Below are positions 1-57,291 of a stretch of 57,291 nucleotides of DNA, piece after piece. How positions within the stretch are numbered: position 1 is the first letter of the stretch; every line of letters starts with the position of its first letter. Source of the stretch: Myxococcaceae bacterium (GTDB lineage: Bacteria; Myxococcota; Myxococcia; Myxococcales; Myxococcaceae). The notes under the pieces are model-generated. The model searched no databases and had not been told where the DNA came from. It was given only the letters and a program-made list of their open reading frames with translations. The position numbers and the translations under genes were made by a program. The stretch lies in the NCBI GenBank assembly GCA_019694595.1, contig JAIBBQ010000018.1:1-57291 (forward strand), read 5' to 3'.

Positions 1-1
1 G

Positions 2-274
2 CCGCCCCCGCCGCCCCCGCCGCCACCTGCCGCCGCTGCCGGCACGATGCCCGACGACGCCGCGCCGCCGCCGGTGGAGCTCGGCGCAGATGCCGGCAAG
101 CCGGCACCACGGCCGAACCCGCCGAGCGATGCCGGCACCTCGCCCACCCTGATGGCCGCAGGCGAGCCCACCGCTTCGGGCGCGTGTGGCTGCGGCGCGG
201 CCCCGCTCCCCGGCGTCCTGCTCGCGCTGGCGTTCGCGCTGCGTCGCCGGCGCGCCACGCCCGCGGCCACGTGA
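2..274 (+). CDS. C-terminal fragment of surface protein with MYXO-CTERM-like tail (5' truncated)
   Basis: The reading frame is open from the left edge, so the start lies outside the window. The visible part begins with a proline-rich run, continues as a low-complexity Asp/Pro/Ala linker, and ends in a tripartite tail: a short Cys-Gly motif (ACGCGAA), a hydrophobic helix (LPGVLLALAFAL) and a basic cluster (RRRR). That order is the layout of the MYXO-CTERM sorting signal of myxobacterial surface proteins, which are processed at the Cys and anchored at the cell surface. The function of the missing N-terminal part cannot be inferred. The family assignment of the tail rests on layout, not on an alignment. 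Confidence 0.7.
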   Translation, partial: PPPPPPPPPAAAAGTMPDDAAPPPVELGADAGKPAPRPNPPSDAGTSPTLMAAGEPTASGACGCGAAPLPGVLLALAFALRRRRATPAAT

Positions 275-315
275 AGTAGCGACCCGGGGGAATCTGCGGT
301 TCAGTACCGGGCTCG

Positions 316-1569
316 ATGCACGGCCTCACCCCCCTGGCCCTCCTGCTGCTGCAGGCCGCCGTCGTCCTGCTCCTCTCGCGGCTCCTGGGAACCCTGGGCA
401 AGCGCTTCGGGCAGCCGCTCGTCATCGGCGAGGTGGTCGCCGGCATCCTCCTGGGGCCCACGGTCCTCGGCGCACTGGCGCCGTCGATCGAGGCCGCGCT
501 CTTCCCCCCGAGCTCGCTGAACGCGCTGGGGCTGGTCGCCCAGCTCGGGCTGATGCTCTTCATGTTCGTGGTGGGGCTCGACGTCGACCTCAAGGCCCTC
601 GGCGGGCTGGGCAAGAGTGCGGCGATCACCTCCGCCGCGGGCATCGCGGTGCCCTTCGCGCTCGGCATGGCCATCGCCCCTGCCCTCGCGGCCTCGCTCG
701 CCCCGCCGGGGCAGGCACTCCTCGGCTTCTCGCTCTTCCTCGGCATCGCGATGGCCGTCACGGCCTTCCCCGTGCTCGCGCGCCTGCTGAACGAGAAGGG
801 CCTGGCGGCCACTCCCGTGGGGAACCTGGCGCTCGCCGCCGCGGCCGTCGGCGACGTCGCCGCCTGGTGTCTCCTCGCCGGAGTGGTCTCCGTCGTCCGC
901 GCGGAATCGCTGACCGGCGCCGCCACCACCACCCTCGCCGCGCTGGCCTACCTCGTCGCGCTCGCGGTGGTCTTCCGGCCCGCGCTCACCCGCCTGGTGC
1001 GTGCGCTCTCGCCCCGAGCGCTCGAAGGCCAGGGGGCGCTCGCCGCCGCGCTGCTGCTGATGCTGCTGTCCTGCTTCGGGACCGAGCTCATCGGCATCCA
1101 TGCGCTCTTCGGGGCCTTCGCGGCGGGCGCCATCATTCCCCGCGAGCGGGGCCTCGCCCACGCCATCTCCACCCGCCTCGAGGACCTGGTGGGCGTGCTC
1201 TTTCTCCCCCTCTTCTTCGCGCTCAGCGGCCTGCGCACCGAGATCGGCCTCGTCGATTCCCCCACCAGGTGGCTCCAGTTCGGGCTGCTGCTGTTCCTCG
1301 CCGTGGCGGGCAAGTTCGGCGGGGTCTCGGTCGCTGCGCGGCTGTCCGGCCAGCGCTGGCCGATGGCGCTCGAGCTCGGCGTGCTGATGAACACCCGGGG
1401 CCTGATGGAACTGGTGGTCCTCAACGTCGGCCTCGACCTGGGCGTCATCTCCCGGCCCCTCTTCGCGATGCTGGTGCTGATGGCGCTCGTCACCACCGCG
1501 GCCACCTCGCCGCTGCTCGATCTGCTCGCCCGCGGGCGCTCGCCGGCGACGCCCCCACCGGTGCCCTGA
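316..1569 (+). CDS. cation:proton antiporter, CPA2 (KefB/NhaS-like) family
   Basis: This 417-residue protein is almost wholly hydrophobic, with about 12 predicted membrane segments, and matches the length of the CPA2 sodium/hydrogen exchanger domain. Near the N-terminus it has the family-typical 'GKRFGQPLVIGEVVAGILLG' stretch. It also shows the 'GLDVDLKAL' loop after membrane segment 3 and a late 'LMNTRGLMELVVLN' segment with the Arg-Gly-Leu-x-Glu signature of this family. The protein would exchange Na+ or K+ for H+ across the inner membrane. There is no C-terminal TrkA-N domain, so KefB-type glutathione gating is not expected. The ATG start lies 41 nt after the preceding stop. Ion specificity cannot be read from the sequence. 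Confidence 0.9.
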   Translation: MHGLTPLALLLLQAAVVLLLSRLLGTLGKRFGQPLVIGEVVAGILLGPTVLGALAPSIEAALFPPSSLNALGLVAQLGLMLFMFVVGLDVDLKALGGLGKSAAITSAAGIAVPFALGMAIAPALAASLAPPGQALLGFSLFLGIAMAVTAFPVLARLLNEKGLAATPVGNLALAAAAVGDVAAWCLLAGVVSVVRAESLTGAATTTLAALAYLVALAVVFRPALTRLVRALSPRALEGQGALAAALLLMLLSCFGTELIGIHALFGAFAAGAIIPRERGLAHAISTRLEDLVGVLFLPLFFALSGLRTEIGLVDSPTRWLQFGLLLFLAVAGKFGGVSVAARLSGQRWPMALELGVLMNTRGLMELVVLNVGLDLGVISRPLFAMLVLMALVTTAATSPLLDLLARGRSPATPPPVP

Positions 1570-1654
1570 CCGACTCTGCTGCGACGTCGAATGGACCGCG
1601 TTAACACTCGGCGGGTGAGCCCCCGACGCGGCACGCCTGCGGCCCCGAACGACG

Positions 1655-2644
1655 ATGCGCATGCCTGAACGGGCCTGGCTTCGGCGGTGCCTCACGGTGC
1701 CGGCGGTGCTCGTCGGGCTGGCCGCGGTGCTCCTCGCGCTCCCGGCGCTCGCGCTCGCGGCGCTGATGACCGACCTCGTCGTCCGCCGCCGGTGGGACAC
1801 CGTGCGGGTGCTGGCCTTCGTGGTCTTCTTCCTGACCCACGAGGTGTGGTGCCTGCTGCGCCTCGCGCTGGTGGGCCTGCGCACCCTGGGCGCCCCCGCG
1901 CGCCGCGCCGAGCTCAGCTTCGCCCAGCAAGACCGCTACGCCCGGGCCCACCTCGCCGCGGCGCGCTGGCTCTTCTCGCTGCGCTTCGAGATCGAGGGGC
2001 ACGACGCCGCGGCCAGAGGGCCCTTCCTGCTCCTGGTGCGCCACACCAGCCTCATCGACACCGTGCTGCCGGGCGTCTTCGTCGCCGCCCACCACGGGCT
2101 GCACCTGCGCTACGCGCTCAAGAAGGAGCTGCTCGCCGGGCCGTGCCTCGACATCGCCGGCCACTGGCTGCCCAACCACTTCGTCGACCGCAGCGGCGCC
2201 CACTCCGAGCGGGAAGCGCTGGCGGTGGGGGCGCTCGGCCGCGGGCTCGGTCCGCGCGACGGGGTGTGCCTCTTCCCCGAAGGCACCCGCTTCACCCGGC
2301 GCGCGCGGGAACGGCTGCTCGCCCGGCTGCCCCAGGGCCCGGAACGCGAGCGCGCCGAGCGGCTGCGGCACCTGCTGCCCGTTCGCCCCGGAGGCCTGCT
2401 CGCACTCCTCGACGCCGCCCCGGGCGTCGACGTGGTCTTCCTCGCCCACCACGGCATGGAAGGGCTCGCCCGCCTCACCGACATCTGGGCCGGCCGGCTC
2501 GTGGGCACCACCGTGCACCTGCGGTTCTGGAAGGTGGCCGCCAGCGACGTTCCCCGCGAGGCCGCCGCGCGGCTCGCCTGGGCCGACGCCCGGTGGGCCC
2601 TTCTCGACGACTGGCTCGAAGCCGAGGATGCCGCCCATGCTTGA
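1655..2644 (+). CDS. PlsC-family 1-acyl-glycerol-3-phosphate acyltransferase-like protein
   Basis: The protein has 329 residues. An N-terminal hydrophobic region (about residues 5-70, at least two membrane helices) precedes a PlsC acyltransferase domain. The catalytic H-x4-D motif is present as HTSLID (about residue 130), and the acceptor-binding motif as FPEGTRFT (about residue 208). The family transfers acyl chains to lysophosphatidate or related lysolipids at the inner membrane. The protein is longer than the housekeeping PlsC (about 240 residues) and has extra N-terminal helices, so a special lipid substrate is possible. A second ATG lies two codons in (1661). The gene overlaps the next one, which suggests a small lipid operon. 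Confidence 0.85.
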   Translation: MRMPERAWLRRCLTVPAVLVGLAAVLLALPALALAALMTDLVVRRRWDTVRVLAFVVFFLTHEVWCLLRLALVGLRTLGAPARRAELSFAQQDRYARAHLAAARWLFSLRFEIEGHDAAARGPFLLLVRHTSLIDTVLPGVFVAAHHGLHLRYALKKELLAGPCLDIAGHWLPNHFVDRSGAHSEREALAVGALGRGLGPRDGVCLFPEGTRFTRRARERLLARLPQGPERERAERLRHLLPVRPGGLLALLDAAPGVDVVFLAHHGMEGLARLTDIWAGRLVGTTVHLRFWKVAASDVPREAAARLAWADARWALLDDWLEAEDAAHA

Positions 2645-3407
2645 CCTCCACGCCTCCGCGCTCGCGGCCATCGCGCTCCTGGGCTGCCTCACCACGCTCT
2701 GGCTCCTCAGCCTCGCCCTGCGCGACTCGAGCATCGTCGACATCTTCTGGGGCCCGGCCTTCGGCCTCATCGCCTGGGTCTCCGTGGCGGCCCACGGGCC
2801 GGCGGGCCCGCGCGCGCTCCTCGCCGCCGGCCTCACCACGTTGTGGGGGCTGCGCCTCGGCGCCTACCTCTTCTGGCGCAACCACCGCCGGCCCGAGGAC
2901 CCCCGCTACACCGCCATGCGGCGCCGCCACGGCGAGTCGTGGTGGTGGAAGAGCTACCTCATCGTCTTCGTCCTCCAGGGCGCCCTCGCCTGGGTGGTGT
3001 CGCTGCCGGTGCAGGCGGCCGTCGCCTCCGCTGGCCCGCTCGGCCTCCTCGACGCGGCCGCTGCCGCCGTCGTCCTCTTCGGCGTCGGCTTCGAGTCGCT
3101 CGGCGACCTCCAGCTCGCGCGCTTCAAGGCCTCGCCGGAAGGCAAGGGCGCGCTGATGACCCGCGGCCTGTGGTCGTGGACCCGCCACCCCAACTACTTC
3201 GGCGACTTCACCACCTGGTGGGGCCTGGGGCTCCTCGGCGTCGCCGCCGGCGCCCCGTGGACGCTGCTCGGCCCCGCGGTGATGGCCTTCCTCTTGATGC
3301 GGGTGTCCGGCGTGCCGCTCCTCGAGAAGGCCATGCGCGGCCGCCCCGGCTACGACGACTACGTGGCCCGCACCAGCGCCTTCTTCCCCCGCCCGCCCCG
3401 GCGCTAG
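2637..3407 (+). CDS. DUF1295 (steroid 5-alpha-reductase-like) membrane protein
   Basis: This polytopic membrane protein of 256 residues has the DUF1295 pattern: 'IVDIFWGPAFG' near the N-terminus, and the C-terminal motif 'RHPNYFGDFTTWWG' with a conserved Arg-His-Pro-Asn-Tyr. The family is distantly related to steroid 5-alpha-reductases and isoprenylcysteine methyltransferases, but its substrate is unknown in most bacteria. I prefer the ATG at 2637 because GAGG lies 9 nt upstream. An in-frame ATG at 2628 would add three residues. The start overlaps the end of the acyltransferase gene by 8 nt, so the two are likely translated together and may act on the same lipids. Confidence 0.85.
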   Translation: MLDLHASALAAIALLGCLTTLWLLSLALRDSSIVDIFWGPAFGLIAWVSVAAHGPAGPRALLAAGLTTLWGLRLGAYLFWRNHRRPEDPRYTAMRRRHGESWWWKSYLIVFVLQGALAWVVSLPVQAAVASAGPLGLLDAAAAAVVLFGVGFESLGDLQLARFKASPEGKGALMTRGLWSWTRHPNYFGDFTTWWGLGLLGVAAGAPWTLLGPAVMAFLLMRVSGVPLLEKAMRGRPGYDDYVARTSAFFPRPPRR

Positions 3408-3420
3408 GCTCTGGGGCGCG

Positions 3421-3735
3421 ATGCGGGTGCTCTGCGAAGACAACTTCCACTTCGCGCTCCACGACGACGAGGCGAGCGGCGCGCTCTACCTCGAGGCCGT
3501 CTGCAACCAGTCGGCGGCCTACTTCACCGTCACCTGCCAGCTGCTCCCCGTCGAGGCCGCCCACTTCGGCCCCCCCGGCGCCCGGAAGGTCACCGCCGAA
3601 GGCCGGGCGCTCTGCGGCCGCCTCGCCGACCAGGCCCAGTGGTCGCCGTCGAAGTTCGCCGCCGCCCGCGACGAGGCCTGGCGCGCCCTCGGCCACGCCC
3701 GCGCCCCCGAGGTGCCCTCGCTCTCGGCCCGCTGA
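3421..3735 (+). CDS. small conserved-looking protein of unknown function
   Basis: I do not recognise this 104-residue protein. It is soluble, with no signal peptide. The N-terminal half alternates hydrophobic and polar residues as beta strands do (residues 1-45), and the C-terminal half looks helical. It follows the DUF1295 gene by 13 nt on the same strand and is probably the last gene of that lipid operon. The codon use (G or C at nearly every third position) and the close spacing support a real gene. Confidence 0.65.
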   Translation: MRVLCEDNFHFALHDDEASGALYLEAVCNQSAAYFTVTCQLLPVEAAHFGPPGARKVTAEGRALCGRLADQAQWSPSKFAAARDEAWRALGHARAPEVPSLSAR

Positions 3736-3744
3736 CCGCGGCGC

Positions 3745-4278
3745 TCAGCGCTTCTCGAGCGCGGCGCGCAGCTTGATGACCTCGCGCGCCAGCGCGGTGC
3801 GCTCCCGCCGGCACTTCTCCAGCGCCCGGTCGGACTCGTCGAGCGCCACCAGCAGCGCCTGCACCTGCAGCTGCAGCTGCGCCACCTCGCCGCCCGCCCC
3901 CGCCGGCGCCTCCACCGCCTGGCGCGTCAGCACCGGCAGCTCGAGCACCGGCACCCCCAGGCCCTGCAGGAGCCCCAAGAGGCGCTCCACGTCCTCACCC
4001 TGCGGGGGCTCGAACTGCACCCCCATGCCCGTCATGCCCGGCGAGGTGAGCGCGCTGCGCACGGTCGCCTTGAGCGACGGCGCGCGGCGCGTGCCCGGGC
4101 TGGTCAGCGTCAGCTGCACCACGGTCCCCACCGGCAAGGGCTTGCCCGCGCGGAGGAACGCCCCGCCCACCGAGATGTTCTCCACCGAGCAGTCGAGCAG
4201 CGCCCCCTTGGCGCCCAGCTGCGCCACCACCTTGGGAGCCTTCACTCGGGTCAGCCGGCGACGGTTGCCTTCGGGCAT
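3745..4278 (-). CDS. PilZ domain protein with C-terminal coiled coil
   Basis: The protein has 177 residues. The N-terminal 95 or so residues resemble a PilZ domain: an Arg-rich start (NRRRLTRVKAP), then the strand and turn 'DCSVENISVGGAFLRAG', the usual D/N-x-S-x-x-G-x-F form. PilZ domains bind cyclic-di-GMP through R-x3-R and D/N-x-S-x-x-G. Here the Arg motif is RRRLTR and the second motif is ENISVGG, so binding is plausible but not certain. The last 50 residues (from about 125) are charged heptads that should form a coiled coil, perhaps for dimerisation or for docking to a motility or secretion partner. The gene is convergent with the small protein gene before it. Confidence 0.8.
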   Translation of the reverse strand: MPEGNRRRLTRVKAPKVVAQLGAKGALLDCSVENISVGGAFLRAGKPLPVGTVVQLTLTSPGTRRAPSLKATVRSALTSPGMTGMGVQFEPPQGEDVERLLGLLQGLGVPVLELPVLTRQAVEAPAGAGGEVAQLQLQVQALLVALDESDRALEKCRRERTALAREVIKLRAALEKR

Positions 4279-4388
4279 CGCCGAGCGACGCTAGGCCGAG
4301 CCGGGGGCCAGGGCGAGGAATGCGCCCACCGGGTGCTGTGAGCGCTTGCGTTTTGAGACCCGATCCACGACCTTGCCCCCCCATCGTG

Positions 4389-5468
<1,080 letters not shown>

Positions 5469-5839
5469 CCGCCGCCGCGGTCCTCGTGCCGCCCGCGCAG
5501 CGCCGCACGCCCGGTGACGGTGTACCGGCTCGCATCGACTTCTCGGCCGACGCGCGAAGCCCCCGACCCGCGGCTGCCGATTGTGGTCGCGCCTGGAGCG
5601 CGGCCAGGCCCTGACCGCCGCTCGCCCTCGACGCCCCCACCGGACGAACCGCCTCGTCGGGCCTCTCCCCCGGGCGCACGCGCCCCCACGGCTCGCCCTT
5701 TCCGCGTCTCTCAACCGCGCGCTCGCCGCCTTGACGGGCGCCAGCCGAGCGACGGCCGACGGCCGCCGGCGCCGGCCCCACCGGGTGGTGCGCTCGACCA
5801 GGACCCCGGAAAGTCCGGGGCTCCTGGCCGCGATGCCGA
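5469..5839. other. 371-bp intergenic stretch between two convergent lipoprotein genes
   Basis: This stretch lies between the 3' ends of two genes. Frames are open here only because the DNA is so GC-rich; none has a convincing start or protein character. Apart from the hairpin at 5800-5825 I see no RNA gene, repeat or operator. It may be the decayed remnant of an older gene, but nothing recognisable remains. Confidence 0.5.
5800..5825 (-). terminator. hairpin just downstream of the Cys-rich giant gene
   Basis: An 11-bp stem (AGGA + CCCCGGA against TCCGGGG + TCCT, with one bulged base) closes a 3-nt AAG loop. It sits 15 nt after the stop codon of the minus-strand gene that ends at 5840. No T-tract follows, so it may be a weak intrinsic terminator or a 3'-end protecting hairpin. 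Confidence 0.5.
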
Positions 5840-8800
5840 CTACCCGATGCCGCCGCAGACGTTGGCGATGCCGCCGCCGCCGCACGTCTTGCCCTGCGGG
5901 CAGACGCCGCAGTCGAGCGTGTTGCCGCAGCCGTCGGCGAGCGGACCGCAGTCGGCCCCCGCCGCCGCACAGGTGCGCGGCGTGCAGTTCGGCTTGCCGC
6001 ACTTGCCCGGCGTGCCGCCACCGCCACACGTCTCCGGCGCGGTGCACGCGCCGCAGGGGATCAGGTTGCCGCAGCCGTCACCCGCGGGACCGCAGGAGAT
6101 GCCCTGGTCCGCGCAGGTCAGCGGCGTGCAGGTCAGGGCGCCACACTGCCCCGGGCCCTGCGCCCCGCAGATCTGCCCCATCGGGCACTTGCCGCAGTCG
6201 ATGGTGGCGCCGCACCCGTCACCCTGCAGGCCGCAGTTGAAGCCCTGCATGGTGCAGCTCTTGGGCGTGCACACCCCGCCGCCGCCGCACACGCCGGGCT
6301 GACCGCCGCCGCCGCAGGTCTGCGGCAGAGTGCACGGCCCGCAGTCCTGCGAGCCGCCACAGCCGTCGGTCTGCTGGCCGCAGTTGAAGCCGAGCTGCGT
6401 GCAGGTCGACTTGACGCAGGTCGCGCCGCCGCACACGCCCGGCACGCCGCCGCCGCCGCACGTCTGGCCAGGCACCGTGCAGGTGCCGCAGGGAATCAGG
6501 TTGCCGCAGCCGTCGCTCTGCTGGCCGCAGTTGTAGCCCTGCTGCAGACAGGTGCGGCCCACGCAGGTGCCACCGCCGCAGACGCCCGGCACGCCACCGC
6601 CGCCGCACGTCTGGGTGCCCTGGCACATGCCGCAGTCGAGGGTGCCGCCGCAGCCGTTGCCCTGCGCGCCGCAGTTGAAGCCCTGCTGGGTGCAGGTCTT
6701 GGGCGTGCACGGCACGCCGCACACGTTGGGAATGCCGCCGCCGCCGCAGGTCTGGCCAGGCACCATGCACATGCCGCAGTCCACCGTGCCGCCGCAGCCG
6801 TCGGAGATCATCCCGCAGTTGACGTCGAGCTGCGCGCAGGTCCGCTTGGTGCAGCTCTGCGGCGGAGGCACGTCGGGCTGGATGCACGAGGCGAGGTCGA
6901 ACAGCATGTACTCGAACACCTTCTCCTGCGGCGTCATCGGGCCCACCGAGCACTGGTTCGGCCAGGCCGACGCGCTCGCGTTCGCCGCGTTGATGACGTG
7001 GAAGTCCGAGAACAGCACGCGGCCGCACTGGTCGGCCGCCGCCGAGGTGGTCGGGGTGTTGAAGGTGTACTCGAGCGGAATCGAGCCGCCGCACTGGCCC
7101 GCCACGCCGCCGCCGCCGCACGACTGGGCGCCGGTGCAGGTGCCGCAGTTCAGCGTGCCGCCGCAGCCGTTGGGGAAGACGCCGCAGGCGAAGCCCAGGC
7201 TGGCGCAGGTCTTGGGAACGCAGGTGGACCCGCTGCCGCAGACGCCCGGCGTGCCGCCGCCGCCGCACGTGTTGCCACCGTTGCAGTTGTTGCCGCAGTT
7301 CATCGTGCCGCCGCAGCCGTCAGGCACGCCCTGACCGCAGCTGTAGCCCATCGCCGCGCAGGTCGCCTTCTGGCAGGTCCCGGTGTTGCCGAAGACCCAG
7401 CGCTGCGACGGCGCCACCACCCCGTCCATGTCGTGGCGCACCGTGTTCACGCGAATGCGGGGCACCGCGGGCGTCGAGCTCGCCGCCTGCGCGTTCACCA
7501 GCTGCACCCACTGCGCGAAGGTCTGGCCCTTGCCGAAGCTGATGTCGATGTACCCGTCCTGGTTGGGCGGGTTCGCCTGCGACGCGTTCCAGTTGGCCGT
7601 CGCCGGGAACGTCAGGTTGCAGGTGTTGCCCGGCGCCGTGCAGTTGACCGCGGAGCCGTTGGGGCTGGTCGCCGTCTGGAACAGCCACACGTACGCGTAG
7701 TGGCTGGCGAAGATGCGGCCACCCGCGCTCGCGTAGGCCTCCATGTTGCGCCGGCGGTCGATCGACTTGAGCTGCTCGCTGCCCACGCAGTCGAGCACCA
7801 CCATGTCGTACTTCTTCAGCTCGTTCAGGTTGTCGAACAGCGTGGCCGCCGCGGGCGCGGTCGCCCCGCCGCCGCTGTAGGTGGCACCGTTGTCCACGTA
7901 GAAGCGCACCCGGCCGCCGGCATCGGGCGCCGAGTACTGGTCGGCCGCGATGCCGATCTTCGGCAGCACGCACTCGATGGTGTCCACGTTGCCCGTCACC
8001 ACCGCCATCAGCGGGATGTTGTCGTTCGGGTGCTGCTCGGCCTGCTTGCGCGGCAGGCGCGTCTGCTCCGCGGTGAGCGCGGTGGTGGTGCAGCACGAAG
8101 GGTTGCTCACCGTGATCTGCCGCCGCCACTTGCCGAGCTGGAACACCACCGGCACGTCGACCCCCATGCCGCACGGCACGTTGTCGAGCACGAAGCCGCC
8201 GTCGATGTCCGAGTACGTCGAGACCAGCGGGCTGCCGCTCACGCCGTCGAGGCACTTGTCACACGTCACCCCGCCGCCGTCGCGCGTCAGCGGCAGCACG
8301 GTGCCGTTCGGCACGTAGACCAGCGCGTTGGGAATCGGGTCCGGCTGGCCGTAGCCCGCGTCGGCCTGGGTCGGCGCCAGCACCTTGCCGGTGAACTTGG
8401 TGCTCATGCCCGCCGCGCAGACCGCCTGCTTGAGGCACAGGTTGGTGCACAGCGACCCGCCGTCGGGCCGGATGCTGCCGCACACGTTGGGAATGCCCGC
8501 GCCGCCGCAGATGTCCGGCATGGTGCACTGGCCGCAGTCCGGGGTCAGCCCGCCGCAGCCGTCGCCCACCGGGCCGCAGTTCGCGCCCTGCTGGAGGCAG
8601 GTCTTCGGCACGCAGGGCGGAGGACCGCCGCACACGCTCGAGAGCCCACCGCCGCCGCAGGTGCCGCCGTCGGTGCAGGTCCCGCAGTTGAGGATGCCGC
8701 CGCAGCCGTCGCCCACCGAGCCGCAGTTGGCCCCCGCCTGGGCGCAGGTGCGCTTCACGCAGTTCACCGTGCCGCCGCACTGGTTCGGCACGCCGCCAGC

Positions 8801-9748
8801 GCCGCAGGCCTGCACGCCCTGGCAGATGCCGCAGTTGGGCGTCAGCCCACCGCAGCCGTTGCCCACCACGCCGCAGCCCGCGTCGAGCTCGGCGCACGTC
8901 TTGGGCACGCAGGTGGTGCCGCCGCCGCACTGGTTGGCGAACCCGGCGCCGCCGCACACCTGAGGCGCCACGCACGGCGAGCCGCAGTTGAGGATGTTGC
9001 CGCACCCGTCACCCATCGCGCCGCAGGTGGCGCCCGCGTCGGCGCACGTCCGCGCGACGCAGGTGTTGCCGCCGCCGCACTTGTACGGCACGCCGCCGCC
9101 GCCGCAGAGCGAGCCGCCGTCGCAGCCGCCGCACGAGAGCACCCCGCCGCAGCCGTCGCCGATGACGCCGCAGCTCGCCCCGGCGATGGCACAGCTGGTC
9201 GGCACGCACATGCCGCCGTCGACGTTCTGCCCCGTCAGGCCGCAGCGGCTCGAGATGCCGCCGCCGCCGCACGTCTCGGGCAGCGCGCAGGCGCCGCAGT
9301 TGAGGAGGCCACCACAGCGGTCCGACTGGGGGCCGCACTCCGCGCCGAGCTGGGCGCAGGTCACGGGGATGCAGCCCGCATCGCCGCCGCACCGGCTGGG
9401 CACGCCGCCGCCGCCGCACGTCTCCGGCGTGGTGCAGGTGCCGCAGTCGAGGATGTTCCCGCAGCCGTCGCCGATCTGGCCGCAGTTGGCGTTCGCCTTG
9501 GCGCACGTCACCAGGCCGCAGCCGCCGTCGACCAGCATCATGCCGCCGCCGCCGCCCGAGCCGCTGCCGCCGCCGCTCGCCTTGCCGCCGCCCGACGCGG
9601 TGCCGCCGCCGACGCCCGAGCTGGAGCCGCCGCTGCCACCGCTGCCGTCGCCGCCGCCGCTCGAGCCGGTGCCGTTGGTGCCGCTGCAAGAACAGCCCGC
9701 GGCGGTGAGCGCGCAGACCAAGAGGATGCTGTGCAGAACGATCCGCAT
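5840..9748 (-). CDS. giant Cys/Gly-rich repeat lipoprotein with an interrupted globular core
   Basis: The protein has 1302 residues. A lipoprotein signal (LVCALTAAGC, Cys about 19) is followed by a Gly/Ser linker to about residue 70. Then come 16 copies of a module of about 48 residues with the pattern C-x3-TC-x(2,3)-G-x2-CG-x3-DGCG-x3-CG-C-x5-CGGGG-x-P-x2-CG, in three blocks: seven at about 76-428, two at about 790-888 and seven at about 963-1302. Between the blocks lies a globular part. Residues 430-545 resemble a carboxypeptidase-regulatory beta domain ('IPNALVYVPNG', 'DGGFVLDNVPCG'). Residues 560-790 contain 'YDMVVLDCVG' and 'GGRIFASHY', which suggest a class I glutamine-amidotransferase-like fold (inference). 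The protein is probably outer-membrane anchored with many disulfides. AAGAGAG before the ATG is a plausible ribosome site. Confidence 0.8.
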   Translation of the reverse strand: MRIVLHSILLVCALTAAGCSCSGTNGTGSSGGGDGSGGSGGSSSGVGGGTASGGGKASGGGSGSGGGGGMMLVDGGCGLVTCAKANANCGQIGDGCGNILDCGTCTTPETCGGGGVPSRCGGDAGCIPVTCAQLGAECGPQSDRCGGLLNCGACALPETCGGGGISSRCGLTGQNVDGGMCVPTSCAIAGASCGVIGDGCGGVLSCGGCDGGSLCGGGGVPYKCGGGNTCVARTCADAGATCGAMGDGCGNILNCGSPCVAPQVCGGAGFANQCGGGTTCVPKTCAELDAGCGVVGNGCGGLTPNCGICQGVQACGAGGVPNQCGGTVNCVKRTCAQAGANCGSVGDGCGGILNCGTCTDGGTCGGGGLSSVCGGPPPCVPKTCLQQGANCGPVGDGCGGLTPDCGQCTMPDICGGAGIPNVCGSIRPDGGSLCTNLCLKQAVCAAGMSTKFTGKVLAPTQADAGYGQPDPIPNALVYVPNGTVLPLTRDGGGVTCDKCLDGVSGSPLVSTYSDIDGGFVLDNVPCGMGVDVPVVFQLGKWRRQITVSNPSCCTTTALTAEQTRLPRKQAEQHPNDNIPLMAVVTGNVDTIECVLPKIGIAADQYSAPDAGGRVRFYVDNGATYSGGGATAPAAATLFDNLNELKKYDMVVLDCVGSEQLKSIDRRRNMEAYASAGGRIFASHYAYVWLFQTATSPNGSAVNCTAPGNTCNLTFPATANWNASQANPPNQDGYIDISFGKGQTFAQWVQLVNAQAASSTPAVPRIRVNTVRHDMDGVVAPSQRWVFGNTGTCQKATCAAMGYSCGQGVPDGCGGTMNCGNNCNGGNTCGGGGTPGVCGSGSTCVPKTCASLGFACGVFPNGCGGTLNCGTCTGAQSCGGGGVAGQCGGSIPLEYTFNTPTTSAAADQCGRVLFSDFHVINAANASASAWPNQCSVGPMTPQEKVFEYMLFDLASCIQPDVPPPQSCTKRTCAQLDVNCGMISDGCGGTVDCGMCMVPGQTCGGGGIPNVCGVPCTPKTCTQQGFNCGAQGNGCGGTLDCGMCQGTQTCGGGGVPGVCGGGTCVGRTCLQQGYNCGQQSDGCGNLIPCGTCTVPGQTCGGGGVPGVCGGATCVKSTCTQLGFNCGQQTDGCGGSQDCGPCTLPQTCGGGGQPGVCGGGGVCTPKSCTMQGFNCGLQGDGCGATIDCGKCPMGQICGAQGPGQCGALTCTPLTCADQGISCGPAGDGCGNLIPCGACTAPETCGGGGTPGKCGKPNCTPRTCAAAGADCGPLADGCGNTLDCGVCPQGKTCGGGGIANVCGGIG

Positions 9749-9919
9749 CGAAACTCTCTCTTTGAAGCCGTGAGGGGGGAAACTGAGAGGGAGACTCTAC
9801 CAGGGACCTCCTCCCCCTTGGGCGTCTTCCCTCGTCCCTTGAAGGCGCCGGGGTGGGAGCAGCGGTCACATGCCTCGCGCACTGCCTGTCCCCGCGCGTC
9901 GTGTACACTCCGCCCTCGA

Positions 9920-11053
9920 ATGCGCGCCGCCGCCTTGCTGCTGCTCCTGCCGTCGCTCGCACTCGCCGCCGCCGACCCGTCTCCCGACGTCGACAAGGCC
10001 GCGCGCCTGGTGAACGAGCGCCGCTACGCCGACGCGCTGCGGCTCCTCGACGCCGCCTGGAAGACGCCCGACAACGGCCGCACCGACGTGCTGCGCATCC
10101 TCGAGCTCACCGGCACCGCCGCCGCGGCACTGGGTCAGGACGCCAAGGCCCGCGAGGCCTTCCAGAAACTCGTCTCCCTCGAGCCTGCCTTCGAGCTCGG
10201 CGCCAAGACGCCGCCCAAGGCCGCAGCGGCCTTCGCCGCCGCCAAGGCCTGGCAGGCCACCAACGGGAGCCTGGTCTTCAAGGCCGAGGACGCCGCGCTC
10301 GACGACAAGGGCCGCGTGGTGCAGGTCGCCACCAAGACCAAGGGCGACAAGCTCAAGCTCGCCCGCGGCGCCCGCTTCCACGTCCGGCAAGACGGCGGCC
10401 TGTGGCTCGAGGTCAGCGGCGAGCTCCAGGGCAACTACGCCGCCACCACCACCCAGGCGGCCGGCGTCGAGTGGTGGGCCGAGCTCCTCGGCGAGTACGA
10501 CCGCGTGCTCGCCCAGGTCGGCAGCGAGAAGGAACCCGTGCGCGAAGGCGCCGCGAAGACCGCCCGGCCGGTCGCCGCCGCCAAGCCTGAGGCTTCGCCT
10601 TCCCCCGACGAGGAGCCCACCGAGCCCGCACCGGTGCGCTCGCCGTCGGTCGAGCCGCGCACCCGTGTCGGCGCCGAGGCCCCGATGGAGACCGTCTCCG
10701 GCGAAGCGCACGGCTCGGCGCTGCGGCCGGTGGGCTACGCGCTCGCCGGCGCCGGCGTCGCGGCCCTCGCCGCCGGCATCACCTTCGGCGCGCTGGCCAA
10801 GGGCGCGCGCGACAGCCTGGTGAACCTGAAGCCCGGCGACAACGGCCTCATCAGCTCCATCTCCCAGCGGGAGGCCTTCGCCACCGACGCCCGCGCCCGC
10901 ACCCAGGCGCTGGTGGCCAACGTGATGTTCGGCCTCGCGGGCGCGCTGGTGGTCTCCGGCGGCCTGTGCTGGTTCCTCGGTGGCGACGGCGGCGACGGCG
11001 CGGTGGCGCTCGCCCCCGTGGGCACCGGGTTCGTCGCCGCGGGCTCGTTCTAG
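9920..11053 (+). CDS. secreted TPR-like envelope protein with C-terminal membrane segments
   Basis: This 377-residue protein has a signal peptide (AALLLLLPSLALAAA). Helical TPR-like repeats follow at about 25-105 ('AARLVNERRYADALRLLDAAW', 'GQDAKAREAFQKLVSLEP'). A mixed region to about 195 and a Pro/Glu-rich linker (200-260) come next, then two hydrophobic helices (about 270-293 and 325-352). This order (N-terminal TPR, linker, C-terminal helix pair) is common in uncharacterised myxobacterial membrane proteins. I chose the ATG at 9920 because it opens the signal peptide. A TACACT element at 9904-9909 could be a -10 box, which would make the transcript almost leaderless. The gene is divergent from the Cys-rich giant, with 171 bp between them. 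Specific function unknown. Confidence 0.7.
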   Translation: MRAAALLLLLPSLALAAADPSPDVDKAARLVNERRYADALRLLDAAWKTPDNGRTDVLRILELTGTAAAALGQDAKAREAFQKLVSLEPAFELGAKTPPKAAAAFAAAKAWQATNGSLVFKAEDAALDDKGRVVQVATKTKGDKLKLARGARFHVRQDGGLWLEVSGELQGNYAATTTQAAGVEWWAELLGEYDRVLAQVGSEKEPVREGAAKTARPVAAAKPEASPSPDEEPTEPAPVRSPSVEPRTRVGAEAPMETVSGEAHGSALRPVGYALAGAGVAALAAGITFGALAKGARDSLVNLKPGDNGLISSISQREAFATDARARTQALVANVMFGLAGALVVSGGLCWFLGGDGGDGAVALAPVGTGFVAAGSF

Positions 11054-11089
11054 CAGCGCCCGCTTTCCCGGCCTGCTAGAGCGCGGGCC

Positions 11090-13813
11090 ATGGTCGCTCT
11101 CAGCCTCGCCGTGCTGCTGTCCGCCGCGCCCGCGGCCGCGCCCGCGGTTCCCAAGCCCTTCACCTTCGTCACCGAGGTCGAAGGCCTGCGCGAGTACCGC
11201 CTGCCCAACGGCCTCAAGGTGCTGTTCATGAACGACGGCTCCAAGCCGACCGTCACCGTGAACCTCACCATCTTCGTCGGCAGCCGCCACGAGGGCTACG
11301 GCGAGAAGGGCATGGCACACCTGCTCGAGCACATGCTCTTCAAGGGCTCGCCGCGCACCCCGGACCCCAAGAAGGCGCTGTCCGAGCACGGCGCCCAGGC
11401 CAACGGCACCACCTGGTTCGACCGCACCAACTACTACGAGACCATTCCCGCGAGCCCCGAGAACCTCGACTGGGCGCTGCGCTTCGAGGCCGACCGCCTG
11501 GTGAACAGCTTCGTGCGCAAGACCGACCTCGACTCCGAGATGACCGTGGTCCGCAACGAGTACGAGATGGGCGAGAACAACCCGGCCAACGTGCTCAGCG
11601 ACCGGGTGATGGCCACCGCGTACGGCTGGCACAACTACGGCATGTCCACCATCGGGCCCCGCAGCGACATCGAGCTGGTGCCCATCGAGAACCTCCAGGG
11701 CTTCTACAAGCGCCACTACCGCGTGGACAACGCGCTGCTGGTGGTCGCCGGCAAGTTCGACGAGGCCCAGGCCTTCAAGGTCATCGCCGACAGCTTCGGG
11801 AAGCTCTCCGCCCCCAAGGCGCCGCTGCCCCGCACCTGGACCGCCGAGCCCGTGCAAGACGGCGAACGCTCGGTCACCGTGCGCCGCGCGGGCGGCGTGC
11901 CGGTGCTCATCGCCGGGTACCACATTCCCGCCGGGTCCGACCCCGAGCTCGCCCCGGTCGACGTGCTGGGCAAGGCGCTCGGCGACGCGCCGTCGGGCCG
12001 CCTCTACCAGGCGCTCGTCGAGCCCAAGCTCGCCGCCCACGCCGACTGCAACGTGCTCCAGCTCGCGGAGCCGGGCTTCCTGTACTGCGAGGCCGAGCTC
12101 AAGCCGGGCGACGACCCCACCAAGGCCAAGGCCGCCCTCGTCGGGACGCTCGAAGGCCTCGCCAAGAAGCCCTTCACCGCCGAGGAAGTCGACCGCGCCA
12201 AGACCACGCTCCTCAAGGACATCGACCTCATCCTCAACGCCCCCGAGCGCGTGGGGCTGGTGCTGTCGGAGACCGCCGCGCTGGGCGACTGGCGCACCCT
12301 GTTCCTCCACCGCAACCGGCTGCGCGCGGTGACCGCCGACGACGTCAACCGCGTCGCCCAGCGCTACCTCAAGACCACCAACCGCACCTCGGGCGAGTAC
12401 GTGCCCACCGAGAAGCCCGACCGCGCCGAGATTCCCCCCACGCCCGACGTGGCGGCGATGCTCAAGGACTTCAAGGGCGACGCCTCGCTCGCCGAAGGCG
12501 AGGTCTTCGCCGCCACCCCCGCCAACATCGACGCCCGCACCACCCGCTCCGCGCTGCCCAACGGCCTCAAGCTGGCGCTCTTGCCCAAGAAGACCCGCGG
12601 CGAGCGCGTCAACGTGGCGCTCATCCTGCGGTTCGGCAGCGAGCAGTCGCTCAAGGGCCAGCGCGTGTACGGCGACCTCGTCGCCCAGCTGCTGCGCCGC
12701 GGCACCACCACCAAGACGCGCGAGCAGTTCCAGGACGCGCTCGACCAGCTCAAGGCGAGCCTCCACGTGCAGCCCGCGCCCCAGGGCGTGGTGGTCTCGC
12801 TCGAGGTCAGGAAGCCGCAGCTTCCCGCCGCGCTCGATCTCGTCGCCGACATGCTGCGCACCCCCGCGCTCGACCCCAAGGAGCTCGAGACGCTGCGCCG
12901 CGAGCTCCTCGCCGACCTGGAGTCCAAGAAGTCGGAGCCGATGGCGCTCGGCTCGCTCGCCATCCAGCGGCTGGTCACCCCGTTCCCCAAGGGCCACCCG
13001 CTCTACGTGCCCAGCCACGAGGAGCTGATGGCCGACGTCGCCGCGGCGAAGGTCGAGTCGCTCAAGGCCTTCCACGCCCGCTTCTACGGCGTGCAGAACG
13101 CCCAGCTCGCCGCGGTGGGCGACTTCGACGCCGCCGCGCTCACCGCGCAGCTCACCAAGCGCTTCGGCGACTTCACCGCCAAGGAAGCCTTCGCCCGCAT
13201 TCCCCAGCCGCACCAGCCCGTCGCCGCCAAGGTCGACGTGAGCCCCACCCCCGACAAGGCCAACGCCTTCCTGGGCGCGGTGGTGACCTTCCCCTTGAAG
13301 GAGACCGACGCCGACTACCCGGCCATGGTGCTCGCCGACTACATGCTGGGCGGCGGCTTCCTGAACGGCCGCATTCCCCTGCGGCTGCGCGAGAAGGAAG
13401 GCCTGTCCTACGGCGCGGGCACCCAGCTGCGCACCCACCCCATCGACGACTCCGCGGCCCTCATCGGCTACGCCATCTACGCGCCGTCGAACGACGGCAA
13501 GGTCGAGACCGGCTACCGCGAGGAGCTCGCCCGCGCCGTCACCCAGGGCTTCACCGCCGACGAGCTCAAGGTGGCGCGCCCGGGGCTCCTGCAGGAACGC
13601 GAGCAGGAGTTCGCCGACGACGGCCACCTCGCCGTCGAGCTCTCGCAGCAGCTCTACCTGGGCCGCACCATGGCGTACGAGGCGCAGCTCGACGAGAAGC
13701 TGAAAGGCCTGCAGCTCCAGGAGATCGGCGCCGCGCTCAAGAAGCTCGTCGACCCCGCGAAGCTGGCGGTCTTCAAGGCGGGCGACTTCAAGAAGCTCGA
13801 CGCGCCGAAGTGA
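11090..13813 (+). CDS. M16 (pitrilysin/insulinase) family zinc metallopeptidase, two-domain form
   Basis: The protein has 907 residues with a signal peptide (about 1-20), so it is exported. The N-terminal half carries the inverted zinc motif H-x-x-E-H at residues 77-81 (HLLEH), and a downstream 'NEYEMGENNP' supplies the third zinc ligand (Glu). The C-terminal half is a second M16 domain without HxxEH; it keeps the 'LREKEGLSYGAG' motif that binds the substrate C-terminus. This gives the normal clam-shell of a complete periplasmic M16 peptidase, which degrades short peptides. It overlaps the next gene (miaE) by 4 nt. Confidence 0.92.
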   Translation: MVALSLAVLLSAAPAAAPAVPKPFTFVTEVEGLREYRLPNGLKVLFMNDGSKPTVTVNLTIFVGSRHEGYGEKGMAHLLEHMLFKGSPRTPDPKKALSEHGAQANGTTWFDRTNYYETIPASPENLDWALRFEADRLVNSFVRKTDLDSEMTVVRNEYEMGENNPANVLSDRVMATAYGWHNYGMSTIGPRSDIELVPIENLQGFYKRHYRVDNALLVVAGKFDEAQAFKVIADSFGKLSAPKAPLPRTWTAEPVQDGERSVTVRRAGGVPVLIAGYHIPAGSDPELAPVDVLGKALGDAPSGRLYQALVEPKLAAHADCNVLQLAEPGFLYCEAELKPGDDPTKAKAALVGTLEGLAKKPFTAEEVDRAKTTLLKDIDLILNAPERVGLVLSETAALGDWRTLFLHRNRLRAVTADDVNRVAQRYLKTTNRTSGEYVPTEKPDRAEIPPTPDVAAMLKDFKGDASLAEGEVFAATPANIDARTTRSALPNGLKLALLPKKTRGERVNVALILRFGSEQSLKGQRVYGDLVAQLLRRGTTTKTREQFQDALDQLKASLHVQPAPQGVVVSLEVRKPQLPAALDLVADMLRTPALDPKELETLRRELLADLESKKSEPMALGSLAIQRLVTPFPKGHPLYVPSHEELMADVAAAKVESLKAFHARFYGVQNAQLAAVGDFDAAALTAQLTKRFGDFTAKEAFARIPQPHQPVAAKVDVSPTPDKANAFLGAVVTFPLKETDADYPAMVLADYMLGGGFLNGRIPLRLREKEGLSYGAGTQLRTHPIDDSAALIGYAIYAPSNDGKVETGYREELARAVTQGFTADELKVARPGLLQEREQEFADDGHLAVELSQQLYLGRTMAYEAQLDEKLKGLQLQEIGAALKKLVDPAKLAVFKAGDFKKLDAPK

Positions 13814-14379
13814 AGCTGCGCGACGCCACCAGCCCCAGGTGGCTCGAGGTCGCCCTGGGCGACTTCGACGCCACCCTGCTCGACCACGCCCACTGCGAGA
13901 AGAAGGCGGCGGCCAACGCGCTGTCGCTGCTCCAGGCGTACCCCGACGTGCCCGGCCTGCCCGCGCAGATGGCGCGCCTCGCCCGGGAAGAGAGCGCCCA
14001 CCTCGCCAAGGTGCTGGCCGTCGCCGAGGCCCGCGGCCTCACCTTGAGCCACGACAAGGGCGACCCGTACGCCAAGGGGCTCCAGGCGCTGCTGCGCAAC
14101 CCGCCCAACGAGCGCCGGCTCGACCGCTTCCTGGTGGCGGCGATCATCGAGGCCCGCAGCCACGAGCGGCTCGAGCTGCTCGCCAACGCACTGGAGGACC
14201 CCAAGCTGCGCACGCTGTACGCCGAGCTCGCGCAGAGCGAAGACGGGCACCAGGCGCTCTTCCTGCGGCTCGCCGAGAGCCTCGCCCCCAAGGCGGTGGT
14301 CGACGCACGGCTGGAAGAGCTGCTCGAGGCCGAAGGCGAGCTCGTCCGGCGCTTGCCGGTCCGCCCCGCCGTGCACTGA
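13810..14379 (+). CDS. miaE: tRNA-(ms2io6A)-hydroxylase
   Basis: This 189-residue protein matches MiaE in length and pattern. MiaE is a non-haem diiron monooxygenase that hydroxylates the isopentenyl group of 2-methylthio-N6-isopentenyladenosine at position 37 of tRNAs reading UNN codons. The carboxylate/histidine ligands are visible: Glu30 (AHCEKK), Glu61 and His64 (EESAH), Glu114 and possibly His118 (EARSH), Glu144 and His147 (SEDGH). The start is a GTG that overlaps the stop of the M16 peptidase gene (GTGA), so the two are translationally coupled. The coupling is odd because the functions are unrelated. Confidence 0.9.
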   Translation: MKLRDATSPRWLEVALGDFDATLLDHAHCEKKAAANALSLLQAYPDVPGLPAQMARLAREESAHLAKVLAVAEARGLTLSHDKGDPYAKGLQALLRNPPNERRLDRFLVAAIIEARSHERLELLANALEDPKLRTLYAELAQSEDGHQALFLRLAESLAPKAVVDARLEELLEAEGELVRRLPVRPAVH

Positions 14380-14397
14380 AGGTCTTTCCTCGCGCTG

Positions 14398-15393
14398 CTA
14401 GGTGCGCTTGAGCATCGCTTCGATGCGGGCGCGGTCGATGGCTTCCGCGTCGCGGAGCTTCTCGACCTTGGCGTCCTGCTTCTTGAAGCGTTCGCGCATC
14501 TCTTCCCACAGCTTCGCTTCCGACTCGCCCTGCTGCTTGAGCTGCTGCAGCACCGGGTCGACCTCGAGCCTGGAGCTCGACTGCAGGTAGTAGATCTGCT
14601 GCGTCAGCTCGAAGAAGTGGCTGACCATCGAGGCCAGGCACTGGGCGCTGCCCTTGGGCGGCGCGCTCTTGTCGATGATCTGTTCGCCGCTCGCCAGGCG
14701 GTCGACCTTGGAGCCGCAACCGTCGGCGATGCTCGCGGCGGCGTCGGCGATGTCCCCCATCGCGCGGTGCATCGCGACGAGCTCGACCGCCATCTGGTGG
14801 CGGGCCTCGATCTGCTCGGGCGTCTTGCACTCGCTGCGCTTGGGCATCGTCTTCGCCTTGGCGAGCGCGGCGTCGAACTTGGCCTGGGTGGCGTCGAACG
14901 CAGCCAGCTTCCCTTCGAGGTCGGCGCGCTTCTCGGCCGGCAGCTTGGTGCCGTTCTCCGCCAGGAAGACGCGCAGCGCCTGGGCCTGGGTCTGGGAGCG
15001 CGAGCGGTCCCACTTCTGGTCGAGGTAGGCGACCCGGTCCTGGATCTTCCCGCCGAGTTGATCGCGCTCGGCGACCAGCACCTTGGCCTTCTCGATCTTC
15101 TCCGTGCGGCTGAGCTTGCTCAGGTCCGCCACGTTGGCCGGGAGCGCCGTCGGCTGGCTCCACAGCGCGTCGGGGCTCGCCGTCTGCGCGACGTGGCCGC
15201 CCACCGTCGCCGTGCCCAGCGACTGGGGCCCGAGCTGCTCGTGGGCGAACTGGGTCGCCCGCGCGGTGAGGTCCGCCACCACCGACTTGGCGGACTCCAC
15301 GGCCTTGGCCGCCGAGGCCGCCGCGCTCTGCGCGATGGGAGTGGTGGTGCGGGGAAGTGCGCTGCGGTCGATTCGGCCAGGCATCGAGGTCAT
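14398..15393 (-). CDS. unknown helical, coiled-coil-rich protein
   Basis: The protein has 331 residues and no signal peptide or membrane segment. A Ser/Ala/Thr-rich N-terminus (1-100) precedes long charged helices (about 95-175 and 285-331) that should form coiled coils. Three Cys occur in the middle (KRSEC, ADGCG, AQCLA). AAGGAG lies 8 nt before the ATG, a strong ribosome site that supports both the gene and its start. It is divergent from kdsB with only 49 bp between, so both promoters must sit in that gap. I do not recognise the family. Confidence 0.7.
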   Translation of the reverse strand: MTSMPGRIDRSALPRTTTPIAQSAAASAAKAVESAKSVVADLTARATQFAHEQLGPQSLGTATVGGHVAQTASPDALWSQPTALPANVADLSKLSRTEKIEKAKVLVAERDQLGGKIQDRVAYLDQKWDRSRSQTQAQALRVFLAENGTKLPAEKRADLEGKLAAFDATQAKFDAALAKAKTMPKRSECKTPEQIEARHQMAVELVAMHRAMGDIADAAASIADGCGSKVDRLASGEQIIDKSAPPKGSAQCLASMVSHFFELTQQIYYLQSSSRLEVDPVLQQLKQQGESEAKLWEEMRERFKKQDAKVEKLRDAEAIDRARIEAMLKRT

Positions 15394-15442
15394 GTGAGGT
15401 GCTCCTTGGCAGACACTTTACAAATGCTAGGCCGGAAGGCCA

Positions 15443-16177
15443 ATGGCCCCCCGGATCGCGGTGATACCCGCCCGCTACGCCTCGACCCGCTTCCCGGGCA
15501 AGCCCCTCGCCCACCTCCTCGGCGAGCCGATGATCCGCCACGTGCACCGCCGCTGCCTCGAGGCCGCCTGCTTCGACGCCGTGGTGGTCGCCACCGACGA
15601 CGAGCGCATCCAGGCCGTGTGCCAGGGCTTCGGGGCCGAGGTCGCCCTCACCTCCAGCGAGTGCCCTTCCGGCACCGACCGCGTCGCCGAGGTGGCCCGC
15701 GCCCGCGGCCTGGGCGCCGACGCGGTGTGGATCAACGTGCAGGGCGACGAGCCCGCGGTGCCGCCGGCCGCGCTGCGCGCCCTGGCCGCAGCCTTCGACG
15801 CCCCCGCGGTGGAGATGGCGACCCTGGTGCGCCCCCTCGCCGAGGCCGACCGCGCCCGCCCCAGCGTGGTGAAGGTGGTCCGCGCCGAGTCGGGCGCCGC
15901 CCTCTACTTCTCCCGCGCCGACCTCCCCTTCCCCCAGTCCACGGTGCCGGTGCGCAGGTGGGCACACGTGGGTCTCTATGGGTACCGGCAGCGCACCCTG
16001 GAGCGCCTCGCCACCCTCGCCCCCACCGAACTGGAGCGCGCCGAACGCTTGGAGCAGCTTCGCGCCCTCGGGCATGGCATCGTCATCCACTGCGTGGAGA
16101 CCCAGGCCCACAGTCCCGCCGTCGACCTCCCCGAAGACGTCGCCGCCGCCGAGGCCGCGCTGAGGGCCTTGGCATGA
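15443..16177 (+). CDS. kdsB: 3-deoxy-manno-octulosonate cytidylyltransferase
   Basis: This 244-residue protein is the usual KdsB length. The enzyme activates Kdo with CTP to CMP-Kdo for lipopolysaccharide inner-core synthesis in the cytoplasm. Diagnostic motifs are the N-terminal nucleotide loop 'IPARYASTRFPGKPLA', 'VVVATDDERI', 'TSSECPSGTDRVAEV' and the metal-binding 'VQGDEP'. GGAAGG lies just before the ATG. The stop overlaps the start of the next gene by 4 nt (ATGA). Confidence 0.95.
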   Translation: MAPRIAVIPARYASTRFPGKPLAHLLGEPMIRHVHRRCLEAACFDAVVVATDDERIQAVCQGFGAEVALTSSECPSGTDRVAEVARARGLGADAVWINVQGDEPAVPPAALRALAAAFDAPAVEMATLVRPLAEADRARPSVVKVVRAESGAALYFSRADLPFPQSTVPVRRWAHVGLYGYRQRTLERLATLAPTELERAERLEQLRALGHGIVIHCVETQAHSPAVDLPEDVAAAEAALRALA

Positions 16178-16911
16178 AGGCCCACCTCGCGCTGCTCGCG
16201 CTCCTCCTCGCCGGCTGCCCCGAAGACGGCAAGCCGCTCGTCCCCTCGGCCCCCGGGCCCCTCGAGCAGCTGCGGCTGTGCGAGCAGGACAAGGTCGCCT
16301 CCGCCTGCGTCATGGCCGCCACCGGCCAGGCCGCTGCCAACCACCACCTGGAGGCGCGCCGGCTCGCCAAGCGCGCCTGCGACCTCGACGACCAGGCCGG
16401 CTGCTACCTCTTCGCCGAGGCGATGCGGCAGGGCAACGGCGGCCCCGTCGACCAGGCCTCTGCCGAGCAGCTCTTCCGCACCGCCTGCCAGCGCGGCGAG
16501 ACGCGCGCCTGCGAGACCATCACCGCCCACTACTCCCCGGAGGACGCGGGCATCGCGGCCGCCGCTCCGCTCTTCGACGCCAAGGCGGCCGAGGCGGCCT
16601 GCGCCAAGGGCAACGCCGAGTCCTGCGCCCGGCTCGCGGAGGTCCTCCAGTCAGGCGATTCCCCCGCGAAGACCGCCGCCAAGGCGCTCTCGCTCCTGGT
16701 GAAGGCCTGCGAGCTCAAGCGCGCCGAGTCGTGCCGCGACGCTGCGCGCGCCTACCGCGCGGGCACGGGCACCAAGGCCGACCCGCGCCGCGCCGAGGCG
16801 CTGGAGGCGAACGCCTGCGCCCTGGGCCAGACCGACCTCTGTGCGCCCACCAAGGCCGCGCCGCCCAAGACGCCGGCGCCCAAGCCCAAGGGCAAGTCGA
16901 AGAAGCGCTAG
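16174..16911 (+). CDS. Sel1/TPR-like repeat lipoprotein
   Basis: This 245-residue lipoprotein has its lipobox at LLLAGC (Cys15). The mature part consists of Sel1-like helical pairs with the typical Ala/Gly and Cys pattern ('AKRACDLDDQAGCYLFAEA', 'ACAKGNAESCARLAEVL', 'ACELKRAESCRDAARAY'). The paired Cys at repeat ends resemble the Cys-containing Sel1 variants of Helicobacter Hcp proteins (inference). The C-terminus is Lys/Pro-rich. The protein probably scaffolds other envelope proteins. It is translationally coupled to kdsB. Its TAG stop overlaps the hisS stop on the other strand (CTAG at 16908-16911). Confidence 0.8.
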   Translation: MKAHLALLALLLAGCPEDGKPLVPSAPGPLEQLRLCEQDKVASACVMAATGQAAANHHLEARRLAKRACDLDDQAGCYLFAEAMRQGNGGPVDQASAEQLFRTACQRGETRACETITAHYSPEDAGIAAAAPLFDAKAAEAACAKGNAESCARLAEVLQSGDSPAKTAAKALSLLVKACELKRAESCRDAARAYRAGTGTKADPRRAEALEANACALGQTDLCAPTKAAPPKTPAPKPKGKSKKR

Positions 16912-18266
16912 GCCTGACCGGCGATCTTCCTCACCGCGGCCACCACCTCGGCCTCGGGCACCAGCGCCTGGCTGCGCGCGGCCATGTCCTTCACCTGCAC
17001 CACGCCCTGGGTCGCCTCGGTGCCGCCGAGGATGAGCACCGCGGGAATGCCGCTGCGCTCGGCGTACTTGAGCTGCTTGTCGAGCTTGGCGCCGGTGACG
17101 AAGAGCTCCGCCTTGAGCCCCGCGGCGCGCAGCTGCGCCGCCAGCGCTCCACAGCGCGACTCGAGCGTCGGGTCCACCTGGGCCACCAGCACGTCGGCGC
17201 CGCCCCGCTGCGGCTGCAGCACGCCCTTCTCCAGCAGCGCCTGGAAGAGCCGGGTGGCGCCGATGGAGATGCCCACGCCCGGCAACTTCGACTTCGTGTA
17301 GTGGCCGGCGAGGTTGTCGTAGCGGCCGCCCGAACAGACGCTGCCGAACTCGGGCAGCTCGTCGAGCCGCGTCTCGTAAATGGTGCCCGTGTAGTAGTCG
17401 AGCCCGCGCGCGATGGAGAGGTTGAGCCGGTACGCCTTCTCCGGCACCCCCAGCGCCTTCATCGTGGAGAGCACCGTGGTGAGCTCCTCGATGCCCTTGG
17501 TGAGCGACTCCGAGGGGCCGGGCAGCGCGCGCAGCCGCGCCAGGATCTCGTCCGGCGTGCCCTGGCTCGAAAGCAGGTCGAGCAGCGCGGTGCCCTTGGC
17601 CGCCTCCAGCCCGAGCTCCGGCTTCTGCAGCGCCTCCACCACCTTCTCGCGCCCCATCTTGTCGAGCTTGTCCACCTCGCGGAGCACGAGCTGGGCACAA
17701 GCCTCGTCGGACACGCCCACCTGCTCGAGGATGCCGCGCAGCACCTTGCGGTTGTTGAGCTGGATGGTGAACGCGCCCACGCCGAGCGCGGTGAACACCT
17801 GGTGGATGACCGCCGGCAGCTCCGCGTCGTACCCGAGCGAGAGGCTGTCCTTGCCGATGACGTCCACGTCGCACTGGTAGAACTCCCGGAAGCGCCCCTT
17901 CTGCGCGCGCTCGCCGCGGTAGACCTGCTGGATCTGGTAGCGGCGGAAGGGGAAGACGAGCTTCGGCTCGTGCTCCGCCACGTAGCGCGCCAGCGGCACC
18001 GTGAGGTCGAAGCGCAGCGCGAGGTCGGGCGCCTGGTTCTGTTCCCGCGCCCCGGTGGACTGCACGAAGTACACCTGCCGCGCCGTCTCGCCGCCCGTCT
18101 TGCCGAGCAGCACCTCGACGTTCTCGAAGACCGGCGTCTCCACCGGCACGAAGCCGAACTTCTCGTAGCCCGCTCGAATGGTGTCCAGCATCCAGCGGAA
18201 GGCGATCTGCTCGCGGGGCAACAGCTCGAGCACGCCGGGGGCGGAGCGCGGAGTGATGAGGCTCAT
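16908..18266 (-). CDS. hisS: histidyl-tRNA synthetase
   Basis: This 452-residue class II aminoacyl-tRNA synthetase charges tRNA-His. Motif 2 region: 'FRRYQIQQVYRGERAQKGRFREFYQ'-like order is present around residues 110-135. The HisS-specific signatures 'ARGLDYYTGTIYE' (HisA motif) and 'SVCSGGRYDNLAG' (HisB motif) follow. A C-terminal anticodon-binding domain (about 355-452, 'DVLVAQVDP') is complete. The ATG lies near the 5' end of the downstream-facing lipoprotein gene at 18296-18835, which is probably transcribed first in the same unit. Confidence 0.95.
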   Translation of the reverse strand: MSLITPRSAPGVLELLPREQIAFRWMLDTIRAGYEKFGFVPVETPVFENVEVLLGKTGGETARQVYFVQSTGAREQNQAPDLALRFDLTVPLARYVAEHEPKLVFPFRRYQIQQVYRGERAQKGRFREFYQCDVDVIGKDSLSLGYDAELPAVIHQVFTALGVGAFTIQLNNRKVLRGILEQVGVSDEACAQLVLREVDKLDKMGREKVVEALQKPELGLEAAKGTALLDLLSSQGTPDEILARLRALPGPSESLTKGIEELTTVLSTMKALGVPEKAYRLNLSIARGLDYYTGTIYETRLDELPEFGSVCSGGRYDNLAGHYTKSKLPGVGISIGATRLFQALLEKGVLQPQRGGADVLVAQVDPTLESRCGALAAQLRAAGLKAELFVTGAKLDKQLKYAERSGIPAVLILGGTEATQGVVQVKDMAARSQALVPEAEVVAAVRKIAGQA

Positions 18267-18295
18267 GGCCCTGCCTTACCAGAGTGGGCCCGCCG

Positions 18296-18835
18296 TCAGG
18301 GGCGCGGCGGCGCGGGGCACGGCACCCCGAGCAGCTGGCACCACACCGCGGTCAGCTCGTCGGCCCGCGACTCCACCAGCGCGAAGGCCTCTCGCCCCAG
18401 CCTGGCCCGGGCGGCCTCCAGCGCAGGTGAGGTGCGCGCGCCCGCGTCCACCCGCGAGGGCCCACCGCCGTCGAGCGTGAATTGCGGCAGGAGCGTGTCG
18501 AGCGAGGGGCCCTGGTGCGCCGCCTCCACCAGCCGCGCGGTGGCGATGGCCGCGGCCGCCGACTCCAGCGCGTCGAGCTCGCCCTCGGTGAGCCCCAGCG
18601 CCTCGCGGGAGCGCGCGTCGGCCAGCGCCTGCTCGCGCACGCCGAGCACGCCGGCGTCGCCCGCGCGGCGCTTGAGCAGCGCCCGCTCGTACTGGAGGAA
18701 GGCGTCCACCCGCTCGCGGGTCAGCACCGCCCCGGCGTCGGCCGCGCCGGCGTCGGCGGTGACCCGGGCCGGCGCGGGGCCGCCGCGGCCCTGACAGGCG
18801 GTGAGGACGAGGCCGATGAGGGCGAAGGTGCGCAC
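18296..18835 (-). CDS. small lipoprotein of unknown function
   Basis: The product has 179 residues. The start is GTG, and the lipobox is LVLTAC (Cys14). The mature chain is Ala-rich and helical, with no domain I can name; residues 40-110 read as two long amphipathic helices. The gene lies 29 bp before hisS on the same strand and is divergent from the sixA-like gene. Signal peptide, GC-rich third positions and close spacing support it. Confidence 0.65.
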   Translation of the reverse strand: MRTFALIGLVLTACQGRGGPAPARVTADAGAADAGAVLTRERVDAFLQYERALLKRRAGDAGVLGVREQALADARSREALGLTEGELDALESAAAAIATARLVEAAHQGPSLDTLLPQFTLDGGGPSRVDAGARTSPALEAARARLGREAFALVESRADELTAVWCQLLGVPCPAPPRP

Positions 18836-18908
18836 GGGAATCGAGAAGGCACTCTACCCGGTCGATTCCGGATCGCCTGGCTCGGAGCTTCGGGCACAAT
18901 GGCCGCGC

Positions 18909-19412
18909 GTGAGGGTCTACCTGCTGCGACACGCCGACGCCGACGCCGAGATCCCCGACGGCCTGGGGGACGAGGCGCGCACCCTGGTCACCAAGGCGCG
19001 CCCCGCCGTGCTCGCCCACTTCCGCGGCCTCGCCGAGCGCATCGGCAAGCTCGAGCTGGTGCTCACGAGCCCCCTCACCCGCTGCGTGCAGACCTCGCAG
19101 CTGCTGGTCCAGGCGCTGGGCTACGACGGCGCCCTGCGCACCCACCGCGCGCTCCTGCCCGACATGCCGGTGGGCGCGCTCGACACCCTGCTGCGCCATG
19201 CGCCCGACTCCCCGCTCGCCCTGGTCGGCCACCAGCCGTCGATGGGCTCCTTCTGCGCGTACCTCCTGGGCATGTCGAACTTCCCCAAGCCCTTCGTGCC
19301 CGGCACCGTGGTCGGCCTCGACGTCACCCTGAGCGCCTCCCAGGACGTGCCGCTGACCTCGAAGCTCGTCTTCTACGCGCCCCCCGGGCAGACCGTGCTC
19401 GAAACGGTGTAG
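18909..19412 (+). CDS. sixA: SixA-type phosphohistidine phosphatase
   Basis: The protein has 167 residues and the minimal histidine-phosphatase fold. It carries the catalytic R-H motif in the SixA form (LLRHADA, His8), Arg58 (SPLTRCVQT) and the second His (VGHQP, His108). SixA removes phosphate from histidines in phosphotransfer or PTS proteins. The GTG at 18909 puts the RH motif at residue 7-8, as in SixA. Upstream in-frame codons would add a basic tail over the divergent promoter region and are unlikely. The partner phosphoprotein is not in the window. Confidence 0.85.
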   Translation: MRVYLLRHADADAEIPDGLGDEARTLVTKARPAVLAHFRGLAERIGKLELVLTSPLTRCVQTSQLLVQALGYDGALRTHRALLPDMPVGALDTLLRHAPDSPLALVGHQPSMGSFCAYLLGMSNFPKPFVPGTVVGLDVTLSASQDVPLTSKLVFYAPPGQTVLETV

Positions 19413-19422
19413 AGCGTCCGCC

Positions 19423-19743
19423 ATGGACGAGGCGGGCTACAACGCGCAGGTCGGTCAGGTCTTCAAGCGGCTGCTCAAGGCCCTCGACGAGGTCGACCCC
19501 GACGTCCTCGAGGCCGACGCCACCGGAGACATGGTCACCATCACCGTGCCGAAGTCGGGCGAGAAGGTGGTGGTCAACACCCAGCGCGCCGTGCACCAGG
19601 TCTGGGTCGCCGGCGCCGGCCACGGCATTCACTTCTCGTTCGACGGGACGAAGTGGCTCGACGACAAGGGCAAGGGCCTCGAGCTGCTCGCCTGGGTGAA
19701 GAGCTGCGTGGAGAAGGCCAGCGGGCAGAGTCTGGCCCTCTGA
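19423..19743 (+). CDS. cyaY: frataxin-like iron-sulfur cluster assembly protein
   Basis: This 106-residue protein has the CyaY/frataxin pattern. An acidic first helix (FKRLLKALDEVDPDVLEAD) is followed by strands with 'DMVTITVPKSGEKVVVNTQRAVHQVWVAG'-like spacing, then 'GIHFSFDGTKWLD', matching the conserved Trp and Asp near the iron-binding ridge. Frataxin modulates iron delivery and IscS activity in Fe-S cluster assembly. It follows the sixA-like gene by 10 nt and is convergent with the degenerate receiver gene. Confidence 0.85.
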   Translation: MDEAGYNAQVGQVFKRLLKALDEVDPDVLEADATGDMVTITVPKSGEKVVVNTQRAVHQVWVAGAGHGIHFSFDGTKWLDDKGKGLELLAWVKSCVEKASGQSLAL

Positions 19744-19756
19744 AAGGGCACGCGCC

Positions 19757-20830
19757 CTAGCCGATCGCGATGCGGTCGCGTTTCTTGGTCTTCGGCTGCT
19801 CGCTGCCCTCGATGCCGCCACCGGCCGCCAGCGCGCGGGTGAGCGCATCGCCAGCGTCCTTCATCAGCCCGCCGAAGCTCACCTCGTTGCGCTCGGCGGC
19901 GGAGCGCGGGTCGAAGCCGGAGACGCCCACCGACACCGGCGCCTGCGTCACCCCCGCGAGCGCCTCCTGCAGCCGCGCCGCCACCACCATCGCCCCTTCG
20001 CGCGGGGTGTGCGGCAGGAGCACCAGGAAGCGGTCCTCGCCCATGGGCATCGACAGGTCCACGTCGCGCAGCGTCTTCACCAGCGTGGCCTGCGTCGCCA
20101 CCTTGAGCTGCGCCCGGAACTCCGGCGCCTGCCCCGCCCCGCGGCCCGCATCGAGGCCCACCACCAGCACCGACACCGGGTGGTTGTAGCGGCGGCTGCG
20201 CTTCACCTCCTGCAGCATGAAGCGCTTCAGGTACTCCGCGTCGCCGGTCGCCTCGGGCGGGCGCGCCGCCTGCACCTTGGCCTTCGCCAGCGCCTCGTCG
20301 CTCTTGAGTTGCACCCCGCGGGCCACCTCCAGCTCCGCCTGCGCCCCCAGCGCCGCGTTGCGCACCTGGGCGAGCTCGGTCTGCGCCGCGTTCAGCTCCG
20401 CGCGCGCCTGGTCCGCCGAGTCGCGGTACTGCTCGGCGAGCGAGCGCAAGGGCTCGGTCTCCATGCGCAGCGTGCGGATCTCGTTCACCGCAGTCACCAG
20501 CGCCAGCACCTGGGCCCGCTTGAGCGGCCCCACCAGGTAGCTGTCCGCCCCGCAGCGCGCCGCCCGGTCCTCGGGGCGCTCCTCGTCGGGCGGGAACATC
20601 ACCACCACCGGCACGCCCGGGGCCGAGGCCTTGAAGCGCTGGCAGAGCGCCTCGCCGTCGAAGTTCCCCGACGCCGACGCCAGCACCACGTCGGGCAGCC
20701 GGCGCTTGAGGCCCTCCACCGCCGCGTCGAGGAAGTGGACCACCTCGACCTGGTGCCGCCCGCTTTCCAGGAACTTCTTCAGCGCGGCGGCGATCGGCCC
20801 GGAGGCTTCCGCGACGAGGACGAAGGCCAT
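19757..20830 (-). CDS. pseudo-receiver/degenerate GGDEF protein
   Basis: The protein has 357 residues: a response-regulator-like domain (about 1-115), a coiled coil (about 120-185) and a GGDEF-like domain (about 200-335). In the receiver, the phospho-acceptor Asp position reads 'PDVVLAS' (Ser52 or Ala51), and the conserved Lys near strand 5 is Gly101 (YLVGPL). In the second domain, the signature is GEDRF (264-268) in place of GGDEF. So neither phosphorylation nor cyclic-di-GMP synthesis is expected by the classical routes, although fold and ligand binding may persist. The gene is the last in the rpsB-tsf-pyrH-frr strand, 7 bp after frr. Confidence 0.75.
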   Translation of the reverse strand: MAFVLVAEASGPIAAALKKFLESGRHQVEVVHFLDAAVEGLKRRLPDVVLASASGNFDGEALCQRFKASAPGVPVVVMFPPDEERPEDRAARCGADSYLVGPLKRAQVLALVTAVNEIRTLRMETEPLRSLAEQYRDSADQARAELNAAQTELAQVRNAALGAQAELEVARGVQLKSDEALAKAKVQAARPPEATGDAEYLKRFMLQEVKRSRRYNHPVSVLVVGLDAGRGAGQAPEFRAQLKVATQATLVKTLRDVDLSMPMGEDRFLVLLPHTPREGAMVVAARLQEALAGVTQAPVSVGVSGFDPRSAAERNEVSFGGLMKDAGDALTRALAAGGGIEGSEQPKTKKRDRIAIG

Positions 20831-20837
20831 GGGCCCT

Positions 20838-21401
20838 TCAGACCTCCATCACTTCCTTTTCCTTCTTCGCCACCGCCTCGTCGACCTTGGTCACCCCGGC
20901 GTCGGTCTCCTTCTGGACCTTCTCCTGGGTGCGCTTGTTGTCGTCCTCGGTGATGACCTTGTCCTTCAGCAGCACCTTGAGCTTCTCGTTGGCGTCGCGG
21001 CGCTCGTTGCGAATGGCCACCTTGTGGTCCTCGCCCTTGGTCTTCACCTGCTTGGCGATGTCCTTGCGGCGCTCCTCGGTGAGCGCGGGCACCGGCAGGC
21101 GGATGATCTCGCCGTCGTTCATGGGGTTGAGCCCCAGGTTCGCCTCGCGAATCGCCTTCTCCAGCTCCTTCATGATGCTCTTGTCCCACGGCTTGACGGT
21201 GATCATCCGCGGCTCGGGCACCGCGATCGCCGCGCACTGCGCCAGCGGGGTCGGCGTGCCGTAGTAGTCGACCCGGATGCCGTCGAGCATCGCGGCGTTC
21301 GCCCGGCCCGTGCGGATCTTCGCCAGCCCCTGCTTCAAGTCGTCGAGGGTGCGGTCGATCTTGTTCTTCAGGTCCTTCACCACGTCGTCGTGCGCTGCCA
21401 T
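20838..21401 (-). CDS. frr: ribosome recycling factor
   Basis: This 187-residue protein has the RRF order: 'LKNKIDRTLDDLKQGLAKIRTGRAN' near the N-terminus, 'VDYYGTPTPLAQCA', 'PWDKSIMKELEKAIREANLG' and 'LPVPALTEERRKDIAKQVK'. It splits post-termination ribosomes together with EF-G. I place the ATG at 21401 because GGAGGGG lies 6-12 nt upstream and the residues fit the family start. It is the fourth gene of the rpsB-tsf-pyrH-frr operon. Confidence 0.97.
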   Translation of the reverse strand: MAAHDDVVKDLKNKIDRTLDDLKQGLAKIRTGRANAAMLDGIRVDYYGTPTPLAQCAAIAVPEPRMITVKPWDKSIMKELEKAIREANLGLNPMNDGEIIRLPVPALTEERRKDIAKQVKTKGEDHKVAIRNERRDANEKLKVLLKDKVITEDDNKRTQEKVQKETDAGVTKVDEAVAKKEKEVMEV

Positions 21402-21429
21402 GTGAACTCCCCTCCGTTGCGGTGAGCCC

Positions 21430-22161
21430 TCAGGCCCACGCCGTCTCGCCTGCGCCCACCACCGTGCCGATGTCACCCGGCGCCGACACCGCCTTGGCGA
21501 TGTTGCCGTGCGCCGTCATGTCGAACACCACGATGGGCAGCTTGTTGTCCATGCAGAGGCTGATCGCCGTCGAGTCCATCACCTGCAGCTTCTTCTGGAG
21601 CACGTCCAGGTAGGTGATCGACCGGTAGCGCCGCGCCTGCGGGTTCTTCTTGGGGTCGGAGTCGTAGATGCCGTCGACCTTGGTCGCCTTGAGAATGACC
21701 TCGGCGTTGATCTCCATCGCCCGCAGCGACGCCGCGGTGTCGGTGGTGAAGTACGGGTTGCCGGTGCCGGCCGAGAAGATGACCACCCGGCCCTTCTCCA
21801 GGTGCCGCACCGCCCGCCGGCGGATGTACGGCTCCGCGATCTGCTCCATCTTGATGGCCGAGAGCACGCGGGTGAACACCCCTTGCTTCTCGAACGCGTC
21901 CTGCAAGGCCATCGAGTTGATGCAGGTGGCGAGCATCCCCATGTAGTCGGCGCTGGCGCGATCCATGCCTTCGGTCGCGCCCGCGACGCCGCGGAAGATG
22001 TTGCCGCCGCCGATCACCACCGCGGTCTGCACCCCGCTGGCGACGATCTCTTTCACTTCACTGGCGATGCGCATCAGGGTCGGGGGGTGAATGCCGTACT
22101 TCCCCTCGCCCATCAGCGCTTCACCGGACAACTTCAGCAACACCCGCTTGGGACCCGCCAT
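21430..22161 (-). CDS. pyrH: UMP kinase
   Basis: This 243-residue amino-acid-kinase-fold enzyme phosphorylates UMP to UDP in pyrimidine synthesis. It has '[13 protein letters not shown]' at the N-terminus (ATP phosphate loop), '[11 protein letters not shown]', '[20 protein letters not shown]' and '[19 protein letters not shown]'. It lies in the standard bacterial order between tsf and frr. Confidence 0.97.
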
Positions 22162-22184
22162 GGCAGGCCCCTTCTACCGCCTTT

Positions 22185-23120
<936 letters not shown>

Positions 23121-23160
23121 GGCTGTCTCTCGTTTCTGAAAAAAGGGAGGAAGTGAACGA

Positions 23161-24087
23161 CTACTCGGGGGTGGCCTGGGTGGCCGCCTCGGCCGCGGGC
23201 TCCTCGGCACCAGGCATCACCTCGGCGCCGGGCGCCGCACCCTTCATCTCCACCACCGGGGACTTGGTGGGGGCGTCGCGGCGGAACGCGCGGCGCGGGC
23301 CGCGGCTGTCGCTGTCCGGACCCGAGCGCTTGCGCTCGTCGGCCGCGTCACGCTCCGCGGCGCCGGACGCCTTGTAGCGCGCCGCACCCTCGGTGCACGC
23401 GTCGGCGATCTTGCCGGTGAAGAGCTTGATGGAACGGATCGCGTCGTCGTTGCCCGGAATGACGAAGTCGATGCCGTCGGGGTCGCAGTTGGTGTCGACC
23501 AGGCCGATGACCGGGATGCCCAGGCGCGAGGCCTCGTGCACCGCGATCTGCTCCTTCTTGGGGTCGATGACGAAGACGCAGCCCGGCAGGCGGTTCATGT
23601 CCTTCACGCCGCCCAGGTTCTTCTCGAGCTTGATGCGCTCGCGCTCCAGGTTCGCCACTTCCTTCTTGGGGAGCTTCTCGTACGTCCCGTCCTCCGACAT
23701 CTTCTCGATGGTCTTGAGGCGGTCGATGCCCTGCTTGATGGTCTTGAAGTTGGTCAGCGTGCCACCCAGCCAGCGGCTGGTGACGAAGAACTGACCGGCG
23801 CGGCGCGCCTCTTCCTGGATCACGTCCTGCGCCTGCTTCTTGGTGCCCACGAAGAGCACCGAGCCGCCGCGCGCGGTCACGTCGGCCACGAAGCGGAACG
23901 CGGCGCGGGCGAGCGCGACCGTCTTCTGCAGGTCGATGATGTAGATGCCGTTGCGGGCGCCGAAGATGTACGGCTTCATCTTCGGGTTCCAGCGCTTGGT
24001 CTGGTGGCCGAAGTGAACGCCGGCCTCGAGGAGCTGGCGCATCGTGATGCCGCCAGCGGGTGCCATCGTCTGCGTGGTCTCTTCCAT
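23161..24087 (-). CDS. rpsB: 30S ribosomal protein S2
   Basis: The product has 308 residues, against about 240 in E. coli. The core matches S2: '[22 protein letters not shown]', 'IYIIDLQKT', '[17 protein letters not shown]' and '[27 protein letters not shown]'. The extra length lies mainly at the C-terminus: about 65 residues that are first basic ([10 protein letters not shown]) and then acidic and Ala/Glu-rich. The ATG at 24087 is preceded by GAAGAAGA; frame upstream of it lacks S2 character. First gene of the operon. Confidence 0.95.
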
Positions 24088-24305
24088 GGTGTCTTCTTCG
24101 ACTTTCGTTTTCGACTGCGGGTTCGGTTGTTCCTCCACGGCAGCTTGGAAAGGCACCGCGCCCCATCCGAAGCGACCTGCTCGCCTCGGGCACCGGGGGT
24201 GCGGCAACCGCCGTGTGTGTATTTTTGCTGCCACCCAGGCGGCGGTACGGCCCGCGGGCGGTCAGGCAACTAACAGACGTTCGCCAGCAGGGCAACTGCC
24301 CCAAC
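24088..24305 (-). promoter_or_regulatory. 5' leader and probable promoter region of the rpsB operon
   Basis: This 218-bp gap holds the 3' end of the giant MopE-like gene's neighbourhood and the leader of rpsB. A short A/T-rich island (CAGCAAAAATACACACAC on the minus strand, near 24213-24231) stands out in the GC-rich background and is the best place for the promoter. I cannot assign -35 and -10 boxes with confidence. Several small GC hairpins follow toward rpsB; no known leader motif is recognised. Confidence 0.4.
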
Positions 24306-27300
24306 TCACTGGCAGGTCAGCACGCTGGTGAAGGTCCCTACCGGGGTGGATCCGTTCGCCGAGTAGTACACCCGACCCACCGACGCCCACGCCGTGAAGG
24401 CCTGCTTGTCGCCCCCCCGGCAGTCCGGATCAGCGCCGCACGTCGCGTTGGTGGCCGCCAGCTCCACCGTCGAGCTCGCCGGCTGCTTCACCCCCAGCAG
24501 GTCCGTCTGCCGCGTCATCACCTGGCGCCGGAACCCACTGGAATCATTGACGTAACGAATGGCCGAGAGCCACAGGCCGGTGGCCGTGGCCGACCCGCGC
24601 GGCCGCAGGATCGAGCTCACCCCGTTCTGGTTCGCGTACGCCAGCCAGGCGTACTTCCAGCCCGGGTCCGTCGACACCCAGAAGTCGAGGTCCGCATCGG
24701 ACGACGAAGAGTCGCGGGTGACGTAGGCGACCAGGGTCTGATCCGCGCTCGCGTTCCGGAAGAAGGTCACGTCGGGCTCGTTGAGCGTCCGCGGAGAGGT
24801 CACCGAGTACACCGCCGTCTCCGCGCTCTTGCCCGTGCCGTCCTCGTTCAGGCTGAAGGTGGTGAGCGCGGTGGCCGAGGTCAGCCAGGCGAGCTGCACC
24901 TTGCGCAGGGTCGAGGTGGCCGCGGGGCACGTCTGCGTCGCCACCCAGTCCTGGTGGCTCGAGTCCGCGCCCAGGCCCGCAGGCTGGCTCGCGGTGCTCC
25001 CGGAGATGACCACCGGCGTCGGCACCGCACCGCACCCCGGGCCCTTGATGCTCCAGGTGCCGGCGGTGGCGTCGAAGCACGGCTCGACCCGCGTCAGCTT
25101 GTAGCCCACCGACGCCTCGCGCCAGATGACCGTCACTCGCTTGCCGTTGCCCCGCACCAGCCGCAGCGAGTCGAGGGCGTTGCCGGTGTTGAACTGGCTC
25201 CACAGCCGGGTCCGGTACGCGCCGGTCGCGCCATCGTGGAAGTAGAGATCGATCTCGACCGGCGTACCGCTTGAGTTCCGGTAGATGCCGGCCAGCACAA
25301 AGCCATCGCCTGCCTGGGCCAAGTCCACGTCCGTGTAGTTGAGGCTGGAGGCTGCGGCCACCGGGTTCCCCACCGGCACGCCCGCGGTGCTCAGCGCCTG
25401 CACGTAGAAGCCTCCGTCGGCGCCCGCCATCGCCAGCGCGCCACCGGCGAGCCCATCACTGCCGCCGTTGGTGGTGCCGCCGGCGCAGCCGTTGGCCGAG
25501 TAATAGAACGGCTCGACCTCCACGTCGGTCCACGCCGGCGCGGTGTTGAGGTTCACCGTGGAGGTGAGCGTCGGCTCGTCGACCACCCCGTCGCAGTCGT
25601 TGTCCAGCCCGTCGCAGGCCGCCGCGGTGGGGCTCTTCGGGCTCACGCTGCACACCGTGGAGAGCTGATCCGCCGCGCACACGTAGGTGCCGGTGTTGGC
25701 GCACACCCCGAGGCCGACCGTGCAGGCCTGGCCGCGGTTGGTGAAGGTCTCGTCGGTGCTCCCGTTGCAGTCGTCGTCGAGGAGGTTGCACTTCTCGGCC
25801 GACGGCGCGGTGTTGCGCACGCACGCGAGGCTCCCGCTCTGGCAGGTCTGCGTCCCCGCCGCGCACACGCCCGCCTGGCCGGTGTTGCACGCGCCGCCGC
25901 CGCCGGGGTTGTTCTCGTCGGTCTGGCCGTTGCAGTTGTCGTCGACGCCGTTGCAGCTCTCGGCGAGTCCGGGGTGCACCGCCGCCACGGAGTCGTTGCA
26001 GTCGCCGTTGTTGGTCACCCGCCCGGTCACCGGGCCGCAGCTCACCACCGCCGCGCCCCCCGAGGCGCCGTACCCGTCGCCGTCGCCGTCGACGTAGTAG
26101 CTCTGCGTCGGCAGGCCTTCGTCGGCCGCGCCGCTGCAGTTGTCGTCGACGCCGTTGCACACCTCGGTTGCGCCCGGCTTGATGCTGGCGATCCCGTCGT
26201 TGCAGTCGGTGTTGTTGGTCACCTTGCCGCTCACCGGCGCGCACGAGGACTGGGCGCTCGAGGCGCTCGACCCGAACCCGTCGCTGTCCAGGTCCGGGTA
26301 GTAGTTCAGGAAGGTGAGCCCTTCGTCGACCTGCCCGCTGCAGTTGTCGTCGGTGCCGTTGCAGACCTCGGACGCGCTCGGCTTCACCGCAGAGCTGCTG
26401 TCGTTGCAGTCGCCGTTGTTGGTCACCCGGCCCGTCACCGGTGCGCAGGAGACGATGGCCGTGGTGCCCGAGGCGCCGTAGCCGTCGCCGTCGTTGTCCA
26501 CGTAGTAGCTCTGGGTGACGGTGCCGTTGTCCACCAGGCCGTCGCAGTTGTCGTCGACCGAGTTGCAGGCCTCGGGCGCGCCGGGGTGCACCGTCGCCAC
26601 GGAGTCGTTGCAGTCGGTGGCGCTGGTCACCTTGCCGCTCACCGGCGCGCAGGACACCTGGGCGGTCGCGCCGCTGGCGCCGTAGCCGTCCATGTCCACG
26701 TCCGGGTAGTAGCTCGCGGTCGCCAGACCTTCGTCGACCATGCCGTTGCAGTTGTCGTCGCGGCTGTTGCAGGTCTCGGTGGCGCCCGGCTTCACCGCGA
26801 AGAGCGCGTCGTCGCAGTCGAGGTTGTTGGTCACCCGGCCGCTCACCGGCGCGCAGGCGCTCTGCGCCGCCGCCGACTTGTTGCCGTAGCCGTCGCCGTC
26901 GCTGTCCGGGTAGTAGTTCTGGAAGGTGAGCCCCTCGTCCGTCTGGGCGTTGCAGTTGTCGTCGATGCCGTTGCAGAGCTCCGTCGCGCCCGGCTTCACC
27001 AGCGGGTTGGCGTCGTCGCAGTCGTTGTTGCTGGTCACCCGGCCGGCCACCGGCGAGCAGCTGTTCTGCACCGTCCCCGCGCCCACCCCGTCGCCGTCGC
27101 CGTCGACGTAGTACCCGACGAAGGTCAGCCCGTCGTCGACCGCGCCGTTGCAGTTGTCGTCGACCGCGTTGCACACCTCGGGCGCGCCCGGCTTCACCTG
27201 GGCGTTCATGTCGTTGCAGTCGCCGTTGTTGGTGACCTTGCCGGCCACCGCCGCGCACGCCGTCTGCGCGGTGGACCCCGTGGCGCCGAAGCCGTCGCCG

Positions 27301-28223
27301 TCCATGTCCGGGTAGTAGTTCCTGAACTGCAGGCCTTCGTCGATCTGCCCGTTGCAGTCGTCGTCGAGCCCGTTGCACGACTCCGGCGCGCCCGGCTTCA
27401 CCGTGGGGCTGGAGTCGTTGCAGTCGAGGTTGTTGGTCACCTTGCCCGCGACCGTCGAGCAGCTGTTCTCGGGGGCCGCGCCGGCGGAGCCGAAGCCGTC
27501 GCCGTCCACGTCGGGGTAGTAGTCTTGGTAGGTGATGCCGTTGTCGATCTGCCCGTCGCAGTTGTCGTCGACCTTGTTGCAGAGCTCCGCGGCGCCCGGC
27601 TTCACCGTCGGGTTGGCGTCGTTGCAGTCGAGCTTGTTGGGCACCCGGCCCATCACCTTCGGCTGGCAGCTCGAGACCGCGGTGCCGCTCGCGTCGCCCG
27701 AGCCGTCGCCGTCCACGTCGACGTAGAAGTCCTGGAAGGTGAGGCCGTTGTCGACCTCGCCGTTGCAGTCGTCGTCGACCGCGTTGCACACCTCGGCGGC
27801 GCCGGGCTTCACCGCGGCGTCGCCGTCGTTGCAGTCGCCGGTCTCGAGCACGCTGCCCTTGGGGGCCGGCCCGCACGCCTCGCCGGTCACCTTGTCGCTG
27901 CCGACGCCGTCGCCGTCGCCGTCCTCGTAGTACTTCTGCGTCGGCAACCCTTCGTCGGCCTTGCCGTCGCAGTTCTGGTCCACTCCGTCGCAGGTCTCCT
28001 GCGCGCCGGGGTGCACGGTGACGTCGGCGTCGTTGCAGTCGACCGTCGGCTCGCTGGCACAGTCGCCGGTGCCGGGCACGCCGTCGCCGTCGGCGTCGAC
28101 GCAGGTCTCCATCATGACCGGGGGCATGCCGGAGTCCGGCACGGGCTTGGAGCCGCCGCTGCCGCAGCCGGCGAGCAGCAGCGCCCACAGGGCGGAGACG
28201 ACCACTGCGATGCGGGACATCAT
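24306..28223 (-). CDS. giant MopE-like lipoprotein with eleven Asp/Cys metal-binding units
   Basis: The protein has 1305 residues. Signal peptide with lipobox LLLAGC (Cys20). Eleven units follow to about residue 768. Each full unit is 68 residues: 'YYPDVDGDGFG' (EF-hand-like Asp loop), a Cys segment, 'DCND', a 'VKPGA' turn, then 'CNGVDDNCNGQVDEG'. This is the MopE-like metal-binding motif (PF11617); Ca2+ is the likeliest ligand. A Cys-rich linker with similar C-N-D motifs (about 770-880) leads to a C-terminal domain (about 890-1305) of beta-strand character with 'GGFYVQALSTAG' and 'SVGRVYYSANG', possibly a propeller (inference). Start: paired ATGs at 28223 and 28220 after GGCAGG. Probably outer-membrane anchored. 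Confidence 0.85.
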   Translation of the reverse strand: MMSRIAVVVSALWALLLAGCGSGGSKPVPDSGMPPVMMETCVDADGDGVPGTGDCASEPTVDCNDADVTVHPGAQETCDGVDQNCDGKADEGLPTQKYYEDGDGDGVGSDKVTGEACGPAPKGSVLETGDCNDGDAAVKPGAAEVCNAVDDDCNGEVDNGLTFQDFYVDVDGDGSGDASGTAVSSCQPKVMGRVPNKLDCNDANPTVKPGAAELCNKVDDNCDGQIDNGITYQDYYPDVDGDGFGSAGAAPENSCSTVAGKVTNNLDCNDSSPTVKPGAPESCNGLDDDCNGQIDEGLQFRNYYPDMDGDGFGATGSTAQTACAAVAGKVTNNGDCNDMNAQVKPGAPEVCNAVDDNCNGAVDDGLTFVGYYVDGDGDGVGAGTVQNSCSPVAGRVTSNNDCDDANPLVKPGATELCNGIDDNCNAQTDEGLTFQNYYPDSDGDGYGNKSAAAQSACAPVSGRVTNNLDCDDALFAVKPGATETCNSRDDNCNGMVDEGLATASYYPDVDMDGYGASGATAQVSCAPVSGKVTSATDCNDSVATVHPGAPEACNSVDDNCDGLVDNGTVTQSYYVDNDGDGYGASGTTAIVSCAPVTGRVTNNGDCNDSSSAVKPSASEVCNGTDDNCSGQVDEGLTFLNYYPDLDSDGFGSSASSAQSSCAPVSGKVTNNTDCNDGIASIKPGATEVCNGVDDNCSGAADEGLPTQSYYVDGDGDGYGASGGAAVVSCGPVTGRVTNNGDCNDSVAAVHPGLAESCNGVDDNCNGQTDENNPGGGGACNTGQAGVCAAGTQTCQSGSLACVRNTAPSAEKCNLLDDDCNGSTDETFTNRGQACTVGLGVCANTGTYVCAADQLSTVCSVSPKSPTAAACDGLDNDCDGVVDEPTLTSTVNLNTAPAWTDVEVEPFYYSANGCAGGTTNGGSDGLAGGALAMAGADGGFYVQALSTAGVPVGNPVAAASSLNYTDVDLAQAGDGFVLAGIYRNSSGTPVEIDLYFHDGATGAYRTRLWSQFNTGNALDSLRLVRGNGKRVTVIWREASVGYKLTRVEPCFDATAGTWSIKGPGCGAVPTPVVISGSTASQPAGLGADSSHQDWVATQTCPAATSTLRKVQLAWLTSATALTTFSLNEDGTGKSAETAVYSVTSPRTLNEPDVTFFRNASADQTLVAYVTRDSSSSDADLDFWVSTDPGWKYAWLAYANQNGVSSILRPRGSATATGLWLSAIRYVNDSSGFRRQVMTRQTDLLGVKQPASSTVELAATNATCGADPDCRGGDKQAFTAWASVGRVYYSANGSTPVGTFTSVLTCQ

Positions 28224-28321
28224 TCGACCTGCCTTGATTCCAGAATCACCCGGGTGAGAGAAGCCTTGTAGGTCCTGCCAGGGGCAAAAGACAAACCGGG
28301 CCGGTTTCTCGGCCCTGGGCG

Positions 28322-28789
28322 CTACTTGGGGCCGAACGACGACAGCGCGAAGAACGCCCGGATCTTGTCGTTGGTCTCCCGCAGGCGGGCCGACAGGGTG
28401 CGCACGAAGGTCCACAGGATGGTGGTGGCGAGTTCCTTGTCGGTGAACATCACCTGGTCGAGCCGCTCGCGCTCGAGCTCGTACACCTTGACCGAGATGT
28501 GGGCGATGGCGTCGGCCGAGCGGGGCCCGTCCTCGATGAGGCTCATCTCGCCGAAGTACTGGCCCGGCTCGAGGATCGCGAGCGCTTCCTCACCGATGCC
28601 CGGCACCATCTTGGAGATGCGCACCTTGCCCTCGGCGATGATGAACATCGACGCCCCCGGGTCGCCCTCGCGGAAGAGGTGGCTCGAGGCGGGGAACTCC
28701 TTGAGATGCAGGGCCGCGCCCAGCTTGCGCAGCTGGGTCGTGGTCAGACCTTCGAACAACGCCACCTTGCGGAGGATCTCGACGTCCAT
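28322..28789 (-). CDS. cyclic-nucleotide-binding domain protein (no DNA-binding domain)
   Basis: The 155-residue protein is one cNMP-binding (Crp-like) beta-roll plus C-terminal helices. Visible motifs are 'LFEGLTTTQLRKL', 'LFREGDPGASMFIIAEGKVRI' and the phosphate-binding cassette 'GQYFGEMSLIEDGPRSADA', with its Gly-Glu and Arg. No helix-turn-helix follows, so it is a sensor or partner-binding module, not a Crp-type regulator. It is divergent from trxB with a 75-bp gap, so the two may share regulation. Confidence 0.88.
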   Translation of the reverse strand: MDVEILRKVALFEGLTTTQLRKLGAALHLKEFPASSHLFREGDPGASMFIIAEGKVRISKMVPGIGEEALAILEPGQYFGEMSLIEDGPRSADAIAHISVKVYELERERLDQVMFTDKELATTILWTFVRTLSARLRETNDKIRAFFALSSFGPK

Positions 28790-28864
28790 CGCCTTGGTGT
28801 CGTAGCACGCGCTTCCCCGGCCGTTTACTTTCCGGCCAGCAGCTCCTTCGCCTTCGAGGAACAC

Positions 28865-29824
28865 ATGAGCGAGATCAACAAGGTGACCATCATCGGCTCG
28901 GGCCCGGCCGGCTACACCGCGGCCATCTACGCCGCCCGCGCCAACCTGAAGCCGGTGATGTTCGCCGGCGGCCCCGCGGAGTCGGATCCGCAGCGCGTTC
29001 CCGGCGGGCAGCTGATGATCACCAACGACGTCGAGAACTACCCCGGCTTCCCCGAGGCGGTGACCGGCCCCGAGCTCATGGAGCGGTTCCAGAAGCAGGC
29101 CGAGCGCTTCGGCACCGTCATCCACCTCGAGAACGTGCTGTCGATCGACTTCTCCAAGCGGCCGTTCCGCATCAAGGGCGAGTCGAAGGAATGCCTGAGC
29201 GAGACGGTCATCGTCGCCACCGGCGCGTCGGCCAAGTGGCTGGGCGTCAAGGGCGAGCAGGAGTTCAAGAACAAGGGCGTCTCGGCCTGCGCCACCTGCG
29301 ACGGGTTCTTCTTCAAGAACCAGGACGTCATCGTCATCGGCGGCGGCGACACCGCGATGGAAGAAGCGAACTACCTCACCAAGATGTGCCGCTCGGTCAC
29401 CGTGGTGCACCGCCGCGACAGCCTGCGCGCTTCCAAGATCATGCAGGAGCGGGCGCTCTCGAATCCCAAGATCCGCTTCGTCTGGGACACCGGGGTGGAA
29501 GAGATCGTCGGCGGCCCCAAGGGCGTCACCGGCGCCAAGGTCAAGAACCTCAAGACCGGCGAGGTGCGCCTCATCGAGGCCACCGGCTTCTTCGTGGCCA
29601 TCGGGCACGTGCCCACCACCGAGCTGTTCAAGGGCGTGCTCGACACCCACCCCAACGGGTACCTCAAGGTGCAGCCGGGCACCTCGAAGACCAACATCGA
29701 AGGCGTCTTCGCCTGCGGCGACGTCGCCGACAGCGTCTACCGCCAGGCGGTCACCGCGGCCGGCACCGGGTGCATGGCCGCCATCGACGCCGAGCGGTGG
29801 ATGACCGAGCACGGCCTCGGCTGA
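28865..29824 (+). CDS. trxB: thioredoxin-disulfide reductase
   Basis: This 319-residue flavoprotein transfers electrons from NADPH through FAD to thioredoxin. Features: the FAD-binding GSGPAG (11-16), the redox-active CATC (142-145), the NADPH-binding GGGDTAMEEA (159-168) and the C-terminal 'GVFACGDVAD' FAD motif. All catalytic elements are intact and the length is normal. The ATG at 28865 gives the standard N-terminus (SEINKVTIIGSGPAG). Confidence 0.96.
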   Translation: MSEINKVTIIGSGPAGYTAAIYAARANLKPVMFAGGPAESDPQRVPGGQLMITNDVENYPGFPEAVTGPELMERFQKQAERFGTVIHLENVLSIDFSKRPFRIKGESKECLSETVIVATGASAKWLGVKGEQEFKNKGVSACATCDGFFFKNQDVIVIGGGDTAMEEANYLTKMCRSVTVVHRRDSLRASKIMQERALSNPKIRFVWDTGVEEIVGGPKGVTGAKVKNLKTGEVRLIEATGFFVAIGHVPTTELFKGVLDTHPNGYLKVQPGTSKTNIEGVFACGDVADSVYRQAVTAAGTGCMAAIDAERWMTEHGLG

Positions 29825-29830
29825 GGCGCG

Positions 29831-30073
29831 CTACTCCTTGGCCTTCAGCTTGGAGTCGTTCTCCTTGATGAAGGCCCGGATGTCGTCGGCCATGTCGAGC
29901 AGCTTGGTCCACTGCTCCTTGTAGAGCGTGATGGGGAAGCGGCCCATGCCGTAGACCGACACGCCGCCCTTCTCGCTCACCTTGAGCGAGATGCCCTTGC
30001 TGGTGCGTGACTTGAGCGCCGCGTTCTCCGCGCGCAGCCGCTCGAGCTCTGCCTTCATCTCCTCGTCGCTCAT
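29831..30073 (-). CDS. small coiled-coil protein of unknown function
   Basis: The protein has 80 residues. An N-terminal heptad helix (EEMKAELERLRAENAAL) is followed by a compact beta-like segment 'GISLKVSEKGGVSVYGMGRF' and a helical end containing 'YKEQWTKLLDMADDIRAFI'. The pattern looks like a known small domain of uncharacterised bacterial proteins, but I cannot name it. It is convergent with trxB (6-bp gap) and lies upstream of no obvious partner. Confidence 0.65.
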   Translation of the reverse strand: MSDEEMKAELERLRAENAALKSRTSKGISLKVSEKGGVSVYGMGRFPITLYKEQWTKLLDMADDIRAFIKENDSKLKAKE

Positions 30074-30131
30074 CGTGCGTCTCCCCTCGTGAAATCGACG
30101 CGCGGGAGCGTGGTGCAGCCGTGCGCGGCGG

Positions 30132-31238
30132 TCAACGCTCCAGACGCGCGGTCACCGTGACCTCGTCGCGGTCGTGGTACAGCTGGCGCACGCGCACCTG
30201 CTGCCAGCCGCCTGCTTCCAGCAGCGCACGCACGCGGAAGATGATGGTGTTCTTGTCGTTCATCGGCAGCTTGATGTTCGCCACCAGGAAGCGCGTCCAC
30301 CGGTTGCGCGCCCACTTGCCGAGCAGCGCCGCCACTTCGAGCGGCCGCCAGGCCATGTCGCAGAAGAGCCAGTCGGTGCGCTCCGGCGGCTGGTAGCCGA
30401 ACGCGCTCGAACGCACGTGCTTCACCAGCCGGTGCCCGAGCAGCTCCGGCATCAGCGCCGCGGGGTCGACTGCCACCACCCGTGCGCCCTTTGAAATGAG
30501 CCGCTGGGTCCACCCCCCGGGCGCAGCGCCGAGGTCCACGCAGGCCTCTTCCGGGCCCGGCGAGTGGCCGAAGGTCTCGAGCGCCTCTTCCAGCTTGAGC
30601 GCGGCCCGCGACGGCGCGTCGCGATCGCGCAGCATGCGGTGCCGGCCGCCGGGTGCCAGCGAGAGCGCGTCGCGCGCCATCACCCGCCCCACCGCGCCGA
30701 GCTGCGGCGACAGCACCGCGAGCTGGAAGAGCGCGGTGCCGCGGTCCCACGCGGCCTTCGCCGTGGGCAGCTCGTCCGCGCCGCGCGCCTCGCGCCAGGA
30801 ATTCAGGAGCGTCTGGGCGCCCCCGCTCAGCCGGTTGCCCTCGTCGGTGTCCGGGACCCAGGCCTGGAGGTGACCCGGGCCGCGCGGCGCATGAAGCGCC
30901 TCGAGCGGGCCCGACGCGTCGACCACGAAGCCCTGGCGCGCGAAGGCCGGGGCCGACTTGGGTGAATCCGACTCCACCAGCGCGGGCCCGAGGAGCTTGG
31001 GCTGCGCCTTCTGCCAGGCGAGCTCCTCGTAGAGGTGGCCCTCGAAGCCCGCGCGGCACGTCCACAGCCAGCGCCCGCGGCCGGGGAGCTCGAGCCTCGG
31101 CGGCAGCTTGGGGTGCCGCACCGCGGGCGGCGGGTCGGGCAGCTTGGGGGCCGGCGGCGGAGGCAGCGGCCGGTGCTCCGCCCGCGGAGGTCGCCGGGTC
31201 GGTCGAGTGGACGGGCGTGTCGGTCGCCGCTTGCGCAT
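30132..31238 (-). CDS. rlmM: RlmM-like 23S rRNA 2'-O-ribose methyltransferase (FtsJ fold)
   Basis: The protein has 368 residues, close to E. coli RlmM (366). The N-terminal 50 residues are Arg/Pro-rich, then a THUMP-like region, then a Rossmann methyltransferase domain. The SAM motif is DLGAAPGG (235-242). The FtsJ-type catalytic tetrad K-D-K-E is visible: Lys215 (RAALKL), Asp294 (LFCDMAW), Lys323 (VANIKLP) and Glu359 (DRDEVTV). RlmM methylates C2498 of 23S rRNA in E. coli; the same target here is an inference. Next to secA on the opposite strand. Confidence 0.82.
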
Positions 31239-31311
31239 GGGCGGTTGCGTCTTACCTTGCCTCACCGTATTTCCCGTGGCTTTCCGCCAAGAAGGCGGCC
31301 AAGAGGCACTC

Positions 31312-34119
<2,808 letters not shown>

Positions 34120-34152
34120 CGCCGCCCCCGCCTCCCCGGTCCATTTCTCACC

Positions 34153-34530
34153 GGTACCCACGCACCGGGTCGCCCCACGCACCGGGTCGACCCACGCACC
34201 CGGTCGACCCACGCACCCGGTCGACCCACGCACCCGGTCGACCCACGCACCCGGTCGACCCACGCACCGGGTCGACCCACGCACCCGGTCGACCCACGCA
34301 CCGGGTCGACCCACGCACCCGGTCGACCCACGCACCGGGTCGACCCACGCACCCGGTCGACCCACGCACCCGGTCGACCCACGCACCCGGTCGACCCACG
34401 CACCGGGTCGACCCACGCACCGGGTCGACCCACGCACCCGGTCGACCCACGCGCCCGGTCGACCCACGCACCCGGTCGACCCACGCACCCGGTCGACCCA
34501 CGCACCCGGTCGACCCACGCACCCGGTACC
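34153..34530. repeat. 22-copy, 17-bp tandem array with GGTCGACC core and GGTACC caps
   Basis: Twenty-two units of the form GGTCGACCCACGCACCS (S = C or G) follow each other without spacers. All 21 junctions but the first (GGTCGCCC) contain GGTCGACC, giving 20 SalI-type GTCGAC palindromes. The first and last units are closed by GGTACC (34153-34158 and 34525-34530), which equals GGTCGACC without its central CG. Unit-to-unit variation is almost only C/G at the last position, plus one A-to-G change in unit 18. It fills the space between the convergent 3' ends of secA and the GntR gene. Confidence 0.97.
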
Positions 34531-34552
34531 AAGGGATTTGGGAGCGGGCCGC

Positions 34553-35320
34553 TCAGTGGTGGTCGGTGCCTCCGTTCGTCACCAGACCACTCGGCAGCTC
34601 AACCCAGCCGAGCGCGTTGAGTTCGGCCACACACGCCTCCTCGCGCCTGAGGATCGCGGCCTCGATGAGGTCTCCGGCCTGGCGGGCCTCACGCGCCTCG
34701 AGCCGATGGAAGAGCTCACCGTACGTTTCCACCGGAATGAGGGTCGCGGCGCCCGGAAGGACCAGCTGAGGCACGAACAGTGACCAGAGCGAGTTGAGGA
34801 GCACGGTGTACACGACGTTTCCGGCCGAGGCCGCAATGACCCGGAGCACGTTCTGCTCGGACTCCCCGACGGCGCTCACCATCACGGTGCCGCCACCCAT
34901 GGCCTCGAGCGCAGAGATGGCAGCCTGGAGCCACGTCAGGTGGTCCGTCATGCGGTGGAGCGCAGCGCGTTCCACCATGTCGCGCAGCGCCGGCTTGAGG
35001 AACCCCAGGAGCTGGGCGATGAGCGCGTACTTCCGTGCCGGCTCCTTGGCCATCGCGAGCAGGTCCACGAAGATCTCGAAGTCGGCCGAGCGCAGCAGGT
35101 CGACCACGATGTACCCCACCCCTCGGTCCCGCCTGACGAGGCCCTTGGCCTCGAGCCGGCCGACCGCAGAGGCGACCGTCTTCGGGTGACAGCCCGTTTC
35201 CTTCGCGAGCTCGTACACCGACGGCAGCGCGTCGTCGGGGCGCAACTCGCCGCTCAGGATCAACCGCTGCAGCCGCTTCTCGATCACCCCTGCAATCGTC
35301 TCGACCTCGATCCGCTCCAT
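34553..35320 (-). CDS. GntR-family transcriptional regulator (FadR-like)
   Basis: The protein has 255 residues. An N-terminal winged helix-turn-helix of GntR type (about 8-75, 'LRPDDALPSVYELAKETGCHPKTVASAVGRLEAKGLVRRDRG'-like order, typical of the family) is followed by a helical effector-binding domain (about 80-240) that looks like the FCD group. The ligand is unknown. It starts 2 bp after the stop of the ComM-like gene, so it is probably co-transcribed with it. Its stop lies 22 bp from the end of the 17-bp array. Target operators cannot be predicted from this window. Confidence 0.85.
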   Translation of the reverse strand: MERIEVETIAGVIEKRLQRLILSGELRPDDALPSVYELAKETGCHPKTVASAVGRLEAKGLVRRDRGVGYIVVDLLRSADFEIFVDLLAMAKEPARKYALIAQLLGFLKPALRDMVERAALHRMTDHLTWLQAAISALEAMGGGTVMVSAVGESEQNVLRVIAASAGNVVYTVLLNSLWSLFVPQLVLPGAATLIPVETYGELFHRLEAREARQAGDLIEAAILRREEACVAELNALGWVELPSGLVTNGGTDHH

Positions 35321-35322
35321 CG

Positions 35323-36936
35323 TCAACGCCCTCCCCCATGAATGAGTGCCTGCTGCCTCGGGTCCACGTACGGCACACCCGCCGCGGTCTGCCCGCGCCG
35401 GATCCAGTCCTTCCGGTCGATGACCCGGCACGAGATCGCCGACATCACGTCGTCGTCGGTGATTCGCTCGTGCTGCTCGAGGTCGGCGCGCGTGAGCGCC
35501 AGCTTCAGAATCCGGTCGTGGGCGCGGGCCGACAGCCCGTAGCGCTGCACGGCGCCCTCGAGCATCGCCTGCCCTGCCGCACCGAGGAGGCAGTAGCGCC
35601 GCACCAGGCGCGGCCCCATCTGGGCATTGCAGAACACGCCGGGCTCGTTGCGGAACCTCGCCAGCTGTCGGGCGCGGGCCGCCATCACCCGCTCCCGGTA
35701 GTAGCTCGAGGGCCGCTCGTCGCCATCGGCCTGGGCGAGCTTCCGCAGCTCGACCGGCCGGGTCTCCAGGGTGATGTCGATCCGGTCGAGCAGCGGGCCG
35801 CTGATGCGCGCGTGGTAGTCGTTCACCCGGTTGGGGGCGCACAAGCACTGCCGCTGCTGCACGTTGAACCACCCGCACGGGCAGGGGTTCATCGCCGCCA
35901 CCAGCATCACCCGGCACGGGTACGTGATGTGCTGGTTCGCCCGCGCGAGCCGGACCAGCCCTTCTTCCAGTGGCTGACGCAGGACCTCGAGCACGTTCTT
36001 GCGGAACTCGGGGAGCTCATCGAGGAAGAGCACCCCACGATGGGCCATCGACAGCTCGCCGGGCCGCGCCAGCGGCCCGCCGCCCACGAGCCCGGCGTCG
36101 GAGATGGTGTGGTGCGGCGCCCGGAACGGCCGGTCGCTCACCAGGGCCTCGCCTTCCTTCACCAGGCCCATCACCGAGTAGAGCTTGGTGAGCTCGAGCG
36201 CTTCCTGGAACTCGAGCGGCGGGAGGATCGACGGCAGCCGCCGGGCGAGCATCGTCTTGCCGCTCCCCGGGGGGCCGCACATCAGGAGGTTGTGCCCTCC
36301 GGCCGCAGCGAGCTCGAGCGCGGACTTCATGTCGCCCTGCCCGCGCACGTCGGTCATGTCGAGCACCACCCCGTCGCCCGCTGGCCGTCGCACCGCCGCC
36401 TCGCGGTCGAACGGCGTCAGCGGCTCCTCGCCGCTCAGGTGTCTGACGGCCTCCACCACGTCGCGCACCGGGATCACCTCGATGCGGTCCACCAGCGCAG
36501 CCTCGGCGGCGTTCGCCACCGGCACGATGACGCCGCGGTACCCTCCGTCGCGCGCTGCGATGGCGAGCGGCAGCACGCCCCGGATGGGCTTCACCGCCCC
36601 GTCGAGGGAGAGCTCTCCACCGAACAGGTACTCGCCGAGCGGCTCGGGCGGCAGCTGCTGCGCCGCCACCAGCACGCCCAGCGCGATGGGCAGCTCGAAC
36701 GTCGCGCCTTCCTTGCGGATGTCCGCGGGCGCGAGGTTCACCGTGATGCGCTTCTGCGGCAGCTCGAACCCGGAGTTCTTCAGTGCCGAGACCACGCGCA
36801 CCTTGCTCTCCTTCACCGCCCCCTCCGGCAAACCGACCACGTTGAAGAAGGGCAACCCCAGCGACATGTCGACCTCGACTTCGACGACCACTGCGTCGAC
36901 CCCCACCACCGACCCCGACCTCACGCGTGCCAGCAC
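35323..36936 (-). CDS. comM: ComM/YifB-family Mg-chelatase-like AAA+ ATPase
   Basis: The protein has 537 residues. The N-terminal ChlI-like domain (1-165, 'GLPFFNVVGLPEGAVKESK', 'RITVNLAPADIRKEG') is followed by the AAA+ module with Walker A GPPGSGKT (221-228), the 'SMAHRGVLFLDELPEF' Walker B region and a Cys motif 'NPCPCGWF', then a C-terminal helical domain. ComM is a hexameric helicase that helps branch migration during natural transformation. Start: GTG at 36936, with GGAGGGG about 6 nt upstream. An upstream in-frame ATG at 37017 lacks such a site. Confidence 0.92.
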   Translation of the reverse strand: MLARVRSGSVVGVDAVVVEVEVDMSLGLPFFNVVGLPEGAVKESKVRVVSALKNSGFELPQKRITVNLAPADIRKEGATFELPIALGVLVAAQQLPPEPLGEYLFGGELSLDGAVKPIRGVLPLAIAARDGGYRGVIVPVANAAEAALVDRIEVIPVRDVVEAVRHLSGEEPLTPFDREAAVRRPAGDGVVLDMTDVRGQGDMKSALELAAAGGHNLLMCGPPGSGKTMLARRLPSILPPLEFQEALELTKLYSVMGLVKEGEALVSDRPFRAPHHTISDAGLVGGGPLARPGELSMAHRGVLFLDELPEFRKNVLEVLRQPLEEGLVRLARANQHITYPCRVMLVAAMNPCPCGWFNVQQRQCLCAPNRVNDYHARISGPLLDRIDITLETRPVELRKLAQADGDERPSSYYRERVMAARARQLARFRNEPGVFCNAQMGPRLVRRYCLLGAAGQAMLEGAVQRYGLSARAHDRILKLALTRADLEQHERITDDDVMSAISCRVIDRKDWIRRGQTAAGVPYVDPRQQALIHGGGR

Positions 36937-37196
36937 CGTTTCCCCTCCAGGTTCGAGCTGCCGCTCCGAGGCGAAGCAACTTGCGTGCGCGAGCGCCGCG
37001 CGCCGTGCCCAGCGCAACCGCGTGACGCTCCTGACGTTCTCGATTCTCGAGAAGCGATGGCCGTGGCTCGAGCATCCACCGCGCAGGACTGCAGTCCGCG
37101 CGCGCGGCCGAAATCATCGCGCGGCCGATGAATGTCGCCCGGCAGCCGTCGACCAGCGACGCCCCGAGGGGCACGAGGGCCACGCCGCGGTGATGG
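36937..37196. other. intergenic region with two palindromes between comM and the ExbD-type gene
   Basis: This 260-bp stretch separates the minus-strand TonB-ExbB-ExbD operon end (37197) from the comM start (36936). It contains two perfect palindromes: TTCTCGAGAA (37044-37053) and GGACTGCAGTCC (37086-37097). Either may be a regulator site for comM or part of the upstream operon's 3' end. No gene is supported here. Confidence 0.4.
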
Positions 37197-37652
37197 TCAG
37201 GGCTGCGACGGTATCGGCGGCTCCAGCCGCTCGGTCATCATGCCCAGCGCCTCGGCACCGGCGAGACGGGCCCCGTCGAGCGCCGTCACCAGGCGGCCGT
37301 AGTTGGTCTTCTCCTCGGCGAGAAAGAAGACGAGCCGCTTGCCCCTGGGGCGTGCGTCCAGCACCTGGCGAAGCCGGGCGACGTAGTCGCCTTCGCCGAG
37401 CACCTCGGCGTTGAGCCGCAGGGCGCCGCTCGCGTCGACCGAGACGACGAGCTGGTCGGCCGGCAGCTCCGCGGGGTCGACGAGCTGCTCGGCGTCGGGC
37501 ACGCGCACCACCAGGTCCTTCTCGAGCAGCGGCGTCACCACCATGAAGATGATGAGCAGCACCAGCACGACGTCGACCAGCGGGGTGACGTTGATCTCCG
37601 AGTTCGGCCGCGACTGCGGCTTCACCGTGAAGCGGCGCAGGGCGCGGCGCAT
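37197..37652 (-). CDS. exbD: ExbD/TolR-type energy-transducing protein (second copy)
   Basis: The protein has 151 residues. A single N-terminal membrane helix (VVLVLLIIFMVVTPLLEKD) carries the ExbD-type Asp in 'LVDVV', needed for proton-driven motion. A periplasmic domain follows (about 45-151). It overlaps the other ExbD gene by 1 nt (TGATG). Sequence differs clearly from the first copy outside the helix, so it is a paralog, not a recent duplicate. Confidence 0.88.
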   Translation of the reverse strand: MRRALRRFTVKPQSRPNSEINVTPLVDVVLVLLIIFMVVTPLLEKDLVVRVPDAEQLVDPAELPADQLVVSVDASGALRLNAEVLGEGDYVARLRQVLDARPRGKRLVFFLAEEKTNYGRLVTALDGARLAGAEALGMMTERLEPPIPSQP

Positions 37653-38068
37653 CAGCGCTTGATCTCCTCGACGCCCAGCGCGACGCCGCGCGCTCCGGCT
37701 CGACGCGCCACGCGCAGCACCCGGCGAACGTCCTGGAAGTCGAGCGCGGTGTCTCCCTTGAGCAGCACCTTGCGCCCGGGCTGGCGGGTGAGCTCGGCGC
37801 GGAGCGCCACCTCGAGCGCGTCCTCGCCGAGCGCCTCGCTCTCGAGGAACAGCTCGCGCCGCGCGGTGACGGAGATGACCAGCGGGTCCCGCGCGGCGTC
37901 CTCCTGCGCGGTGGCGGTCGCCCTGGGGAGCTGCACGTCCTTGCCCCGCTGGAGCATCGGGGTGACGACCATGAAGATGATGAGCAGCACCAGCACCACG
38001 TCGACCAGCGGAGTGACGTTGATCTCGCTCTTGAGGCCACCGCCGCCGGTGCCGCCGGTCATCGCCAT
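37652..38068 (-). CDS. exbD: ExbD/TolR-type energy-transducing protein (first copy)
   Basis: The protein has 138 residues with the ExbD plan: 'SEINVTPLVDVVLVLLIIFMV' at the membrane, with the conserved Asp, then a periplasmic domain with 'VLLKGDTALDFQDVRRVL'. A Gly-rich N-terminus (MTGGTGGGG) precedes it. It lies 9 bp after the ExbB gene. ExbB and ExbD form the proton-driven motor that powers TonB. Confidence 0.9.
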   Translation of the reverse strand: MAMTGGTGGGGLKSEINVTPLVDVVLVLLIIFMVVTPMLQRGKDVQLPRATATAQEDAARDPLVISVTARRELFLESEALGEDALEVALRAELTRQPGRKVLLKGDTALDFQDVRRVLRVARRAGARGVALGVEEIKR

Positions 38069-38077
38069 GGCGCGCGC

Positions 38078-38746
38078 TCAGGCCTTGGGCGCGGCGTAGT
38101 GGCGCGCCACCACGTCGAGGAACTCGTTCGACGACTCGGCGAGGTCGACGCCGCGGGCATCGACCCAGCCCTGGAGGAAGTTGAAGCCCATGACCGCGGG
38201 AATCGCGACCAGGAGCCCGAGCGCGGTGGTGATGAGGGCCTCGGAGATGCCCGCGGACACTGGCCCCAGGCCCCCGGAGCCGGTGACGGACATCTGCTGG
38301 AAGGCGTTCACGATGCCCATCACCGTGCCCAGCAGCCCGACGAAGGGCGCCGTGGAGCCGACGGTCGCCAGCATCGCCAGCCCGCGCCGCAGGCCGTGGA
38401 GCTCGCGCTGCGCGGAGCGCTCGAGGGCCCGGGCGATCGACTCCACCGCGGTGTCGCGGTCGCCCGGCGCGATGCGGAACGCGGTGAGCCCGGCGCCGAT
38501 GACGCGCCCCAGGTGCCCCAGCTGGCCCGCAGCGTCGGTCGCCGCCGCGAGCGGAAGATCGCCCTTGCCGAGGGCCGGCGCGAGACGCTCGGCGAACGCC
38601 CGGCTCTCGCGGCTGGAGCGGAGGAAGGCGAGGAGGCGCTCGACGATCACCACCACGGAGGCGACCGACATCAGCCCCAGGGCGACGATGATCAGCTTGG
38701 GGACGAGCCCCATCGTGGCCCACAGGTGCGAGAGCGAGAAGTCCAT
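38078..38746 (-). CDS. exbB: ExbB/TolQ/MotA-family proton channel
   Basis: This 222-residue inner-membrane protein has three predicted helices. N-terminal helix about 15-40. The family block 'LAMLATVGSTAPFVGLLGTVMGIVNAF' (about 130-160) and 'ALITTALGLLVAIPAVMGFNF' (about 175-200) are the ExbB/TolQ signatures, with the Thr residues that line the channel. It is the second gene of a tonB-exbB-exbD-exbD unit. The start at 38746 lies 42 bp after tonB. Confidence 0.93.
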   Translation of the reverse strand: MDFSLSHLWATMGLVPKLIIVALGLMSVASVVVIVERLLAFLRSSRESRAFAERLAPALGKGDLPLAAATDAAGQLGHLGRVIGAGLTAFRIAPGDRDTAVESIARALERSAQRELHGLRRGLAMLATVGSTAPFVGLLGTVMGIVNAFQQMSVTGSGGLGPVSAGISEALITTALGLLVAIPAVMGFNFLQGWVDARGVDLAESSNEFLDVVARHYAAPKA

Positions 38747-38788
38747 CAGGGCGCCTGACTTACCTTCGCCCCTCACGCGGGCAAAGCG

Positions 38789-39613
38789 TCACTTCGGGAT
38801 CATGAGCCGCACCGGGATGACGTACTCCACCACCACCGGGCGGCCCTGGAAGGTGACCGGGGTCACCCGCCAGGTGGACACCGTGTCGAGCACCGCCTGG
38901 TCCATGTGGGGCAGCCCCTTGACCACCCGGCAGCGGGTGAGCGCGCCGTCGAGGGTGATGACGCACTTGAGCAGCATGAGCCCCTGGACCTTGGCCTCGA
39001 GCGCCTCGCGCGTGTAGCGCACCGGTCTGTTCGCCGGGTCCATCACCGGGCGGGTCATGCCCTCGCCGAAGCTGGCCACCTCGCCCGGCCCTGCCCCGGC
39101 GCCGGGGAGCGCTCCGCTCCCGCTGCCCCCCGGGGGCCCGTCGCCCTGCCCCGAGGCCGACCCCTGGGGGTCGCCCACCCCTTCCCCGGGCTGCGCCTCG
39201 GCCGGCGAGCTCGCCGACGAAGGCTCGGTTGGCGGGGGCTCGACCGGCGCCTCGGGCGGCTTCTCCGGCACCGCCCTGGGCTGGAGAACGGCCTCGGGCA
39301 CGCGAGGCACGACCTTGCGCTCGACCCTGGGGGCCGGCGGGGGCGCCGCCGGGCTGCCGAGCGCGGGCGGCGCGGGAGCCGGACGGGGGCTCACGAAGGT
39401 GAGCTCGGGCTCGGAGGGAGGCTTCACCACCGCGGCCCTGGAGTACGCCAGGGCGAGCGCGAGCGCCGCGGCGTGCAGCGCGATGGCGAGCACCGCGACC
39501 GCACCGAGCCGCCTGGTGGGCACCCGCTTCGGGCTGAGCACGGCGTCGAACACGCCCCGATTGCTTAGCAAACGACGGGGCGCACCTCTGGAAATGTGCG
39601 TTGACTTGCCCAC
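38789..39613 (-). CDS. tonB: TonB-family energy transducer
   Basis: The protein has up to 274 residues. One N-terminal membrane anchor ('LGAVAVLAIALHAAALALAL', about 36-57), a long Pro/Glu/Gly-rich periplasmic linker (60-185), and a C-terminal TonB domain (about 195-274) with 'CVITLDGALTRCRVVKGLP' and 'TVSTWRVTPVTFQGRPV'. It links ExbBD motion to an outer-membrane receptor. Start uncertain: the GTG at 39613 has no clear ribosome site, and a GTG at 39553 would leave a normal short cytosolic tail and free the region for the divergent promoter. Confidence 0.88.
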   Translation of the reverse strand: MGKSTHISRGAPRRLLSNRGVFDAVLSPKRVPTRRLGAVAVLAIALHAAALALALAYSRAAVVKPPSEPELTFVSPRPAPAPPALGSPAAPPPAPRVERKVVPRVPEAVLQPRAVPEKPPEAPVEPPPTEPSSASSPAEAQPGEGVGDPQGSASGQGDGPPGGSGSGALPGAGAGPGEVASFGEGMTRPVMDPANRPVRYTREALEAKVQGLMLLKCVITLDGALTRCRVVKGLPHMDQAVLDTVSTWRVTPVTFQGRPVVVEYVIPVRLMIPK

Positions 39614-39671
39614 ATCGAGAATGCAGGGTGCGCGCGCTCGAAAAACCGGGCTTCACGCTGGAGGAGTTCCC

Positions 39672-42600
39672 GTGCCCGCCACCCCTTCAGTGCACCGCTT
39701 CACGCTGGCGGCGACGCTCCTGCTCTCGCTGGCCGTCGCCGCCCAGGGCACCTCGGTGCTCACCGGCACGGTGGTCGACGGAGCGACCGGCAAGCCGGTG
39801 CCCGACGTGCTGGTCACCGTCACCTCTCCGGCGCTGCAGGGCGAGGAGACCGCGGTCACCGACGCCGAAGGCGTCTACCGCATCGGCCAGCTGCCCCCGG
39901 GCAGCTTCACCCTGAAGCTCGACCGCGAGGCGTACCGGCCGTACCTGCGGCAGGACGTGAACCTCCGCGTCGACCGCACGGTGCGGGTCAACGTGCAGCT
40001 GCAGCCCGAATCGCTCAAGGCGGAAGAGGTGCTGGTGGTCGGCCGCGCGCCCACGGTCGACGTCGGCTCGACCACCACCGGCCTCAACGTGGGCAAGGAG
40101 TTCGTCGCCGCGGTGCCCTTCGTGCAGCCCAGCGCGGCCGGCGTGCGTTCCTTCGAGGCGCTCACCCAGGTGGCGCCCCAGGTGGTGGCCGACCAGTACG
40201 GCTTCGGCATCAACGGCACCACCTCGCCCGAGAACCTGACGCTGGTCGACGGGCTGTCGGTGACCGACCCCTCGGTGGGCATCACCGGCGCCGCGCTGCC
40301 GGTGGACTTCGTGGAAGAGGCCAACGTCATCACCGGCGGGTACCAGGCGGAGTACGGCCGGGCCACCGGCGGCGTGCTCAACGTGGTGACCAAGTCGGGG
40401 TCCAACGAGTTTCACGGCTCGGTCTTCGGCAACTTCACCCCCGGTCTGCTCTCGGGCTCGCGGCCGGAGATCCGCAACGACGCCACCATCTTCCGCACCA
40501 ACGAGCGGCTGTGGAACAGCGGCGACTTCGGCGTCGAGCTCGGCGGCCCCATCATGAAGGACAAGCTGTGGTTCTACGCCGGCTTCTCGCCGTCGTTCTC
40601 CCGCGTGCAGCAGGAGCGGCGCCTGTACCGCTACCTGGTCGACGACATGGGCAACCAGCTCTACGACGAGCTCGGCGCGCGCCGGCAGGCCGAGCTGCCC
40701 AACACGCGGCAGAGCCACTTCGCCGACTCCCGCGCGCTCAGCTACATCGCCAAGCTCACCTACCTCATCAACGCCGACCACAACGTGGCGGTGTCGGTGT
40801 CGGGCTCGCCCACCACCAGCGACACCGGCGCGCCGTTCACCGCCGGGCTCGCGGGCACCACCACCACCGCCAACAACGTCGACGTCGCGGTGCGGTACGC
40901 GGGCGGGCTGCTCGACAAGCACCTCCTCATCGACGCCACCGCGGGCTGGCACCGGCAGATCGCCAGCACGCTGCCCAGCGACGGCTCGCGCATCGGCTCC
41001 ACCTTCGGCGGCGCCGCGCAGCCGCAGGTCATCTTCCGGCGCACCGCGCCCCACTCCATCAACGACCTCGAGGAGCTGAACCCCGAGGCCGCGGGCCTCT
41101 GCGACCCCAAGGGCACGGCGAACGCCACCCTCTGCCCGGCGACCTCGGCGGGCCGCGAGTACACCATGGGCGGCATCGGCTTCATGCAGGAGGCCGCCAT
41201 CGACCGCGTGCAGGTGAAGGGCGCGGCGACGTACCTCTTCACCGCGCTCGGGCACCACACCGCGAAGGCGGGCATCGACTTCGAGCGGCTGCAGTACGAG
41301 ACGACCAAGGCCTACTCGGGCGGCGCGGTGCTGCGCGAGAGCACCAGCGGCGACGCGTTCCGCGACTACGACCGCTACGGCTACCTCACCGGCCCCGACA
41401 CCTTCACCCAGCAGGACTCCCTGCACGCGGTGTCGAGCAGCAACGGCATCGCCGCCTTCGTGCAGGACAGCTGGAGCGTGAAGGACCTGGTCACGGTGAA
41501 TCTGGGCCTGCGCTACGAGACACAGCAGCTCTTCGCGGGCGACGGCACGCTGGGGTTGACGCTCAACAACATGCTGTCGCCGCGCGTGGGCCTCATCTAC
41601 GACTTCACGCAGCAGGGCCGCTCCAAGCTCTTCGCCAGCTACGCGCGGTACTACGAGGCGATCCCGCTCGACATCGCCGACCGGGCGCTCACCGCGGAGA
41701 ACGAAGGCGGCTTCTACAATTCCCGCACCGGCACCCCGCCGTGCGAGCCGGCGGCGGACCTGCGGAAGATCGGCGGCAGCTGCCAGGCGAGCGGCAACGA
41801 CGTGGCGCTCGGGCGGCCGAGCGACCCCAGCCAGAAGGCGCTGTCCATCGGCCAGGGGAAGACGCCGGTGGACCCGGCGATCCAGCCGCAGAGCACCGAC
41901 GAGATCGTCGTCGGCGGGGAATACGAGGTGTTCGCCGACGCGCGCGCGGGCGTCAGCTACACGCGGCGCTACATCAACACCGTCATCGAGGACATGAGCC
42001 GCGACGAGGGCAACACGTACTTCCTCGGCAACCCCGGCTACGGCCTGGCCAAGGACTTCCCGCTCGCCAAGCGCGACTACGACGCGGTGACCGTCTACTT
42101 CACCAAGGTCTTCGCCGAGCAGTGGCTCGCCCAGGTCAGCTACACGTGGTCGTACCTGCGCGGGAACTACGCGGGCCTCTTCCGCCCGGAGACGGGGCAG
42201 CTCGACCCCAACATCAACTCCGACTTCGACCTCATCTCCTTGCTCGCCAACCGCGAAGGCCCGCTCGACGGCGACCGCACCCACGCCATCAAGGCGTACG
42301 GGGCGAAGGAATTCGTCTTGAGCGGCGCGCTCAGCCTGGTGGTGGGCCTCAGCTACGAGGGCCGCTCGGGGCGCCCCATCAACTACCTGGCGAGCCACCC
42401 CATCTACGGCGAGAACGAGGCCTTCGTGCTCCCGCGCGGCGCAGGTGGCCGCCTGCCGTGGACCCACACCGTCAACGGCAAGCTCGCGCTCAACTGGAAG
42501 GCGACCCGGGAGAACACGGTCACCCTGACCGCCGACGTCTTCAACATGTTCAACTTCGCGGCGGTCACCGCGGTCGACGAGACGCTGTCCAGCGCCGACC

Positions 42601-42809
42601 TGCTGCCGGTGGTGGGGGCGGGCAACCCGCAGCAGCAGCTGTGCCTCGCGGGGGCGAACCCGAGCTGCAAGCCGGGCCTCAAGAAGTTCGACGAGGACGC
42701 CTCGGCCATCGTCGATGCCTCGGTGAAGGACTACAACCCGAACTACAAGAACGTCACCGCGTACCAGCCGCCGCTCACCGTGCGGTTCGGCGTCAAGGTC
42801 AGCTTCTAA
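39672..42809 (+). CDS. TonB-dependent outer-membrane receptor with N-terminal regulatory-like domain
   Basis: The protein has 1045 residues. Signal peptide about 1-25. A CarboxypepD-regulatory-like beta domain (about 28-115, 'LTGTVVDGATGKPVPDVLVTV') is followed by a plug ('GFGINGTTSPENLTLVDGL', 'GGYQAEYGRATGGVLNVVTK') and a beta barrel ending in 'VRFGVKVSF', with the terminal Phe for BamA recognition. This is the OmpA-related/SusC-like Oar layout typical of myxobacteria and Bacteroidetes. Substrate unknown. GTG start at 39672 preceded by GGAGGAG, a very strong site. Divergent from the TonB operon, which likely powers it. Confidence 0.92.
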   Translation: MPATPSVHRFTLAATLLLSLAVAAQGTSVLTGTVVDGATGKPVPDVLVTVTSPALQGEETAVTDAEGVYRIGQLPPGSFTLKLDREAYRPYLRQDVNLRVDRTVRVNVQLQPESLKAEEVLVVGRAPTVDVGSTTTGLNVGKEFVAAVPFVQPSAAGVRSFEALTQVAPQVVADQYGFGINGTTSPENLTLVDGLSVTDPSVGITGAALPVDFVEEANVITGGYQAEYGRATGGVLNVVTKSGSNEFHGSVFGNFTPGLLSGSRPEIRNDATIFRTNERLWNSGDFGVELGGPIMKDKLWFYAGFSPSFSRVQQERRLYRYLVDDMGNQLYDELGARRQAELPNTRQSHFADSRALSYIAKLTYLINADHNVAVSVSGSPTTSDTGAPFTAGLAGTTTTANNVDVAVRYAGGLLDKHLLIDATAGWHRQIASTLPSDGSRIGSTFGGAAQPQVIFRRTAPHSINDLEELNPEAAGLCDPKGTANATLCPATSAGREYTMGGIGFMQEAAIDRVQVKGAATYLFTALGHHTAKAGIDFERLQYETTKAYSGGAVLRESTSGDAFRDYDRYGYLTGPDTFTQQDSLHAVSSSNGIAAFVQDSWSVKDLVTVNLGLRYETQQLFAGDGTLGLTLNNMLSPRVGLIYDFTQQGRSKLFASYARYYEAIPLDIADRALTAENEGGFYNSRTGTPPCEPAADLRKIGGSCQASGNDVALGRPSDPSQKALSIGQGKTPVDPAIQPQSTDEIVVGGEYEVFADARAGVSYTRRYINTVIEDMSRDEGNTYFLGNPGYGLAKDFPLAKRDYDAVTVYFTKVFAEQWLAQVSYTWSYLRGNYAGLFRPETGQLDPNINSDFDLISLLANREGPLDGDRTHAIKAYGAKEFVLSGALSLVVGLSYEGRSGRPINYLASHPIYGENEAFVLPRGAGGRLPWTHTVNGKLALNWKATRENTVTLTADVFNMFNFAAVTAVDETLSSADLLPVVGAGNPQQQLCLAGANPSCKPGLKKFDEDASAIVDASVKDYNPNYKNVTAYQPPLTVRFGVKVSF

Positions 42810-42821
42810 GGGAACCCGACC

Positions 42822-43712
42822 ATGACCTCTCGACTGATGCGCGGACTGATGGCAGCGGCGGTGCTCGGGGCGCTCCTCGGCGGGTGCTTCGCGGCGCAGC
42901 CGGCCCCGGAGTGCCAGGTGGCGGCGGGCACCCCGCTGTACGACACCAACAACTTCGCCACCTTCTTCACCAAGAAGAGCGGCACCTGCGCCGCCGACGT
43001 GGCGCTGACCTTCGACGAGGTGGGCTTCCAGCGCTACCAGGCCCCGGGCACGAAAGACGTGCGCATCGCGATCCGCACCGCGCGCATGGGCACGGCGCTC
43101 AGCGGCGAGCGCTTCGAGGCGAACCACGACCCGGCCAACGACTGCTCGGCGTACGACGAGGTGGGCGATTGCACGATGTGCCTGTCGAGCGGCGGCGCGG
43201 GCGACAACGTCTGCCAGGCGGTCGACGACCCGACCCCCCGGGTGGACCCCGCGGACCCCGACGGCAAGAACGCCAACGCGCTGGTGGCGCTCGACCTGAA
43301 CCCGGACGCGCAGGGCGTCTGCCACACCAAGGCGGAAGCGACGGCGAGCGAGAGCTTCCGCGCGGAAGTCGTCGACCTGGTCGACGGCGGCACCGCGAGC
43401 TTCCCGGCCTTCACCGAACGGTACGTGTGGAAGAACGTGAACATCGTCAACACCACGAGCTTCCCGGGCACGCTGTTCACCGCCGAGGTGACCTACTCGC
43501 TCGACGGCTGCACCGACGAGTACACCGCCGAAGGGTTCTGGCCCCTGGTCACCTGCAGCGACGACCTCGCCTGCAGCCCGGAAGCGAACGTCGACGCGGG
43601 CTACGCGTACGGCTCGGGCTTGAACCCGGCCTTCAAGCCGCGCTGCGACACCACGCTGGGGGTCTGCGTGCTGGGCGAAGGCCTCACCGTCTCCTCGCTC
43701 GCCGGGCGCTGA
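42822..43712 (+). CDS. Cys-rich lipoprotein, partner of the TonB-dependent receptor
   Basis: The product has 296 residues. Lipobox LGALLGGC (Cys22). About 16 further Cys are spread over the chain, many in pairs that suggest disulfides ('CSAYDEVGDCTMC', 'CSDDLACSPE'). No catalytic motif is recognised. It begins 12 bp after the receptor gene and so is likely its surface-bound or periplasmic partner, as SusD is for SusC, although I see no SusD similarity. Confidence 0.7.
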   Translation: MTSRLMRGLMAAAVLGALLGGCFAAQPAPECQVAAGTPLYDTNNFATFFTKKSGTCAADVALTFDEVGFQRYQAPGTKDVRIAIRTARMGTALSGERFEANHDPANDCSAYDEVGDCTMCLSSGGAGDNVCQAVDDPTPRVDPADPDGKNANALVALDLNPDAQGVCHTKAEATASESFRAEVVDLVDGGTASFPAFTERYVWKNVNIVNTTSFPGTLFTAEVTYSLDGCTDEYTAEGFWPLVTCSDDLACSPEANVDAGYAYGSGLNPAFKPRCDTTLGVCVLGEGLTVSSLAGR

Positions 43713-43731
43713 CCCGGCCGAAGGCTGCCTC

Positions 43732-43750
43732 CGTCGCGCTCCGCGCGACG
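43732..43750 (+). terminator. 8-bp hairpin after the receptor-lipoprotein operon
   Basis: CGTCGCGC and GCGCGACG pair perfectly around a TCC loop, 20 bp after the lipoprotein gene stop and 22 bp before the radical SAM gene start. No T-tract follows. It is a plausible end of the receptor transcript. Confidence 0.45.
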
Positions 43751-43772
43751 AAGGTGCTAGGGACCACAGTCA

Positions 43773-45319
43773 GTGTCCCAGGCGCACCAGATTCGAGAGC
43801 AGTCCCGCAGCCGGCTCCTCGACGAGCGCGGCACGCTCCGCAAGGAAGCGCCCTGGCGGGTGGCGCTCGCCTACCCGAGCCCGTACCACGTGGGCATGAG
43901 CAGCCTGGGCTTCCAGGCCATCTACCGGGCGCTCAACGCGATGCGCGAGGTGGCGGCGGAGCGGGTGTTCCTCCCCGACGACGTGGAGGCCTTCAAGGCC
44001 GCGCGCCTGCCGCTCTACACGCTGGAGTCGGAGCGCGAGGTGCGCACCTGCCCGGTCATCGCCTTCAGCGTGGCCTACGAGCTCGAGCTGCACGGGCTCT
44101 TCAGCGTGCTCGAGCTCGCGGGCATTCCCGCGCGGCGCGAGGAGCGCGACGAGGCCTACCCGCTGGTGGTGGCGGGGGGCCCGCTCACCTTCTCCAACCC
44201 CGACCCGCTGGAGCCGTTCGTCGACGTGCTGGTGCAGGGCGAGGCCGAAGGCCTGGTGGTGGAGCTGCTCGAGGCGGTGAAGGGGGCCACCTCGCGCGAT
44301 TCGCTGCTCGCCTCGCTCGCCGAGCGCCCGGGCTTCCGGGTGCCGGGCCGCTCGCGCCCAACGAGCCGCTACTTCGTGGCCAAGGTGGACGATGCGCTGT
44401 TGCCGGCGCACAGCCAGATCGTCACCCCCCACACCGAGCTGCGCGACATGTTCCTGGTGGAGCCGGCGCGCGGCTGCTCGCGCGGCTGCCACTACTGCGT
44501 GATGCGGCGCACCACCAACGGCGGCATGCGGGTGGTGCCCAAGGACACCGTGCTGGGGCTGGTGCCGGCGGACGCGCGCCGGGTGGGCCTGGTGGGTGCG
44601 GCGGTGACCGACCACCCGAAGATCCACGAGCTGCTCGAGGCGCTGGTGGCACAGGGGCGCGAGGTGGGCGTCTCATCCCTGCGCGCCGACCGGCTGACGC
44701 AGCGGCTGGTGAACGCGCTCAAGGCGGGCGGCGCGCGCGGCCTCACCGTGGCGAGCGACGGCGCGTCCCAGCGCATGCGCGACCTGGTGGACCGCAAGCA
44801 CACCGAGACCCAGCTCATCGCCGCGGCCACCTTCGCCAAGGCGGCGGGCATCGAGCGGCTCAAGCTGTACCAGATCGTCGGCCTGCCGCTGGAGACCGAC
44901 GAGGACATCGACGAGCTGGTGCGCTTCACCCGGGAGCTGTCGAAGATCCTCCCGGTGGCGCTGGGGGTGGCGCCTTTCTCCGCCAAGCGGCAGACCCCGC
45001 TCGACGGCGCGCCCTTCGCCGGCATCGACGTGGTGGAGGCGCGGCTCAAGCGCCTGCGCAAGGGCCTGCAGGGCAAGGCCGAGGTGCGGCCGACCAGCGC
45101 CCGCTGGGCGTACGTGGAGCACGTGCTCGCCCAGTGCGGGCCGGAGGCGGGGCTCGCGGCCTACGACGCGTGGAAGGCGGGCGGGGGCTTCTCGGCCTGG
45201 AAGAAAGCCTTCGAGGCGCACGCGTGCACGCCCTATGAAGCGCGGCGGGTGGCCGACGGCCGGCACAAGTCGACCACCTGGCCGAGCGTGGGCCCAGCGC
45301 ACGCAGCGGGAGCGACGGC

Positions 45320-45323
<4 letters not shown>
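43773..45323 (+). CDS. radical SAM protein with B12-binding-like N-terminal domain
   Basis: The protein has 516 residues. The N-terminal part (about 15-170) has the '[25 protein letters not shown]' and '[17 protein letters not shown]' pattern of the TIGR03960-like/B12-binding-like radical SAM group. The 4Fe-4S motif C-x3-C-x2-C is present as CSRGCHYC (about 235). A C-terminal domain with '[21 protein letters not shown]' follows. Radical SAM enzymes use S-adenosylmethionine to start radical chemistry; the substrate here is unknown. GTG start. It overlaps the next gene by 4 nt (GTGA), so the products may act in one pathway. Confidence 0.88.
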
Positions 45324-46606
<1,283 letters not shown>

Positions 46607-46646
46607 CCGCGCAACCCCTTGATCTGACGCACCGCGCCAGAAGCGC

Positions 46647-46674
46647 TTGACCTGGCCTGACCGATTGGTCAAAA
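46647..46674 (+). promoter_or_regulatory. candidate promoter of the tetR-acyl-CoA operon
   Basis: TTGACC (46647-46652) matches five of six -35 bases. TCAAAA (46669-46674) is a poor -10, 16 bp downstream. Operator 1 lies in the spacer, which would fit repression by steric block. Confidence 0.4.
46658..46671. promoter_or_regulatory. TetR operator 1 (TGACC-N4-GGTCA)
   Basis: TGACCGATTGGTCA is an inverted repeat of five bases around four. It shares TGACCGA and GGTCA with operator 2 and lies 22 bp from it, centre to centre, so both face the same side of the helix. It sits between the candidate -35 and -10. Confidence 0.75.
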
Positions 46675-46677
46675 GGC

Positions 46678-46695
46678 GCTGACCGAACGGTCAGC
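46678..46695. promoter_or_regulatory. TetR operator 2 (perfect 8-bp inverted repeat)
   Basis: GCTGACCGAACGGTCAGC consists of two perfect 8-bp arms around AA. It ends 2 bp before the tetR start codon and covers the place where a ribosome site would lie. This fits autoregulation by the adjacent TetR protein. Confidence 0.85.
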
Positions 46696-46697
46696 CC

Positions 46698-47309
46698 ATG
46701 CCGCCCACCCCGACCCAGATCCTCGACGCCGCGACCGGCCTCTTCGCGCAGGTGGGCTTCGACGGCAGCTCGCTCCAGGACATCGCGAAGGCCGCCGGGG
46801 TGCAGAAGCCGACGCTGCTGTACCACTTCGTCAGCAAGGACGAGATCCGCACCCGGGTGCTGGAGCGGATCCTCGAGCACTGGAACGACGCGGTGCCGCG
46901 GCTGATGCAGGCGGCGGCGAAGGGCGGCGGGCGCTTCGACGCGGTGCTCGACGAGGTGGTGGCCTTCTTCGCGGCGAGCCCCAACCGGGCGCGGCTGCTC
47001 CTGCGCGAGGTGCTCGACCGGCCCGCGGAGATGCGCGCGCTGGTCGCCTCGCACGTGCGGCCGTGGCTCACGCTCATCGGCGACGACATCCGCCACGGGC
47101 AGGCCGCGGGCGTGCTGCGGCGCGACCTCGAGCCCGAGCTCTACTGCTACCAGGTGATGGTGACCGTGCTGGCCGCGGTCGCCTCGCTCGAGGTGCTCCC
47201 CGGGGTGGTCGCGGAGAAGAAGCCGCGCAGGCTCGAGGAGCGGTTCCTGTCCGAAGTGAAGCGGGCCGCCAAGGCCGCGCTGTTCCCCGTCGAGGCACCG
47301 AGAGGCTGA
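46698..47309 (+). CDS. TetR-family regulator of the acyl-CoA operon
   Basis: The protein has 203 residues. The N-terminal helix-turn-helix (about 5-50) has the usual TetR order: 'TQILDAATGLFAQVGFDGSS', 'LQDIAKAAGVQKPTLLYHFVSKDEI'. A C-terminal ligand domain follows. It is 2 bp before the acyl-CoA dehydrogenase gene and behind two matching palindromes, so it likely represses its own operon and responds to an acyl-CoA (inference from context). No Shine-Dalgarno sequence fits before the ATG because operator 2 ends there, so the message may be leaderless or nearly so. Confidence 0.9.
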   Translation: MPPTPTQILDAATGLFAQVGFDGSSLQDIAKAAGVQKPTLLYHFVSKDEIRTRVLERILEHWNDAVPRLMQAAAKGGGRFDAVLDEVVAFFAASPNRARLLLREVLDRPAEMRALVASHVRPWLTLIGDDIRHGQAAGVLRRDLEPELYCYQVMVTVLAAVASLEVLPGVVAEKKPRRLEERFLSEVKRAAKAALFPVEAPRG

Positions 47310-47311
47310 CC

Positions 47312-49210
47312 ATGCCCAACTACTTCCACGACAACGACGACCTGAAGTTCTACTTCGACGAGTACCTCGACTGGGACGCGCTGGTCCGGGTGACCGAGTT
47401 CCTCCACCGCTCGCCCGACGGCTTCAAGTCCGCCGCGGAAGCGAAGCCGGTGTACCGGGCGCTGGCGGAGACGGTGGGCGAGTTCGTCGCCAACGAGGTG
47501 GCGCCGCGGGCGGCGGTCATCGACCGCGAAGGGGTGCACCTCGAGCACGGCGCGGTGAAGACGCCCAGGGCGCTCGACGAGGTCTTCGAGAAGATCAAGG
47601 AGCTCGGGCTGCACGGGCTCAACCTGCCGCGCGAGCTGGGCGTGGGCGGCCTCAACGCGCCGATGACGCTCTACTTCATCAACTGCGAGCTGTTCGCCCG
47701 CGCCGACGTGTCGGTGATGGCGCACCACTCGTTCCACGGCGGCATCGCGATGGCGATGCTCCTGTACTCGGTCATCGAAGGCACCACGGAGATCGACCCC
47801 GCCACCGCGCGCATCGTGAAGACGCGCTGGCTGAACGAGATCCGCGAGCTGGCGGCGGGCGAGGCCTGGGGCTCGATGGACATCACCGAGCCCGACGCGG
47901 GCAGCGACATGGCGGCGCTGCGCACCGTGGGCGAGCAAGACGCGCAGGGGAACTGGTTCGTCACCGGCCAGAAGATCTTCCTGACCTCGGGCCACGGGAA
48001 GTACCACTTCGTCATCGCCCGCACCGAGAAGGCGGTGGTGAGCGACGACCCCATGGCAGGCCTCAAGGGCCTGTCGATGTTCCTGGTGCGGGCGGACGCC
48101 TCGAGCCTCGACCGGGTGGAAGAGAAGCTCGGCCACCACGGCTCGGTGACCGCGGCGCGCACCTTCGAGAAGGCCCCCGCGGAGCTGGTCGGCAAGCGGG
48201 GCGAGGGCTTCAAGTACATGCTCAAGCTGATGAACAACGCCCGCCTGGGCGTGGGCTTCGAGTGCCTGGGCCTGAGCGAGGCGGCGCTGCGGCTGGCCAA
48301 GGCCTACGCCGCCGAGCGCAAGTCGATGGGCAAGACCATCGACCGGCACGAGCTGGTGGCGGACATGCTCGACGAGATGGAGACCGACCTCCAGGGCCTG
48401 CGCGCGCTGGCGATGTACGGCAGCGTGGAGAACGAGCTGGCGGAGAAGAAGAACCTCGCCCAGCACTTCCTCAAGGCCGAGGAGACCGAGCTCAAGGCAC
48501 AGCTCACCCGGGAGTCGAAGCGCCACGCCACGCGCACCCGCCGGGTGACGCCGCTGCTCAAGTACCTCGCGGCCGAGAAGGCGGTGGAGATCGCCCGCCG
48601 CGCGCTCCAGCTGCACGGCGGCAACGGGTACATGCAGGACTACGGCGCCGAGAAGCTCCTGCGCGACGCGCTGGTGATGCCCATCTACGAGGGCACCTCG
48701 CAGATCCAGTCGCTGATGGCGATGAAGGACACCCTGGGTGGCATCATCGGCAACCCCCAGGGCTTCTTGCGGCGGCTGGCCCAGGCCAACTGGCGCTCGG
48801 TGTCGGCGCGCGACGGCCTCGAGAAGCGGGTGGCGAAGCTGCAGGCGCTGTCGCTCGCGGTGCAGCAGCAGCTGGTGACGCGCACCGCGGGGGACAAGTT
48901 CAAGAGCCTCAAGGGCGTGCCGCTGGCGCAGTGGCCCACCGCCTTCCTCAAGGACTGGAACCCCAAGCGGGACTTCGCCTTCGCGATGCTCCACGCCGAG
49001 CGGCTGACGCGCATTCTCGCCGACGAGGCGATCTGCGAGGAGCTGCTGCGCCAGGCGCAGCGCTTCCCCAAGCGGCGCGAGCTGCTCGAGCGGTACCTCG
49101 AGCGCGCGGAGCCGCGCTGCCGCTTCCTCGCCGACGAGATCGCCACCACCGGCGACCGGCTGCTGTCCACCCTCAAGTCGCGCGAGCCCACGGCCCGCGC
49201 GAGCGCGTGA
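47312..49210 (+). CDS. acyl-CoA dehydrogenase, long FadE5-like form
   Basis: The protein has 632 residues. The core is complete: 'MDITEPDAGSDMAALRT' (FAD/substrate loop), 'FVTGQKIFLTSG', 'LQLHGGNGYMQDYGAEKLLRD' and the catalytic Glu460 in PIYEGTSQ. Extra N-terminal (about 45 residues) and C-terminal (about 150 residues) segments give the roughly 600-residue size of FadE5-type enzymes. It introduces the alpha-beta double bond into acyl-CoA using FAD and passes electrons to ETF. First enzyme of the operon after tetR. Confidence 0.92.
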   Translation: MPNYFHDNDDLKFYFDEYLDWDALVRVTEFLHRSPDGFKSAAEAKPVYRALAETVGEFVANEVAPRAAVIDREGVHLEHGAVKTPRALDEVFEKIKELGLHGLNLPRELGVGGLNAPMTLYFINCELFARADVSVMAHHSFHGGIAMAMLLYSVIEGTTEIDPATARIVKTRWLNEIRELAAGEAWGSMDITEPDAGSDMAALRTVGEQDAQGNWFVTGQKIFLTSGHGKYHFVIARTEKAVVSDDPMAGLKGLSMFLVRADASSLDRVEEKLGHHGSVTAARTFEKAPAELVGKRGEGFKYMLKLMNNARLGVGFECLGLSEAALRLAKAYAAERKSMGKTIDRHELVADMLDEMETDLQGLRALAMYGSVENELAEKKNLAQHFLKAEETELKAQLTRESKRHATRTRRVTPLLKYLAAEKAVEIARRALQLHGGNGYMQDYGAEKLLRDALVMPIYEGTSQIQSLMAMKDTLGGIIGNPQGFLRRLAQANWRSVSARDGLEKRVAKLQALSLAVQQQLVTRTAGDKFKSLKGVPLAQWPTAFLKDWNPKRDFAFAMLHAERLTRILADEAICEELLRQAQRFPKRRELLERYLERAEPRCRFLADEIATTGDRLLSTLKSREPTARASA

Positions 49211-49220
49211 AAGGCACTCC

Positions 49221-50105
49221 ATGGGCTACGCACAGCACTTCCGCCACCAGCTCCCGGTCATCGCCGCGCTCGGCCGCACCGTGGTCTCCGCGCTGCGCAC
49301 GCCTCCGGGGCAGGCGCCGCAGACTCCGGGGCCGGAGCGTCACGCCACCCTGCCCCCGCGGCCCGCGGCGCTGGTGAAGGACTACCTGCGCCACGTGGGC
49401 GGCGACCCCGCGGCCTACCCGGGCGTCATCCCGCCGCACTTCTTTCCCCAGTGGGGCTTTCCGCTCTCGGCGCAGGCGCTGGTGGGGCTGCCGTACCCGA
49501 TGGCCAAGGTGCTCAACGGGGGCTGCCGGCTGGAGATGCACCGGCCGCTCCCGGCGAACGAGCCGCTCGAGGTCACCGCGCGCCTGGAGAAGATCGACGA
49601 CGACGGGCGCCGCGCGGTCATTCACACCTCGGTGGTGACGGGCACCGCGAGCGCGCCTCGCGCGGTGGTGGCCCACCTGCAGGCGGTGGTGCCGCTGAAG
49701 CCCAAGGACAGGAGCGCTCCGCCCAAGGAGCCGGTGCGCGTGCCCGAGGACGCGCTGGAGCTGGTGCGCTGGCGGCTGCGCGCCGACGCCGGGCTGCAGT
49801 TCGCCCAGCTCACCGGTGACTTCAATCCGGTCCACTGGGTGAAGCCGTACGCGAAGGCGTTCGGCTTCCGCTCCACCATCCTCCACGGCTTCTCCACGCT
49901 GGCGCGGGCCTTCGAAGGGCTCACCGCGTACCGGCTCGCCGGCCGGCCGGAGCGCCTCGAGACCCTCGACGTGCGCTTCACCCGGCCGCTGGTGCTCCCG
50001 CAGGAAGTCGGCCTCTTCGTCCGCGGCACCTCGCTGTGGGTGGGCGGCGCGCGGGGCGGGCCCGCGGCCCTCGCCGGAACCTTCACCACCAAGGAGCTGC
50101 AATGA
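49221..50105 (+). CDS. MaoC-family (R)-specific enoyl-CoA hydratase/dehydratase, HtdX-like
   Basis: The protein has 294 residues with a double hotdog fold. The C-terminal half carries the hydratase-2 motif: Asp200, Asn202 and His205 (TGDFNPVHW) and His222 (RSTILHGFS). The N-terminal half lacks these residues and probably binds the acyl chain. It hydrates enoyl-CoA to (R)-3-hydroxyacyl-CoA or removes water in the reverse direction. Its stop overlaps the next start (ATGA). Confidence 0.88.
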   Translation: MGYAQHFRHQLPVIAALGRTVVSALRTPPGQAPQTPGPERHATLPPRPAALVKDYLRHVGGDPAAYPGVIPPHFFPQWGFPLSAQALVGLPYPMAKVLNGGCRLEMHRPLPANEPLEVTARLEKIDDDGRRAVIHTSVVTGTASAPRAVVAHLQAVVPLKPKDRSAPPKEPVRVPEDALELVRWRLRADAGLQFAQLTGDFNPVHWVKPYAKAFGFRSTILHGFSTLARAFEGLTAYRLAGRPERLETLDVRFTRPLVLPQEVGLFVRGTSLWVGGARGGPAALAGTFTTKELQ

Positions 50106-51520
50106 GCGACGTCCTCCTCGAGAACCCCTGGGCCCGCAAGGCCATCACCTCGCTGGGCCTCCCGCTGCCGGTGCCCGAGCGGCTCCTGCGCGCGAGCAGC
50201 GCCTGGGAAGAGCGCCCGCTGGCCGACGAGCCGGTGGCGTTCGGCGCCGCGCCCGGCAGCGCACTGGTGGCGGTGGTCGCGCGCACGCTGACCGCAGCGG
50301 GGGCGAACCCGTTCGTCCTCGGCGACACGGCGGCCTTCAAGGCGCCCGGAGAGGCGTACGGCCGGCCGGCGAAGCCGCTCGCGCTCGACCCGGTGCCGGC
50401 GGACCTGCGGCCGCGCGGCGTGGTGTTCGACGCCTCGGCCATCGAGTCCCCGGAAGGCCTGCGGGCGCTCTACGACTTCTTCCACCCGCTGGTGCCGGCG
50501 CTCGCGCGCTCCGGCCGGCTGGTGGTGCTGGGCCGCGCGCGGGGGAGCACCTCGAGCCCCGAGGCCGCCGCCGCGCAGCAGGCGCTCGAAGGGTTCATCA
50601 AGTCGATGGGCCGGGAGCTGGGCAAGCGCGGCTCCACCGCCAACCTGCTGCTGGTCGAGAAGGGTGCGGAGGAGCGGCTGGAGGCCCCCCTGCGGTGGCT
50701 GCTCTCGAGGCGCTCGGCGTTCGTGACCGGGCAGGTGCTGGAGGTGGGCCTCACGGCGAAGGGCACGGCGACGCCTGCCTGGACGCGGCCGCTCGAAGGC
50801 AAGGTGGCGCTGGTCACCGGGGCGGCGCGCGGCATCGGCGCGGCCACCGCCCAGTTGCTCGCCGACGAGGGGGCGCACGTGGTGTGCCTCGACCGTCCTG
50901 CCGACGACGAAGCGGTGAGCCAGGTGGCGCGCAAGCTCAAGGGCTCCGTGCTGCTCGCCGACGTCAGCGACGACGGCGCGGCCGCGGCCATCGCCAAGGC
51001 GCTCAAGGAGAAGCACGGCGGGGTCGACATCGTGGTGCACAACGCGGGCATCACCCGCGACAAGACCCTGGCGCGGATGAGCAGCGAGCTGTGGGACCAG
51101 ACGCTGAACATCAACCTGCGCGCCATCACCCGCATCACCGCGGCCCTGGAGAAGGGCGTGCTGCGCGACGGTGGGCGCGTCATCTGCCTGTCGTCGATCG
51201 CCGGCATCGCCGGGAACATGGGGCAGTCGAACTACGCAGCCTCCAAGGCGGGCGTCATCGGCTACGTGCAGGCGCTGGCCCCGGCGCTCGGGAAGCGCGG
51301 CATCACGGTCAACGCCATCGCCCCGGGCTTCATCGAGACGCGGCTGACCGATGCGATCCCGATGATGGTCCGCGAGGTGGCCCGCCGGCTCTCGAACCTG
51401 GGCCAGGGAGGGCTGCCGCGCGACGTGGGCGATGCCATCACCTTCCTCGCTTCGCCAGGCGCGCTGGGCGTCACCGGGAGAGTGCTCCGCGTCTGCGGTG
51501 GCTCGTACGTGGGGGCCTGA
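50102..51520 (+). CDS. fabG4: high-molecular-weight 3-oxoacyl reductase, FabG4-like
   Basis: The protein has 472 residues, nearly twice the usual FabG. An N-terminal flavodoxin-like part (about 1-225) without catalytic residues precedes the SDR domain. The SDR domain has TGAARGIG (239-246), NAG (314-316), Ser364/365, Tyr378 and Lys382 (YAASK). FabG4-type enzymes use NADH and 3-oxoacyl-CoA. The (R) stereochemistry fits the MaoC partner. Translationally coupled to the MaoC gene; followed 2 bp later by the thiolase. Confidence 0.88.
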   Translation: MSDVLLENPWARKAITSLGLPLPVPERLLRASSAWEERPLADEPVAFGAAPGSALVAVVARTLTAAGANPFVLGDTAAFKAPGEAYGRPAKPLALDPVPADLRPRGVVFDASAIESPEGLRALYDFFHPLVPALARSGRLVVLGRARGSTSSPEAAAAQQALEGFIKSMGRELGKRGSTANLLLVEKGAEERLEAPLRWLLSRRSAFVTGQVLEVGLTAKGTATPAWTRPLEGKVALVTGAARGIGAATAQLLADEGAHVVCLDRPADDEAVSQVARKLKGSVLLADVSDDGAAAAIAKALKEKHGGVDIVVHNAGITRDKTLARMSSELWDQTLNINLRAITRITAALEKGVLRDGGRVICLSSIAGIAGNMGQSNYAASKAGVIGYVQALAPALGKRGITVNAIAPGFIETRLTDAIPMMVREVARRLSNLGQGGLPRDVGDAITFLASPGALGVTGRVLRVCGGSYVGA

Positions 51521-51522
51521 CC

Positions 51523-52821
51523 ATGGCGACCAAGGTGAAGAAGGCGCGGCGCGCGGTGGTGGTCGGCGGCATGCGGACGCCATTCGTGAAGGCGTTCGCC
51601 GAGTACCTGACGCTGGACACCATCGCGCTGGGCACGCTCGCCTCCCAGGGGCTGCTCGAGAAGCTCAATCTCTCGAGGCAGCACATCCAGTCCGTCGTCT
51701 GGGGCGGCGTGGTGCTGCCGGGCCTCGCGCCCAACCTGGCGCGGGAAATTGCGCTGGACCTCAAGCTCCCGGCGAGCGCGGAGGGCATGACGGCGACCCG
51801 GGCCTGCGCGTCGGGCCTGCAGGCGGTGACCCTGGCCGCCGCGGCCATCGAGCGGGGCGAGGCCGACGTGGTGCTGTGCGGCGGCTCGGACTCGACGTCG
51901 AACGCCGAGGTGAAGCTGCCGCAGAAGGTGGTGCACGCGCTGGCGCCGCTGGCGTTCGGCAAGGCGAGCCCGGGCGACGTGCTGGGGGTGCTCGCGCAGC
52001 TGATGCCGCTGTCGGAGATCCTCCCCAAGATGCCGCGCATCGCCGAGCGCACGACGGGCGAGGTGATGGGCGAAGCGGCCGAGAAGATGGCGGTGCGCAA
52101 CGAGATCTCCCGCCGCGCCCAGGACGAGCTGGCGCTCGCCTCGCACCACCGCGCGGCGGCGGCGATCTCCAGCGGCCGGTTCGACGACGAGGTCGTTCCG
52201 GTGCAGACGCCGGAAGGCAAGTGGGTGCACCGCGACCAGCTGGTGCGGGCGACGACCTCGCTGGAGAAGCTCGAAGCGCTCAAGCCGGTGTTCTCGAAGA
52301 CGGGAACGGTGACCGCCGGAAACGCGAGCCCGCTCACCGACGGGGCTGCGGCGGTGCTGCTGATGAGCGAAGAGGCGGCGAAGGCGCACGGATACACGCC
52401 CCTCGCGGCCTTCGCGTCGTGGGCGTACACGGGCGTCGACCCGAAGGATCAGGTGCTCCTGGGGCCTGCGCTGGCGATGCCGCTGGCCCTCGAGCGCGCG
52501 GGGCTGACGCTGGAGCAGATGGACCTGGTGGACATGCACGAGGCCTTCGCGGCGCAGGTGTTGAGCGTCCTCAAGGCCCTGGAGAGCCCCGGGTTCGCGA
52601 AGACGCGCCTCGGCCGCGACGCTCCGGTCGGCCGGGTGCCTCGCGAGAAGCTCAACGTGCACGGTGGGTCCATCGCCATCGGGCACCCGTTCGGGGCGAC
52701 CGGCGCGCGCATGGTGACCACCATGTCGAACGAGCTCCACCGCACCGGCAAGACCCATGCCCTGCTCGGCATCTGCGCCGCTGGAGGCCTCGGGGCGGCC
52801 GCCGTGCTCGAGCGGATCTGA
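51523..52821 (+). CDS. 3-ketoacyl-CoA thiolase / acetyl-CoA acetyltransferase, FadA2/FadI-like
   Basis: The protein has 432 residues. Active residues are intact: nucleophile Cys95 (TRACASG), His388 (AIGHPFGATG) and Cys418 (GICAAGGLG). It cleaves 3-ketoacyl-CoA or joins two acyl-CoA units. With the dehydrogenase, hydratase and reductase just upstream it completes a full four-step cycle, which can in principle run either way. Last gene of the operon; a capped 17-bp array begins 8 bp after its stop. Confidence 0.92.
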   Translation: MATKVKKARRAVVVGGMRTPFVKAFAEYLTLDTIALGTLASQGLLEKLNLSRQHIQSVVWGGVVLPGLAPNLAREIALDLKLPASAEGMTATRACASGLQAVTLAAAAIERGEADVVLCGGSDSTSNAEVKLPQKVVHALAPLAFGKASPGDVLGVLAQLMPLSEILPKMPRIAERTTGEVMGEAAEKMAVRNEISRRAQDELALASHHRAAAAISSGRFDDEVVPVQTPEGKWVHRDQLVRATTSLEKLEALKPVFSKTGTVTAGNASPLTDGAAAVLLMSEEAAKAHGYTPLAAFASWAYTGVDPKDQVLLGPALAMPLALERAGLTLEQMDLVDMHEAFAAQVLSVLKALESPGFAKTRLGRDAPVGRVPREKLNVHGGSIAIGHPFGATGARMVTTMSNELHRTGKTHALLGICAAGGLGAAAVLERI

Positions 52822-52825
52822 AAAC

Positions 52826-52928
52826 CGCCGGTACCGAGTGACCGGGTCGACCGAGTGACCGGGTCGACCGGGTGACCGGGTCGACTGAGTGACCGGGTCG
52901 ACCGGGTGACTGAGTACCGGCGCTTTTT
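52826..52928 (+). terminator. inverted repeat plus T-tract enclosing the second 17-bp array
   Basis: CGCCGGTAC (52826-52834) and GTACCGGCG (52914-52922) are perfectly complementary. CTTTTT follows at 52923-52928. The layout is that of an intrinsic terminator whose 79-nt loop is the repeat array. It lies 5 bp after the thiolase stop. Confidence 0.6.
52830..52920. repeat. 5-copy, 17-bp tandem array with GGTCGACC core and GGTACC cap
   Basis: The units read GGTCGACCGAGTGACCG with R and Y transitions at three positions. The first unit is shorter by CG (GGTACC at its start, 52830-52835), and the last ends in AGTACC. Period and core are the same as in the array at 34153-34530. The unit divides into an 8-mer (GACCGAGT) and a 9-mer (GACCGGGTC) that alternate. 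One unit variant matches the reverse complement of the first array's unit over 13 contiguous bases. Confidence 0.95.
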
Positions 52929-53026
52929 CCGGCGCCGCGGCCTCAGGCACTCACAAGTCGAGAAAGATCCCGGGCGGAGCCTGGAAACGAGCCCCCGGCT
53001 GGGCTTCGTGGTCTTCTCCGCAGGCA

Positions 53027-53878
53027 ATGGCATCGGCGGACCGACCACCGAGCGGCGGTGTGGCGCTCAAATTGCTCTACGAGGCGGCGACCCTCGTCCT
53101 GGCGACCGTCGCGGTCGGAGGCCCGCTGACCTTGGTGGTGCTCGGTCTGCGCCAGGCCACCGAGTGGCTCCCGTGGTGGGCCATCACCCTTCTGGCGCCT
53201 CTCTGGTTCGCGGCCTTCCTCGTCTTCCTGTGTGCCGCGCTCTTCGCGCTGCGGCTCGTCGTGCCGCGCCTCGTGCCCGGGCACTACGCCCCGGGCCACG
53301 GGGCGTGGACCGCGTGGGGGCTGCACTTCATTCTCCGGAGGCTCTGGGCACAGCCCCTGTGGTCGGGCGTGCTGATGACCTCGCCGGTGCTGCGCACGCT
53401 CTCGCTCCGCGCGCTCGGCGCCCGGGTGGCGTTCGACATCAACACCGCGATGGACACCCTGTTCAGCGACCCTTCCCTGCTGCGCATCGACCGCGGCGCG
53501 ATGGTCTCCGGGGGCTGCATCGTCGCCGGCCACTTCGTCGAGAACGGCATGCTGCTGCTCGGGGCCACCCACATCGCTGAAGGTGCGCAGATCCTCTCCA
53601 GCTGCATGATCGGCCCCGGGGTCACCGTCGGCCCCAACGCGGTGCTCGCGCCGGAATGCCGCATCGGGCCCGGCGCTCGGATCGGCGCGCAGGCCCACGT
53701 CGGCTACGGGTGTCAGGTGAGCGGAGGGGTGACCATCGGCGAGGACGTGGTGGTCGGACACCAGGTCACGCTCGAGCCTGGCGTGGTGCTGGAAGCCGGC
53801 GCCGTGGTGCCTTCGTACGCCCGCGTCCCCAAGAACCACGTGGTGCCCGCTGGAACGCGGTTCAAGCCCACGCCGTGA
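53027..53878 (+). CDS. membrane-anchored left-handed beta-helix (hexapeptide) protein
   Basis: The protein has 283 residues. Two or three hydrophobic helices (about 15-45 and 50-85) precede a parallel left-handed beta-helix (about 145-275) of hexapeptide repeats with Ile/Val every sixth residue ('GPGVTVGPNAVLAPECRIGP', 'VSGGVTIGEDVVVGHQVTLE'). It may be an acetyltransferase, or like the C-terminal region of poly-lysine synthetase-type NRPS proteins, which also join membrane helices with such repeats. Substrate unknown. ATG with GCAGG upstream, a weak site. Confidence 0.75.
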   Translation: MASADRPPSGGVALKLLYEAATLVLATVAVGGPLTLVVLGLRQATEWLPWWAITLLAPLWFAAFLVFLCAALFALRLVVPRLVPGHYAPGHGAWTAWGLHFILRRLWAQPLWSGVLMTSPVLRTLSLRALGARVAFDINTAMDTLFSDPSLLRIDRGAMVSGGCIVAGHFVENGMLLLGATHIAEGAQILSSCMIGPGVTVGPNAVLAPECRIGPGARIGAQAHVGYGCQVSGGVTIGEDVVVGHQVTLEPGVVLEAGAVVPSYARVPKNHVVPAGTRFKPTP

Positions 53879-53946
53879 GGCCTGGGGCTGTGGCCCGGGC
53901 AGAAGATCACAGTCCCAGCTGAGCGCAGCGCGGGCCCGCCTCGACC

Positions 53947-54699
53947 TCAGGCGCTGCGCCCACCATCGACCGACAGGACCTGCCCCGTCACCCCGCTGGA
54001 GTGCGCGTCGTCGAGGAGGAAGAGGACCGCCCGGGCGACCTCCTGCGGCGTCACCAGCCGGCCCAGCGGCGTGGTCCTCAGCATCGCGTCCCGCTGCGCG
54101 GCCGGAACGGACGCGGCCATGCCGTCGGCGTCGACCAGCCCCGGCGCGACCGCGTTGGCGCGGACCCCGCGCTGGCCGACCTCGGCCGCCAGGGTCCTCA
54201 CCCAGGCGGTGAGCGCGGCCTTGGAAGCGGCATACGCCCCCATCATCGGCAGCGCGTGGACCGCGGCCTCGCTGGTGACGGCCACCAGGCTCCCTCGCCG
54301 GGCCTTCACCATCGCCGGGAGAAAGGCCTGGGCGACCAGCACCGCGCCGCGGAAGTTGAGCTCCAGGAGCGACATCACCCGCTCGGGCTCCATGTAGAGC
54401 GCGAATTCGCCTTCGCTCGCCCCGGCCGACAGCACCACGCGAGTGGGCGCCCCGAGCGCTGCGGTGACCTGTGCGGCGAAGCCTTCGGGGAGCGTCGGCC
54501 GCGACAGATCGACCTGGAACACCTCGGCGCGCACCCCCAGCCCTCGCGCCAGCACCGCGGCAGCCTCGGCCTTGCCTCGGGTGCGGTGGTAGAGCAGCGC
54601 CAGGTCGGCGCCGCGCTCGGCGAGCTCGACGGCGATCGCCGCGCCGATGGCGCCCGAAGCGCCCGTGACCAGCACCACTTCCCCACGAAGCCCGCTCAT
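53947..54699 (-). CDS. FabG-like short-chain 3-oxoacyl reductase
   Basis: The protein has 250 residues. SDR motifs: TGASGAIGAA (about 13-22), 'LSAGASEGEF' at the NAG position (degenerate), Tyr and Lys in 'GAYAASKAAL', and 'NAVAPGLVDADGM'. It probably reduces a 3-ketoacyl-ACP or -CoA. It starts 1 bp after the AMP ligase stop, so it belongs to the operon that begins with the ketosynthase at the right edge. Confidence 0.85.
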   Translation of the reverse strand: MSGLRGEVVLVTGASGAIGAAIAVELAERGADLALLYHRTRGKAEAAAVLARGLGVRAEVFQVDLSRPTLPEGFAAQVTAALGAPTRVVLSAGASEGEFALYMEPERVMSLLELNFRGAVLVAQAFLPAMVKARRGSLVAVTSEAAVHALPMMGAYAASKAALTAWVRTLAAEVGQRGVRANAVAPGLVDADGMAASVPAAQRDAMLRTTPLGRLVTPQEVARAVLFLLDDAHSSGVTGQVLSVDGGRSA

Positions 54700-54700
54700 G

Positions 54701-56155
54701 TCACTCCTCGAGCGCGCGCCCGTGCGCGCCCACGTGCGCCTGCAGCTCGCGCCGCAGGACCTTCTGCGTCGGTCCGCGCGGGAGCGACGCCACTTCCCAC
54801 CACAGCTCGGGGAGCATGTGGTCCGCGAGCACGTCGACACACGCTTCGCGGAGCACCTCGGCGCTCACCCGCTGGCCTTCGGCGAACACCAGCGCCACCG
54901 CCACCTTCTCGCCGAGCCGGGGGTCGGGCACGCCGAAGGCGCACGCCTCGCGTACGGCGGGGTGCCGCAGCAGCGCGGCCTCCACGTCGAGCGGAGCCAC
55001 CTTCTCTCCGCCGCGGTTGATGAGGTCCTTCAAGCGACCGAGCAAGGTGAGGTTCCCGTCGGCGTCGAGCTGCCCCATGTCGCCGGTGTGCAGCCACCCG
55101 TCGCGCAGGGTCTTCGCGGTCGCCTCCTCGTCGAGCTCGTAGCGCAGGAACAACGCCGGCCCCCGCAGCAGCACTTCGCGATCGGCACCGAGCGACAGCT
55201 CGCTGCCCACCACCTTCCCCACCGTGCCTTCGGGCTGACCGGGGTACCCGAAGGTCACCAGCCCCGACGCCTCCGACAGGCCATAGCTGCTGCAGAGCGG
55301 AATGCCGGTCGACCGCTCGAAGGCGCGGTGCAGCCCTGGCGGCATCGCGGCCGACGACGTCACCGCGTAGCGCAGGCACGCGGGGGCGGGGCGATCGAGC
55401 CGCACGAGGTCGTGGACGATCGCCGGCACCAGCGAGAGCCCTTCGGCCCCCGTCCGCTCCACGGCCGCCCACAGCCGCTCGGCGGTGAGCCGGGGCCCGA
55501 CGATCAGCGTTCCTTGGGTGAGGAGCGAGGTGAGCAGTCCCACCACCTGCGCGTTGGTGTGGAAGAGCGGCAGCGGCGTCAGGTAGCGCGTGCCCCGGGT
55601 GCGCCCGAACGCCTGCGCGGTGGCCCTCGCGGAGTGCAGCGCCCCCGCGGCGCTGATGGCACAGGCGCGGCTGCGCCCCGTGGTCCCCGAGGTCTGCACC
55701 AGGCTGAAGAGCTGCTCGGGCCCGGGCGCGCGCAGCTCGCGCTCCTCCAGCGGCGCCGGCAGCACGTTCGCCGCGGGGTCGGCGGCGAGCGTCAGCACGC
55801 GCGCCCCTTCCTCTGCGAGCGAGGCGGACAGCGACGGACTGGCGACGACCACCTCGCAGCCCAGGGCGTTCGCCCGCGCCCGGAGCTCCGCCGTCGGGGT
55901 GCCGGGATGAAAGGCACTGATGGTCACCCCGTCGATGGCGCACGCCAGGTCGAGCATCGCGTGCGCGACGCTGTTGGGGAGGACGAGCGCCACCCGCGTG
56001 CCGGTGCCGGCCTGACGCAGCCAGGCAGCGAGCCGGAGCGCCTCGCGGAGCACCTGCGACCAGGTCCACGTCGCGCCCGACTCCGCGTCGACGAGACCGG
56101 GGCCTCCGGCAGCAGCAGCGGTCAGCAGCGCCTCGCGCATGGTCCCGCTGCTCAC
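54701..56155 (-). CDS. AMP-dependent acyl-CoA/ACP ligase
   Basis: The protein has 484 residues and the ANL-family order. The P-loop-like motif is TSGTTGR (155-161), followed by SRAC instead of the usual PKG. 'YGLSEASG' (A5), 'GWLHTGDMGQLDADG' (A7), 'GRLKDLINRGGEKV' (A8) and the A10 Lys in 'GPTQKVLRREL' are present. It activates a carboxylic acid to an acyl-adenylate and hands it to CoA or an acyl carrier. The GTG at 56155 overlaps the previous stop (GTGA); an ATG at 56140 is the alternative. Confidence 0.85.
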   Translation of the reverse strand: MSSGTMREALLTAAAAGGPGLVDAESGATWTWSQVLREALRLAAWLRQAGTGTRVALVLPNSVAHAMLDLACAIDGVTISAFHPGTPTAELRARANALGCEVVVASPSLSASLAEEGARVLTLAADPAANVLPAPLEERELRAPGPEQLFSLVQTSGTTGRSRACAISAAGALHSARATAQAFGRTRGTRYLTPLPLFHTNAQVVGLLTSLLTQGTLIVGPRLTAERLWAAVERTGAEGLSLVPAIVHDLVRLDRPAPACLRYAVTSSAAMPPGLHRAFERSTGIPLCSSYGLSEASGLVTFGYPGQPEGTVGKVVGSELSLGADREVLLRGPALFLRYELDEEATAKTLRDGWLHTGDMGQLDADGNLTLLGRLKDLINRGGEKVAPLDVEAALLRHPAVREACAFGVPDPRLGEKVAVALVFAEGQRVSAEVLREACVDVLADHMLPELWWEVASLPRGPTQKVLRRELQAHVGAHGRALEE

Positions 56156-56838
56156 GGTGAAGCCCCCCCGGCGATCACGGCCAGCCCCGACCACCGATTC
56201 TCCCCCGCCTGCGCCATGGCCGCCACCGGCCCGCCGCGGGCGGCTTCGGCGAGCAGCGCCCCCAACTCGGCGACCCCGCCGCCCTGGAGCCGACGAGCGA
56301 CGAGCGCAACTCCCACCCGCTGCTCGAGCCGGGCCTTGAGCTGCGCCTCGCTGGCCCCGAAGCCGCGGACGATGGCGAGCCCGAGGCCCGCCTCGAGCGC
56401 CAGCAGCGCCGCGGCACCGTCGGCGCGGACGGCGACGACGAGGGCGTGGCGGCGCCGGCCGGCCTCGAGGTCGACGACCGCCTGACCCGCAGCGAGCACC
56501 GCCTCGTCGCCCTGCCCTTCGAGCGACGCGAACGGGCCCCGGCACCCCAGGTCGAGCGCCACCGAGAGCACCGGGCCGTACGGCGTGTAGTGGAACAGCG
56601 GCGCCGTGGTGCCCGCGGCGTCGAAGCCTTCGCCGGCGAGCTGCTCGAACAGGGGCACCGTGAGGCCGAGCTTCTCGGGCCCGAGCGCCTGGTACAGCCC
56701 GGTCCGCTGCGGCTCGAGGCCGGGCACCTTCCGAGCGAGCGCGACCAGGGCCCGACCGGCGGGCACGGCGCGCTTGACCCGGGGCGGCTCCTCGGCGCCA
56801 GGCACCCAGCGCTCGACGGCGAGGAGCCGCACGCTCAC
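56152..56838 (-). CDS. ketosynthase-like chain-length-factor protein (Ketoacyl-synt_2 type)
   Basis: The protein has 228 residues, about half a ketosynthase. 'PLFHYTPYGPVLSVALDLGCRGPFASL' and the G-x-G-D-E-A loop match the standalone Ketoacyl-synt_2 group (PF13723), which has no catalytic Cys. In aryl-polyene clusters such a protein (ApeC) pairs with the active ketosynthase (ApeO). The start is GTG at 56838, and the ketosynthase stop overlaps it (GTGA). The next start also overlaps this stop. Family call by pattern only. Confidence 0.6.
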   Translation of the reverse strand: MSVRLLAVERWVPGAEEPPRVKRAVPAGRALVALARKVPGLEPQRTGLYQALGPEKLGLTVPLFEQLAGEGFDAAGTTAPLFHYTPYGPVLSVALDLGCRGPFASLEGQGDEAVLAAGQAVVDLEAGRRRHALVVAVRADGAAALLALEAGLGLAIVRGFGASEAQLKARLEQRVGVALVARRLQGGGVAELGALLAEAARGGPVAAMAQAGENRWSGLAVIAGGASP

Positions 56839-57290
56839 GGCGCCGCCCTGAGGACGATGACCACGTTCCCGCCGCCCATGGCGGACGCCGTGGACACCGC
56901 GAGCGAGAGCTCGGCCGGGCGCGGCGCGCCGTGCACCACGTCGAGGCCGAGGCCGTCGTCGGGGGTGACGCCCACCGTGGGCGGGAGCACCCCGTGCCGC
57001 AGCGCGAGCACGCACGCCGCGGCCTCCAGCGCATTCGCCCCGCCCTGCGCGTGGCCCAGCGCGGCCTTGGTGCTGGAGACGGGGACGCCCCGACGCCCGA
57101 AGGTGGCGACGTACGCGGCCGACTCGCCGGGGTCGTTCGCCCGCGTCCCCGGGGCGTGGGCGTTGACGTAGCCGACGTCGGCGGCGGCGACCCCGGCGTC
57201 GGCGAGCGCCGCGCGCAGCGCCCCGGCGAGGCCGCGCCCGGCGAGCGCCGGGCGCGCCGGGCTGTCGGCGTCGTGGGCGCTGCCCGCCCC
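56835..57290 (-). CDS. beta-ketoacyl synthase, C-terminal part (5' end beyond the window)
   Basis: No start is in the window; the frame runs off the right edge. The 151 visible residues are the ketosynthase C-terminal domain: 'YVNAHAPGT' with the first catalytic His, 'VSSTKAALGHAQGGAN' with the Lys and second His, then 'AMGGGNVVIVLRAAP' at the end, where FabF-type proteins have a Gly-rich closing strand. The Cys lies outside. It condenses acyl chains on an acyl carrier. It is translationally coupled to the chain-length-factor gene. Confidence 0.85.
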   Translation of the reverse strand, partial: GAGSAHDADSPARPALAGRGLAGALRAALADAGVAAADVGYVNAHAPGTRANDPGESAAYVATFGRRGVPVSSTKAALGHAQGGANALEAAACVLALRHGVLPPTVGVTPDDGLGLDVVHGAPRPAELSLAVSTASAMGGGNVVIVLRAAP

Positions 57291-57291
57291 C

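What the first reader, a model, noticed from the sequence alone, without database searches (positions are those of the whole stretch)
34153..34530. A 22-copy 17-bp array with GGTACC caps fills the space between two convergent genes
Seen directly: 22 units of 17 bp, no spacers, GGTCGACC at 20 of 21 junctions, and both array ends replaced by GGTACC, which is the same core without its central CG. The caps suggest a defined element with ends, not a plain slippage repeat. Variation is limited mostly to one position (C or G), so the array is either young or kept uniform. I know no named myxobacterial repeat with this form. Possible roles (inference): protein-binding array, transcription barrier between convergent genes, recombination site.
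Basis: partly seen in the sequence, partly recalled or inferred. Interest (0 to 1): 0.88.

Follow-up and report, generated by a model that had tools for sequence, protein, structure and literature searches.

The report
Capped palindrome arrays at gene ends
The 22-copy repeat is one of at least sixteen related repeat arrays scattered through this bacterium's genome, nearly all beginning and ending with the same four letters and mostly sitting just behind genes, so it is a real repeat family at gene ends, although what it does there is not yet shown.

Summary
In detail: 378 bp, 22 units, GGTCGACC at 20 of 21 internal junctions, GGTACC at both ends, filling 87% of the gap between secA and a convergent GntR-type gene. 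It is not a single-locus curiosity. The genome holds at least 16 such arrays; 26 of 29 resolvable ends carry GTAC (the palindrome without its CG), 24 of them in exact unit phase. Six arrays share a conserved ~65-nt tail outside one cap and four share a second tail, so these are dispersed modular elements, not separate slippage events. Of 11 testable arrays, 8 lie within 50 nt of a stop codon (null 23%, p 0.0007) and none between divergent genes (p 0.016). The array was not found in 143 relatives (few candidates scored in each), but the closest carries its own dispersed GGTSACC palindrome arrays, one also directly behind secA. The genome has no Y1 transposase, so it is not a typical REP/RAYT system. 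Best reading: a new BOX/BIME-like, GTAC-capped palindromic minisatellite at gene 3' ends, able to fold into a long rod and possibly serving as a transcript boundary. A tolerated, non-functional minisatellite is nearly as likely. Function is untested.

The parts
34153..34530 (.). 22-unit array: 15-bp ACC-N9-GGT units joined by CG (GGTCGACC junctions)
34153..34158 (.). left cap GGTACC
34525..34530 (.). right cap GGTACC
31312..34119 (+). secA (935 aa), stop 33 nt before the array
   Evidence: Pfam SecA domains
34553..35320 (-). GntR-family regulator, stop 22 nt after the array (convergent)
   Evidence: Pfam GntR
52830..52918 (.). second, short array of the family (GGTCGACC/GGGTGACC units, GTAC caps; outer ends CGCCGGTAC...GTACCGGCG followed by CTTTTT)
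51523..52821 (+). thiolase gene, stop 8 nt before the second array
   Evidence: Pfam thiolase

Best explanation
The array is one copy of a dispersed, modular, palindromic minisatellite family: GTAC cap, n copies of a 17-bp unit whose core GGTCGACC is its own reverse complement, GTAC cap, and in ten copies a conserved outer tail of one of two types (A or B). It sits just behind gene stop codons. Shown: the family, the caps, the tails, the gene-end location, and local duplication of units. Inferred: because the array begins within 100 nt of a stop in 10 of 11 testable copies, it would be read into the 3' end of the message (at secA from both sides), where the palindromes can pair across the array into a long rod; such a rod would act as a transcript boundary, blocking 3'-to-5' decay or helping polymerase to stop, as proposed for REP/BIME and BOX repeats. 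The spread between loci is inferred to be copying of array plus tail by recombination or by an unknown enzyme.
For: At least 16 arrays in the genome. GTAC at 26 of 29 resolvable ends: 22 at exactly 11 nt from the outermost GTCGAC, 2 at 28 and 45 nt (11 plus 1 or 2 units), 2 at 19 nt (11 plus an 8-bp half unit), 3 absent. A tail at 6 loci, 6 matches in the genome, each beside an array; B tail at 4; the end-motif pattern hit only the known arrays plus one extra copy whose GTAC lies 89 bp beyond that of the C97 array. Stop proximity with exact cap edges, 11 arrays with a called gene on both sides: 8 of 11 within 50 nt (null 23%, p 0.0007), 10 of 11 within 100 nt (null 36%, p 0.0003), median 33 nt (p 0.006), 0 divergent (p 0.016) (gene calls by my own caller). 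RNA fold of 34120-34552: z = -7.4 (+) and -8.4 (-); the second array is one rod, z = -5.2, with the GTAC caps in its basal stem. Closest relative G005 has 119 GGTSACCSGGTSACC sites against at most 1 in each of 38 other relatives; 5 of 8 clusters viewed begin within 100 nt of a called stop, one of them about 28 nt behind its secA. Unrelated bacteria: GGTCGACC arrays at 17-bp spacing lie within 117 nt of a called stop in 6 of 6 loci with gene calls, 4 convergent, 0 divergent.
Against: No hairpin with T-run at this array. The closest-range count is weak: 5 of 11 within 31 nt, p 0.022; an earlier count of 7 of 11 used rough array edges and is withdrawn. The low fold energies follow from any tandem palindrome and do not show selection. 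Core conservation over spacer is threshold-dependent: p = 0.0003, 0.02, 0.23 at 4, 5, 6 allowed mismatches. Core variants do not favour G-U-compatible changes on the transcribed strand (by eye: mixed). The gene-end location is also what weak selection against insertions elsewhere would give. No array behind the TruB-like gene of G005 (51% identical), although G000 has one behind its own. No expression data.
Confidence: 0.4

Rival explanations
1. Tolerated (neutral or selfish) minisatellite. Palindromic seeds with tails were copied to many loci, expanded by slippage, and survive only behind genes because promoters and coding sequence cannot take them. No function.
For: Array-specific variants and local duplications, 187-bp duplication, not found in 143 relatives (at most about 4 candidates scored in each), copy number 3 to 31 units without evident rule, core conservation not robust. 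The pneumococcal repeat paper gives the same argument for location downstream of genes (passages of PMC3049150).
Against: Caps at 26 of 29 ends regardless of length; the close relative has an unlike palindrome array at the same place behind secA; independent GGTCGACC arrays in unrelated bacteria also sit at gene ends, 4 of 6 convergent.
Confidence: 0.38
2. Double-stranded DNA site array: a protein (repressor-like, nucleoid protein or gyrase) binds the GGTCGACC palindromes every 17 bp and insulates convergent supercoils.
For: Self-complementary core at fixed spacing with variable spacer; related palindrome GGTSACC in the relative.
Against: Spacing of 17 bp is about 1.6 helical turns, so neighbours do not face the same side (general knowledge); only 3 of 11 arrays are between convergent genes; the GntR regulator beside this array has no counterpart among the 28 flanking proteins scanned at other loci.
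Confidence: 0.12
3. Ends of a mobile element: GTAC is the cleavage/joining site of an unknown recombinase that inserts the array into GT^AC targets; arrays are non-autonomous cargo.
For: GTAC at both ends in phase while the internal junctions are mostly GT-CG-AC; conserved tails; copies beside unrelated genes.
Against: No Y1 transposase in the genome (other transposase families not searched); none of 28 flanking proteins scanned matches a transposase in Pfam, though 9 of 28 match nothing; no empty-site comparison possible, since no genome of the same genus was among the relatives listed; the tails lie outside the caps.
Confidence: 0.08

Closest known systems
REP / BIME elements (E. coli, Pseudomonas and others)
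   Same: Dispersed palindromic repeats behind genes, mostly between unidirectional and convergent ORFs; proposed roles in termination, mRNA stabilization, supercoiling (passages of PMC3733652).
   Different: Most REPs described there have a GTAG or CGTC foot on a 20-40-bp palindrome and are often linked to RAYT transposases; here GTAC caps, 8-bp cores in head-to-tail 17-bp arrays, and no Y1 transposase.
BOX elements of Streptococcus pneumoniae
   Same: Modular dispersed repeat: boxA and boxC ends with a variable number of tandem boxB modules, predicted to fold as RNA (passages of PMC3049150).
   Different: BOX elements are 67-637 bp with terminal inverted repeats and target duplications shown earlier by others (same passages); here the ends are a 4-6-bp cap plus an optional tail on one side, and target duplication could not be tested.
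Intergenic minisatellites / VNTRs of bacteria
   Same: Head-to-tail units, local duplications, changes concentrated in a few unit positions.
   Different: Same unit, caps and tails at many loci of one genome; usual VNTRs are independent per locus (recalled).
GGTSACC palindrome arrays of relative G005 (found here, unnamed)
   Same: Tandem GGT(N)ACC palindromes, dispersed, several near stops, one behind secA.
   Different: 8-bp sub-units inside higher-order units of roughly 65-90 bp; no GTAC caps seen; similarity to the A tail not significant.

Membership tests
REP/BIME | GTAG or CGTC foot on a 20-40-bp palindrome (most REPs) | tested here: not met
   caps are GTAC, core is an 8-bp perfect palindrome
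REP/BIME | RAYT (Y1) transposase in the genome (common, not universal) | tested here: not met
   PF01797: 0 matches in the own genome; found in 5 of 14 control genomes
REP/BIME | Location between unidirectional and convergent genes | tested here: met
   3 convergent, 8 tandem, 0 divergent of 11
BOX-type modular repeat | End modules around variable tandem middle modules | tested here: met
   caps around 3-31 units, A or B tail in 10 of 16
BOX-type modular repeat | Terminal inverted repeats and target-site duplication | tested here: inconclusive
   GTAC is self-complementary but, by eye, flanks beyond it rarely pair; no empty sites available
BOX-type modular repeat | Sequence similarity to BOX modules | not tested
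   no BOX sequence was compared
CRISPR array | Unique spacers between repeats | tested here: not met
   spacers are near-identical
Intrinsic terminator | GC hairpin followed by a T-run | tested here: not met
   none within 34153-34530 (one weak site on - at 34107-34095, inside secA); the second array is followed by CTTTTT but was not scanned with that tool
Minisatellite | Tandem units with local duplication | tested here: met
Known Rfam RNA | Match to a curated family at its gathering score | tested here: not met
   0 matches in the window and 8 of the 14 own-genome loci fetched

The most novel reading that the evidence does not exclude
Head-to-tail palindrome arrays are a recurrent, independently evolved class of gene-end boundary element. 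In this lineage the palindrome's centre is the length switch: copies with CG in the middle (GT-CG-AC) are multiplied, copies without it (GT-AC) seal both ends in exact unit phase, so that the array can grow inside but keeps fixed ends that close the base of an RNA or cruciform rod. Unrelated bacteria with GGTCGACC arrays at 17-bp spacing between convergent stops, and the unlike palindrome array at the same place behind secA in a sister genus, would be convergent cases.
Probability: 0.17. Interest if true: 0.75.

Novelty: new variant of a known kind. Interest (0 to 1): 0.5.

Why it matters
If the arrays act at transcript ends they would be a readable, length-variable boundary element in a GC-rich lineage, and the neighbouring genus with an unlike palindrome array at the same gene end gives a natural comparison of whether position or sequence matters. 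Even if neutral, a capped and tailed minisatellite that spreads without a visible transposase is a puzzle about how small repeats copy themselves between loci.

Tried and rejected
Y1/RAYT transposase as the mover: absent from the own genome; other transposase families were not searched genome-wide. Rfam family: none in the 9 sources scanned. Phage or plasmid origin: the 25-bp two-core pattern has 0 exact matches in viral contigs; one Kitasatospora plasmid has a 73% match to 28% of the array, with a solute-binding-protein gene annotated under it; the phage record collection was not searched. Relatives with the same array: beyond the own genome 5 of 143 had weak matches (G002, G005, G006, G039, G111); viewed, none is a 17-bp array of this kind (G002's is a repeat at a contig end with a period near 15). 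Cap pattern in 59 relatives: 7 had one match each, viewed and not arrays; so was the own C361 match. Conserved RNA structure of the A tail: covariation term +0.45, 2 of 25 pairs with a two-sided change: no support. Similarity between the A tail and G005 units: best p 0.02 of 12 comparisons: not convincing. Single-copy dispersed forms: in the 20 sampled own contigs GGTSACC has 151 sites in called genes and 2 outside, so none seen in that sample; other forms of the motif were not split this way. Core-versus-spacer conservation: one search gave p 1.5e-8, but that set was anchored on exact cores and is biased; the symmetric recount is inconclusive. The first stop-distance count used array edges a few nt too wide; one search replaces it. 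A first attempt with the GntR protein in the family found only distant matches and was not used. Literature: the listings showed no title that describes this repeat; that covers open-licence PMC text only, and one search lists 20 of 584 papers.

Full report
Observation. The array at 34153-34530 is as described: 22 spacers of 9 bp, 21 junctions, 20 of them GGTCGACC and the first GGTCGCCC, GGTACC at both ends. It fills 378 of the 433 bases between the stop of secA (34119) and the stop of a convergent GntR-type regulator (34553).

The family. BLAST of the array against its own genome (7.28 Mb, 394 contigs, 99% complete) gives 19 matches, 40 of 53 candidates having been scored, which I read as 16 arrays on 14 contigs: C48, C58, C59, C97, C106, C132, C146, C155, C179, C259, C287 (two), C380, C387, C392 (two) (sequences). 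More degenerate arrays may have been missed. A C361 match from the cap pattern is a single isolated site.

Caps. Of 32 array ends three run off contigs. Of the remaining 29, 26 carry GTAC: 22 at exactly 11 nt from the outermost GTCGAC, two at 28 and 45 nt (11 plus one or two whole units, the core between being degenerate), and two at 19 nt (11 plus an 8-bp half unit; C48 right, C59 left). Three lack it (C146 right reads GTGC, C287a right, C380 left). So 24 of 29 ends are in exact unit phase. The cap is the palindrome without its CG.

Tails. Outside one cap, six arrays share a conserved stretch of about 65 nt (A: C48, C58, C59, C132, C146, C287b) and four share a shorter one (B: C97, C106, C259, C387). 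The A stretch, searched with the C59 copy, has six matches in the genome, each beside an array. The end-motif pattern with up to three mismatches hits only the known arrays and one more copy, whose GTAC lies 89 bp beyond that of the C97 array. Neighbouring genes are unrelated to each other (M20 and M23 peptidases, kinases, BKACE, thiolase, TruB, MutS-like, glyoxalase and others), so copies with array and tail have been spread between loci. How is unknown: no Y1 transposase is in the genome, and none of the 28 flanking proteins scanned matches a transposase in Pfam, though 9 of 28 match nothing.

Unit dynamics. I extracted 179 units. Adjacent units are identical more often than in shuffled order (89 against 63.7 +/- 4.2), and C132 holds a 187-bp (11-unit) block twice at 183 of 187 identity. 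Units within an array are 91% alike, between arrays 88%. Uniformity thus fits local duplication. Whether the core is more conserved than the spacer depends on how units are recognised and I leave it open.

Location. Gene calls are from my own simple codon-usage caller, not a published gene finder. For the 11 arrays with a called gene on both sides, 3 are convergent, 8 tandem, 0 divergent (p 0.016 for none). With exact cap edges, 5 of 11 lie within 31 nt of a stop (p 0.022), 8 of 11 within 50 nt (null 23%, p 0.0007), 10 of 11 within 100 nt (null 36%, p 0.0003); the median is 33 nt (p 0.006), against random placement in the intergenic space of the same loci. A first count with rougher edges gave 7 of 11 within 31 nt and is replaced by this one. 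Of the other five, C155 and C179 directly follow a stop, C58 and C387 have a stop at about 152 and 177 nt, and C287a has only a gene start on its resolved side.

Relatives. No genome of the same genus was among the relatives listed. The array matched none of 143 relatives as an array (four or fewer candidates scored in each listed genome; the five weak hits were viewed). In the 29 relative secA loci returned and viewed, only G005 (SecA 83% identical over the full length) has more than one GGT-ACC palindrome in the 350 nt after the stop (five, within the 176 nt that its contig holds; four others have one each). Four relatives (L143, L144, L145, L147) show by eye a CCCTCTCC / GGAGAGGG inverted repeat near the stop. 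G005 has 119 GGTSACCSGGTSACC sites; the own genome has 5, seven other relatives have one each and 31 have none. In the nine G005 loci fetched, eight clusters of four or more motifs were seen in seven of them (C25 and C43 gave none at that threshold); five of the eight begin within 100 nt of a called stop, one about 28 nt behind secA. That the clusters contain the motif is by construction; their position is not. A second shared-locus test, TruB, was negative.

Unrelated bacteria. The three-core pattern at 17-bp spacing in the one-genome-per-species collection (84,980 species) gave 7 stretches. In six with gene calls the array lies within 117 nt of a called stop: four convergent (L030, L031, L032, L036; in L036 it is 4 nt from both stops), two tandem (L033, L035), none divergent; L034 gave no gene calls. 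Gene calls there used the codon model of the own genome. Convergent gaps are 5 of 21 elsewhere in those loci, so 4 of 6 has p about 0.03. The spacers differ entirely, so these are probably independent arrays.

Folding. As RNA the region folds well below shuffles on both strands (z = -7.4 and -8.4). The second window array folds as one long hairpin closed by CGCCGGUAC/GUACCGGCG and followed by CUUUUU. Tandem palindromes would do this whatever their role.

What it is. It works like, and looks like, a REP/BIME or BOX type small repeat at gene ends, but it does not meet the REP definition (foot, size and transposase fail; and passages of PMC3733652) and resembles BOX in architecture only (passages of PMC3049150). 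I file it as a new variant of small dispersed palindromic repeats: a GTAC-capped palindromic minisatellite. The functional step, a boundary at transcript ends, is inferred and about as likely as no function at all.

Controls and limits. A 242,524-base sample of 20 own contigs had only 3 intergenic tandem repeats by TRF, none of this unit; the samples of G018 (259,529 bases) and G005 (156,841 bases) had 6 and 3 rows. Two of those control repeats, one in each of the two relatives, lie between divergent genes (L217, L245), so intergenic repeats in general are not barred from such gaps. The arrays are likely longer than short reads and three contigs end inside them, so copy numbers are provisional.

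Noticed in passing
L194 (G005 C625):58-149 and L188-L193: The nearest relative carries its own dispersed arrays of GGTGACC/GGTCACC palindromes in higher-order units of roughly 65-90 bp, several near gene stops, 119 pattern sites genome-wide.
   Followed up: partly
L143, L144, L145, L147, just behind the secA stop: Other relatives have a CCCTCTCC...GGAGAGGG inverted repeat within a few tens of bases of the secA stop, so different repeat families occupy this slot in different genera.
   Followed up: no
L036:4660-4718 and L030, L031, L032: Unrelated GGTCGACC arrays at 17-bp spacing sit between convergent genes in actinobacteria and a Nannocystineae assembly.
   Followed up: partly
L061 (C132), two blocks 187 bp apart starting near contig 7959 and 8146: An 11-unit block including degenerate units is duplicated at 183 of 187 identity.
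   Followed up: yes
L211:13270-13468: Another intergenic repeat of the own genome, period 92, 2.2 copies, 1 nt behind a called stop, with an inverted repeat GTGTCCGCG/CGCGGACAC in its unit.
   Followed up: no
window 25915-28041 and 5843-9505: Long degenerate repeats (204/408-bp and 147-bp periods) that recur within the window; the first lies in a called gene.
   Followed up: no
window 37521-37598 and 37949-38026: A 78-bp stretch repeated at 91% identity in two adjacent small genes whose translations share SEINVTPLVDVVLVLLIIFMVVTP near their starts.
   Followed up: no

Follow-up and report, generated by a model that had tools for sequence, protein, structure and literature searches.

The question raised by this locus is whether an array of short palindromes, which lies directly behind a thiolase gene in a genome of the Myxococcaceae, is the terminator of that gene or a member of a repeat family that is dispersed in the genome. 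The features around the array are listed below with their positions in the window (the whole stretch of DNA that was analysed, 57,291 nucleotides).

51523-52821, plus strand: upstream gene, acetyl-CoA C-acyltransferase (thiolase, FadI-like; NCBIfam TIGR01930, 398.6 bits, over the cut-off; reading frame)
52821-52824, no strand: AAAA tract, 6 nt outside the left GTAC, sharing the last base of the stop codon (sequence and end rule)
52826-52830, plus strand: left outer arm CGCCG (sequence, fold)
52830-52918, no strand: array of iterated short palindromes with a 17-bp period (TRF, unit parse, fold, identity to the array of contig C380)
52830-52835, no strand: left cap GGTACC, with the terminal GTAC at 52831-52834 (sequence)
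52845-52852, 52862-52869 and 52896-52903: cores GGTCGACC
52879-52886: core GGTCGACT
52912-52918, no strand: right cap GAGTACC, with the terminal GTAC at 52914-52917
52918-52922, plus strand: right outer arm CGGCG, pairing with 52826-52830 (fold)
52924-52928, plus strand: TTTTT tract, 6 nt outside the right GTAC (sequence, end rule)
52942-52952, no strand: CTCAGGCACTC, 11 bases that stand alone and are identical to part of GTACTCAGGCACTC, the end motif of the family
53027-53878, plus strand: downstream gene, hexapeptide-repeat acyltransferase-like protein (Pfam PF00132, E 6.6e-25)

TRF reports a tandem repeat at 52833-52910 with a 17-bp period, 4.6 copies and 91% matches, which confirms the 17-bp tandem array that an earlier note on this DNA had placed at 52830-52920. 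The array starts 8 bases 3' of the thiolase stop codon (52819-52821), and the hexapeptide acyltransferase-like gene lies on the same strand as the thiolase gene, about 110 bases beyond the array (gene calls are based on codon-position GC with Pfam support, and short genes may be miscalled). The array contains four GGTCGACY cores separated by spacers of the form GRGTGACCG, and has GTAC at both ends. The GGTACC cap assigned to it in the earlier note is present at the left end (52830-52835) and absent from the right end, which reads GAGTACC; on the minus strand this right cap starts with GTACTCAGTCACCCGGTCGACC, a form of the conserved end motif of the family described below (one mismatch to GTACYSWGGCACNSGGTCGACC). 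The ends do pair and are then followed by five Ts, as had been noticed: the arms CGCCG and CGGCG are complementary, and the TTTTT at 52924-52928 is one of only two plus-strand T5 runs in the 57-kb window. Just past this T5, the copy of CTCAGGCACTC at 52942-52952 is a possible remnant of a second array end.

The predicted RNA of 52815-52940 folds into one rod of -76.8 kcal/mol (z -5.8; 0 of 200 shuffles were as stable), and a tighter stretch around the array gives -72.1 kcal/mol (z -7.8). When the array is deleted in silico, the junction AAAACCGCCGGTACCGGCGCTTTTT still folds into a hairpin of 5 bp around a loop of GTAC (-7.8 kcal/mol). The idea that the whole array is the loop of a terminator does not hold, since the array is not unpaired: most of the stem is built from its half-units, each a palindrome RGT-x-ACY in which x is CG, one base or empty, and the GGTACC cap is the empty-x version of this palindrome. 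The 17-bp period results from the alternation of RGT[CG]ACY and RGT[N]ACY half-units, which follow each other in steps of 9 and 8 bp. Because every half-unit is such a palindrome, both strands fold strongly; the complementary strand and the single-stranded DNA of the array also fold far better than their shuffles, and the family arrays compared with their own shuffles on both strands give z values of -1.4 to -14.6, nearly all below -2. Rfam returns only a sub-threshold match to a microRNA family for the array, which is a chance match for a long hairpin.

The array is one of about 16 loci on 14 contigs of this genome (7.28 Mb; a draft of 394 contigs, 99% complete), three of which are cut by contig ends, so that some may be one locus. 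Contigs C155, C387 and C287 end or begin inside arrays; the assembly therefore breaks there, and the true array number may differ. A blastn search within the genome gives 67 matches on 14 contigs, and the core-N9-core pattern occurs at 173 places, as compared to 17 for the reversed control. The array of C380 shares 95% identity with the 52830-52918 array over 81 bases. A longer member of the family is found in the window itself, behind secA:

31108-34119: secA (NCBIfam SecA), with the first array at its 3' side
34153-34532, no strand: first family array in the window, built of 22 units and capped by GGTACC on either side (TRF, parse)

The commonest spacer of the family is GGGTGCGTG, whose reverse complement, CACGCACCC, is the form read in the first array; further spacers in other arrays are GGGTACGTG, CGGTGCGTG, GAGTACCTG, GGGTGACCG and GAGTGACCG. 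The earlier note took the nine spacer bases at 52830-52918 to be independent of those in the first array, but when compared on the same strand GGGTGCGTG is identical to the G form of GRGTGACCG at 6 of 9 positions. Both main spacer types are also mixed inside single arrays (L025 on contig C48, and L032 on contig C179). The argument for independent sequence rather than simple copying is not supported: with mixed spacers and a 95% identical sibling, both window arrays are copies of one dispersed family, and their alike period, core and caps are therefore to be read as descent within it. Among the spacer-anchored units, 91 of 93 keep the same core and differ in their spacers, and this invariance suggests selection. 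Spacers are repeated within arrays, as opposed to the unique spacers that define CRISPR.

The recurrence of the cap, also claimed before, extends to the whole family: GTAC is found at every well-defined array end, with one GTGC exception (the left end of the C380 array falls outside the well-defined set). Outward of the terminal GTAC, 14 of 18 independent ends have a run of at least three As or Ts whose first base is at offset 6 or 7 (T in 9 of the 14, A in 5), as compared to a mean of 0.44 and a maximum of 5 in 20,000 random-offset draws. Only 4 of 1928 ordinary GTAC flanks (0.2%) in 400 kb elsewhere in the genome obey this end rule, and no GTAC site in the same 400 kb has phased tracts on both sides. 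The rule was spotted by eye before testing, and the margin far exceeds that bias. The outward consensus is GTAC-Y-R-R-S-G-S-W3-5 at both ends, and the end motif GTACYSWGGCAC is present at one end of many arrays.

Beyond the ends, two classes of flank recur beside unrelated genes: class A is common to 4 arrays (about 28 bp, GTACTTTGCCCTCGGGGG) and class B to 6 arrays (about 55-60 bp, GTACCCTGCCGCCAACGAG...CCGGTGCTTTCTCGGACAC, longer in two). All other flanks are unrelated in sequence. Class A and B flanks were considered as wider repeats and rejected as such, clear matches being found only beside arrays. The longest common flank in the family is that of L027:1811-2060 and L035:2205-2424, where about 170-250 bp of apparently non-coding sequence next to unrelated genes are 75-80% alike.

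The 52830-52918 locus resembles an intrinsic (Rho-independent) terminator in its G+C-rich stem, upstream A4, downstream T5 and adjoining stop codon, and the stem closes one base before the T5, i.e. within 2 nt of the U-tract; it differs in that the stem is very long and built from tandem units. The terminator look stems partly from features of the repeat family. The T5 follows the family end rule and so is not by itself a terminator signature, and five ends of the family carry an outward A tract, which no terminator requires and which counts against a terminator reading. Contiguous outer pairing reaches 5 bp at this locus only, as compared to 0-2 bp at the other 11 two-ended loci, so paired arms with a U-tract are not common to the family copies (5-bp pairing in 1 of 12 loci); most members have neither arms nor a downstream T-run of 4 or more. 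The intrinsic terminator proposed earlier is plausible for this copy, and the reading does not extend to the family. Since 0.8% of random GTAC pairs show outer pairing of at least 5 bp, seeing it once in 12 loci is no more than mildly surprising. A hairpin flush with the tract was tried as a family rule and rejected (stems of 4.07, as compared to 4.03 with swapped flanks; p 0.48). Simple intrinsic-terminator-like sites in the window number 4 (4.4 expected), 2 (4.5 expected) and 13 (7.9 expected); they are not clearly enriched, so U-tract terminators may be rarely used by this organism. We give about even chances to the array ending the thiolase transcript as an intrinsic terminator or capping it at the 3' end.

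For the 12 arrays with both neighbours called, the two flanking genes are tandem in 8, convergent in 4 and divergent in none, and three more arrays with one neighbour in reach each adjoin the 3' end of a gene. The neighbours include truB, secA, what we take from its sequence to be atpA, a MutS-like gene and protein kinases; with neighbours this diverse, there is no functional theme.

REP/BIME elements are extragenic palindromes at gene ends, tagged by GTAG or CGTC, and termination, mRNA stability and supercoiling have been proposed as their roles (PMC3733652, PMC1525189, PMC2817692). The family is like them in being dispersed, palindromic, arranged in tandem clusters and located at extragenic gene ends, often between convergent genes (12 of 12 arrays non-divergent, and 3 more at a 3' end). 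It differs from them in several respects: a REP is a single imperfect stem-loop of 20-40 bp, whereas the family has palindromes of 6-8 bp every 8-9 bp; one end of a REP bears a GTAG or CGTC tag that is unpaired, whereas the family has GTAC at both ends; and REPs occupy hundreds of loci, as compared to about 16. The RAYT (Y1 transposase) domain PF01797 has 0 matches in the 99% complete genome, in which the controls are detected, and with no Y1 transposase in the genome membership in the RAYT/REP system is rejected. Prokaryotic satellites are defined as at least four repeats of 10-200 nt, intergenic, with one family present at many sites of the genome (PMC6749651). The family fits this definition of dispersed satellites (minisatellites), and MIRU-type arrays are comparable; to these it adds alternating palindromes, uniform GTAC ends and a phased outer A/T tract. 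Because it fits the satellite definition and lacks three defining REP features (stem type, tag and RAYT gene), we file it as a variant of dispersed palindromic satellite.

In other genomes, a pattern search finds no arrays with the GGTCGACC core in 59 relatives (the same genus is not represented among them), and blastn against 95 other genomes of the bacterial family, none of the same genus, finds no such arrays, with weak hits to 8-bp arrays in G005 (a genome of a related genus) and one short hit in G079. G005 instead has arrays of the 8-bp motif GGTSACCS, with 85 pattern matches as compared to 0 in 94 other genomes of the bacterial family and 3 in this genome. These arrays contain three to ten 8-bp copies, mostly within tandem units of about 79-87 bp (loci L163-L167, e.g. 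L166:2115-2492 and L167:4025-4525). They share with the family the half-unit palindrome GGT-S-ACC and its head-to-tail iteration, and have no GTCGAC-core arrays and no GTAC caps; they may be a relative of the family or a case of convergence. A scan of about 85,000 species gives seven stretches with this core and a 17-bp period (in Nocardia, Brachybacterium, Rathayibacter, Stieleria, Streptomyces, Actinomadura and a Nannocystineae MAG), all with spacers unrelated to those of the family, and we judge these scattered stretches to be what independent tandem repeats would give. The Rathayibacter array (L126, at about 1855; 17-bp repeats of GGTCGACC, unrelated phylum) adjoins the palindrome GGTCGAGTAGCCCCGCAGGGACGTATCGAGACC. 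No such arrays were found in viral contigs, and an open-access literature search found no paper on them. Homologues of the thiolase in relatives are about 50% identical to it, and so is a second copy in this genome; a comparison through this gene gave no orthologous site that lacks the array.

We think it fairly likely that 52830-52918 is a copy of a dispersed palindromic satellite that is specific to its lineage, resembles REP/BIME, has defined ends and lacks a RAYT, and the family probably works like BIME. The unit number would shift through slippage or recombination, and copies would disperse through duplication or insertion. The array RNA would form a 3'-end hairpin of the BIME/REP style that could shield, slow or end transcripts, and this action would not depend strictly on a U-tract. 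REP, the large known class of dispersed bacterial palindromes, is linked to RAYT transposases. The present family resembles REP in placement and folding, yet the genome has no RAYT, and the sharp end rule makes the question of spread testable.

The same ends could be those of a mobile element that inserted at (A/T tract)-N6-GTAC-N6-(A/T tract), duplicated the GTAC and was spread by a putative transposase or recombinase, an unlikely though credible reading. GTAC at both ends, the phased A/T tracts at 14 of 18 ends (left and right, in otherwise unrelated flanks) and the partial consensus Y-R-R-S-G-S between GTAC and tract (0.2% background) speak for it, as does the fact that unrelated loci have the element in common while one of the two flanks differs. 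However, an empty site flanked by both tracts is absent from 400 kb of the genome, the common flanks at ends of classes A and B continue for about 28-250 bp past GTAC without a phased tract, and the genome has no Y1/RAYT transposase. GTAC-like palindromes also occur in the unit, so the GTAC may belong to the array. We find it distinctly unlikely that the family is an undescribed mobile palindromic array that would insert, mobilised by a non-RAYT enzyme, at (A/T)-N6-GTAC-N6-(A/T) 3' of genes and add 17-bp units between fixed GTAC caps; if so, the host would gain 3'-end hairpins of adjustable length.

We regard it as unlikely, though credible, that the arrays are a neutral minisatellite, i.e. 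functionless slippage repeats that persist only in the intergenic space behind genes. The arrays vary strongly in length, mix their units and occur in only one genome of 96 in the bacterial family, which agrees with this, as do the sporadic unrelated 17-bp arrays of other phyla. The 3'-end placement, which could simply mark where neutral insertions survive, counts against the preferred satellite; core invariance, uniform GTAC ends and the phased tract are not expected from slippage alone. Terminator selection across the family, in which a normal terminator AAAACCGCCG-GTAC-CGGCGCTTTTT would have received the array in its GTAC loop, is very doubtful. The empty junction of 52830-52918 does form a 5-bp stem with AAAA upstream and TTTTT downstream, and 5 of 19 ends have an outward T run of at least 4 no more than 15 nt away, but contiguous outer pairing is confined to this locus, tract-flush stems are no better than with swapped flanks, and several outward tracts are A. 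It is also quite improbable that the arrays act at the DNA level as binding sites (candidates are gyrase, a nucleoid protein or a recombinase; compare the gyrase sites of BIMEs between convergent genes): the near-invariant 8-bp palindromic core, the spacing of roughly one turn of the helix between the A/T tract and the middle of the terminal GTAC, and the 3'-end and convergent placement would suit such binding, while a 17-bp pitch is out of phase with the helix.

The window also contains, at 25915-27837, a large and probably coding tandem repeat whose period is about 204/408 bp (70-78% matches).
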